A DNA stretch of 36,857 nucleotides, taken from NCBI GenBank assembly GCA_949285935.1, contig CASEAH010000061.1, positions 1-36,857 on the forward strand. The letters run 5' to 3'. Both the position numbers and the translations under genes were made by a program. Each line of letters starts with the position of its first letter. The first letter of the stretch is position 1. This DNA is from an uncultured Oscillospiraceae bacterium. GTDB taxonomy: Bacteria > Bacillota > Clostridia > Oscillospirales > Ruminococcaceae. Shown here one piece after another: positions 1 through 36,857 of the stretch. The notes beneath the pieces were generated by a model. It was not told where the DNA came from, searched no databases, and saw only the letters and a program-made list of their open reading frames with translations.

Positions 1-356
1 AGGCCGAGTTCTTCTCCTTCGGCACCAACGACCTGACCCAGATGACCTTCGGCTTCTCCCGTGACGACGCCGGCAAGTTCCTGGGCGCCTACTACGACAA
101 GAAGATCTACGAGCAGGATCCCTTTGCCCGTCTGGATCAGGTGGGCGTGGGCAAGCTGATCGACATTGCCTGCAAGCTGGGCCGCGAGACCCGCCCCGAC
201 CTGAAGCTGGGCGTCTGCGGCGAGGTAGGCGGCGATCCCTCTTCTGTGGTGTTCTTCCACAATGTGGGTCTCACCTACGTCTCCTGCTCTCCCTACCGTG
301 TGCCCATCGCTCGTCTGGCTGCCGCTCAGGCTGCTATCAAGAATCCCCGCAAGTAA
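1..356 (+). CDS. ppdK: Pyruvate, phosphate dikinase, C-terminal fragment
   Basis: Only the last ~117 codons are present; the reading frame is open from base 3 and the start lies outside the window. PPDK interconverts pyruvate, ATP and phosphate with PEP, AMP and pyrophosphate. The fragment is the end of the PEP/pyruvate-binding TIM barrel. It shows the family signature [17 protein letters not shown], the catalytic-cysteine loop [11 protein letters not shown], and the closing [17 protein letters not shown]. In the family the residue two after Cys is usually Glu followed by His (CGEHGGDPSS); here that His is Val, which I note as a deviation. Two hairpins follow the stop codon, so the gene is probably the last of its transcript. 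Confidence 0.97.
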
Positions 357-390
357 TTTTGGGGCGTGCACATGGCACTAAAGTAAAAAA

Positions 391-419
391 ATCCCCCGGC
401 TGGGCCGGGGGATTTTTTT
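391..419 (+). terminator. Intrinsic terminator of ppdK
   Basis: Nine-base-pair stem ATCCCCCGG/CCGGGGGAT with a short loop, followed by seven T. A run of A precedes the stem, so it could also act on the opposite strand. It lies 35 bases after the ppdK stop codon. Confidence 0.93.
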
Positions 420-426
420 ACATAAG

Positions 427-453
427 AAAGCCATCGGCACAGCCGATGGCTTT
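427..453 (+). terminator. Second hairpin after ppdK (tandem terminator-like)
   Basis: Perfect 12-bp inverted repeat AAAGCCATCGGC / GCCGATGGCTTT with a 3-nt loop, just after the first terminator. The arms themselves end in TTT and a weaker T run follows after CAAAC. It may be a back-up terminator, or a bidirectional barrier between ppdK and the opposing fab operon. Confidence 0.6.
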
Positions 454-603
454 CAAACTTTTTCACACCTCAAAAATATCCGGAAAAACGATGAAAATCA
501 AGAACCATAGGGACCCGGGCAAATATCCCAGAGCAGGAGACGGGCGCTCTTGGAAATGAAAATAAGACAGGCACCCATAGATTCTGCCCACGACAGATCC
601 TGA

Positions 604-621
604 GCGGTTTGGACAAACCGC
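604..621. other. Inverted repeat downstream of fabT
   Basis: Perfect GCGGTTT/AAACCGC stem with a GGAC loop, 16-33 bases past the fabT stop codon on the minus strand. There is no T run after it on the minus strand, so it is at best a weak or Rho-assisted end for the fab operon. I see no gene between 454 and 636. Confidence 0.35.
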
Positions 622-636
622 CGGTCATGAGGGCAG

Positions 637-1107
637 TCACGATTCATGCTGCGGCGGGATGGGAATGCTCTCCACCTGGATCTCGGGCATCAGCTCCCGG
701 GAAATGACCTGAAGCATCTCCTCCAGCTTACGGACGTCCTGTTCCGGAAACCGCTCCCGGATGCGGCGCATCACCACAGCCACATAGTCGTAGCTGATGC
801 CATAGTAATCCATATATTTCTGCGTAACTTCCAGATGGTACTCCCGCTTGTCCTCGGTGGAGCGCACCTTGCGCAGATACCCTTTTTTGATAAGGCTGCC
901 CACCTTGTAGGCGGCATTGGCCTGGGAGATCTGGACAAAGTAGGCAAATTCATTGATGGTGGGCCGCCCCAGAGCATAGATGACCTCCATGCAAAAGGTC
1001 TCCACCGCCGTCAGGGTGGCCTCCCGCTCCTCAAAGCGGTTAAAAATTCTTTTATACAGGTTCAGCTTGAACTTGGTGTATACCTCGTTAAATGTCGCTT
1101 CCAGCAA
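637..1107 (-). CDS. fabT: MarR-family regulator, FabT-like
   Basis: A protein of 156 residues with a winged-helix MarR fold: the helix-turn-helix region reads PTINEFAYFVQISQANAAYKVGSLIKKG (split as PTINEFAYFVQISQ, then ANAAYKVGSLIKKG), followed by a basic wing RKVRSTEDKREYHLEV. FabT-type regulators repress fab genes using acyl-ACP as corepressor in lactic bacteria. The start is taken as TTG at 1107 because GGGGGAGG lies 8 bases upstream (1116-1123); an in-frame ATG at 1155 has no ribosome-binding site, and the open frame continuing upstream overlaps fabZ and is spurious. Position is unusual: the regulator is the last gene of the operon, 74 bp after fabZ. Function is inferred from family and context; the operator is proposed at the acpP promoter. 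Confidence 0.85.
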   Translation of the reverse strand: MLEATFNEVYTKFKLNLYKRIFNRFEEREATLTAVETFCMEVIYALGRPTINEFAYFVQISQANAAYKVGSLIKKGYLRKVRSTEDKREYHLEVTQKYMDYYGISYDYVAVVMRRIRERFPEQDVRKLEEMLQVISRELMPEIQVESIPIPPQHES

Positions 1108-1115
1108 TCGGAAAA

Positions 1116-1123
1116 CCTCCCCC
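1116..1123 (-). promoter_or_regulatory. Ribosome-binding site fixing a TTG start for fabT
   Basis: GGGGGAGG on the minus strand, 8 bases before TTG. It is the only good Shine-Dalgarno sequence near the 5' end of this frame and argues for the TTG start rather than the upstream ATG at 1155. Confidence 0.7.
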
Positions 1124-1181
1124 GGGCAGCTGTGGTAGTTTTTATCATACCACATTCCCGGGTCGGGCGCAAAGGGGGGGA

Positions 1182-1610
1182 TCACCGTTCCACGGCAAAG
1201 GTGAGGGTGGCACGGGCGGCAACCTTGCCTCCCACCGTCGCCACCGCCTCGCCAATGCCCAGAGGTCCCCGCTCCCGCACCAGGCGGCACTCCAGCTCCA
1301 GCACATCCCCGGGACGCACCTGAGCCTTGAAGCGGGCCTCCTTCACGCCGCCAAAAAAGGCGATTTTCCCTTTGTTTTCCGGCTTGCTCAGCACCGCCAC
1401 CGCCCCTACCTGGGCCAGGGCCTCCAGGATCAGGACCCCGGGCATCACATGATGCTGGGGGAAATGTCCCGAAAACCAGGGCTCCGAAGCGGTGACACAT
1501 TTGACCCCCCGGGCCCACTGGCCGGGCTCAAAATCGGTGATCCGGTCCACCAGCAGGAAGGGCCACCGGTGGGGAAGGATCTCCTGGATCTGGTTGGAAT
1601 TGAGTTCCAT
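1182..1610 (-). CDS. fabZ: 3-hydroxyacyl-[ACP] dehydratase FabZ
   Basis: A protein of 142 residues, normal for the single hot-dog-fold FabZ. It dehydrates 3-hydroxyacyl-ACP to trans-2-enoyl-ACP in fatty-acid elongation. The substrate-tunnel motif LPHRWPFLLVDRI lies near the N-terminus, and the active site GHFPQHHVMPGVLILEALAQ supplies the catalytic His (in GHF) and Glu (in LEALAQ). The usual GHPVMPG reads QHHVMPG. The ATG has AAGGAGG upstream. No fabA or fabM is visible in the cluster, so this FabZ may also contribute to the isomerisation needed for unsaturated chains, or another locus does so. It sits 12 bp after fabF. Confidence 0.97.
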   Translation of the reverse strand: MELNSNQIQEILPHRWPFLLVDRITDFEPGQWARGVKCVTASEPWFSGHFPQHHVMPGVLILEALAQVGAVAVLSKPENKGKIAFFGGVKEARFKAQVRPGDVLELECRLVRERGPLGIGEAVATVGGKVAARATLTFAVER

Positions 1611-1622
1611 GTCATATCCTCC

Positions 1623-2858
1623 TTATTCCTGGTACCGCCGCAGGGCCAGCACGGCGTTGTGTCCGCCAAAGCCCAGGGAATTGGACAGGGCGCAGCGCAG
1701 TTCCTGAGTTCGTCCCACTCCGGGCACCATATCCAGATCACAATCGGGGTCGGGCTCCCGATAGCCGATGGTGGCGGGGACATAGCCTTCCCGCAGGGCC
1801 AGAGCGGTGATAATGGCCTCTACCGCACCGCTGGCCCCCAGCAAATGTCCGGTCATGGATTTGGTGGAGCTGACGGGGATCTGCCCGGCCCGGGCACCCA
1901 GCGCCGCCTTGACGGCCAGCGTCTCACACCGGTCGTTGAGGGGAGTGGAGGTGCCGTGGGCATTGATGTAATCCACATCTTCCGCTTCAAGGCCGCCGTC
2001 TGCCATTGCAAGGGCCATGCACCGGGCAGCGCCCTCGCCGTCGGGAGCGGGGGCAGTCATATGGTAGGCATCGCAGGTGGCTCCGTAACCCACCACTTCG
2101 CCGTAGATCACGGCACCCCGCGCTTTGGCATGGCTTTCCTCTTCCAGGACCAAAGCCCCGGCTCCCTCGCCCATCACAAAGCCGGAACGCTCCCGGTCAA
2201 AGGGGATGCTGGCCCGGGCAGGATCCCGGGACTCGCACAGTGCCCGCATGGAGGTAAATCCGCCGATGGCCAGGGGTGTGATGGTGGATTCGGCGCCGCC
2301 GCAGACCATCACAGTGGCGTAGCCGTCCCGGATATGGCGGAAAGCGTCTCCAATGGCGTTGGCTCCGCTGGCGCAGGCAGTGACCACACAGCTGCACATT
2401 CCCTTGAGGCCCAGATCCAGGGCAATGGTCCCCGCCGCCATATTGGAGATACACATGGGGATAAAGAAGGGGGAGACCCGGTCAAATCCCCGCTCCCGGC
2501 CGCGGTCATGCTCCGCCTCGATGGTGGGAAGGCCGCCGATGCCGGAAGAGAAAATCACGCCGGCCCGGGTGGGGTCGCAGTTATCGGGGTTGAGTCCGCT
2601 CTGGCCATAGGCCTCCCGGGCCGCCAGCACCGCCAGCTGGGTAAAGCGGTCCATCTTCCGGGCCGACTTGCCTATCCGGGCCGCAGGATCCAGATTTTTG
2701 ATTTCGGCGGCCAGCTGCACCTTCTGGGCCGAGGCATCGTAGGCGGTGATGGGGGCAATGCCGCAGGTCCCCGCCCGGACCCCCGCCCAAAGTTCCGCTG
2801 TGGTATTTCCGATAGGGGTCACTGCCCCCATGCCTGTAATGACCACTCGTCTTTTCAT
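1623..2858 (-). CDS. fabF: Beta-ketoacyl-[ACP] synthase II FabF
   Basis: A protein of 411 residues, the usual KAS II length. It condenses malonyl-ACP with acyl-ACP during chain elongation. The start MKRRVVITGMGAVTPIGN is typical of the family. The Cys-His-His triad is visible: the nucleophile in VTACASGANAIGDAF, one His in NAHGTSTPLND, and Lys/His in STKSMTGHLLGASGAVEA. The C-terminal GFGGHNAVL loop closes the thiolase fold. It is preceded by an intercistronic stretch of 76 bp with two hairpins, the widest gap between the enzyme genes of the operon, and followed by fabZ. Confidence 0.98.
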   Translation of the reverse strand: MKRRVVITGMGAVTPIGNTTAELWAGVRAGTCGIAPITAYDASAQKVQLAAEIKNLDPAARIGKSARKMDRFTQLAVLAAREAYGQSGLNPDNCDPTRAGVIFSSGIGGLPTIEAEHDRGRERGFDRVSPFFIPMCISNMAAGTIALDLGLKGMCSCVVTACASGANAIGDAFRHIRDGYATVMVCGGAESTITPLAIGGFTSMRALCESRDPARASIPFDRERSGFVMGEGAGALVLEEESHAKARGAVIYGEVVGYGATCDAYHMTAPAPDGEGAARCMALAMADGGLEAEDVDYINAHGTSTPLNDRCETLAVKAALGARAGQIPVSSTKSMTGHLLGASGAVEAIITALALREGYVPATIGYREPDPDCDLDMVPGVGRTQELRCALSNSLGFGGHNAVLALRRYQE

Positions 2859-2877
2859 ACCTTGTCGCTCCTTGCCT

Positions 2878-2920
2878 GGGGGAGGACTCTCACTCCCCCG
2901 CTGTTCTCCCCGGACCGGGG
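2878..2920. other. Intercistronic hairpins between fabG and fabF
   Basis: Two GC stems lie in the 76-bp gap: GGGGGAG/CTCCCCC (2878-2899) and CCCCG/CGGGG (2908-2920). Neither has a minus-strand T run, so they are not terminators. They could mark an RNA processing point or stabilise one half of the polycistronic message; this is inference. Confidence 0.4.
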
Positions 2921-2934
2921 TCTTTGTTTTTTAT

Positions 2935-3678
2935 TTATATGGACATACCGCCGTCCACGCTCAGTACCTGTCCGGTAATATAGGCGGCATCGGGGCCGGC
3001 CAGAAAGGCCACTGCCGCCGCTACCTCTTCCGCCTGCCCCAGACGGCCCAGGGGAATGCTTCCCAGCAGCTGCTCCCGCACCTTGTCGGGCAGCACCGCT
3101 GTCATGTCGGTATCAATAAAGCCGGGTGCTACGGCATTGACGGTGACCCCCCGGCTCCCCAGTTCCTTGGCCAGGGATTTGGTCATTCCAATGAGCCCCG
3201 CCTTGCTGGCGGCGTAATTGACCTGCCCCGCATTGCCGTGGAGACCCACCACGCTGCTCATATTGATGATCCGACCCGACCGGCGGCGGGCCATCAGGCG
3301 GCTGGCAATCCGCATGCACCGGAAAGCCCCCTTCAGGTTTACTTCCAGCACCCGGTCCAGATCCTCATCGCTCATCCGCATCAGCAGTCCATCCCGGGTG
3401 ATGCCCGCGTTGTTTACCAGCACGTCAGCGCCGCCAAAAGCCTCGGCTGCCCGGTCAAACAGCGCCTGGCAGACCGCCTCCTCTGAAACGTCCCCCTTGA
3501 CTGCCTCCGCCCCTGCGCCCAGGGCACGGATGGCCTCCAAAGTCTCCTCAGCCGCCTGGTCGTTGCCGGCGTAGCCCAGAACGATATCAAAGCCTTCCGC
3601 CGCCAGCCGCAGGCAGACCGCCCGGCCGATCCCCCGGCTTCCGCCGGTGACAATGGCGCATTTTCTTTGCTGTTCCAT
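2935..3678 (-). CDS. fabG: 3-oxoacyl-[ACP] reductase FabG
   Basis: A short-chain dehydrogenase of 247 residues that reduces 3-oxoacyl-ACP with NADPH. The Rossmann motif TGGSRGIGRA lies at residues 12-21. NNAG follows mid-protein, then the catalytic Ser (INMSSVVG) and the YAASKAG dyad of Tyr and Lys. It ends with the classical GQVLSVDGGMSI of FabG. The start has AAAAGGAGG 8 bases upstream, which overlaps the end of fabD. Context between fabD and fabF makes FabG firm within a large superfamily. Confidence 0.97.
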   Translation of the reverse strand: MEQQRKCAIVTGGSRGIGRAVCLRLAAEGFDIVLGYAGNDQAAEETLEAIRALGAGAEAVKGDVSEEAVCQALFDRAAEAFGGADVLVNNAGITRDGLLMRMSDEDLDRVLEVNLKGAFRCMRIASRLMARRRSGRIINMSSVVGLHGNAGQVNYAASKAGLIGMTKSLAKELGSRGVTVNAVAPGFIDTDMTAVLPDKVREQLLGSIPLGRLGQAEEVAAAVAFLAGPDAAYITGQVLSVDGGMSI

Positions 3679-3682
3679 GGGG

Positions 3683-4624
3683 TCATCCTCCTTTTACCGC
3701 TTCCAGCACCCCATCCACACCCGCCAGGTCTCCCGCCTGGAGGGTACGGATCCCCGGCGCCGTCTTTTTCACAAAGCCGCTCAACGCCCGGCCCGGCCCG
3801 ATCTCTACCACGGTATCCACCCCCTGGCTCTCCAGCCAGCGGATGGTGCCTTCCATCAGGGTCGGGCTTTTGACCTGGCGCACCAGCATCTCCGCCACTG
3901 TCACCCCCGGCTCCAGAGGACGGGCGGTAGCGTTGAAAACCACCGGCAGTCTCATGGGCGCCAGTTTCTCTTCCTCCAGCCGCTGCGCCAGTTCCCGGGC
4001 CGCCGGTTCCATCAGCGTGGTGTGGAAAGGTCCGCTGACATTGAGAGGAATGCACCGTTTGGCGCCCCGGGCCAGCGCCAGAGCACCAGCCCGTTCCACC
4101 GCTTCCCGGTGGCCGCTGAGGACGATCTGGCCGGGACAGTTGCAGTTGGCCACTTCCGCCCGGCCTTCTCCCGCTTCAGACGCCTCCCGGCAGACTTCCT
4201 CCGCCGTTTCCCGGGTAAGCCCCAGCACGGCGGTCATCCCGGCTTCCAGCCCCGCCGCAGCCCGCTCCATGGCCTGGCCCCGGAAGGCAACCAGGCCCAC
4301 GGCCTGACCGGGACTGAGCACCCCGGCGCAGCATAAAGCAGAATATTCTCCCAGGCTCAGCCCGGCGGCATAAGCCGGCTCTACGCCTTCCTCCCGGAAC
4401 AGGGCGGTGACGGCGGCGGCAAAGGCCACCATGCAGGGTTGGGTGTACCGGGTCATGGAAAGGGTTTCCATAGGGCCCCGGAAGCACAGCTCCTTTAAAT
4501 CAAAATCCACCTCTTCCGCCGCCCGGTCCAGCACCCGGCGGAACGCAGGCCGGGCCTCATACAGGTCCTGCCCCATGCCGGGCTGCTGACTGCCCTGTCC
4601 GGCGTATAAAAAGGCCAGCTTCAT
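3683..4624 (-). CDS. fabD: Malonyl-CoA:ACP transacylase FabD
   Basis: A protein of 313 residues that moves malonyl from CoA to ACP, feeding elongation. It begins MKLAFLYAGQGSQQPGMG, the family signature. The nucleophile elbow is GLSLGEYSAL (GHSLGEYSAL in most members; here the His is Leu), and the catalytic His lies in GPFHTTLM. The C-terminal IGPGRALSGF motif is intact. It has AAGGAGG upstream of its ATG and is packed between fabK and fabG. Confidence 0.97.
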   Translation of the reverse strand: MKLAFLYAGQGSQQPGMGQDLYEARPAFRRVLDRAAEEVDFDLKELCFRGPMETLSMTRYTQPCMVAFAAAVTALFREEGVEPAYAAGLSLGEYSALCCAGVLSPGQAVGLVAFRGQAMERAAAGLEAGMTAVLGLTRETAEEVCREASEAGEGRAEVANCNCPGQIVLSGHREAVERAGALALARGAKRCIPLNVSGPFHTTLMEPAARELAQRLEEEKLAPMRLPVVFNATARPLEPGVTVAEMLVRQVKSPTLMEGTIRWLESQGVDTVVEIGPGRALSGFVKKTAPGIRTLQAGDLAGVDGVLEAVKGG

Positions 4625-4636
4625 GGCGCGTCCTCC

Positions 4637-5575
4637 TTATCTTTCCGCGGCGGACAGGCCCGCCAGAGTGTCCTCATATTCCCGCCACATATCCTCCAGG
4701 ATCTGGGCTACCGGACGGATTTCATGAAGCTGCCCGGCCACCTGGCCCGCCATCAGGGAACCGGTCTGGGTATCTCCCTCAAAGACCGCCCGGCGCAGGG
4801 AGCCCAGGGTATAATGCTCCAGTTCCTCCCGGCTGGCGCCCTCCTTTTCCCGGCGGACATATTCCCGGGCCATCCGGTTCTTGAGGATGCGCACCGGCGT
4901 CCCGGCAATGCGGCCGGTGACCACTGTGTCGGAATCTCCTGCCCGGAGCAGGGCTTCCTTGTAGTTGGAATGGATGGGACACTCCTCAGACACCAGCAGG
5001 CAGGTGCCCACCTGGACCCCCACCGCGCCCAGGGCAAAAGCCGCCAGCAGCTGCCGGCCGCCCGCCACGCCGCCCGCGGCGATGACCGGCACCTTTACCG
5101 CGTCCACTACCTGAGGGGTCAGGGCCATGGTGGTCATCTCGCCCACATGGCCGCCGCTTTCCGTGCCCTCGGCAATAACGCCGTCGACTCCCGCCTGCTC
5201 CATCCGCCGGGCCAGGGCAACACCGGGCACCACGGGGTAGACCAGGCATCCGGCCTGTTTCCACTGTTCCACATATTTTCCGGGATTGCCCGCTCCGGTG
5301 GTCACCACCGGCACCCGCTCCTGGGCGGCAATGGCGGCCATCTCCTCCGCCTGGGGGTGCATCAGCATAATGTTGACCCCAAAGGGCTCCTGGGTCAGGG
5401 ACCGGCACTCCCGGATATTCTCCCGGAAGGTCTCGGCGCTCATACCGCCACCGCCAATGAGTCCCAGTCCTCCGGCGTTGGACACCGCCGCGGCAAAGCG
5501 TCCGGTGGCGATATTGGCCATCCCCCCCTGGATAATGGGGTACTTTATACCTAAAATCTCGTTGAGTCGTTTCAT
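4637..5575 (-). CDS. fabK: Enoyl-[ACP] reductase FabK (FMN-dependent)
   Basis: A protein of 312 residues of the nitronate-monooxygenase-like TIM barrel family. FabK performs the last, NADH/FMN-dependent reduction of each elongation round. Signatures are YPIIQGGMANIATGRFAAA near the N-terminus, NIMLMHPQ, GTESGGHVGEMTT (active-site region) and AAGGVAGGRQ for FMN phosphate. The start is the ATG at 5575 with GGGAGG upstream; a longer in-frame Met at 5611 overlaps fabH and has no ribosome-binding site. No FabI is visible in the window. FabK enzymes are intrinsically insensitive to triclosan, an established family property. Confidence 0.95.
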   Translation of the reverse strand: MKRLNEILGIKYPIIQGGMANIATGRFAAAVSNAGGLGLIGGGGMSAETFRENIRECRSLTQEPFGVNIMLMHPQAEEMAAIAAQERVPVVTTGAGNPGKYVEQWKQAGCLVYPVVPGVALARRMEQAGVDGVIAEGTESGGHVGEMTTMALTPQVVDAVKVPVIAAGGVAGGRQLLAAFALGAVGVQVGTCLLVSEECPIHSNYKEALLRAGDSDTVVTGRIAGTPVRILKNRMAREYVRREKEGASREELEHYTLGSLRRAVFEGDTQTGSLMAGQVAGQLHEIRPVAQILEDMWREYEDTLAGLSAAER

Positions 5576-5604
5576 CTGTCTCTTCCTCCCTGCGGCGGCG
5601 CCGC

Positions 5605-6558
5605 TTACCATTCCATCAGGGCGGCGCCCCAGGTGAGGCCCCCGCCGAATCCTGCCAGCACCAGCTTCTGCCCTCTGCGGAGCAGCCCGCCCCGGTTCAT
5701 TTCATCCAGGGCAATGGGGATGCTGGCCGCCGAAGTGTTGCCGTATTCCGACAGGTTCATAAAAAATTTTTCTTCCGGCTGCGCCAGGGTCTTGGCCACA
5801 TGGGCGATGATCCGGGCGTTGGCCTGGTGGCAGAGATACCAGTCCACCTGGCTGCCGGAAATTCCCGCTTCCTCCGTTACCCGGCGGATGGCCCGGGGCA
5901 CCGTATCCACGGCAAAACGGAATACCTCCCGTCCGTCCATCTGCACCACTGGAGACAGGGGGCCGCCGGAGCCGGTGATCCCGGCACAGCGCAGGGCCTG
6001 GGCGTCTCCCCGGGCCCCTGCCGTCCAGACAAAGGGGGCTTCCGGAGCTGCGGCCACCACGGCGGCTCCCGCTCCGTCCCCGAAAAGCACGCAGGTCCCC
6101 CGGTCGGTAAAGTCCACCACCCGGGAAAGGACCTCGGACCCCACCACCAGCACATACCGGTCCGGTTCCTGGCAGAGGAGCCCCCGTGCCACCCGCAATC
6201 CGTACAGAAACCCGCTGCAGGCGCTGTTGAGATCCAGCGCGGTAACATCCTGGGGCAGGCCCAGCTGCTGCTGCAGCAGGCAGGCGGTATTGGGCACCAG
6301 GGTGCTGGGGGTAAAAGTAGCCACCAGCACGGCGCCGATCTTTTCCGGCGGGACGCCGCCGCTTTCCAGCGCCGCCCGGGCCGCTCCCAAAGCCAGAGAC
6401 ACGGTGTCCTCCTCCGGGGCCGCAAAACGTCTGCGGCGGATGCCGGTGCGCTGGGTGATCCACTGGTCGCTGGTTTCCACCAGAGCGGCCATGTCATCGT
6501 TGGTGACCACACGGCGGGGCAGGCAACTGCCGGTGGAGATGATTTTGATCCCTGTCAC
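5605..6558 (-). CDS. fabH: Beta-ketoacyl-[ACP] synthase III FabH
   Basis: A protein of 317 residues that starts fatty-acid synthesis by condensing an acyl-CoA with malonyl-ACP. The Cys-His-Asn triad is clear: LNSACSGFLYGL, CHQANARI and EYGNTSAASIPIAL. The N-terminus carries TSDQWITQRTGIRRRR, the FabH CoA-binding region. The start is GTG at 6558, with AAAGGA placed inside the last codons of accA. Only 5 bases separate it from accA, so translation is probably coupled. Primer specificity (acetyl versus branched) cannot be read from sequence alone. Confidence 0.97.
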   Translation of the reverse strand: MTGIKIISTGSCLPRRVVTNDDMAALVETSDQWITQRTGIRRRRFAAPEEDTVSLALGAARAALESGGVPPEKIGAVLVATFTPSTLVPNTACLLQQQLGLPQDVTALDLNSACSGFLYGLRVARGLLCQEPDRYVLVVGSEVLSRVVDFTDRGTCVLFGDGAGAAVVAAAPEAPFVWTAGARGDAQALRCAGITGSGGPLSPVVQMDGREVFRFAVDTVPRAIRRVTEEAGISGSQVDWYLCHQANARIIAHVAKTLAQPEEKFFMNLSEYGNTSAASIPIALDEMNRGGLLRRGQKLVLAGFGGGLTWGAALMEW

Positions 6559-6563
6559 AGAGT

Positions 6564-7388
6564 TCAGTCCTTTCCCTTATCTTTGGGGGACAGGTCCCCC
6601 ATGCGGCGGAATTTCCGCTGCCGCCGGGCTGCCAGCGCCGGTCCCGAAAGTTTGCACAGCCGTTCCAGTTCTCCTGCCAGCAGCTTGTGGAGCGCCAGGA
6701 ACACCTGGGCCGAGTCGGGCCGGATTCCGCCTTCCGGTTCCGGTATTACATGGTCGGCTACTCCCGCCTCCAGCAGATCGGCGGCGGTAAGGCGCATCAG
6801 GCGGCATGCTTCCTCCGCCCGGGAGCTGTCCTTCCAGAGGATGCTGGCAAATCCCTCGGGGGAGAGGATGGAATAAACCGCATTTTCCAGCATGATGACC
6901 GTATTGGCCAGACCCAAAGCCAGCGCCCCGCCGCTGCCCCCTTCGCCGGTAATGACGGCAATGACCGGCACCTGCAGCCCGCTGAGGGTATAAAGGCACC
7001 GGGCAATGGCTTCCCCCTGGCCCCGTTCCTCGGCCCCAATGCCCGGGTAGGCCCCCGGGGTGTCCACAAAGGTGATGACGGGGCGGCGGAATTTTTCCGC
7101 CTGCTCCATCAGGCGGAGGGCTTTGCGGTAGCCTTCGGGACTGGCCATACCGAAGTTGCATTTCAGGTTGTCTTCCAGGGTGCGGCCCTTGCGGGTGGCA
7201 ATGACCGTCACCGGCCGCTCCTCAAAGAAGGCCACTCCTCCCAGGATGCTGCCGTCGTCGCCATAGCAGCGGTCTCCGTGCAGTTCAAAAAAATCCCGAA
7301 ACAGGGCGCTGATATATTCTTCGGCGCAGGGCCGCAGAGGGCTTCTGGCCAGAGCCACCCGCTGGGCGGGAGTCAGATTCCGGGCCAT
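6564..7388 (-). CDS. accA: Acetyl-CoA carboxylase carboxyltransferase subunit alpha
   Basis: A protein of 274 residues of the crotonase fold, forming an alpha2beta2 carboxyltransferase with AccD that moves carboxyl from biotin to acetyl-CoA. Motifs include ISALFRDFFELHGDR, FVDTPGAYPGIGAEERGQGEAIA and VITGEGGSGGALAL, the oxyanion glycine loop, followed by NAVYSILSPEG. It is shorter at both ends than E. coli AccA, as in other Firmicutes. It starts 3 bp after accD, consistent with equimolar production of the two subunits. Confidence 0.97.
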   Translation of the reverse strand: MARNLTPAQRVALARSPLRPCAEEYISALFRDFFELHGDRCYGDDGSILGGVAFFEERPVTVIATRKGRTLEDNLKCNFGMASPEGYRKALRLMEQAEKFRRPVITFVDTPGAYPGIGAEERGQGEAIARCLYTLSGLQVPVIAVITGEGGSGGALALGLANTVIMLENAVYSILSPEGFASILWKDSSRAEEACRLMRLTAADLLEAGVADHVIPEPEGGIRPDSAQVFLALHKLLAGELERLCKLSGPALAARRQRKFRRMGDLSPKDKGKD

Positions 7389-7391
7389 GGT

Positions 7392-8264
7392 TCAGCCCTC
7401 CTTTCCGCCGTGGAGGCGCAGCAGCAGAGCCAGGGTCTCCCGCAGCTGCCGCCGGTTCACAATATGATCTACAAAGCCGTGGTCCTGCAGGAACTCCGCC
7501 CGCTGAAAGCCCTCGGGCAGTTCCTGGCCGATGGTCTGCCGGATGACCCGGGGACCGGCAAAGCCGATAAGGGCCCCCGGCTCGGCCAGAATCACATCTC
7601 CCAGGCTGGCAAAGCTGGCGGTAACTCCCCCGGTGGTGGGGTGGCACAGGCAGGAAATATACAGCAGGCCCTCCCGGCCGTGGCGCTCCAGCGCGCCGGC
7701 GGTCTTGGCCATCTGCATCAGGGAAAAGATCCCCTCCTGCATCCGGGCTCCGCCGCTGGAAGAAAAAATCACCACCGGCAGCCGGCTCCGGGTGGCATAC
7801 TCCACCGCCCGGGTGATTTTTTCGCCCACCGCAGTACCCATACTGCCCATGAGAAAGCGCCCGTCCAGTGCCGCAGCCACCGTGCGGATGCCGCCGATGC
7901 GGCCCACGCCCGCCACCGCCGCGTCTTCCAGACCAGTGGTCCGGCGCAGCTCCTCCAGCTTCTTCCGGTAACCGGGAAATTCCAGCGGGTCCCCGGCGGC
8001 CAGCCCGCGGTCCAGCTCCCGCCAGACACCGCCGTCAAAGATCATCCGCATCCGCCGTGGCGCGGAGATCCGCAGGTGATGTCCGCAATGAGGACAGACA
8101 TACTCGTTTTCCCGGAGGCGGGATCGGGGGCTGCCCGTACCGCAGCCGGGACACTGGAGGAACAGATCCTCCGGCGCTTCCCGGGCGGGAATCTCCCGGG
8201 CGGGGCGACGCAGACCGGCCAAAGCCGCCAGCTGCTCCCGCCGCTGGGCAAAAAAATTCTCCAT
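7392..8264 (-). CDS. accD: Acetyl-CoA carboxylase carboxyltransferase subunit beta
   Basis: A protein of 290 residues. A four-cysteine zinc ribbon sits near residues 38-65 (CPGCGTGS then CPHCGHH), then the carboxyltransferase domain with FSSSGGARMQEG, typical of AccD. It pairs with AccA to transfer carboxyl from biotin-BCCP to acetyl-CoA. The gene lies 3 bp after accC and 3 bp before accA. Confidence 0.97.
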   Translation of the reverse strand: MENFFAQRREQLAALAGLRRPAREIPAREAPEDLFLQCPGCGTGSPRSRLRENEYVCPHCGHHLRISAPRRMRMIFDGGVWRELDRGLAAGDPLEFPGYRKKLEELRRTTGLEDAAVAGVGRIGGIRTVAAALDGRFLMGSMGTAVGEKITRAVEYATRSRLPVVIFSSSGGARMQEGIFSLMQMAKTAGALERHGREGLLYISCLCHPTTGGVTASFASLGDVILAEPGALIGFAGPRVIRQTIGQELPEGFQRAEFLQDHGFVDHIVNRRQLRETLALLLRLHGGKEG

Positions 8265-8267
8265 CCC

Positions 8268-9647
8268 TTATTCCTCCTTCTCCGCCCGGGCCTCCAGAGC
8301 CAGCAGCCCCTCCAGTTCCCGCTCCAGGAAGCTGGTGGTGTAGGTCCCCTTAAGGTACTCCGGATGATACAGGATCAGATATTCCAGGTCCTGGTTGGTG
8401 GGGAAGCCCCGCACCATCAGTTCCTCCAAAGCCCGGCGCATCCGGCGCACCGCCTCCAGACGGGTGCTTCCCCGGACGATCACCTTGGCCACCATGGAGT
8501 CATAGTAGGGGCTGAGGCTGTAGCCGGGATACAGGGCTGTATCGGTGCGCACCCCAAATCCGCCCGGCAGGTGGAGGAATTCCACCTTTCCCGGATGGGG
8601 GCGGAAATCATGGGCGGGATCCTCTGCATTGATGCGGCACTCGATGGCGTGGCCCTCCATCCGCACCTCCTCCTGGGTCAGGGAAAGGGGCAGCCCCGCG
8701 GCAATGCGGATCTGCTCCCGCACCAGATCCAGCCCGGTGACCATTTCGGTAACGGGATGCTCCACCTGAATACGGGTGTTCATTTCGATAAAATAGTACC
8801 GGCCCTGGCTGTCCAGAACGAACTCCACCGTCCCGGCGTTGCGGTAATCCGCCGCCCGGGCCGCTTTTACCGCGGCTTCCCCCATCTCCCGGCGGAGCTG
8901 AGGGGTAAGGGCCTTGGAAGGGGATTCTTCCATCAGCTTCTGGTTGCGGCGCTGGATGGAACAGTCCCGCTCGCCCAGATGGATCACATGGCCCCGCTGA
9001 TCCGCCAGGATCTGGAACTCAATGTGCTTTGGGTCCAGGATCAGCTTTTCCAGATACAGCTCCCCGTCGCCGAAGCAGGCCACCGCCTCGGCCCGGGCAG
9101 TCTCAAAGGCTGCCTCCAGCTGCCGGGGGTCGTCTGCCCGACGCATCCCCCGGCCTCCTCCGCCGGCAGAGGCTTTAATGAGGACGGGATATCCCAGCTG
9201 CTCCGCGATCTCCGCGGCCTGGGCAGCCGTTTCCACCGGCCCGTCGGAGCCGGGGACCACCGGCACGCCGGCGGCGGTCATCAGCTGACGGGCAGCGGAT
9301 TTGCTGCCCATCTTCTCCATCACATCCCCGCTGGGACCAATAAAGACCATTCCGCACTTTTCCACCAGGCGGGCAAACTCCGGGTTTTCGGACAAAAATC
9401 CAAACCCCGGGTGGACGGCGTCACACCCTGTGGCCAAAGCGGCGGAAAGAAGGTTCTGCATATTCAGGTAGCTGTCCGCAGCTTTGGGGCCGCCCACACA
9501 GACCGACCGGGTCGCCAGCTGGACGTGAAGAGCTTCGGCGTCGGCGGTGGAATAGACTGCTACCGTTTCAATGTCCATTTCCCGGCAGGCACGGATAATC
9601 CGCACGGCGATCTCGCCCCGGTTGGCCACCAATATCCGTTGGAACAT
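8268..9647 (-). CDS. accC: Biotin carboxylase subunit of acetyl-CoA carboxylase
   Basis: A protein of 459 residues, slightly longer than E. coli AccC. It carboxylates biotin on BCCP using ATP and bicarbonate. The N-terminal preATP-grasp domain starts MFQRILVANRGEIAVRIIRA. The ATP-grasp core shows KASAGGGGRGMR, the HLGERDCSIQRRNQKLMEESPS region (ERDCSIQRRNQKL) and EMNTRIQVEHPVTE with catalytic Glu and Arg. The C-terminal domain ends in a Glu-rich tail. Its ribosome-binding site overlaps the end of accB, 2 bp upstream. Confidence 0.98.
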   Translation of the reverse strand: MFQRILVANRGEIAVRIIRACREMDIETVAVYSTADAEALHVQLATRSVCVGGPKAADSYLNMQNLLSAALATGCDAVHPGFGFLSENPEFARLVEKCGMVFIGPSGDVMEKMGSKSAARQLMTAAGVPVVPGSDGPVETAAQAAEIAEQLGYPVLIKASAGGGGRGMRRADDPRQLEAAFETARAEAVACFGDGELYLEKLILDPKHIEFQILADQRGHVIHLGERDCSIQRRNQKLMEESPSKALTPQLRREMGEAAVKAARAADYRNAGTVEFVLDSQGRYYFIEMNTRIQVEHPVTEMVTGLDLVREQIRIAAGLPLSLTQEEVRMEGHAIECRINAEDPAHDFRPHPGKVEFLHLPGGFGVRTDTALYPGYSLSPYYDSMVAKVIVRGSTRLEAVRRMRRALEELMVRGFPTNQDLEYLILYHPEYLKGTYTTSFLERELEGLLALEARAEKEE

Positions 9648-9649
9648 GG

Positions 9650-10120
9650 TCAGTTTTCCTCCAACTCCACCAGCGGCTGATCGAAGGACGCCAGCTGGCC
9701 GTTTTCAAAGAGGATCGCCTTTACCACGCCGGCGGCGGGTGCGGTCACCTCGTTCATCATTTTCATGGCCTCAATGAGGCAGAGGGGCGCGCCCTTTTCC
9801 ACCTGCTGCCCCACTTTGACATAGGGGGCGGCGTCCGGACTGGGAGCGGCATAGACGGTGCCCACCAGGGGGGCCCGCACTACCCGGCCTTCTTCTGCCG
9901 CAGCGGCGCCGGAAGCTTGCGGAATGGCGGGAGCCGCCGGAGACGGGGCAGCCGGGGCCGGCCCGGCGCAGGAGGCTTCCGGTGCAAAAGGAACCGGGGC
10001 GGCAGCTGCGGGAGCCTCCCGGCGCAGCCGCAGGGTACAGCCGCCGGTTTCCAGCTCCAGGCCGGTGAGTCCCAATGCGGAAAATTCCCGCATCAGACGG
10101 AGAATCTGTTCCTGATCCAT
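9650..10120 (-). CDS. accB: Biotin carboxyl carrier protein of acetyl-CoA carboxylase
   Basis: A protein of 156 residues. An N-terminal domain (about 1-35) is followed by a flexible Ala/Pro-rich linker (about 35-80) and the C-terminal biotinyl domain, whose biotin-accepting Lys lies in IEAMKMMNEV. The family motif EAMKM is intact. It carries carboxybiotin between AccC and AccAD. The ATG has AAAGGAGG upstream. It is the second gene of the operon, after acpP, so cofactor carriers are made first. Confidence 0.97.
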   Translation of the reverse strand: MDQEQILRLMREFSALGLTGLELETGGCTLRLRREAPAAAAPVPFAPEASCAGPAPAAPSPAAPAIPQASGAAAAEEGRVVRAPLVGTVYAAPSPDAAPYVKVGQQVEKGAPLCLIEAMKMMNEVTAPAAGVVKAILFENGQLASFDQPLVELEEN

Positions 10121-10144
10121 GGCAAAACCTCCTTTATCTCAAAA

Positions 10145-10375
10145 TCAGACCCGGGCTTCCAGATAGTCCACGATGCTGCCCACGGTTTTCATCTGCTCCA
10201 GATCCTCATCGGGAATGGCAATGCCAAAGGCATCCTCCAGCGCCAGATTCAGCTCCACCGCATCCAGGGAATCCGCTCCCAGGTCGTCGGTAAGGGAAGC
10301 CTGAAGGGTCACCTCTTCCACGCCGCAGTTGATGGTTTCGGCAATGATCTGCTGCACTTTTTCAAAAATATCCAT
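10145..10375 (-). CDS. acpP: Acyl carrier protein
   Basis: A small acidic protein of 76 residues. The phosphopantetheine-accepting Ser is in [11 protein letters not shown] at helix II (Asp-Ser-Leu), and the [13 protein letters not shown] helix I is typical. It carries growing acyl chains through all the Fab enzymes encoded downstream. It is the first gene of the operon, with AAAGGAG 7 bases before the ATG and a strong promoter and candidate operator immediately upstream. Confidence 0.98.
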
Positions 10376-10401
10376 GATGGTTCTCCTTTTGTCTCCAAAA
10401 T

Positions 10402-10442
10402 TTACTTAAAAATATTACTTAAATTTCTTTAAGCATATGCTT
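10402..10442 (-). promoter_or_regulatory. Candidate operator of the fab operon
   Basis: Between the acpP promoter and its ribosome-binding site is an AT-rich block unlike the surrounding GC-rich DNA. It contains the direct repeat TTTAAGTAA twice, 13 bp apart (10402-10410 and 10415-10423), and the perfect 12-bp palindrome AAGCATATGCTT (10431-10442) directly after the -10 element. MarR-family proteins bind AT-rich dyads overlapping promoters, and a FabT-like regulator is encoded at the other end of the operon. The assignment is inference. Confidence 0.5.
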
Positions 10443-10443
10443 T

Positions 10444-10471
10444 ATTGTAACAGATGTTTCTTTTTTGTCAA
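10444..10471 (-). promoter_or_regulatory. Sigma-A-type promoter of the fab operon
   Basis: Consensus -35 TTGACA (10466-10471) and -10 TACAAT (10444-10449) on the minus strand, with a 16-bp spacer. The start of transcription is expected near 10437, about 60 bases upstream of the acpP start codon. Confidence 0.85.
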
Positions 10472-10521
10472 GGAAAACTTTTCTTCTTTTTTTGTTTCTC
10501 TCTGTGCAAAAGCCCTTTTTC

Positions 10522-10550
10522 TTGCGCCGGGGAAGGGAATCCGCTATAAT
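10522..10550 (+). promoter_or_regulatory. Promoter of the MBL-fold hydrolase gene
   Basis: TTGCGC, 17 bp, perfect TATAAT (10545-10550), 32 bases upstream of the TTG start. It is divergent from the acpP promoter, which lies about 50 bp away. Confidence 0.75.
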
Positions 10551-10582
10551 GTCCTGTAGAAAAACGCAGCGGAGGGATATTT

Positions 10583-11392
10583 TTGGAAGAACTCATCGTC
10601 CTGGGCACCGGCAACGCCCTGTGCACCAAATGCTACAACACCTGCTTTGCCATCCGCAAAGGGGAGCGCACTTTGCTGGTAGACGCCGGCGGCGGCAACA
10701 CCATTCTGGCCCGGCTGGAACAGGCAGGGATCAACGCCGCCCATATCCACGACATCATCGTGACCCATGAGCATTGCGACCACATTCTGGGAATGGTGTG
10801 GATGGTGCGGAAAATCGCCACTCTGATGCGGGGCGGCAAGTATGACGGCGATCTGACCATCTACTGCCACAGCGGTTTGGTGGAGATCATCCGGGCCATG
10901 TGCGGCTTTACCCTGCAGAAAAAATTCACCTCCCTTTTTGATGACCGCATCCGGTTCCGGGTCATCGAGGACGGCGACCAGGCCGTGGCGGCAGGCTGGC
11001 CGGTAACCTTTTTTGACATCCTTTCCACCAAGGCCCGCCAGTTCGGCTTCACCCTGACCCTGGACAGCGGCAGCCGCCTGTGCTGCCTGGGGGACGAACC
11101 TTACAACCCCGGATGCGAAAAATATGTAGCCGGCTGCAGCTGGCTTCTCAGCGAGGCCTTCTGCCTTTATGGACAGCGGGATACCTTCAAACCCTATGAA
11201 AAGCATCACAGCACCGTCAAGGAAGCCTGCGAGCTGGCTCAGCGGCTGCAGGCGCGCCATCTGGTGCTGTGGCATACCGAGGATCACAGTTACGACCGCC
11301 GGCAGGAACTGTATCTGGCCGAGGGCCGCAGCTTTTACACCGGAGATCTGTATGTCCCCTATGATCTGGACGTGATCCCTCTGGCAGACTGA
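10583..11392 (+). CDS. Metallo-beta-lactamase-fold hydrolase (RNase Z-like)
   Basis: A protein of 269 residues. The metal-binding motif THEHCDH (HxHxDH) follows the strand LLVDAGGG, and later metal ligands are likely Asp in CLGDEP and His in LVLWHTED near the C-terminus. This arrangement resembles the RNase Z/ElaC branch of the superfamily, but the tRNA-binding exosite arm is not evident, so the substrate is unknown. The start is TTG at 10583, with GGAGGG 6 bases upstream. It is a single gene with its own promoter, divergent from the fab operon, and converges on mnmM. Confidence 0.85.
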   Translation: MEELIVLGTGNALCTKCYNTCFAIRKGERTLLVDAGGGNTILARLEQAGINAAHIHDIIVTHEHCDHILGMVWMVRKIATLMRGGKYDGDLTIYCHSGLVEIIRAMCGFTLQKKFTSLFDDRIRFRVIEDGDQAVAAGWPVTFFDILSTKARQFGFTLTLDSGSRLCCLGDEPYNPGCEKYVAGCSWLLSEAFCLYGQRDTFKPYEKHHSTVKEACELAQRLQARHLVLWHTEDHSYDRRQELYLAEGRSFYTGDLYVPYDLDVIPLAD

Positions 11393-11865
11393 GCATCCAG
11401 CCGCTGCCCTGATCCTCCCCGGCAAGTGCCGTCTCATTCTTTGGCTCTGTCCGGCTCCTCCCTTCCCGCCATTCCGGCTAAAACTTGGGCAATGGGAGGC
11501 TCTCTGCCAAAGTCCGCATGCCATGGAGCCGGAAGTCGCTCGCTCCCAGCTGCAAAGGAGCAACCCTTTTGTCTGCTTTCCAGGCTTGAGGAAAGCGTTG
11601 TTCCCGGGGAACACGCCTCTTTGGCTTCTGGAGCCGGGCAGCTTCCCGTCCCTCTCGCCGGCAGCTGTATTCTCCGGCTGGGGCCCCGATCATGTAAAGG
11701 TCTGGCACCGCAAGAGTTTCCATACCGGATGCTCTTTTTCCTGTATCGTCTGCCCCGCATCCTGCAAACGGACAACGGCCTTTTGAAGGGTGCCTGCCAT
11801 CTTGCAGCGTAAGCTTTTGCGGGGCATCTCCACCGCCGGGGCCCATGGCCTCCTCCACCGACAAA
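11393..11865. other. Intergenic DNA without a convincing gene
   Basis: About 470 bp between convergent genes. Open frames exist on both strands (for example 11434-11943 on the minus strand), but they overlap each other, have low-complexity Gly/Arg/Pro composition, no ribosome-binding site and no recognisable domain. I found no tRNA-like or riboswitch-like fold. A terminator follows at 11866. Confidence 0.6.
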
Positions 11866-11909
11866 AAACCCGGAAGGCCGCAGCAGGCTGCCTTCCGGGT
11901 TTGCTTTTT
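11866..11909. terminator. Bidirectional intrinsic terminator between convergent genes
   Basis: Perfect 13-bp stem AAACCCGGAAGGC (11866-11878) / GCCTTCCGGGTTT (11890-11902) with an 11-nt loop. On the plus strand it is followed by TTTGCTTTTT and on the minus strand by TTTTTTGT. It serves the MBL gene on one side and mnmM on the other. Confidence 0.88.
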
Positions 11910-11959
11910 GACAGGAGAAATTTTCTCCGGCTTTGGGGAACACTGAAAAGGCACGGCGG

Positions 11960-12526
11960 CTATGCTGTGGCCTTCCAGATCAGAACGGGGATAGGGGGAT
12001 CTCCTCCCCGGTTGCAGAAATCACACCGCAGGACGGTGTACGCTTTGGCGTCCACTGTCTCCAGCCACCGGAGCAGGGCATCCCGCTCTTCATAGCCGGT
12101 GTCTCCTCCGTAATAGATGCACAAGGTCAGCAGCCCCCCCGGCTTGAGGAGCTGCAGCGCCTTTTCCAGGGCCGGAATGCTGGTTTCCGGCCGGGTATAG
12201 ACCCTGTGGTCTCCACCGGGGAGGAAGCCAAAATTGAATACAATGGCATCCACCGTTCCGGGGCCGCCATAGGCGTCCAGATGGATATGACTGTCCAGCA
12301 CCGCACGCCCGATCCCATCCAGTCCCTCCGCCGCCAGCAGGGCGTTGGTTGCCTCTACCGCCTGGGGCTGGATATCCAGAGCCACCACCCGGCCTTCGGG
12401 TCCCGCCAGCCGGCAGAGGAAGGCGGTATCCCGCCCCTTGCCCGCCGTGGCGTCGATGCAGAAAGCCCCCCGGGGCACCTGCTCCTCCAGAAAGTGGTGG
12501 ACCACGCCCAAAGTATTCAGCCGCAT
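11960..12526 (-). CDS. mnmM: tRNA (mnm5s2U34) methyltransferase MnmM (YtqB family)
   Basis: A Rossmann-fold SAM methyltransferase of 188 residues. The SAM loop is CIDATAGKGRDTAFL, followed by VVALDIQPQAVEAT, and later the family-specific FNFGFLPGGDHRVYTRPETSI and CIYYGGDTGYEERDAL. In Firmicutes MnmM/YtqB makes the last methylation of the wobble uridine in tRNAs for Lys, Glu and Gln, replacing MnmC. GGAGG lies upstream of its ATG. Its start overlaps the end of the upstream deacylase gene by 10 bp, so the two are translated from one message. Confidence 0.9.
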   Translation of the reverse strand: MRLNTLGVVHHFLEEQVPRGAFCIDATAGKGRDTAFLCRLAGPEGRVVALDIQPQAVEATNALLAAEGLDGIGRAVLDSHIHLDAYGGPGTVDAIVFNFGFLPGGDHRVYTRPETSIPALEKALQLLKPGGLLTLCIYYGGDTGYEERDALLRWLETVDAKAYTVLRCDFCNRGGDPPIPVLIWKATA

Positions 12527-13047
12527 TTCTCTTCCTCCCCGCCTGCCCCTTTTTCATGAGGCAGCGTCACATACACCAGCAGATTGCCCCGGCTTTCCAC
12601 CACCCGGACCAGTTCCCGGGGCTGCATCCAGACGGTGGCGGTGTTGTCGTTGGGATGGACCCCCACCAGCGGCTGCTCCATCAGGCTCCGCTCCAGGGCT
12701 ACCACCACCTGTTTCTCCCGGTCCTGCAGGATCCCCAAAGGGGTCACCGATCCTTTGGTCAGCCCCAGGCAATCCATCAGCCGCCGCTCCGAAGCAAAAC
12801 TCAGCTTGCCCGCTCCCAGCTGCTCACCCAAAGCTTTAAGGTCTGCCCGACGGGCCCCGGGAAGCACCGCCAGATAATGGCGGTCCCCCCGCCCGTTGCG
12901 GAGGAACAGATTTTTGCAGATCCATTGGGGATGCGCCACAGGCATGGCCTCCAGCTGGGCCACAGTATAAGCTGCCGGATGCCGCTCCAGCGTATAGGAC
13001 ACCCCCAGCCTGTCCAGCCAGGCCAGCGTCTCTTCCATCAGGGACAT
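12517..13047 (-). CDS. PrdX/YbaK-type aminoacyl-tRNA deacylase
   Basis: A protein of 176 residues. The fold is that of the editing domain found in bacterial ProRS: HPAAYTVAQLEA near residue 23, ICKNLFLRNGRGDRHYLAVLP, LSFASERRLMDCLGLTKGSVTPLGI and PLVGVHPNDNTATVWM. These match the PrdX/ProXp-ala group, which hydrolyses Ala mischarged on tRNA-Pro in trans. Exact substrate is inferred. The start at 13047 (MSLMEE) is preferred because GGAAGAAGG precedes it; an in-frame ATG at 13071 is possible. It lies between a Crp/Fnr gene and mnmM, grouping two tRNA-related functions. Confidence 0.88.
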   Translation of the reverse strand: MSLMEETLAWLDRLGVSYTLERHPAAYTVAQLEAMPVAHPQWICKNLFLRNGRGDRHYLAVLPGARRADLKALGEQLGAGKLSFASERRLMDCLGLTKGSVTPLGILQDREKQVVVALERSLMEQPLVGVHPNDNTATVWMQPRELVRVVESRGNLLVYVTLPHEKGAGGEEEKCG

Positions 13048-13077
13048 GATCCTTCTTCCTTTCTTTTGCACCCCTTG

Positions 13078-13776
13078 TCATTGGCGCAGGCAATCTTCCA
13101 GCGCCGTCGGCCGGAGAAGGGTCACCTGATTTTTCCTGCAGATCAGCAGCCCCTCGGCGGCCATCCGGGACAGCTCCCGGCTCAGGGCCGCGCGGTTGCA
13201 GTTCAGGTAAGCTGCCAGGCCCTCCCGGTCATAAGGGAGGAGGAAGGTGTCCTTCCCCGCCTGCCGGGCGGCGTCCAGAAGGAAAAGGGCGATCCGCTGC
13301 CGCAGGCTTCGCAGGATCAGCAGATCCACCCGGCGGTTGAGGGCAAAATATTTGTCCGAAATGGCGCCCACCAGGTTCCGCAGCAGCTGGCCGTGGGCGG
13401 CGTGCCCCTGGCCGCAGGGGGAAATCACCCGGTCATAGGCAATAAACAGGACCCGGGCGTCTGTCTGGGCCCGGACGGTGACGGGACTTTTTACGTGGGA
13501 GCCGGAAAGGACGTCTCCAAAGATATCTCCCGCCTCCTGCACCGCCATAACCACCTGATTGCCGCCGGGAGTGGTTTTAAGGGCTTCCAGCCGTCCGGAC
13601 AGCACCACGCCGATATCCCGGTTGTCATATCCCGCCAGAAGGACCAGCTCTCCCCGGGCATAGCTGCGCAGGGCAGGCCGGAAGCAGCGGAACAGCTCCT
13701 CCAGATTGCCCCGGGGGATACCGCGGAAAAGGGATGTTTGTTCCAGGATGGGCAAATAAGGGGAAAAATCCTCCAT
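13078..13776 (-). CDS. Crp/Fnr-family transcription regulator
   Basis: A protein of 232 residues: an N-terminal cyclic-nucleotide-binding-like beta barrel (about 20-130, with GELVLLAGYDNRDIGVVLSG split by GD) and a C-terminal winged helix (about 160-225) with recognition region LAAYLNCNRAALSRELSRM. No cysteine cluster for an Fnr-type iron-sulfur centre is visible at the N-terminus, so the signal is unknown. It is the first gene of a transcript with the deacylase and mnmM. A palindrome in its own leader suggests autoregulation. The ABC importer on the other side is divergent and is a possible second target. Confidence 0.88.
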   Translation of the reverse strand: MEDFSPYLPILEQTSLFRGIPRGNLEELFRCFRPALRSYARGELVLLAGYDNRDIGVVLSGRLEALKTTPGGNQVVMAVQEAGDIFGDVLSGSHVKSPVTVRAQTDARVLFIAYDRVISPCGQGHAAHGQLLRNLVGAISDKYFALNRRVDLLILRSLRQRIALFLLDAARQAGKDTFLLPYDREGLAAYLNCNRAALSRELSRMAAEGLLICRKNQVTLLRPTALEDCLRQ

Positions 13777-13788
13777 GGGTCCTCCTTT

Positions 13789-13804
13789 CGTTGCCGGGGC
13801 AACG
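13789..13804. promoter_or_regulatory. Palindrome in the crp leader, candidate operator
   Basis: Perfect dyad CGTTGCC-GG-GGCAACG, located between the -10 element and the ribosome-binding site of the Crp/Fnr gene. Crp/Fnr proteins bind dyads of about this size (the FNR type has arms TTGAT/ATCAA), so an autoregulatory site is plausible. An RNA hairpin role is the alternative. Confidence 0.5.
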
Positions 13805-13818
13805 TTATTTTCCGCCCT

Positions 13819-13847
13819 ATTATACTATGATAGCAAAGGAAAAACAA
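13819..13847 (-). promoter_or_regulatory. Promoter of the crp-deacylase-mnmM operon
   Basis: Minus-strand TTGTTT (13842-13847), 17-bp spacer, perfect TATAAT (13819-13824), about 40 bases upstream of the start codon. Confidence 0.75.
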
Positions 13848-13889
13848 GGCAGACCGGGCAGGCCTTTGGGGAAAGGCTGTTCCGAAGTT

Positions 13890-13918
13890 TTGCCTCTGTT
13901 TGGGAAAATTTTTATAAA
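13890..13918 (+). promoter_or_regulatory. Probable promoter of the ABC importer operon
   Basis: TTGCCT, 17 bp, TATAAA on the plus strand. The resulting leader would be about 150 nt. I do not recognise a riboswitch in it. Confidence 0.5.
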
Positions 13919-14076
13919 AACCTTTTCTCCCTGCCCGATTCATCCGCACCAAGGAAGTTCTTGCCCTTGGAGGATGGGAACGCATTTCCCGGACGGGAGA
14001 GGTAAAGGGTTTTGAACGGCACCGATCCGGGTTTTGTCTTTTCCCACCCCAATCTTACCGAAAAGGAGTCCTGAAT

Positions 14077-15132
14077 ATGAAAAAGCTTTTATCCGTGCTG
14101 CTGGCGGCGGCTCTTTGCCTGACCGCAGCGGCCTGCGGCGCACCCGCCGCTTCTTCCTCTCAGCCCTCTTTCCAGGAAGAATCTTCCCAGTCTGACAGCC
14201 CTTCCTCCGGGTCGGAGACGCTTCAGCAAGGCGCTCCCATCCGGGTGGCCGCCCTGAAGGGCCCCACCGCCATGGGCATGGTGAAAATGATGTCCGACAG
14301 TGAAGCGGGCCAGACCCAAAGCCCCTATGAATTTACCATCTACGGCACCGCCGACGAGCTGAACCCCAAGCTCATCAGCGGGGAGATCGACGTGGCGGCG
14401 CTGCCCTGCAACGTGGCTTCCGTTCTTTTCAACAAGACCCAGGGCGGCGTCAAACTGGCTGCCATCAACACCCTGGGGGTCCTGTATATCGTGGAAACCG
14501 GGGATACCATCCATTCGGTGGAAGATCTGCGGGGTAAGACCATCTATTCCACCGGCAAGGGAACCACCCCGGAGTACGCCCTCAACTATGTACTGAGCCA
14601 GAACAGCATTGACCCCGCCGCCGACGTCACCATCGATTACAAGAGCGAATCCACCGAGGTGGCCGCCATCCTCAGCGAGACGGAAAACGCCATTGCCATG
14701 CTGCCCCAGCCCTATGTGACCACCGTGGCCATGAAGAATGACAAGCTGCGGGTGGCCCTGGACATGACCGAGGAATGGCGGAAGGCCGCCGGTGAAGGCG
14801 GCAGCGGCCTGGTTACCGGTGTACTGGTGGTCCGGTCCGCCTTCCTGGATGATCCCGCCAACAAAGCTGCCTTTGACCAGTTCCTGGCCGATTACAAGGC
14901 CTCCGCCCAGTATGTGGCGTCCAACACCGATGAAGCCGCACCTCTGGTGGCTGCCTATGATATCGTCCCCGAGGCGGTGGCCAAAGAAGCCCTGCCCCTG
15001 TGCAACATCACCTATATTGACGGCCAGGAAATGAAGGACCGGGCCGGCGGCTATCTCCAGGTCCTTTTTGAACAGAATCCCCAGTCCGTGGGAGGGGCGC
15101 TGCCGGATGACAGCTTCTACTACATCCCGTGA
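14077..15132 (+). CDS. ABC importer substrate-binding lipoprotein (NMT1/SsuA/ThiY-like)
   Basis: A protein of 351 residues. The signal peptide ends in a lipobox (LTAAAC, acylated Cys at about residue 20), followed by a Ser/Gln-rich linker to about residue 55 and a type II periplasmic-binding fold. IRVAALKGPTAMGM begins the first strand; LISGEIDVAALPCNVASVL and VEDLRGKTIYSTGKGTTPEY are typical of the nitrate/sulfonate/taurine/HMP-precursor family. It would capture a small organic or anionic solute outside the membrane. The substrate cannot be decided: no sulfonatase, nitrate or thiamine gene is next to it. AAAAGGAG precedes the ATG. Confidence 0.88.
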   Translation: MKKLLSVLLAAALCLTAAACGAPAASSSQPSFQEESSQSDSPSSGSETLQQGAPIRVAALKGPTAMGMVKMMSDSEAGQTQSPYEFTIYGTADELNPKLISGEIDVAALPCNVASVLFNKTQGGVKLAAINTLGVLYIVETGDTIHSVEDLRGKTIYSTGKGTTPEYALNYVLSQNSIDPAADVTIDYKSESTEVAAILSETENAIAMLPQPYVTTVAMKNDKLRVALDMTEEWRKAAGEGGSGLVTGVLVVRSAFLDDPANKAAFDQFLADYKASAQYVASNTDEAAPLVAAYDIVPEAVAKEALPLCNITYIDGQEMKDRAGGYLQVLFEQNPQSVGGALPDDSFYYIP

Positions 15133-15895
15133 TCCCCGGCGGCGGAAGCGCCGCCAAAACGCCGCCGCCCTTCTCTTCTGGCTGACGGTGTGGCAGCTGG
15201 CTGCCATGGGGGTGGGGCAGGAGCTTTTCCTTGCCTCCCCCCTTACCACCTTCCGGACGCTCCTCTCCCTGCTGGGGGATGGGGCGTTTTGGCGCGCCAT
15301 AGGGTACTCCTCCCTGCGGATCATCGGCGGGTTTCTCCTGGGCCTGGGCGGCGGGATCCTGCTGGCCGTCATGGCGGCATGGTCCTCCTGGATCCGGGTA
15401 CTGATCACTCCCTTTGCCTCGGTGATGAAGGCCATCCCGGTGGCCTCCTTTGTGATCCTGGCCATTATCTGGGCCGGCTCCGCCAACCTGGCGGTGGTCA
15501 TCTCCCTGCTGATGGTACTGCCCATTGTCTACATCAACACCCTGGAGGGCATCCTCCATACCGACCGGGAGCTGCTGGAAATGGCCCGGGTCTTCCGGAT
15601 CCCGCCCCTGCGGCGGGCGTTGTATGTCTATCTGCCCCAGACGGCTCCCTTCGTTGTTTCGGCCTGTTCCGTATCTCTGGGGCTCTGCTGGAAGTCCGGG
15701 GTGGCGGCTGAGGTCATCGGCATCACCTCCGGTTCTTTGGGAGAGCTGTTGTATGAATCCAAAATTTATCTGGACACCGGGGAGCTTTTCGCCTGTACAG
15801 TGGTGATCGTGGGACTGAGCGTGGTGTTTGAGAAGCTGTTCCTGCTGGGGCTGACCCGGCTGCAGCGGTGGCTGGAAGGAGGACGGATGCTGTGA
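15107..15895 (+). CDS. ABC importer permease (SsuC/ThiX-like)
   Basis: About 262 residues from the ATG at 15107, which overlaps the lipoprotein gene by 26 bp. A longer frame from 15068 is open but would overlap further. An N-terminal Arg-rich stretch precedes about six membrane segments (for example AAALLFWLTVWQLAAMGVG). The cytoplasmic EAA-type loop that docks the ATPase reads EMARVFRIPPLRRALYVYLP. This is the membrane channel of the importer. It ends GTGA, where its stop codon overlaps the start of the ATPase gene. Confidence 0.88.
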   Translation: MTASTTSRDPRRRKRRQNAAALLFWLTVWQLAAMGVGQELFLASPLTTFRTLLSLLGDGAFWRAIGYSSLRIIGGFLLGLGGGILLAVMAAWSSWIRVLITPFASVMKAIPVASFVILAIIWAGSANLAVVISLLMVLPIVYINTLEGILHTDRELLEMARVFRIPPLRRALYVYLPQTAPFVVSACSVSLGLCWKSGVAAEVIGITSGSLGELLYESKIYLDTGELFACTVVIVGLSVVFEKLFLLGLTRLQRWLEGGRML

Positions 15896-16488
15896 CCCGG
15901 AATATTGTGGCGGAGAACCTCTCCCGTTTCTACGGGGAAACGGCTGCTCTGGACGGCTTCTCCGCCTGTTTTGCCGGTGGGGAGATCACCTGTCTCCTGG
16001 GGCCCTCCGGCTGCGGAAAAACCACCCTGCTCCGGCTGCTGCTGGGGCTGGAGCATCCGGACAGCGGCTGCATCCGGGGTCTGGAAGGGGTACCGGTATC
16101 GGCGGTATTCCAGGAGGACCGGCTGGTACCGGGACTTTCGGCCATGGGCAACCTGCTGCTGTGCTGCCCCGGAACCGGCCGGGAGGAGCTGGAGGCCCAG
16201 CTGGCCCGGGTAGGGCTTTCCCGGGAGGACATCCACCGCCCTGCCCGGGAGCTGAGCGGCGGCATGAGGCGCCGTGTAGCCATCGTCCGGGCTATGGCCG
16301 CCCCATCCCAGGCCGTGGTAATGGATGAGCCCTTCAAGGGCCTGGACCCCAATACCTGGCAGCAAACGGCGGACTATGTTCTGGAGAGCCGCAAAGGCCG
16401 GACCCTCATCGCCGTCACCCACGACGAGCGGGATGTGGAGGCCTTGGGGGCGCGGGTAGTGCGGATGCCCACTTTGGCAAGCCGTTGA
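15892..16488 (+). CDS. ABC importer ATP-binding protein
   Basis: A protein of 198 residues from a GTG start at 15892, with AAGGAGG 9 bases upstream and the 4-nt GTGA overlap with the permease stop. An in-frame ATG at 15868 is less likely. Walker A GPSGCGKTT, signature LSGGMRRR, Walker B AVVMDEPF and the switch His in VTHDE are complete. It is short for the SsuB/TauB group (usually ~250), lacking most of the C-terminal extension, but the nucleotide-binding core is intact. It powers the importer formed with the two preceding genes. Confidence 0.9.
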   Translation: MTRNIVAENLSRFYGETAALDGFSACFAGGEITCLLGPSGCGKTTLLRLLLGLEHPDSGCIRGLEGVPVSAVFQEDRLVPGLSAMGNLLLCCPGTGREELEAQLARVGLSREDIHRPARELSGGMRRRVAIVRAMAAPSQAVVMDEPFKGLDPNTWQQTADYVLESRKGRTLIAVTHDERDVEALGARVVRMPTLASR

Positions 16489-16570
16489 TGACAGCTGGGC
16501 CCAAGGGGATTTGCCGCCATACCTGCGTGTAAAATATCTGTCCATCAAGAGGCCGGATTCCCCCAAGACG

Positions 16571-16756
16571 GGAACCGCCTCAGAGATTCTCATCTTGAAA
16601 ATGGTTTTTAAGGGGCGATGGGGAACAACTGCTTTGCTGCCGGGCATTTTGATGGGGATGCCGCAGAGGGAACCGCCTTTAAAGATTCCCACCTTCAAAA
16701 TGGTTTTTTAAGGGGCGATGGGGAGCAACTGCTGTGCTATAGGGCATTTTGATGGG
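16571..16756. repeat. Two tandem copies of a ~98-bp intergenic repeat
   Basis: Copy 1 starts at 16571 and copy 2 at 16669 (both GGAACCGCCT). Shared blocks are AAAATGGTTTTT, AAGGGGCGATGGGGA, CAACTGCT and GGGCATTTTGATGGG, at constant offset of 98-100 bp. On the minus strand both copies give the peptide pattern PIKMP-S-AV-PHRPLK, but no start signals accompany it. I take it as a duplicated non-coding element. Confidence 0.85.
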
Positions 16757-16966
16757 TACCGCATCGGTTTTTATGGCAGCTATTTGTTCCTCAACGGGTA
16801 GGCGGACAGTACCGCACGAAAAGGCTTCAGAGGCATCCGGTTTTTGTTTACGAGCTGCTTTCGCAGCCCTTAAAAGACTTCCCGCCTTTTGGGATTCGGC
16901 CATGGCTTTTTAGGAAAACAGAAGGCTTTTACCCATACTAAAATCACCCAGCATAAGCTTTTCAGG

Positions 16967-16995
16967 AAACACGGGTCTGCTGGCCCGTGTTTTTT
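16967..16995 (+). terminator. Intrinsic terminator downstream of the ABC importer
   Basis: Nine-base-pair stem AAACACGGG/CCCGTGTTT with an 8-nt loop, running into a T tract. It lies ~480 bp after the last importer gene, with only the repeats in between. Confidence 0.75.
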
Positions 16996-17054
16996 GCAAA
17001 AGGCTTTTTTATTTTTCTCCAGTTTTATGTTGGGTCCTTCCTCAAATTTGTTTA

Positions 17055-17083
17055 TTGACTTAATTATTTATTGGGGGTATAAT
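17055..17083 (+). promoter_or_regulatory. Promoter of the M14-family metallohydrolase gene
   Basis: TTGACT, 17 bp, perfect TATAAT. Transcription would start near 17090, giving a leader of about 165 nt that is markedly AT-rich against the GC-rich background. I do not recognise a known riboswitch in the leader. Confidence 0.8.
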
Positions 17084-17256
17084 GAAAATAATCACAAATT
17101 TAGCTGAAATATCTCTTGTTTAATAGAATAATTTTGTTATTTTACACCTTTCTATAGAGATAATTTTAGCTTTTCTTTAAGCGCCTTAATTATTATCGGC
17201 TTAAAGGTTCGGCTTTCCAGCCTGCCTAAAACCGTTATACAGAGGAGGAGATTTCC

Positions 17257-18234
17257 ATGGAAATATTCGGACGCAGCTTTCTGCCCGGGCAGAAAGCATA
17301 TTTTTCGGTGGATGGCCCCCGCTATGCGAACCAGGCCATTTCTCAGATCCCCGTGATCGTGCTTCGGGGCGGGCAGGACGGACCCACCCTGTGGGTCAAC
17401 GGCGCTGTCCACGGCCATGAGGTTTCCGGCTCTCAGGGAATGTGGGAGCTTGCCAATGAGCTGGACCCCCAGTCTCTGAAGGGAACCATTATCATGACCC
17501 CTATCGCCAATGTATCCGCCTTTTGCGAGCGGCGTATGAAGTCCATGGTGGATGATTTTGCCGATCTGGATACCCAGTTCCCCGGCAGCACCACCGGACT
17601 CTTTGCCTCCCGGCTGGCCAAAATTCTGTATGATGAAATCAAAGTTCATGCCGATCTTCTCATCAGTTTCCACGCCCTCACCCCCGGCGGTGAAGGACAG
17701 CCCTATACCATCTACAAGGCCCTTCAGGGAGCGGATCCGGCCGTAAACGCCGCCGCGGAAAAATTTGCCCTGGCCATGGGCTTCCCTGTCAACTGTAAGG
17801 TGCAGACGGCCGCTACCGGTGGATCCATTGACGGCTGCTGCATTGCGGACGGCATCCCCGCCTTTACTGCCGAGGTGGGCCGCGGCGCTCAGATCACCCG
17901 GGAAATGGTGGATGCCGCCAAGCAGGGGCTCCGCAACGTGCTGGACGAAATGGGCATTCTTCCCGCTTCTCAGACGCCCCTGGCCAAAGAGCAGATTATT
18001 GTCACCCAGCGGGAATTCCTGCGGATTGATAAGGCCGGCTTCATGGTGATGAGCGTCCAGGCCGGGGACACCCTCCCCGCCGGCGGCGAGATCGCTCAGG
18101 TCCATTACTTTGGAGATTCTGTCCATTCCTTTACCACTTCCCGGCCCTGTCTCGTTATCTTCACCACCATCTGCCCCGCGGTGAACGAAGGAGATCATGT
18201 GGCCATGGTAGCCTATGAGTGGCACAAAAGATAA
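17257..18234 (+). CDS. M14-family metallohydrolase (AstE/aspartoacylase-like)
   Basis: A protein of 325 residues. The zinc site is HxxE in NGAVHGHEVSG (about residue 50) with a third ligand His in LLISFHAL. RRMKSMVDDFADLDTQFPG matches the substrate-binding Arg and Asn/Asp region of the succinylglutamate desuccinylase/aspartoacylase group. The C-terminal domain (about 240-325) is a beta-rich lobe common in this family. Expected chemistry is hydrolysis of an acyl or amide bond of a small amino-acid derivative; the substrate is unknown. AGGAGG precedes the ATG. It is monocistronic, with its own promoter and terminator. Confidence 0.88.
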   Translation: MEIFGRSFLPGQKAYFSVDGPRYANQAISQIPVIVLRGGQDGPTLWVNGAVHGHEVSGSQGMWELANELDPQSLKGTIIMTPIANVSAFCERRMKSMVDDFADLDTQFPGSTTGLFASRLAKILYDEIKVHADLLISFHALTPGGEGQPYTIYKALQGADPAVNAAAEKFALAMGFPVNCKVQTAATGGSIDGCCIADGIPAFTAEVGRGAQITREMVDAAKQGLRNVLDEMGILPASQTPLAKEQIIVTQREFLRIDKAGFMVMSVQAGDTLPAGGEIAQVHYFGDSVHSFTTSRPCLVIFTTICPAVNEGDHVAMVAYEWHKR

Positions 18235-18280
18235 TTTGACATTTTCTCTTACAGCCTCTTTCCCTCTTGAAACATTGGGC

Positions 18281-18322
18281 CGCGGCCTTCCGGAAGTCAT
18301 TCCGGAGGGCCGCGTTCCTTTT
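18281..18322 (+). terminator. Intrinsic terminator of the M14-family gene
   Basis: A 15-bp stem (CGCGGCCTTCCGGAA pairing with TTCCGGAGGGCCGCG, one G-U pair) with a four-base loop, followed by TTCCTTTTG, 47 bases after the stop codon. Confidence 0.88.
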
Positions 18323-18590
18323 GTCCGATGCACTTTGGCACAGCGTGCGCCCCCTCAGCTTTACTGGGGCGAGCAAAGGAACTGTACCTTCAAACGTAGT
18401 GCAGCGCGGGAAATAAAGAGCCATTCTGCCTCATGGGAAAAAATTTTTTCATACGCAAATGCCCGTTTACAGGTTGCAGTGCAAGTGATTCAAGTGATGG
18501 GATTTTCCAGAGGTTTGTGGGAATGATGCCCTTATAGGACCCGCCCAAGTTCCTTGCTCTTCCCGGAAAATTTGACTCATTCCAGTCTGA

Positions 18591-18675
18591 GTACCGTCCG
18601 CTCTGCCGGTGTGGACCGGACTTTCCTCTCTATACAGTCGGCCAAGCGGCTGCCGGCAACGACCGTCAGCCATCC
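18591..18675 (-). pseudogene. Truncated RNase P RNA (rnpB) 5' fragment
   Basis: On the minus strand the sequence contains GAGGAAAGTCCGG (18616-18628), the universally conserved CR-I block of bacterial RNase P RNA. The following TCCACACCGGCAGAGCGGACGG resembles the usual CTCCACAGGGCAG context (first part TCCACA, then GGCAGAG). Upstream CAGCCG...CGACTG could form the P3-like hairpin that precedes CR-I. The rest of RNase P RNA (CR-II to CR-V, such as the ACAGAA...GGCTTA block) is not found within the next 400 bases, so this appears to be a broken copy. The functional gene would be elsewhere. Confidence 0.5.
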
Positions 18676-19075
18676 GGTAATAGCCTGAACGGCGAGCAAT
18701 GGATAAAATGCCACGGGCGGACAGCAGAATTGCTCTTCTCTGCTTGTGAAATCACTGCCGGGGCAAACAGAAGGCTATGGGAAGGCAGTGGACTTCTTTT
18801 TTCTCCCTGTCTGTAAAATCGCTGCGGCAGCGGACCGCAGCAAAGTTTATCACGTGTATTCCGACGAGGAACCTGTGCTTCCTAATGAGCGGGGAAGCCG
18901 CAAGGCGCCAACGCAACACCTGACACCCGCCTTTGTTCAGATGTCCACTGAATACGGAAACGGGCCGAATTTTTAAAGGACCCGGAGGTTTCCGTCCCGG
19001 CAGGAAGGTCCTGGGGCTGCATTGCTGCACACACCGGAAACTTGTGTGTGATTATAATCAAACCCACCCATTGAA

Positions 19076-19104
19076 CTGGTGGTATGCACCAGCCCTAAAA
19101 GGGC
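19076..19104. other. Two adjacent hairpins
   Basis: CTGGTG/CACCAG with a 5-nt loop (19076-19092) abuts GCCCT/AGGGC with a 3-nt loop (19092-19104). The arrangement is structural, not a terminator. It could be a relic of a transposon end or of a structured RNA; I cannot assign it. Confidence 0.4.
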
Positions 19105-19310
19105 CTATTCCCGGCATACGTCTTAAAACGCACTGTATTTTGCCTTCGCTTGCATCGCTTACCCCGCAGCCCGTGAATGGGCAACCGCCGTTCCACGGAA
19201 GTTTTTCATGGACGGCCATTTGCTTCTCATGGCTCCCTTCGCTCGATACTGGAAGCTAAAGCTTTTTACCGGATGCCTCCACCGGCAGAACCAGTGGTTT
19301 CCGTTGATAA

Positions 19311-19354
19311 TAAAAACACCCGGCGTCCTTACACGGTTCTGTAAAGACGCCGGG
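19311..19354 (-). terminator. Intrinsic terminator of the pyr operon
   Basis: On the minus strand, a 14-bp stem with one mismatch (CCCGGCGTCTTTAC pairing with GTAAGGACGCCGGG) runs into TGTTTTTATTAT. It lies about 180 bases past the pyrE stop codon. Confidence 0.85.
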
Positions 19355-19531
19355 CATTCTGTAAAACTGCGGATTTATTTTCTCCGTTCCTGGGCTAATT
19401 ACAGGGCGGCAAAAGGGGGTATGAGAAAAGTCCACAGGGTGGCTTCGCCTTGATAGCCCCCGCACCCCGGGGAAATCTCTTTTGACCGCCTCCCACCCCC
19501 AAGCGGAAAAGCCCGCTGCCGGTAGGAGCTA

Positions 19532-20170
19532 TTATGCCATCCAGGAGGGATCGGAGGGATTGTCCCGGAACCGGCGGATCCTTTCAATATCAGAAGCACG
19601 GATATAGCCATCCTCCGCGGCTACCTCCAACAGCGCATCCAGATTGGAGAGGGAAACATTGTGCACGTCCGCCTCCGCCATCCGCTCCAGGCCTTTGCGC
19701 ATCCCGTAGGTGAAGATGCTGGCGATGCCCAGCACCTCGGCTCCCGCCTCCCGAAGTACCTTGACCACCTCCAGGCAGCTGCCGGCGGTGGAGATCAGAT
19801 CCTCCACCACCACTACCTTCTGTCCCGGCTCCAGCTTACCCTCGATCTGGTTGGTGCGGCCATGGTCCTTGGCCCCGGAACGGACATATCCCATGGGCAG
19901 GTCCAGAATGGTGGCGGTGATGGCAGCATGGGCGATTCCCGCCGTACTGGTGCCCATCAGCACCTGGCACTGAGGGTAGCAGGTACGGATCACCTCCGCC
20001 AGGCCATGCTCCACCTCATTGCGCACCTTGGGGGCGGTCAGGGTAAGGCGGTTATCGCAATAAATGGGGCTCTTGATGCCGCTGGCCCAGGTAAAGGGCT
20101 CTTCCGGCCGCAGGAATACCGCTCCAATGGACAAAAGACCTTTGGCAATGCTTTTTTCCAGATGTTCCAT
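19532..20170 (-). CDS. pyrE: Orotate phosphoribosyltransferase
   Basis: A protein of 212 residues. It attaches phosphoribose from PRPP to orotate, giving OMP. The PRPP-binding motif is VVVVEDLISTAGS, and KSPIYCDNRL is the N-terminal family signature. The start at 20170 (MEHLEK) has AAGGAG upstream; the frame is open for 29 more codons, but that part is not conserved in character. It is the last pyr gene, separated from pyrF by 383 bp. Confidence 0.96.
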   Translation of the reverse strand: MEHLEKSIAKGLLSIGAVFLRPEEPFTWASGIKSPIYCDNRLTLTAPKVRNEVEHGLAEVIRTCYPQCQVLMGTSTAGIAHAAITATILDLPMGYVRSGAKDHGRTNQIEGKLEPGQKVVVVEDLISTAGSCLEVVKVLREAGAEVLGIASIFTYGMRKGLERMAEADVHNVSLSNLDALLEVAAEDGYIRASDIERIRRFRDNPSDPSWMA

Positions 20171-20553
20171 ACTATTGGCTCTCCTTTTTCTCGCTGCCCC
20201 GGCGCTGCGGGCGGGGCGGTATATTTTGCCTGCGCCGCAGGATGCTTCCGGGCACATGGCTTTTTCTCTTGTGGTTGGGATACCGATTCGTGTGTGAAAT
20301 ACCCCAGGGCCGTTAAGGGTTTTCCGCCATTTCTCTTTCGGCTGCCGGGGGAGCAGTCTTTTTGCCGGTCATCAGGCCGGCAGACACATCCCCCCAAATG
20401 GGGGCTTCCTAATCTTCCTTTCCCATCCCAGCCGATTGTTCTCCGGTTTCGGGAGGTTCCACCCTGCTTGCACCGACGAGCCGCGGCAGGCCCTGCCCCA
20501 TGTCAGTCCTGCACCACCGGCAAGGCATGACGCCGGGAGACACTGTCTTAAAA
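20171..20553. other. Non-coding gap between pyrF and pyrE
   Basis: 383 bp with no convincing gene. It contains small hairpins (for example GCCGG/CCGGC near 20374-20393 and CCCCC/GGGGG near 20393-20406). I see no clear promoter, so pyrE is probably reached by read-through from pyrF. Confidence 0.5.
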
Positions 20554-21258
20554 TTACTCTCCCACAAACTCGGCTACACAGCGGCGGTAGGCGGCTACCG
20601 GATCGTCGGCGGCCGTGATGGGCCGGCCCACCACAATATAGTCGGTACCGATCTCCCGGGCTCTGGCCGGGGTGGTCACCCGCACCTGATCTCCCTTGTC
20701 GCCGCTGGCAAACCGCACCCCGGGGGTAACGGTGAGGAAATCCTTGCCGCATGCCTCTTTGACCATACCCGCTTCCAGGGGGGAGCAGACCACGCCGTCC
20801 AGCCCCGCCTCTTTGGCATTGCGGGCGTAGTGGATCACCGTATCGTTGAGCCCTGCCGAAATAAGCAGTTCCTTCTGCATCCGCTCCTCGCTGGTGGAGG
20901 TGAGCTGGGTGACGGCAATGAGCAGGGGCCGGGTCCCGTCGGGGCGGGTCAGGCCCTCCAGCGCAGCCTTCATCATCTCAATGGTCCCGCTGGCATGGAG
21001 GTTGACGATATCCACGTCCAGCCGGGAAAGACTGGCCATGGCCTTTTTGACGGTATTGGGGATGTCGTGAAGCTTCAGATCCAGGAAAATCCGGTGGCCG
21101 CGGCGGCTGATTTCCCGCACGATCTGGGGACCTTCGGCATAAAACAGTTCCATGCCGATTTTGACAAAGGGCTTCTCCTCCTGGAACCGGTCCAGGAAGG
21201 CCAGGGTATCGGCGGCGGTGGCAAAGTCACACGCTATGATCACATCACGCTTGTTCAT
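20554..21258 (-). CDS. pyrF: Orotidine 5'-phosphate decarboxylase
   Basis: A protein of 234 residues, the class I bacterial type. It decarboxylates OMP to UMP. The catalytic Asp-Lys-Asp array is in FLDLKLHDIPNTV (about residues 58-70). VTPGVR and DYIVVGRPIT bind the phosphate. The start at 21258 (MNKRDV) has AGAGGAGG upstream; an in-frame extension to 21408 overlaps pyrD and is discarded. Confidence 0.97.
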   Translation of the reverse strand: MNKRDVIIACDFATAADTLAFLDRFQEEKPFVKIGMELFYAEGPQIVREISRRGHRIFLDLKLHDIPNTVKKAMASLSRLDVDIVNLHASGTIEMMKAALEGLTRPDGTRPLLIAVTQLTSTSEERMQKELLISAGLNDTVIHYARNAKEAGLDGVVCSPLEAGMVKEACGKDFLTVTPGVRFASGDKGDQVRVTTPARAREIGTDYIVVGRPITAADDPVAAYRRCVAEFVGE

Positions 21259-21316
21259 TCTGTTCCTCCTCTTATTTTCAACCTGTGGTTTGCTTCTGGT
21301 GGAAAGCTTCAGAAAG

Positions 21317-22231
21317 TCAGGCACATTTGCCGATAATATCCCGCAGGGCAGTGATACCCAAAGCCTCCATCTCCCGGGGCAGGTCCTCAATGATCTTCTT
21401 GCAGGCATAGGGGTCCCGCAGATTGGCGGCTCCTACCTGAACGGCGGTGGCTCCCGCCATCATCATCTCAATGACGTCCCGGGCCGTGGAAACGCCTCCC
21501 ATGCCCATGACGGGGATCTTCACCGCATGGGATACCTGGTAGACCATCCGCAGGGCCACCGGGAAGATGGCCGGTCCGGAAAATCCGCCCATGGCATTGG
21601 CCAGAATGGGCTTTCCGGTGCGCAGGTCAATGCGCATCCCCAGCAGGGTGTTGATCAGGCTGAGGCCATCCGCTCCCGCCTCCTCACAGGCTTTGGCAAT
21701 GGCTACAATATCCGTAACATTGGGGCTGAGCTTGATATACACCGGCTTGGTGGTGACTTCCTTCACCGCCCGCACCACCTGCGCGGCGCTGGCAGGATCG
21801 GTGCCGAAGCTCATCCCGCCGTGACGCACGTTGGGGCAGCTGATATTGACCTCCAGCAGGCCCACCTGCTCCTCCCGGTCCAGCAGCTGGCAGCAATGGG
21901 CGTATTCTTCCACCGAAAAACCGGATACGTTGGCGATCACCGGCTTGTGGAAATATTCCCGCATTTTGGGCAGTTCTCGGCTGATGACAGCCTCCACACC
22001 GGGGTTCTGGAGCCCCACCGAGTTAAGCATTCCCGCCTCACACTCGGCAATGCGGGGAGTGGGGTTGCCGAACCGTGCCTCCCCGGTGGTTCCCTTAAAG
22101 GAAAAGGATCCCAGAATATCCAGATCATAAAAGTCCTTGAATTCCTCCCCGTAGCCAAAGGTACCGCTGGCGGGGATGACCGGATTGGAAAGCTCCAGCC
22201 CCGAAAGGGTGACCCGCAGATCCCTTACCAT
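21317..22231 (-). CDS. pyrD: Dihydroorotate dehydrogenase B, catalytic subunit
   Basis: A protein of 304 residues, FMN-dependent TIM barrel. It oxidises dihydroorotate to orotate. PASGTFGYGEEF at the N-terminus, NSVGLQNPG and EVNISCPNVRHGG (with the class 1 active-site Cys nearby in the fold) identify the 1B type, as does the adjacent pyrK. GGVSTARDVIEMMMAGATAVQVG binds the FMN phosphate (read as GGVSTARDV plus MMMAGATAVQVG). AGGAGG precedes its ATG, which overlaps the end of pyrK by 7 bp. Confidence 0.97.
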   Translation of the reverse strand: MVRDLRVTLSGLELSNPVIPASGTFGYGEEFKDFYDLDILGSFSFKGTTGEARFGNPTPRIAECEAGMLNSVGLQNPGVEAVISRELPKMREYFHKPVIANVSGFSVEEYAHCCQLLDREEQVGLLEVNISCPNVRHGGMSFGTDPASAAQVVRAVKEVTTKPVYIKLSPNVTDIVAIAKACEEAGADGLSLINTLLGMRIDLRTGKPILANAMGGFSGPAIFPVALRMVYQVSHAVKIPVMGMGGVSTARDVIEMMMAGATAVQVGAANLRDPYACKKIIEDLPREMEALGITALRDIIGKCA

Positions 22232-22974
22232 ATGATCTCCTCCTTTTCCAGGACAGGCCCGTCCTTGCAGATGCGCTTGTTGCCGTACTTGGTCTTGCAG
22301 GAGCAGCCCATGCAGGCGCCAAAGCCGCAGCCCATCCGTTCCTCAAAGCTCAGCTGGCCCGAAACCTCCGGGCAGGCGTCATAGAGGGCGTGGAGCATGG
22401 GGATGGGCCCGCAGGCACAGTAGGAATCAAAGCCGGCAATGCCGGGCTTGTCCAGCAGATGGGTGACAAACCCCCTGGTCCCGTAGCTGCCGTCCACGGT
22501 AGCCACCTCCACGGCGCAGCCCAAAGCCCGGAATTCCTCCTCATAAAATACATCCGCCGCCGAGGCAAAGCCCAGAGCCACCACAGGGGTCTTTCCCCGG
22601 GCGATGAGGGCCTTGGCAAGACCGTACAGGGGGGGCACTCCCACGCCGCCGCCCGCCAGCAGCGGACGGTTCCCTGCCTTGTCCGGGTCAAAGCCGTTGC
22701 CCAGGCCGGTGAGGAGGTCCAGCTCCCCGCCGGGGGCCATGGTGCTCATCTGCCGGGTACCGACCCCCACCACCTTGTAGATCAGGGTCAGGGTATTCTG
22801 GTCCCAGTCGCAGACCGAAATAGGCCGCCGCAGATATTTGCCCTCCAGCAGGATGTTGACGAACTGCCCCGGCGCCGTCAGGGCCGAGGTATCGCCGCAA
22901 AGCTTCATCACCCACACGTCCCGGGCCAGCTGCTGCTGGTACAGGATGGTATATACTCCTTGTTTCGCCGCCAT
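22225..22974 (-). CDS. pyrK: Dihydroorotate dehydrogenase B, electron-transfer subunit
   Basis: A protein of 249 residues that passes electrons from PyrD to NAD+. It has an N-terminal FAD-binding barrel (RRPISVCD near residue 52), a middle NAD-binding domain with LLAGGGVGVPPLYGLA, and a C-terminal [2Fe-2S] cluster with cysteines in CGFGACMGCSCKT and CKDG. All four ligands are present. It starts one base after pyrC and overlaps pyrD. Confidence 0.96.
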   Translation of the reverse strand: MAAKQGVYTILYQQQLARDVWVMKLCGDTSALTAPGQFVNILLEGKYLRRPISVCDWDQNTLTLIYKVVGVGTRQMSTMAPGGELDLLTGLGNGFDPDKAGNRPLLAGGGVGVPPLYGLAKALIARGKTPVVALGFASAADVFYEEEFRALGCAVEVATVDGSYGTRGFVTHLLDKPGIAGFDSYCACGPIPMLHALYDACPEVSGQLSFEERMGCGFGACMGCSCKTKYGNKRICKDGPVLEKEEIIW

Positions 22975-22975
22975 A

Positions 22976-24256
22976 TCAGTAGTCCTCCTTCCGCCACACC
23001 GTCACGCCATCCACCAGGGTCAGCACGTTCTCTCCCCGGACCTTCCATCCGGCAAAGGGGGTGCTGCGGCCCATGGACAAAAAGCGGTCCGGGCAGATCT
23101 CATATTCTGCTTCCAGATCCAGCAGCGCCAGATCGGCGGGCTCTCCCGGCGCGATGACGCCGCCGGGCAGCCGGAAAATTTCCCGGGGCCGCACCGCCAT
23201 GGCCCGGATCAGAGCCTCCAGGGAAAGGATCCCCGGCAGTACCAGCCGGGTGTAAAGCACCGGGAAGGCGGTTTCCAGGCCCACCACGCCCATGGGGCTT
23301 TTTTCCAGGCCCCGGGCTTTCTCCTCGGCGCTGTGGGGAGCATGGTCGGTGGCCACCGCGTCGATGGTCCCGTCCAGCAGGCCCTGGATCAGGGCCTCCC
23401 GGTCCCGGGCGGACCGCAGGGGCGGGTTCATCTTGAAGCGGCCGTCCTCCTCCATGTCCTGGTCGCAGAGGGTCAGGTAATGGGGCCCTGTCTCGCAGGT
23501 AGCCCGGACGCCCCGGGCCTTGGCCGCCCGGATCAGTTCCACGCTCTCCCGGGTGGATATATGGCAGACATGGTACCGGCATCCGGTTTCCTCCGCCAGA
23601 CGCAGGTCCCGTTCCACCTGCTCCCATTCGCTTTGGGAGCAGATCCCCCGGTGGCCATGGGCAGCGGCATACTCCCCGTCGTGGATATAGCCTCCCTTAA
23701 GAAGCCTGTCCACCTCGCAGTGGGCCACGATCATCTGGTCCAGTGCGGCAGCCCGTTCCATGGCCCGGCGCATCAGGTCTTCCTCCTGAACGCCCCTGCC
23801 GTCGTCAGAAAAGGCCACCGCCCCTGCCCGGGACAGAGCGGCCATATCGGTCAGTTCCCCGGCTCCCTTCTGTCCCCTGGTGATGGTCCCGTAGGGGTAG
23901 ACCTTCACCGCTGCGTCCCGGCGGATCAGGGCCAGTTCCTCCTCCAGATGTTCCGGGGTATCGGGCGGCGGGGAGAGGTTGGGCATGGCGCACAGGGCGG
24001 TGCATCCTCCCCGGGCTCCGGCCAGGGTGCCGGTGCGCACCGTCTCCTTATAAGAAAAACCGGGCTCCCTGAGATGAACGTGAACATCTGCAAAGCCCGG
24101 CACCAAATATTTGTTTTGGGCCTCCACAACAGCGTCAAACCCGTGGGAAGAAACAGAAGAGGAAACCTCCCGGATGCGTCCATCCTGGATGGTTACGTCA
24201 CAGCGCCGGAACCCGCCGTCAAGGTATACCTGCCCGCCGGTGATGAGTGTCTTCAT
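22976..24256 (-). CDS. pyrC: Dihydroorotase (class I)
   Basis: A protein of 426 residues that cyclises carbamoyl-aspartate to dihydroorotate. Metal ligands are in DVHVHLREPGF (HxH), further His in VAHCEVDR and HVCHIST, and Asp in VATDHAPH. The start at 24256 (MKTLITGG) has GGAGG 10 bases upstream; an in-frame extension to 24367 is discarded because it crosses the promoter. It is the first gene of the operon. No pyrB or carAB is in the window, so the earlier steps are encoded elsewhere. Confidence 0.96.
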   Translation of the reverse strand: MKTLITGGQVYLDGGFRRCDVTIQDGRIREVSSSVSSHGFDAVVEAQNKYLVPGFADVHVHLREPGFSYKETVRTGTLAGARGGCTALCAMPNLSPPPDTPEHLEEELALIRRDAAVKVYPYGTITRGQKGAGELTDMAALSRAGAVAFSDDGRGVQEEDLMRRAMERAAALDQMIVAHCEVDRLLKGGYIHDGEYAAAHGHRGICSQSEWEQVERDLRLAEETGCRYHVCHISTRESVELIRAAKARGVRATCETGPHYLTLCDQDMEEDGRFKMNPPLRSARDREALIQGLLDGTIDAVATDHAPHSAEEKARGLEKSPMGVVGLETAFPVLYTRLVLPGILSLEALIRAMAVRPREIFRLPGGVIAPGEPADLALLDLEAEYEICPDRFLSMGRSTPFAGWKVRGENVLTLVDGVTVWRKEDY

Positions 24257-24283
24257 CCTGCGTTTGCCTCCAAACAGTTTGAT

Positions 24284-24342
24284 TGCGGAGCCCCGGGGCC
24301 GCCCCCGCCGCAGGGGCAAAGGATGGTCCGGGACGCTCCGCA
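24284..24342 (-). promoter_or_regulatory. Large hairpin in the pyr leader
   Basis: The ~125-nt leader between the promoter and pyrC contains TGCGGAGC/GCTCCGCA arms (24284-24291 and 24335-24342) continued by GC pairs and enclosing a second hairpin (CCCCTGC..GCGGGGG type). There is no T run, so it is not a terminator, and I do not see the PyrR-binding consensus. Its role is unknown. Confidence 0.45.
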
Positions 24343-24388
24343 GTCCAAATTTTGCAGCGCCGCACAAATGCGGCCCACACTTGATAGT

Positions 24389-24417
24389 ATTGTATCATGT
24401 TCCTGTCTGCCGCGCAA
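24389..24417 (-). promoter_or_regulatory. Promoter of the pyr operon
   Basis: Minus-strand TTGCGC (24412-24417), 17-bp spacer, TACAAT (24389-24394). The start of transcription would be near 24382. Confidence 0.8.
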
Positions 24418-24431
24418 CGGCAAAAGCAACA

Positions 24432-24460
24432 AAAAGGGGAGGTTCGCCGCCTCCCCTTTT
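24432..24460 (-). terminator. Intrinsic terminator of the aromatic operon
   Basis: Perfect 11-bp stem AAAAGGGGAGG/CCTCCCCTTTT with a 7-nt loop, ending in a T run on the minus strand. It lies 5 bases after the rhodanese stop codon and just upstream of the pyr promoter, insulating the two operons. Confidence 0.9.
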
Positions 24461-24464
24461 ATTT

Positions 24465-24785
24465 CTACAAGCCCCTTTGGGCCCCCAGATCCCAAACCCG
24501 GCGGTACCCCAGGGCCGCAAGCAGCTGTGCCGCCACCCGGCTCCGCCCGCCTTTGTCGCAATAGACGAATACCGGCTCCTCCCGATGGGGAAGCAGCCGG
24601 GGCGCCAGGCGCATCACTTCCGCCTCGGGCAGGGACACGGCTCCCGGCAGATGGCCACGGGCATACTCCTCCCGCCCGCGGACGTCCACCACCGTATAGG
24701 AAGCGCCCGCGGCCTGCAGGCGGCGCAGCTCCTGCCGGGCGTCGCCGCTCATGGGGCGCAGCTTCGGTTCCGGTTGTTTTTGCAT
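24465..24785 (-). CDS. Rhodanese-like domain protein
   Basis: A single rhodanese domain of 106 residues. VVDVRGREEYARGHLPGAVSLP is the CH2A motif (read as VVDVRGREEYARGHLPGA), and the active-site loop CDKGGRS gives the catalytic Cys and the C-x4-R pattern. It may carry or transfer sulfane sulfur. The C-terminus ends earlier than most family members, lacking the usual GG-x-x-xW ending. It is the last gene of the aromatic operon, 32 bp after aroQ; a functional link to shikimate synthesis is not evident. Confidence 0.85.
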   Translation of the reverse strand: MQKQPEPKLRPMSGDARQELRRLQAAGASYTVVDVRGREEYARGHLPGAVSLPEAEVMRLAPRLLPHREEPVFVYCDKGGRSRVAAQLLAALGYRRVWDLGAQRGL

Positions 24786-24817
24786 GGTTTTGCCCTCCTT
24801 TCTGCGGGAGGGCTCCC

Positions 24818-25258
24818 TTATTTTTTTTCCGACAGCAGCGCCTTGAGGCAGAGCACCGCCTGGCGGTACCCTTCAAAGCCCAGACCGCAGATGGTCCGGA
24901 CGCAGGCCGCCGAAACATAGGAGATTCGCCGGAATTCCTCCCGCTGGCGGACGTCCGACAGATGGACCTCCACCGTGGGGATCCTCACCGCCTTCAGGGC
25001 GTCCAGCAGGGCCACGCTGGTATGGGTATAGGCCGCGGGGTTGAGGATGATCCCATCCACCCGGCCCATGGCCCCCTGAATGGCGTCCACCAGAGCCCCC
25101 TCATGGTTGGACTGAAAAAATTCCACTTCCAGCCCCTCCTGCCGGCAGATCCCCGTGACATATTCTATGAGGTCCGCATAGCTTCCGTTCCCGTAAATCC
25201 CCGGCTCCCGAATCCCCAGCAGATTCAGGTTGGGGCCGCTGATGACCAGCAGCTTCAT
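24818..25258 (-). CDS. aroQ: 3-dehydroquinate dehydratase, type II
   Basis: A protein of 146 residues, the usual type II length. It converts 3-dehydroquinate to 3-dehydroshikimate. Signatures: ISGPNLNLLGIREPGIYG at the N-terminus (catalytic Tyr in IYG), FFQSNHEGALVDAI and ILNPAAYTHTSVALLDAL, and the catalytic His in VEVHLSDV. The start at 25258 overlaps the aroEK stop codon by 4 nt (ATGA). The longer open frame reaching 25540 is a shadow of aroEK. Confidence 0.97.
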   Translation of the reverse strand: MKLLVISGPNLNLLGIREPGIYGNGSYADLIEYVTGICRQEGLEVEFFQSNHEGALVDAIQGAMGRVDGIILNPAAYTHTSVALLDALKAVRIPTVEVHLSDVRQREEFRRISYVSAACVRTICGLGFEGYRQAVLCLKALLSEKK

Positions 25259-26484
25259 AAGCCGCACTCCTTTCTGATCCGGGCCACCGTCTCCTCCACG
25301 GGGCCGTTGTTCTCCACCGTCACCCGGGCAAAGTCCCGGTAGACCGGCATCCGCTGCCGCCACAAGGCCTCTACCGCCGTCCGGTCCGGGGACAGGGGCC
25401 GTCCGTTGCCGGTTTCCAGGGCCTCCAGCCGCCGCTCCAGCAGCACCGGGATCCCGTTCTGGCGGATGGCCCGGCGGTTTTCCGGGGACATGGCCCCGCC
25501 TCCGCCGATGGCCACCACCGTTCCCGGCTCGGTGCAGCACCGGGCGATGGCCGCCGCCTCCCGGGCCCGGAAGCCCGCTTCCCCTTCCCGGGCAAAAATC
25601 TCCCCAATGGGCATTCCCGCTTCTGCCTCTACTTCCCTGTCGGTGTCCAGGAAGGGCCGCCCCAGCGCCCGGGCCAAGGCCCGGCCCACGGTGGTCTTAC
25701 CGCTGCCCGGCATCCCCAGCAAAACAAGGCTGCTCCGCTCTGCCGTCAGCTGCTCCAGCACCTCCCAGGCCCGTTCCTCGGGGATCTCCCGGCCCAGGAA
25801 CACCCGGGCCGCCGCCCAGGCCTGGGCCACCAGCATGGGCAGCCCTCCGGAGCAGGGGATCCCCGCTTCCTCAGCATCCAGGATCAGCGGGGTGCGCAGG
25901 GGGTTGTAGATCACATCCAGCACGCCCCGGCAGGAAGGAAAATCCTCCAGACGGATCAGCCGCTCTCCACACCGGGGCCACATCCCCACCGGGGTGGTGT
26001 TGACAATGACCTGGGCGTCGGCAAATTCCTTCAGGCGGTCATAGGTGACCGGGCCCTTCCGGGATACCACCGTTACCCGGGAGGCGCCCCGGTCCTCCGC
26101 CGCGCCCCGCACGGTATGGCTGGTGCCGCCGCTTCCCAGGATCAGTACCTTCTGACCTTCCAGAGCCACTCCTGCCCGGTCCGCCATGGCCAAAAAGCCG
26201 GTATAATCGGTATTATCCCCCCACAGGGAGCCGTCGGCGCGGCGCACCAGGGTGTTGACGCTGCCCAGCCGCCGGGCCCGGGGGCTCAGCTCCCGGCAAT
26301 AGGGGATCACAGCCTGTTTGTAGGGAATGGTGACGTTGAGCCCCCGGAACTGTCCCGCCCGGAGGAAGCCGGGAAGCTCCTCCGGCGGAAGAGGGGTCAG
26401 CCGGTAATCCGGCACCCCCAGCAGCTGATGGATGCGGGGGGAGCAGCTGTGGCCCAGCTTCTCCCCAATGAGTCCGAACTCCAT
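25255..26484 (-). CDS. aroEK: Fused shikimate dehydrogenase-shikimate kinase
   Basis: A protein of 409 residues with two domains. Residues 1-~240 are AroE: GHSCSPRIHQ binds shikimate, LNVTIPYKQAV carries the catalytic Lys, GDNTDYTGF the Asp, and VLILGSGGTSHTVRG the NADPH loop. Residues ~252-409 are AroK: Walker A GMPGSGKTT (257-265), DTDREVEAEAG, FRAREAAAIA, GGGGAMSPE and RRPLSPDR-like GRPLSPDR. It would reduce dehydroshikimate and then phosphorylate shikimate. Both active sites look complete. The frame is continuous with a short linker, so this is a true fusion and not a frameshift artefact of overlapping genes. Confidence 0.96.
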   Translation of the reverse strand: MEFGLIGEKLGHSCSPRIHQLLGVPDYRLTPLPPEELPGFLRAGQFRGLNVTIPYKQAVIPYCRELSPRARRLGSVNTLVRRADGSLWGDNTDYTGFLAMADRAGVALEGQKVLILGSGGTSHTVRGAAEDRGASRVTVVSRKGPVTYDRLKEFADAQVIVNTTPVGMWPRCGERLIRLEDFPSCRGVLDVIYNPLRTPLILDAEEAGIPCSGGLPMLVAQAWAAARVFLGREIPEERAWEVLEQLTAERSSLVLLGMPGSGKTTVGRALARALGRPFLDTDREVEAEAGMPIGEIFAREGEAGFRAREAAAIARCCTEPGTVVAIGGGGAMSPENRRAIRQNGIPVLLERRLEALETGNGRPLSPDRTAVEALWRQRMPVYRDFARVTVENNGPVEETVARIRKECGL

Positions 26485-26526
26485 GGATTTCCGTCCTTTC
26501 TTTTGGGCGCCCCCGGCAGGCGGGGC

Positions 26527-27669
26527 TCAGACGATCTCCGAGTAACTGCCCAGATAGGTAAACTGCTCCACATCCCGCTCCAGCTGGCCAATGAGGGCCA
26601 GGGTGCGTGGGTCGTGTACCGAAGCCTCCAAATCAAAGTAAAACATGAATTCAAAATCCTTGCCGGGAATGGGGCGGCTCTCCAGCTTGGTCAGATTGAG
26701 ATCCAAAGCCGCCATCCTGGCCAGTACCCCGTAAAGAGATCCCGGACGGTGGGGCAGCTCCAGCATCAGGCTGGTTTTGCCGGCTCCGGGGTAAATCTCC
26801 AGCTCCTTGGAAATGCAGATGAACCGGGTATGGTTGTTGGGGCTGTTCTGGACCTGGTCGGTGAGGACCGTCAGGCCGTAAAGGGCGGCGCAGTCCCGGG
26901 AAGAAATGGCCGCCACATCCTTTCGGGAGGACTCAGCCACCATTCGGGCGGCCACGGCGGTGTTTTCGCAGACGGTGGCCCGGATCCCCGGATGGTCCTT
27001 CAGAAAGGCGCTGCACTGCTGGATCCCCTGTTCGTGGGAGAAAATCTCGGTCACATCCTCCAGGGCCGTTCCGCTCTTGGCCAGCAGGGTATGCTCCACC
27101 CGCAGCCGGACCCCCCGGACGATGTGGAACCGGTAGCGGCGCATCAGGTCGTAGACTCCGTTCACCGACCCGGCGGTACTGTTTTCGATGGGGAGGATGC
27201 CGTACCGGCAAAGCCCCCGGTCCACAGCCTGAAATACCCCTTCAAAGGTGCGGAAGTAAAGGATGCTGGGCCGGGAAAAGAGCTTGTCGCAGGCCTGCTG
27301 GCTGTAGGCGCCCTCCACTCCCTGGCAGGCCACTGTGGCCCCCTGGGGGAAGGCCCGCTCCCCCTGCTCCAGCGCCTGACGAATGTGGCTGCACACCGGG
27401 CTTTCCTCCGAAAGGCGGCTGTTTTGATAGGAACGGCTCAGATCCATCATGGTGGCATACAGCACCTTGGTGTAATCTCCCAGCTCATCTCCCGCCTGCT
27501 GGGCCGCCCGGGCCAGCACCTCCCGTTCCCGGCTGCGGTCCAGCACCGGCAGATTGTGGGCCAGCTTGTAGTCCCCGATGCGCCGGGCGATCTCCATCCG
27601 CCGGACAAACAGCTGGGTCAGCTGGCTGTCTATTTCGTCAATGGCCTCTCTCTCTTTTTCCAATCCCAT
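26527..27669 (-). CDS. pheA: Bifunctional chorismate mutase-prephenate dehydratase
   Basis: A P-protein of 380 residues. Residues 1-~85 are an AroQ-type chorismate mutase (REAIDEIDSQLTQLFVRR, then IGDYK). About 110-290 form prephenate dehydratase (VACQGVEGAYSQQA, PIENSTAGSV, and NNHTRF with catalytic Thr). About 297-380 form an ACT domain with PHRPGSLYGVL and the Phe-binding ESRP motif, so feedback inhibition by Phe is expected. AAGGAG precedes the ATG at 27669; the upstream in-frame extension runs into the 186-bp repeats and is rejected. It is the only visible mutase, so it must also feed TyrA. Confidence 0.96.
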   Translation of the reverse strand: MGLEKEREAIDEIDSQLTQLFVRRMEIARRIGDYKLAHNLPVLDRSREREVLARAAQQAGDELGDYTKVLYATMMDLSRSYQNSRLSEESPVCSHIRQALEQGERAFPQGATVACQGVEGAYSQQACDKLFSRPSILYFRTFEGVFQAVDRGLCRYGILPIENSTAGSVNGVYDLMRRYRFHIVRGVRLRVEHTLLAKSGTALEDVTEIFSHEQGIQQCSAFLKDHPGIRATVCENTAVAARMVAESSRKDVAAISSRDCAALYGLTVLTDQVQNSPNNHTRFICISKELEIYPGAGKTSLMLELPHRPGSLYGVLARMAALDLNLTKLESRPIPGKDFEFMFYFDLEASVHDPRTLALIGQLERDVEQFTYLGSYSEIV

Positions 27670-27720
27670 GATTTCCACACTCCTTATTTTAGTTCTCTTT
27701 CGACATTTATACGGCTCCAC

Positions 27721-28215
27721 GCCGTCCCGGGACGGCACCCTGCCGGGGATGTCCTTTTTTCCGAGGGCGGCAAACGGGAAAATCCGTTCAGGGGTCTCCA
27801 TAGCCAATATTTATAAAACAACCATCTCCGGCTGTTCCGGCAGTCTTGCCGGATTCCCCTGCCGGGCTCTCTTTTTGTATGCACGACGCGCCGTCCCCCC
27901 AGGCATTCCAACGGGGGCAGGGCCTCTTTCTCTCGGGGGCAAATGGGAAAATATCCCACAGACGTTCTCCACACCTGACATCCCAGACGCACGATGGGAA
28001 CAAGCAGCTATCTATGGCTGTCCCGGCAGTCTTGCCGGATTCCCCCGACGGGCTCTTTTTTTGTATGCGCGCCGTGCCGTCCCCCCTGGCATTCCAGCAG
28101 GGACAGGTGCTCTTTCTCTCTTTGGGGCAAATGGGGATAATCCGCAGCCGCTCTCCACACCTGATGCCCCAGGCGCTCGATGGGATCAAGTGGCCATCCC
28201 TGGCTGTCCCATCCG
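27721..28215. repeat. 186-bp tandem repeat between aroC and pheA
   Basis: Two well-matched copies and one degenerate copy. GGCTG-TCC appears at 27830, 28016 and 28202; CAGTCTTGCC at 27841 and 28027; CATTCCA at 27904 and 28090, all at exactly 186 bp. The degenerate copy nearest pheA includes the perfect palindrome GCCGTCCCGGGACGGC (27721-27736). Each good copy has a CCGGCA/TGCCGG hairpin followed by a T run on the plus strand, antisense to the operon. 186 is a multiple of three, so frames stay open across copies, but no ribosome-binding site or domain supports a protein. The whole 645-bp gap 27670-28314 is otherwise empty. Confidence 0.88.
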
Positions 28216-28314
28216 TATTGCCGGGGACGTTTGCAGTAAATTTCCGGGCCCCCGCTGCCGGGAGGTACCGAAGCCTGGGGCAGGATTTCCCCGGCAATGG
28301 TTTGCCGGCATCCG

Positions 28315-29394
28315 TTACAGCAGCAGGTCCGCCAGAGCTACCGCCAGAGCAGCTTCCGCCACCGGCACCGCCCGGGGCGCCACACAGGGGTCGTGCCGTC
28401 CCTCCACCCGCAGCAGGGCGTCCCGGCCGCTTTCCAGGTCTACCGTCCGCTGCTCCAGGGCAATGGAGGGAGTGGGCTTGAAGGCAGCCCGCACCACCAG
28501 AGGCATTCCCGACGCCAGACCGCCCAGGATCCCCCCGTGGCGGTTGGTGCGGGTGCAAACCCTGCCCTGGGGATCAAAGTAAAATTCGTCGTTATTTTCC
28601 GAACCCCGGAGCGTCGCCGCCTCAAATCCGGCGCCGAATTCCACTCCCTTCACCGCGGGGATGCTGAACATCAGGGCCGAAATGCGGCTTTCCAGCCCGC
28701 CGAAGAAGGTTTCGCCCGTTCCCGGCGGCACACCCAGGGCACAGCATTCCACCACGCCGCCCACCGAGTCTCCTGCCGCCCGTGCCCGGGCAATGGCCGC
28801 AAGCATCCGCTCCCCGGCGGCGTCATCCAGGACGGGAAAGGTTTTCCCCCCCGGCTCTGCCAGTTCCCGGGCGGTCACCGCCACCGGGTCAAAGGGCCGG
28901 TCTTTCTCTTTCGCCACGCTCAGCAGGTGCCCGCCGACGCCCACGCCCCGACGCTCCAAAAGCTGGATGCAGACCGCCCCGGCAAAGCAGAGGGGGGCTG
29001 TCAGCCGTCCGGAAAACTCCCCGCCGCCCCGTATGTCCCGGTAGGGGCCGAATTTGGCCCAGGCGGCATAGTCTGCGTGCCCCGGGCGGGGAAGGCGGCG
29101 CAGCTGGTCGTAATCCCGGCTGCGGGCGTCGGTGTTGGAGATGACGGCGCACAGGGGCGCGCCGCAGGTGTGGTCCTCCTCGGTCAGCCCCGACAGGATC
29201 TCCGGCCGGTCGGCTTCCCGCCGGGCCGTGGTGTGGGGGCCCTGTCCCGGAGCCCTGCGGGCCATAAACCGCCCGATCCGTTCCAGATCCAGCTTTTCTC
29301 CCGCCGGCAGCCCGTCCACCACCACCCCCATGCCCGGGGAATGGGACTGTCCAAAAAGGGTCACTTTGATCTTATTCCCCGTTGTGGATGACAT
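28315..29394 (-). CDS. aroC: Chorismate synthase
   Basis: A protein of 359 residues that converts EPSP to chorismate with reduced FMN. The N-terminal motif is LFGQSHSPGMGVVVDG, the clostridial variant of the canonical GESHG with catalytic His kept. GGGEFSGRLTAPLCFAGA is the second signature and DPQGRVCTRTNRHGGILGG the third (read as RTNRHGGILGG). GGGAGG precedes the ATG at 29394, within the last codons of aroA; the genes overlap by 23 bp. Confidence 0.97.
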   Translation of the reverse strand: MSSTTGNKIKVTLFGQSHSPGMGVVVDGLPAGEKLDLERIGRFMARRAPGQGPHTTARREADRPEILSGLTEEDHTCGAPLCAVISNTDARSRDYDQLRRLPRPGHADYAAWAKFGPYRDIRGGGEFSGRLTAPLCFAGAVCIQLLERRGVGVGGHLLSVAKEKDRPFDPVAVTARELAEPGGKTFPVLDDAAGERMLAAIARARAAGDSVGGVVECCALGVPPGTGETFFGGLESRISALMFSIPAVKGVEFGAGFEAATLRGSENNDEFYFDPQGRVCTRTNRHGGILGGLASGMPLVVRAAFKPTPSIALEQRTVDLESGRDALLRVEGRHDPCVAPRAVPVAEAALAVALADLLL

Positions 29395-30649
29395 CGGCTC
29401 TTCCTCCCAATTTCCTGTAATCTTCAAAAAATCCCGGATAGGACTTGGCCACCGCCTGGACGTCCCGGATCACCACCGGACCCCGGCATCCGGCAGCCGC
29501 CACCGCCGCCGCCATCACAATGCGATGGTCCTGCCAGCCGTGGGTCACCCCTCCGGGAAGGCTCTCCTGCCCCCGGATCTCCAGCCCGTCGGGCAGCTGC
29601 CGGATGTGGGCCCCCAGGGCCCCCAGGCTGTCCGCCAGGGCTGCCAGCCGGTCACTCTCCTTGTCCCGGAGCCGGGCCGCGCCCCGCAACCGGGTCGTCC
29701 CGGGGGTCAGCACTGCCAGCGCCGCCAGCGCAGGCACCAGATCGGGAATCTGGGAAACATCCACATCCAGGGGGAACAGCCTGCCCCGCCGCACCGCCAG
29801 CATACCGCCGTCGGGGGCTGCTTCCGCCCCGGCCAGTACCGTAAGGGCCATCATCGCCCGATCCCCCTGGGCCGTATCCATTTCCAGCCCTGAGATGCCC
29901 ACCGGCCCTCCCAGGGCTCCCGCCGCCAGCCAGAAGGCCGCGCCCGACCAGTCGCCCTCCACCCGAATCTCTCCGGGGGAGCGGTAGGCTTGTCTTCCCG
30001 GCACCCGCCATCCCCGTTCCCGGGGCTCCACCCGGACGCCGAACCGGGCCATGGCCCGGAGGGTCATTTCCACATATCCCGCTGATTCCAGAGGCGGCAG
30101 GAACTCCACCACGCTGTCCCCATCCAGCAGGGGCAGCGCCATCAGCAGGCCGGAAAAGTACTGGGAGCTGACGTTCCCCGCCATCCGGTAATGTCCGGGC
30201 GTCAGGCAGCCCCGGGCCTCCAGCGGCCAGCTTCCCGGGGACGAAAGCCGGGCGCCGTGGGCTTCCAGCTCCTCCCGCAGGGGCGAAAGAGGACGTTGGG
30301 GCAGCCGCCCGTGTCCCCCAAAGCTTCCGCCTCCCAGCAGCAGCGCCGCCGGGAGCAAAAAGCGCAGGGTGGAGCCGCTTTCCCCGCAGTCCAGACAGGG
30401 CAGAGGGCCTTCCCGCCGGGCCCGGGAAAGAGGATGGACTTCCACGCCTCCCGAAAAGGGTACAATCCCGGCGCCCAGGGCCTCCAGACACCGGGCGGTG
30501 GCCTCCAGGTCCTCATTGCTCCCATCCAGCAGCAGCCGGGTGGGGCGGTCGGCCAGCGCCCCGCAGATCAAGAGCCGGTGGGCCGCGGACTTGGAGGGCG
30601 GGGCGGCGATCCTGCCCCGAAGAGGGGCGGGGGTGATGCGGATGTCCAT
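29372..30649 (-). CDS. aroA: 3-phosphoshikimate 1-carboxyvinyltransferase (EPSP synthase)
   Basis: A protein of 425 residues. It joins PEP to shikimate-3-phosphate. Family signatures: PPSKSAAHRLLICGALAD near residue 17, LDCGESGSTLRFLLP, GNVSSQYFSGLLMALP, ESDRLAALADSLGALG and the catalytic region HGWQDHRIVMA. AAGGAGG lies upstream of the ATG at 30649. The open frame continuing to 30862 overlaps aroB and is discarded. It follows aroB by 13 bp. Confidence 0.97.
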   Translation of the reverse strand: MDIRITPAPLRGRIAAPPSKSAAHRLLICGALADRPTRLLLDGSNEDLEATARCLEALGAGIVPFSGGVEVHPLSRARREGPLPCLDCGESGSTLRFLLPAALLLGGGSFGGHGRLPQRPLSPLREELEAHGARLSSPGSWPLEARGCLTPGHYRMAGNVSSQYFSGLLMALPLLDGDSVVEFLPPLESAGYVEMTLRAMARFGVRVEPRERGWRVPGRQAYRSPGEIRVEGDWSGAAFWLAAGALGGPVGISGLEMDTAQGDRAMMALTVLAGAEAAPDGGMLAVRRGRLFPLDVDVSQIPDLVPALAALAVLTPGTTRLRGAARLRDKESDRLAALADSLGALGAHIRQLPDGLEIRGQESLPGGVTHGWQDHRIVMAAAVAAAGCRGPVVIRDVQAVAKSYPGFFEDYRKLGGRADVIHNGE

Positions 30650-30662
30650 AACATGTTCCTCC

Positions 30663-31727
30663 TTATAAAGCGTCCAGTCCCAGAGCGAAGAAGTCTTCCA
30701 GTTCCTCCACCTGCAGCGTATGGAGGACGCAGCGCCCAATGGCTTCGGGGATGACCAGCGCAATGCTGCCGCCCTGGCGCTTCTTGTCGCTGAGAGCGGC
30801 CTGAGCCAGTTCCCGGGCTCCGTAGGGGCAGGCGGTTTCCAGCCCCCGCAGCTCCAGAGCATCGCGGATGGCGGGAGTGGTGTCCTCCGGGGAAAGACCC
30901 GCCCGCCAGGCGGCCCGGGCCATGATGATCATTCCCATGGCTACCGCCTGCCCGTGGGGGATGGCATAGCCGCTGAGCAGTTCGATGCCGTGGCCCGGGG
31001 TGTGGCCCAGGTTCAGCAGCTGCCGGTCTCCCGTATCCCGCTCATCCCGTTCCACCAGCCCCGCTTTGACCCGGACGCACCGGAGGATCGCCTCCGTCAG
31101 GTCATCCCTGCTCAGGGCTTTCCGGTTCAGCAGGGCAAAAAGTTCCGGGTCGCCGATGATCCCGGTTTTCACCGCCTCGGCCATGCCGTCGGCCAGGATG
31201 GAGGGCGGCAGGGTATCCAGGGTCCGGGGATCGCAAACCACCAGCCTGGGCTGATGGAACGCCCCGGCCAGATTCTTGCCCGCTCCCAGGTCCACCGCCG
31301 TTTTGCCTCCCACCGAGGAATCAATGGCTGCCAGCAGCGTAGTGGGCACCTGGATGAAGGCGATCCCCCGCAGGTAGCAGGCAGCGGCAAAGCCCGCCAT
31401 GTCTCCCGTCACGCCGCCGCCCAAAGCCACCACCAGGTCGGTGCGGGTCAGACGGTTCTCCGCCAGAAATTCCAGCATCTGCCCCCATTGGGCAAGGTTT
31501 TTGGAGCTTTCTCCGTGGGGAAAAACATGTTCACACACCTGGAACCCGGCGGCTTCCAGCGCCTGCCGGGCGGTCCGTCCGTACAGCCCGGCCACCGTAT
31601 CGTCCGAAATCAGCGCCGCCTGCCGGCCGGACGCCACCGGAGCCGTCAGCTTGCCCAGCCGGTCCAGCAGCCCTTCTCCTACCAGCACATCGTAGGGGGG
31701 AGACACCTTGACAGGGATCCGGTTCAC
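30663..31727 (-). CDS. aroB: 3-dehydroquinate synthase
   Basis: A protein of 354 residues. It cyclises DAHP to 3-dehydroquinate using NAD+ and a metal. NAD-binding loop VVALGGGVTGDMAGFAAACYLRG (read as GGGVTGDMAGFAA), metal ligand region NLGHTPGHGIELLSG and GQAVAMGM are all present. The start is GTG at 31727, overlapping the tyrA stop codon by four bases (GTGA), implying translational coupling. Confidence 0.97.
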   Translation of the reverse strand: MNRIPVKVSPPYDVLVGEGLLDRLGKLTAPVASGRQAALISDDTVAGLYGRTARQALEAAGFQVCEHVFPHGESSKNLAQWGQMLEFLAENRLTRTDLVVALGGGVTGDMAGFAAACYLRGIAFIQVPTTLLAAIDSSVGGKTAVDLGAGKNLAGAFHQPRLVVCDPRTLDTLPPSILADGMAEAVKTGIIGDPELFALLNRKALSRDDLTEAILRCVRVKAGLVERDERDTGDRQLLNLGHTPGHGIELLSGYAIPHGQAVAMGMIIMARAAWRAGLSPEDTTPAIRDALELRGLETACPYGARELAQAALSDKKRQGGSIALVIPEAIGRCVLHTLQVEELEDFFALGLDAL

Positions 31728-32587
31728 AGCCGGTCCACCTCCTCTTTCCGCTCTCTTCCTTCCCGCAGCAGCGCCTTGAGCCCCGCCCGGTCCCCGGCTT
31801 TCAAAGCCTCGCTGTACGCCAGCAGCCGGGCAGCCAGCCCGTCGATCTCTTCCGCCAGCGCCTCCCGGTTATCCAGGAAAAGCTGGGTCCACATTTCTTC
31901 GTTGAGCCAGGCTACCCGGGTCAGATCCCGGAAGCTTCCTGCCGAAAAGCCTTTGTGCCCCAGGGCGGCGGGGCTTTTGACATAGGCGTTGGACAGCACA
32001 TGAGCCAATTGGGAGGTGAAGGCGATCTCCCGGTCATGGGCCTCCGGGGTGGTGTGGGTAATGCTGCCGAAGCCCAGAGCCATGGTAAGGGCTTCCACCC
32101 GTTCCAATGCCCACCGGGGCGCACCCGGCAGGGGGGTCAGGATCATGGAGGCTCCGTCAAACAGATCCGCCCGGGAAGCCGGATACCCCACCTGGGCGGC
32201 TCCCGCCATGGGGTGTCCGCCGACATAGGCAAAGCCGTACCGGTCGGCCAGGGCCTGGCAGGGGACGCAGACCCGTCCTTTGACGCCGCAGCAATCCACC
32301 ACGACCGTATCCTTTCCCAGATGGGGAGCGTGTTCTTCCAGCCAGGCCACCGCCGCCTCCGGGTACAGGGCCAGATAGAGGACGCCGCACTCCTTCAGGT
32401 TGACCTGGGACAGCACGCCGTCCGCCGCGCCTTCCCGCAGGGCGTCGGCCAGGACGCCCGGGTCTGCATCGGCCCCCAGCAGACGGCTGGGAAGGCTCCG
32501 TTTGACGGCCTTGGCCAGGGACCCGCCGATGAGCCCCAGTCCCACGACTCCCACACAGGCGGGAAGCCCGCCTTTTTCCGCCGCCAT
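31724..32587 (-). CDS. tyrA: Prephenate dehydrogenase
   Basis: A protein of 287 residues. It oxidises prephenate to 4-hydroxyphenylpyruvate on the Tyr branch. The Rossmann loop is VGVVGLGLIGGSLAKA near residue 12, and the catalytic His lies in the GGHPMAGA motif. No chorismate mutase domain and no C-terminal ACT domain are present, so enzyme-level Tyr feedback may be lacking; control could rest on the operon leader. The start at 32587 shares one base with the aroF stop codon (TGATG). Confidence 0.95.
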   Translation of the reverse strand: MAAEKGGLPACVGVVGLGLIGGSLAKAVKRSLPSRLLGADADPGVLADALREGAADGVLSQVNLKECGVLYLALYPEAAVAWLEEHAPHLGKDTVVVDCCGVKGRVCVPCQALADRYGFAYVGGHPMAGAAQVGYPASRADLFDGASMILTPLPGAPRWALERVEALTMALGFGSITHTTPEAHDREIAFTSQLAHVLSNAYVKSPAALGHKGFSAGSFRDLTRVAWLNEEMWTQLFLDNREALAEEIDGLAARLLAYSEALKAGDRAGLKALLREGRERKEEVDRL

Positions 32588-33597
32588 CAGCGGCTCTTGC
32601 CCATAAAGGGCAGCAGCTGATCCACCCGTCCGGCCACCTGGGCAAAGACCTCGGGGGTAAGGGATTGGGCTCCGTCGCAAAGAGCGTGGCGGGGATCGTT
32701 GTGGACCTCGATCATCAGGCCGTCGGCCCCTGCGGCCACCGCGGCCATGGACATGGGCTCCACCAGCCGGGAGATGCCGGTGGCATGACTGGGATCCACC
32801 ACAACGGGCAGGTGGCTCATTTCGTGAAGGAGGGGGACGGCAGACAGGTCCAGGGTGTTCCGGGTGGCGTTTTCAAAGGTGCGGATTCCCCGCTCACAGA
32901 GGATCACTTTCTGGTTGCCTCCCGCCATGATGTATTCGGCGCTCATCAGCAGCTCCTGCAGGGTGTTGGCCAGACCCCGCTTGAGCAGGATGGGCTTGTC
33001 GATGGCACCCAATTCCTTAAGCAGCTCAAAGTTCTGCATATTCCGCGCGCCCACCTGGATGATGTCCACATCCTGGAACCAGGGAAGATGGCTGCCCTCC
33101 ATGATCTCGGTGACAATGGGCATGCCGGTGGCCTCCTTGGCCCGCAGGAGCAGCTCCAGCCCCTGGGCCCGCAGGCCCTGGAAGGCGTAAGGGGAGGTCC
33201 GGGGTTTAAAGGCGCCGCCCCGCAGGAGGGTAGCTCCGGCCGCCTTCACCTGCCGGGCCACCGCTATGATCTGTTCTTCCGACTCCACCGAACAGGGGCC
33301 TGCAATGATCTGGAAATGGCCGCCGCCGATCTTTTGCCCCCCCACTTCAATGACGGTATCGTCGGGGTGGAACTTGCGGTTGGCGTTTTTGTAGGGCTCC
33401 TGGATGCGCTTGGCGTCCTCCACGATCTCCAGGCTGCGCACCAGGTCGATGTCTACCCGGGAGGTATCCCCCACCAGTCCCAGCACCGTCTGGTAGGCAC
33501 CCTGGCTCAGATGGGTCTCCAGCCCCATGCCGTGGAGCCAGTCCAGCAGGCTGTCCAGCTGTTTTTGGTCGGGTTCTCTCTTCAGTACCAGTATCAT
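32587..33597 (-). CDS. aroF: 3-deoxy-7-phosphoheptulonate (DAHP) synthase
   Basis: A protein of 336 residues of the type I beta group found in Thermotoga and Bacillus. It condenses PEP with erythrose-4-phosphate, the entry step. Residues 1-~70 form a ferredoxin-like regulatory domain (MILVLKREPDQKQLDSLLDW), often responsible for Tyr/Phe inhibition. The barrel has IIAGPCSVES, LLRGGAFKPRTSPYAFQG and VVDPSHATG with metal ligands. GGGAGG precedes the ATG. It is the first structural gene of the operon and sits 39 bp after the leader terminator. Confidence 0.97.
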   Translation of the reverse strand: MILVLKREPDQKQLDSLLDWLHGMGLETHLSQGAYQTVLGLVGDTSRVDIDLVRSLEIVEDAKRIQEPYKNANRKFHPDDTVIEVGGQKIGGGHFQIIAGPCSVESEEQIIAVARQVKAAGATLLRGGAFKPRTSPYAFQGLRAQGLELLLRAKEATGMPIVTEIMEGSHLPWFQDVDIIQVGARNMQNFELLKELGAIDKPILLKRGLANTLQELLMSAEYIMAGGNQKVILCERGIRTFENATRNTLDLSAVPLLHEMSHLPVVVDPSHATGISRLVEPMSMAAVAAGADGLMIEVHNDPRHALCDGAQSLTPEVFAQVAGRVDQLLPFMGKSR

Positions 33598-33635
33598 AAC
33601 AAAAGTCCTCCCTTTTTTGTTCCGCTTTCTTCCGC

Positions 33636-33675
33636 AAAAAAACAGCCCCGCCGCGGGTTCCCGCTGCGAGGCTGT
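33636..33675 (-). terminator. Attenuator terminator upstream of aroF
   Basis: On the minus strand, ACAGCCTCGCAGCGGG pairs with CCCGCGGCGGGGCTGT (16 positions, one mismatch and one G-U) around a minimal loop, followed by seven T. It lies between the leader peptide and aroF, with no structural gene before it, which is what an attenuator requires. Its 5' arm can also pair with GGCAAGGCT at 33741-33749 inside the leader peptide. Confidence 0.9.
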
Positions 33676-33695
33676 CAGTCAGGCGAATATACCTA

Positions 33696-33812
33696 TCACG
33701 CCCGGACCGTGCTTCTCCTGTCAGCAGACAAACCCGAAAAAGCCTTGCCATAAAAATAGGCAAAGCTATAGCTAAAGTAGAAAAATTCAACGGTAAGGCT
33801 GTAATTTTTCAT
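33696..33812 (-). CDS. Phe/Tyr-rich leader peptide of the aromatic operon
   Basis: An open frame of 38 codons plus TGA, too short for standard gene finding. It begins MKNYSLTVE, then FFYFSYSFAYFY (residues 10-21, nine of twelve aromatic), then GKAFSGLSA and a basic tail. In total there are six Phe and five Tyr, and no Trp. CGGAG and GGGAGG lie 11-23 bases upstream, a somewhat long spacing. The RNA over codons 5-7 (AGCCTTACC, 33792-33800) can pair with codons 22-24 (GGCAAGGCT, 33741-33749), which can instead pair with the 5' arm of the terminator. This is the layout of ribosome-mediated attenuation: stalling at Phe or Tyr codons would free the second segment and prevent termination. The peptide and mechanism are inferred from sequence only. 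Confidence 0.85.
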   Translation of the reverse strand: MKNYSLTVEFFYFSYSFAYFYGKAFSGLSADRRSTVRA

Positions 33813-33889
33813 AGCTTCGGGCACTCCGTTTCCTCCCGCCGGGGCGGGATCCGTCAGGGTAAAGTACGGTTTTCCGACCGTTTGCGGTC

Positions 33890-33918
33890 ATTATAGCACA
33901 GCATTTTACCGCTGTAAA
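33890..33918 (-). promoter_or_regulatory. Promoter of the aromatic operon
   Basis: Minus-strand TTTACA (33913-33918), 17-bp spacer, perfect TATAAT (33890-33895). The -35 element lies in the dyad TTTAC-AGCG-GTAAA. CGTACTTTAC occurs both at the -35 and again ~53 bp downstream, so a second, protein-based layer of control is possible. A GACCG/CGGTC hairpin sits at the predicted 5' end of the RNA. Confidence 0.8.
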
Positions 33919-33944
33919 GTACGAATTTTCCCTTTTGCAAAATT

Positions 33945-34751
33945 TTACGGATTTTTTCCCACCCGCAGTTGGATCTCGGTGACATATTCTTCCCGGTCCA
34001 GGGTCTCGTGGGCGTCAATGTGATAGATTTCCACCGGCGCGTCCAGGGGATGCAGGCCCTGGCCTTCCATAAATTCTCTCAGGCGGCCCATGGTCTCCTC
34101 CCGCCGGGCGTAGCTTCCCCGGTACACCGCCGACGCATACAGCCCCGGTTCCAGCAGCACGTCCCAGTCCCGGGCCCCCGGGGTTATGAGGAGGACAGAG
34201 GAAAAGCACCCGTATTCTCCCCGGGCCAGATGCTCCGCGCTGAGGACCGCGGCAATCTTTTCGTCATCCAGGCTGCGGAGTACCGTTTCATGCTTTTTTT
34301 CCAGCTTGCGCAGCAGGAAGTCCATATTATCATCCAGGATCACTTCGTTCCCCAGCTGATAGCAGGGGCGGCCGGAAAGTTCCAGCAGACGGGGAGCTTC
34401 AGGCAGGGCTGACGCCTCCCGGATGTCCCGGATGCGGCGCTCTACATCCCGCCGGGCCTGGCGCAGCTCCCGGATACGGCTGTCAATGATCCGTTCCTCC
34501 TCCTCCATCATCCTGAGGGTGGAGGGTACGCTGCGGGCAGTAATATAATCCCGGATCCGTTCCATGGGCATATCCAGTTCCCGCAGTTCCCGGATGACAT
34601 TGAGATTGCAGATGTCCTGGATGCGGTAGCGGCGGTAGTTGTTTTCTCCCCGTTCAGGGGAAAGGATTCCCTGTTCCTCATAGTAGCGCAGGGTATCTGC
34701 GCACAGGCCGTAAAGCCGGGCGATCTCACGGATGCGATAGCTGTCGCTCAT
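33945..34751 (-). CDS. MerR-family regulator with GyrI-like effector domain
   Basis: A protein of 268 residues. The N-terminal winged helix (about 1-70) reads YRIREIARLYGLCADTLRYYEEQGILSPER, the MerR signature (seen as IREIARLYGLCADTLRYYEE). A coiled-coil dimerisation helix rich in Arg and Glu spans about 75-120. The C-terminal ~145 residues resemble the multidrug-binding domain of BmrR/BltR (GyrI-like). No metal-binding cysteine set is visible, which favours an organic ligand. The start at 34751 has AGAAGG upstream. It is divergent from a MATE pump whose promoter has MerR features, the likely target; its 3' end abuts the aroF promoter. Confidence 0.9.
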   Translation of the reverse strand: MSDSYRIREIARLYGLCADTLRYYEEQGILSPERGENNYRRYRIQDICNLNVIRELRELDMPMERIRDYITARSVPSTLRMMEEEERIIDSRIRELRQARRDVERRIRDIREASALPEAPRLLELSGRPCYQLGNEVILDDNMDFLLRKLEKKHETVLRSLDDEKIAAVLSAEHLARGEYGCFSSVLLITPGARDWDVLLEPGLYASAVYRGSYARREETMGRLREFMEGQGLHPLDAPVEIYHIDAHETLDREEYVTEIQLRVGKNP

Positions 34752-35481
34752 GTTTGGAACCTTCTTTCTATAATTGCTTTGTGATTGCCCCCAAAATCGG
34801 AGCCGGGCCTGCCGGCGGCCGGGGAGATTCCCCTCCAAGAATTCAGGATGCGCTCCCCTCCTGCCCTGATCCGCTCCCCCTGATCCCCCAAAAATCATGG
34901 CTGGCCTTCACCATATCCCGTGGCAATTTCCCTGGAAAGGAACACCAACTTTCCGCCTCATCTTTTGGGGGCTGGGCTGGATTTCTGGGGCGGAGGCTTC
35001 CGCCTTCTCCGTCCCAAGCTGGCGGGACTGCCGCTATGGATACAAAATTCTCTGCCCCGCCGCTTTTCTTTTCCTCCGCACGGGATATTGGGGGAGGAGC
35101 GGAGATTTCTGGCTTTTGAGTCCCAAGCTGGAGGAACTTCTGTTATGGATACAAAATTCCCTGCCCCGCCGCTTTCCTTTCCCGCTGCACAGGATATTGG
35201 GGGAGGGGGCGGATGCTTTTGCCTTTTGGTGCGCCGGTTGGGGCATCTCCTCTGTAAAAAGAGCGCCCTGCACCCAAATTTTTTAAAACAGCAAATGTAC
35301 TTTCCCAGACTGCCTCCAATTGGATGCATATCAGGAGATGTTTGAAAGAATGCTGGCCCCTCTGTTTATTCCTGGCAGCCCCAGCCAAGCCGGAACAGGG
35401 TTTGTCCGCATATGGGAAAGGTTTGTCAGCCCCATTCTTGGACCGGATCGGGGGTGTGATGAATTTAACGAAAAATCCCCC
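34752..35481. other. Intergenic region between merR and the MATE gene
   Basis: About 730 bp with no convincing gene. The central part is the 109-bp tandem repeat (separate entry). The frames that cross it have no ribosome-binding site and repeat with the DNA. 35240-35481 shows nothing recognisable before the MATE promoter. Confidence 0.6.
34965..35235. repeat. 109-bp tandem repeat between merR and MATE
   Basis: GTCCCAAGCTGG occurs at 35011 and 35120, TATGGATACAAAATTC at 35035 and 35144, and GATATTGGGGGAGG at 35084 and 35193, all exactly 109 bp apart. A more diverged unit begins near 34900-34965 (TTTTGGGGGCTGG). The array is unrelated in sequence to the 98-bp and 186-bp repeats elsewhere in the window. 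Confidence 0.85.
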
Positions 35482-35512
35482 TTGACATTCGTATTATACG
35501 AGGGTTTATACT
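35482..35512 (+). promoter_or_regulatory. MerR-type promoter of the MATE efflux gene
   Basis: TTGACA (35482-35487), a 19-bp spacer, TATACT (35507-35512). The spacer holds the dyad TCGTA-TTA-TACGA (35489-35501). A 19-20 bp spacer carrying a dyad next to the -35 is the hallmark of promoters activated by MerR proteins, and a MerR gene is divergently placed nearby. A 17-bp reading with TTTATA as -10 is the alternative. A small GC hairpin AGCGGG/CCCGCT (35526-35545) follows in the leader. Confidence 0.75.
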
Positions 35513-35577
35513 AAAAATCAAGAACAGCGGGTCCACTTCCCCGCTTCATCCGCCCGCTTTGTCCCGGGCTCAAATTC

Positions 35578-35583
35578 AGGAGG
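35578..35583 (+). promoter_or_regulatory. Ribosome-binding site fixing a TTG start for the MATE gene
   Basis: AGGAGG, 7 bases before TTG at 35591. There is no in-frame ATG until the membrane core (Met at about residue 18), which would delete part of the first helix. Confidence 0.8.
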
Positions 35584-35590
35584 TTTTATT

Positions 35591-36857
35591 TTGTCCCTCA
35601 AAAAGAAATTCTTTCAGTTCGCGGCTCCGTCCATCGTGTCCATGTGGGTATTCGCCCTTTACACCGTGGTGGACGGTGCTTTTGTGGCCTGGGGCTGCGG
35701 TGAATCGGCCCTGGCGGCAGTGAACATCGCGTCCCCCTTTACGGTTTTCATCTTTGCCATCGGCCTTATTTTTGCCACCGGCTGCTCCACAGTTACTTCC
35801 ATCCTGCTGGGCCAGGGGAACAACAAAGAAGCCAACCGCATTTTTACCCAGAATGTGGTGGTGCTTTCGGTGCTTTCCCTGTTCATTACCGGCGGCGCCG
35901 TCCTGTTCTCCGAGCCCATTGCGCGGTTTTTGGGCGCGACCGATTCCAACCTGTTTCTGGTGCAGGAGTACCTCATCGGCATTTCTTCCTTTGCCGGCTT
36001 TTTTATGGTTTCCTATAACATGGAGGTACTGATAAAAACCGACGGTACTCCTCAGCTTTCCGCTATCGGCGTTTCTTGCTGCGCCCTCACCAACATCGGC
36101 CTGGACTATCTGTTTGTTATCCGGTTTGGATGGGGCGTGTTGGGCGCTGCGGTGGCTACCGGCATTGCTCAGGTGGTCTCCACCTCCATTTTCCTTATCT
36201 ATTTCCTGACCCGCTCCAAGCGGCTCCACTTTGCCCGTTTCCGCCCTGACCTGAGCATTTACCGGCGGATCATCCCCATTGGCCTGGCAGACGGCCTTAC
36301 CGAACTGTCCGGTGGTATCGTGATCTTTCTCTTTAACCGCACCATCCTCCAGGTCATCGGCGAATCCGGCGTGGTCAGCTATACCATCATTTCTTATGTA
36401 AACACTCTGGTGATCAATGCCATGGCCGGTACCACCCAGGGCATGCAGCCTCTGGTCAGCTTCCATTATGGCAAGGGGGATATCGCCTCCTGCCACAAAC
36501 TGCTGCGTTATGCGGTACTCACCGCCTTCGGCGTTGCCCTTACCATTTTCCTGGGGGTCCAGGTGGCAGCAGAATCCATTGTTTCCATCTTCATCCGGCC
36601 CGAAAGCGTGGAGGTCTTTAACTACACTGCCAGAGCGCTGCGGATTTTCTCCTGCTCCTTCCTGCTGGTAGGGATCAATGTGGTTTTGGCCGGCTTCTTT
36701 GCCGCTTTGGAAAAGCCCCGCTGCTCCTTCAGCATTTCTCTCAGCCGCAGTCTGGTACTGTTGGCGGGCAGCCTGGCGGTTCTGGCCGCCACCCTGGGGG
36801 ACAGCGGCATCTGGATGGCCACCAGTGTTTCCGAGGGTCTGTGTCTGATTCTCTCTT
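35591..36857 (+). CDS. MATE-family multidrug efflux transporter (3' end cut by window)
   Basis: An open frame of 422 codons from a TTG start, still open at the window end; family members have ~450 residues, so little is missing. It starts LKKKFFQFAAPSIVSMWVFALYTVVDGAFVA, as MATE proteins do (first helix then TVVDG). Two homologous six-helix halves are visible; LGATDSNLFLVQEYL and AGTTQGMQPLVSFHYGKGD mark equivalent conserved loops. DinF/MepA-type exporters expel cationic drugs by Na+ or H+ antiport. Regulation by the nearby MerR/GyrI-like protein is suggested by the promoter. The substrate is unknown. Confidence 0.93.
   Translation, partial: MSLKKKFFQFAAPSIVSMWVFALYTVVDGAFVAWGCGESALAAVNIASPFTVFIFAIGLIFATGCSTVTSILLGQGNNKEANRIFTQNVVVLSVLSLFITGGAVLFSEPIARFLGATDSNLFLVQEYLIGISSFAGFFMVSYNMEVLIKTDGTPQLSAIGVSCCALTNIGLDYLFVIRFGWGVLGAAVATGIAQVVSTSIFLIYFLTRSKRLHFARFRPDLSIYRRIIPIGLADGLTELSGGIVIFLFNRTILQVIGESGVVSYTIISYVNTLVINAMAGTTQGMQPLVSFHYGKGDIASCHKLLRYAVLTAFGVALTIFLGVQVAAESIVSIFIRPESVEVFNYTARALRIFSCSFLLVGINVVLAGFFAALEKPRCSFSISLSRSLVLLAGSLAVLAATLGDSGIWMATSVSEGLCLILS

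Follow-up and report, generated by a model that had tools for sequence, protein, structure and literature searches.

How is transcription of an aromatic operon governed when its first gene, aroF, lies behind a promoter, a small open reading frame crowded with phenylalanine and tyrosine codons and a strong terminator? The window, a 36,857-nucleotide stretch of DNA from an uncultured Oscillospiraceae bacterium, raises this question on its minus strand, where all features below are located. A sequence-only reading had proposed that ribosomes translating a leader peptide control all genes from aroF to a rhodanese. Profile searches confirmed the order of that operon, including the Rhodanese domain: aroF, a DAHP synthase with a ferredoxin-like domain (32587–33597; NF006421, 485 bits; PF00793 and PF18152); tyrA, prephenate dehydrogenase (31724–32680 as the longest-start ORF, with its domain from residue 55); aroB (30663–31727; profile matches); aroA (29372–30862 as the longest ORF, with the EPSP synthase domain from residue 78); aroC (28315–29427; profile matches); pheA, chorismate mutase-prephenate dehydratase (26527–27807; ACT at 24.1 bits, under the Pfam cut-off of 27); an aroE-aroK fusion (25255–26484; profile matches); aroQ, a type II dehydroquinase (24818–25540, longest ORF); and the gene for the rhodanese-domain protein (24465–24785; PF00581, 61.2 bits). 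The last of these precedes a terminator-like hairpin of 11 pairs (24432–24460), a candidate operon end, which is the sole terminator-like site listed between 33641 and 24432 on this strand by a scan that returned 17 sites on both strands against 13.1 expected. TyrA gave no ACT match, in agreement with the earlier claim that it lacks this domain. In relatives the ferredoxin-like domain carried by AroF binds Tyr or Phe, and the same signals may therefore act on both the AroF enzyme and its transcript.

Upstream of aroF we found the expected sigma-70-type promoter (33890–33918; TTTACA and TATAAT separated by 17 nt, with TG before the -10 element and 11 of 12 consensus positions matched), followed by a Shine-Dalgarno-like GGGAGGA (33831–33837), read from the sequence, 6 nt before a GTG codon at 33824. 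The leader ORF spans 33696–33824 (42 codons) from this GTG, or 38 codons from the in-frame ATG at 33812, so that the start codon is ambiguous; because the Shine-Dalgarno spacing is better for the GTG, a peptide of 42 residues may be made. From the ATG the peptide reads MKNYSLTVEFFYFSYSFAYFYGKAFSGLSADRRSTVRA, with its stop codon at 33698–33696, and residues 10–21 in this numbering are FFYFSYSFAYFY, the putative control codons (33750–33785). Its six Phe (residues 10, 11, 13, 17, 20 and 25), five Tyr (4, 12, 15, 19 and 21) and absence of Trp are exactly as had been counted. The operon is thus preceded by a small ORF that contains a run of cognate codons, and no shuffle out of 100 of the 400 nt upstream of the window's aroF produced a small ORF with at least 9 F/Y/W per 14 residues. 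Between this ORF and aroF lies the strong intrinsic terminator also named before, a hairpin at 33641–33676 of about -27.8 kcal/mol followed by a U5 tract (33636–33640); a simple terminator scan taken by itself was unremarkable (1 found, 1.2 expected in shuffles). The 251-nt leader as a whole folds at -105 kcal/mol compared with a shuffle mean of -78.7 (z -6.0; 0 of 200 shuffles as good).

Leaders of this kind recur in other genomes, mostly metagenome-assembled. Our first set comprised the best 80 of 591 aroF loci in the genome collection and six loci of the same genus, an uneven sample of 86 in which two genomes occur twice (L002 = L008, L003 = L009); L030 had no ORF, leaving 85 scored. A small ORF within 400 nt upstream with at least 7 F/Y/W in 14 residues, our leader test, was present in 66 of the 85 and absent in 19, and at 65 of the 85 the score was reached by at most 5 of 100 shuffles. 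All but one of the 66 leader-bearing loci had a terminator-like hairpin, at -9 kcal/mol or better in 63 of the 66, among which that of L070 is the run's own hairpin; the gap from leader stop to aroF had a median of 106 nt. Among ten genomes of the window's genus, aroF was found in seven, one of them cut off (L007), and a leader preceded it in all six others, with the aromatic run reduced (score 6) in L004 and L006. In an evenly drawn sample of the class, this type of aroF occurred in 49 of 69 genomes as 66 genes, of which 23, in 23 genomes, had a leader (L337, L328 and L324 being doubtful) and 43 failed the test. Before other genes of this sample the same test was passed upstream of 0 of 30 tyrS, 0 of 29 leuA and 2 of 30 pheA genes, one of these two being clear (L236, the gene of L177).

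The run itself bears the mark of translation. Across 63 leaders, the window among them, the count of aromatic residues per 14 codons was 8.40 in frame and 2.25 and 2.73 in the two alternative frames; stops within the run numbered 0 in frame versus 6 and 67. Judged by these comparisons, the aromatic run is read as protein. The near-identical or duplicate loci L003, L008 and L009 were left out of this frame test, as they were of the duplex, stall-model and protector-duplex tests below. Run residues in the 63 leaders were F 281, Y 245 and W 3, encoded for Tyr by TAT 118 times and TAC 127 times and for Phe by TTT 241 times and TTC 40 times. The Tyr fraction was 0.48 where tyrA is the next gene (n 56) and 0.31 where it is aroB (n 5), two loci being too short and the numbers too uneven for comparison. 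These data bear on the idea that the leader acts as a riboswitch, or as an RNA element of another kind that binds an aromatic ligand, with the F/Y ORF incidental, an idea that the strong structure of the window leader would suit and to which the portion available of a report on the faecium aroFBC-tyrA operon (PMC4448216) lends some weight. We regard it as exceedingly unlikely: the aromatic codons are frame-specific, the frame is kept across divergent leaders, codon identity varies with the downstream gene, and the window matches no Rfam family.

Sequence drift among the homologous leaders has spared the reading frame, the aromatic run and the terminator behind it, and the leaders contain covarying alternative stems. 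We examined these stems in an alignment, A1, of 39 leaders out of 59 selected references, chosen for sharing a common layout, so that its covariation values describe that subset and its counts are inflated by relatedness. The terminator (3:4) was paired in 87.3% of cells, with a covariation of 0.568 compared with 0.247 in shuffled alignments and changes on both sides in 11 of 11 pairs. A central hairpin, whose 5' arm AGCTTTGCC (33759–33767) lies within the aromatic run and whose 3' arm is GGCAAGGCT (33741–33749), was paired in 89.0% of cells, and its covariation was 0.429 against 0.224 shuffled. A pause consensus 12 nt past this hairpin was considered and rejected, as Y-G occurred there in 15 of 38 leaders but in 21 at 5 nt and in 20 at 15 nt.

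The central hairpin is also where our analysis departs from the sequence-only reading, which had used its 3' arm as segment 2 of two other pairings. The proposed 2:3 pairing, of 33749–33741 with ACAGCCTCGC (alignment columns 96–100 with 192–196), was at chance, with 65.6% of cells paired versus 65.9% shuffled and covariation of 0.281 versus 0.283, its pairing exceeding that of slid registers (at most 50.5%). The proposed 1:2 pairing, of 33800–33792 with 33749–33741, fared no better (55.1% paired versus 54.5%; covariation 0.156 versus 0.139, and 0.172 at a slide of +2); only its cells changed on both sides exceeded chance (21 versus 11.1, reached by 3 of 500 shuffles). In the homologs, 33749–33741 instead pairs inside the run with 33767–33759, and the antiterminator strand lies farther downstream, at 33735–33717. 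The interpretation as a Phe/Tyr leader-peptide attenuator with covarying alternative stems is supported; the exact segments are not.

This downstream strand, hereafter segment 2 (33717–33735), carries GGGUUU (33735–33730), CUGCUG (33727–33722) and AGG (33719–33717), and its partner, segment 3 (33655–33671; the terminator 5' arm and loop), carries CCU (33671–33669), CAGCGG (33666–33661) and GAACCC (33660–33655). In the 39 leaders this antiterminator was paired in 70.6% of cells, with a covariation of 0.289 versus 0.195 shuffled and of at most 0.198 when the partner was slid by 1 to 3 columns. Two of its five measures were weak: 22 of 500 shuffles reached its number of pairs with changes on both sides, and 54 of 500 its number of further pair types. 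Sliding by -1 gave 45 cells changed on both sides versus 41 in the true register. Independently of any alignment, 2:3 duplex energies at 63 loci with a score of at least 6 and a terminator of -9 kcal/mol or better had a mean z of -1.45 against dinucleotide shuffles, with p<=0.05 in 26 of 63 and p<=0.01 in 11 of 63; the sequence-divergent loci L018, L082, L016 and L043 also beat their shuffles. An outer protector pairing (1:2; GCAGCUGAA-like with UUUCGCUGC-like) showed no clear column covariation (0.180 versus 0.163), and its duplex reached p<=0.05 in 16 of 61 loci (L025 and L081 being left out of this test and of the stall model), with a z of 0.1 in the window.

In the window itself, the sequence 33738–33655 without segment 4 adopts the antiterminator fold at -33.5 kcal/mol, CCU/CAGCGG/GAACCC being the partner of GGGUUU/CUGCUG/AGG; the z of this fold is -2.06, and 6 of 200 shuffles fold equally well. 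When segment 4 is present the terminator fold replaces it. The window's 2:3 duplex was no better than its own GC-rich shuffles (p 0.83; 0.81 in a second test). An antiterminator that excludes the terminator and shows compensatory changes is thus found at the level of the family, alongside a window duplex at p 0.83, and for the window the argument from sequence is the register common to the homologs, not the energy of its own duplex. This failure against shuffles, unlike many homologs, together with the reduced run in the two same-genus loci, is what one would expect if the terminator were constitutive and partial and the leader vestigial in the window's genome. We consider this very unlikely, as the window retains a run of 12 codons, the central hairpin and both the antiterminator fold and the terminator, all in the register of the family, and scores 96.6 bits with a covariance model of which it is itself a training sequence.

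Segment 2 also discriminates between conservation as RNA and as peptide. Relative to the reading frame it lies in one codon phase in 28 of the 39 leaders, in other phases in 3 and past the leader stop in 8; these differing phases, and its position past the stop in 8 of 39, argue that it is kept as RNA and not for the peptide alone. An arrest peptide, or an ORF serving mainly for translation re-initiation at aroF, either of them acting without sensing Phe/Tyr charging, would explain why motifs like GKA recur after the run, and re-initiation at leader genes has been proposed in what could be consulted of PMC4833913. We give this account very little credence: the recurrent peptide motifs coincide with paired strands (the central hairpin and segment 2), the retention of segment 2 past the stop in 8 of 39 leaders speaks for the RNA, and the stop lies at a median of 106 nt before aroF, with the terminator in between.

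Leader-peptide attenuation by Phe and Tyr is, by comparative sequence evidence, well supported. The parts are present in the window (promoter, ORF with an F/Y codon run, antiterminator or terminator fold, and the aro operon behind), the homologs retain both folds as well as the frame and its codon run, and we consider it highly likely that this stretch acts as a ribosome-mediated transcription attenuator. In the mechanism we propose, plentiful charged tRNA-Phe and tRNA-Tyr would let the ribosome pass the codons to the stop, where, unhindered, it would come to rest over segments 2 and 3 or in between them, and the terminator would form. If either charged tRNA were short, the ribosome would stall within the run and open the central hairpin (33767–33759:33749–33741); the freed segment 2 could then capture segment 3 before segment 4 exists, and with the antiterminator formed, RNA polymerase would proceed into aroF and the genes behind it. 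The F/Y leader would in this way very probably work as a ribosome-driven on/off switch for the aro operon. Since Phe and Tyr codons are mixed, we infer that one switch would sense both amino acids, a shortage of either sufficing.

A simple stall model agreed with this direction of control: in 53 of 61 loci the terminator 5' arm was paired to a greater extent when the ribosome stood in the run than when it had reached the stop. At equilibrium, however, the terminator was still dominant with the ribosome in the run (0.93–0.95 in the window; mean of 0.85 over the 61 loci). Equilibrium folding as the switch was accordingly rejected, as the terminator wins in most loci whatever the position of the ribosome; as in classical attenuation, the outcome must then be decided by kinetics.

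T-boxes are the sensors usually ascribed to Clostridia, and a T-box could in principle control the operon, the ORF being coincidental. At E<=0.001 the window's genome gave 11 T-box matches, of which 4 exceed the Rfam cut-off, one of these 4 being directly upstream of tyrS, and 8 of the 66 aroF genes in the class sample have a T-box motif without a leader. The window sequence already contradicts this possibility, which we regard as negligible: at gathering score no Rfam family matches the window, T-box RF00230 and the amino acid leaders included, and at the 66 loci of the first set that bear a leader no T-box motif, as scored by plain pattern, occurs within 400 nt upstream. Likewise, none of 20 loci scanned against Rfam gave a match, among them eight with leaders (L001, L002, L010, L017, L024, L055, L059 and L083). 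As the 11 T-box matches include one just upstream of tyrS, the window's genome, judged from its sequence, owns both kinds of sensor, T-box and leader. Upstream of the 66 aroF genes of the class sample, with the T-box motif scored by a plain pattern, we found a leader only at 22, a T-box motif only at 8, both at 1 and neither at 35. At the locus with both, L337, the ORF by our reading lies inside the T-box.

The spread of the leaders was surveyed with R1, a covariance model built from the 39 aligned aroF leaders. At E<=0.01 the genomes with hits numbered 43 of 148 in the family, 60 of 391 in the class and 21 of 398 in the phylum; these are tallies of model hits that include training sequences and chance matches near E 0.01, and strict filters can lose real leaders. 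Inspection of 20 further or weak places led us to judge 9 as real (L158–L165 and L177) and 11 as not, or not decidably, leaders. At the 59 loci found by R1 in the family and class searches (L099–L157), the first gene was aroF in 51, aroB in 2, pheA in 3, leuA in 1 and ilvB in 1; L117 ends too early for a gene call. In all, leaders were located before aroB (L110, L115), pheA (L125, L151, L156, L160, L162, L164, L177), tyrS (L159, with YYY in the peptide), a phenylacetate-CoA ligase gene (L158), leuA (L149, L318, and L161 before a LeuA-family gene under the leuA cut-offs) and ilvB (L119, L307).

The codons suit the gene: leaders of pheA carry Phe, that of tyrS Tyr, those of leuA Leu and those of ilvB Ile/Val/Leu. 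Genus g185, a single genus and hence one lineage, offers a contrast: the five pheA leaders found in it (L156, L160, L162, L164 and L177) contain Phe and no Tyr, and the four aroF leaders found in it (L157, L163, L165 and L291) are Tyr-rich. Outside this genus the pheA leaders L125 and L151 contain Tyr. The leuA leader L149 reads QLNLLNLALLLQ, was found by R1 at E 9.6e-9, and has a 2:3 pairing matched by 0 of 200 shuffles. Duplex and hairpin tests were run on 20 leaders, mostly of other genes, counting two each in L119 and L305 and including the window; the 2:3 duplex reached p<=0.05 in 12 of the 20, the misses being both L119 leaders, L177 (its terminator mis-picked), L151, L125, L110, L115 and the window. 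In the five pheA leaders L160, L162, L164, L177 and L156 and in the leuA leader L318 the hairpin around the run was weak (z above -1.1), so a hairpin in the run is not general to the design.

Leaders for branched-chain amino acids before ilvB in general were a candidate that we rejected, since only 2 of 50 upstream regions scored at least 9 Leu/Ile/Val in 14 (L389 and L393). In our judgement L393 alone of these two appeared a plausible leader. Upstream of ilvB in the window's own genome (L386) no such leader was found, and at 30 leuA loci of the class sample a Leu leader was not evident, the best being L199 with 8/12 Leu/Ile/Val.

These observations allow a broader reading, which we advance tentatively as quite possible without preferring it, that Clostridia and neighbouring classes share one attenuator design, its codon cassette having been swapped over evolutionary time. 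In the shared design the run would be followed by an antiterminator strand of the UUUYGCUG type and a terminator arm resembling CGCAGUGAA, and the run would usually contain a hairpin; the cassettes, sometimes two in tandem, would carry Phe and Tyr codons at aroF, aroB and paaK, Phe codons at pheA, Tyr codons at tyrS, Leu codons at leuA and Ile/Val/Leu codons at ilvB. As part of the same tentative reading, that hairpin may signal RNA polymerase to pause and so keep transcription in step with translation, which, if true, implies close coupling in these bacteria. That several non-aroF leaders are without the hairpin lowers our confidence in the one-design reading; the model hits favour shared ancestry of the other-gene leaders with the aroF leader over convergence, and the missing hairpins speak against one fixed scaffold.

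Leader-peptide attenuation requires a ribosome close behind RNA polymerase, and B. subtilis is said to be uncoupled in this respect. With leaders before aroF in 23 of 49 aroF-bearing genomes of the class sample, three of them doubtful, and related switches recurring across many Clostridia, coupling in this group becomes directly testable. The leaders also constitute an RNA family that is not in Rfam. Orthologous aroF genes occur with one or the other, a T-box motif or a leader, and the pheA leaders (Phe, no Tyr) and Tyr-rich aroF leaders of g185 amount to a natural experiment in codon identity.

The mechanism is a known one. The leader-peptide attenuators of proteobacterial pheA, his and trp operons (RF01859 and its kin) likewise place a codon run and alternative antiterminator and terminator folds upstream of an amino acid operon; the present family differs in mixing Phe and Tyr, in occurring in Clostridia and in giving no Rfam match in the window or at the eight leader-bearing loci scanned. 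Our search of the openly accessible literature, with subscription papers and preprints outside it, found no Phe/Tyr leader family before aroF in Clostridia, and as far as the literature searched shows, this family is undescribed. The statement of the sequence-only reading that Firmicutes mostly use T-boxes or TRAP for these pathways nevertheless needs qualifying, since leader-peptide attenuators have been published for Firmicutes (His, Leu and the predicted aroF uORF attenuator of Acholeplasma). His-leader attenuators are reported from Bacilli (PMC2965389) and from Eubacteriales and Erysipelotrichales (PMC9413887); in the sections of these papers available, the same leader-peptide attenuation alternates with T-boxes on related genes, the difference being that it concerns histidine and his genes, with few species reported. 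In S. aureus, the Leu-rich attenuator peptide of ilv is, according to the accessible part of PMC5794164, a Firmicute case with experimental support, which we liken to the present leaders by mechanism, its codons being Leu (and Ile). The Leu/phe leader of L. lactis is RF01743 (so given in the excerpt of PMC2864571), a model that does not match the window. Phe-Tyr-Phe likewise occurs before aroF in a predicted leader peptide of C. glutamicum, an Actinobacterium for which the available text of PMC4046766 names three aromatic residues. The closest published item is uORFC-13-1 (PMC8632094, 2021), in the portion of that source available a predicted uORF attenuator exclusively upstream of aroF, with 24 representatives from Acholeplasma and unidentified environmental sequences. 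It is described there as having a possible promoter, RBS and start codon, a run of U that encodes at least 1 Phe, and an adjoining apparent intrinsic terminator. Compared by description only, that partial text gives no Tyr codons, hairpin in the run or 2:3 pairing, and the window, with its uORF containing a Phe codon and its terminator upstream of aroF, fits what is described; some environmental members of uORFC-13-1 may belong to the present aroF leader family.

Within the window, a gene encoding a regulator of the MerR family that carries a GyrI-like domain (33945-34898, minus, the same strand as the leader) lies closely upstream of the leader promoter, with 27 bases separating the end of the gene from the promoter. 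We also noted that aroE and aroK are fused into a single open reading frame on the minus strand (25255-26484).

Comparing the control codons across homologous leaders, we found a reduced run at two loci of the same genus (L004 and L006), reading Y-R-Y-Y-R-F-P-R-F-W or similar, in which Arg, Pro and Trp occur within the run; these control codons may be decaying, or a shift in them may be under way. The leader of Anaerovorax odorimutans (L017) carries two Trp in or adjoining its aromatic run, differing in this from nearly all other leaders.

Leaders of similar kind also occur in series. A single aroF is preceded by two tandem Phe-rich leaders (L305 and L317, G797:C1:739452-739750), each of which has both the central hairpin in its codon run and an antiterminator. 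In a genome of the window's family (G041), two serial Ile/Val/Leu-rich leader reading frames were observed upstream of ilvB (L119, 1467-1880), each followed 3' by its own terminator-like hairpin, making this pair candidate tandem leader-peptide attenuators; the duplexes of the antiterminator strand with the terminator 5' arm gave p values of 0.06 and 0.45 for the two leaders.

Beyond aroF, a leader that contains aromatic codons and shares the aroF-leader design (L158, around 1186) stands upstream of a phenylacetate-CoA ligase gene, which suggests that aromatic salvage is under leader control. The aromatic-leader covariance model, built from 39 aligned aroF leaders, additionally matched Leu- and Val-rich leaders upstream of leuA and ilvB (L149, around 1490; L318; L307).

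Similar leaders were further seen in records labelled Flexilinea, Oligosphaeraceae, Lentisphaeria, Coriobacteriales and Treponema (L040, L058, L059, L073 and L082), reflecting either transfer of the operon together with its switch or mis-binning. In the window's own genome, at G000:C97:33009-34525, tyrS is immediately preceded by a T-box.
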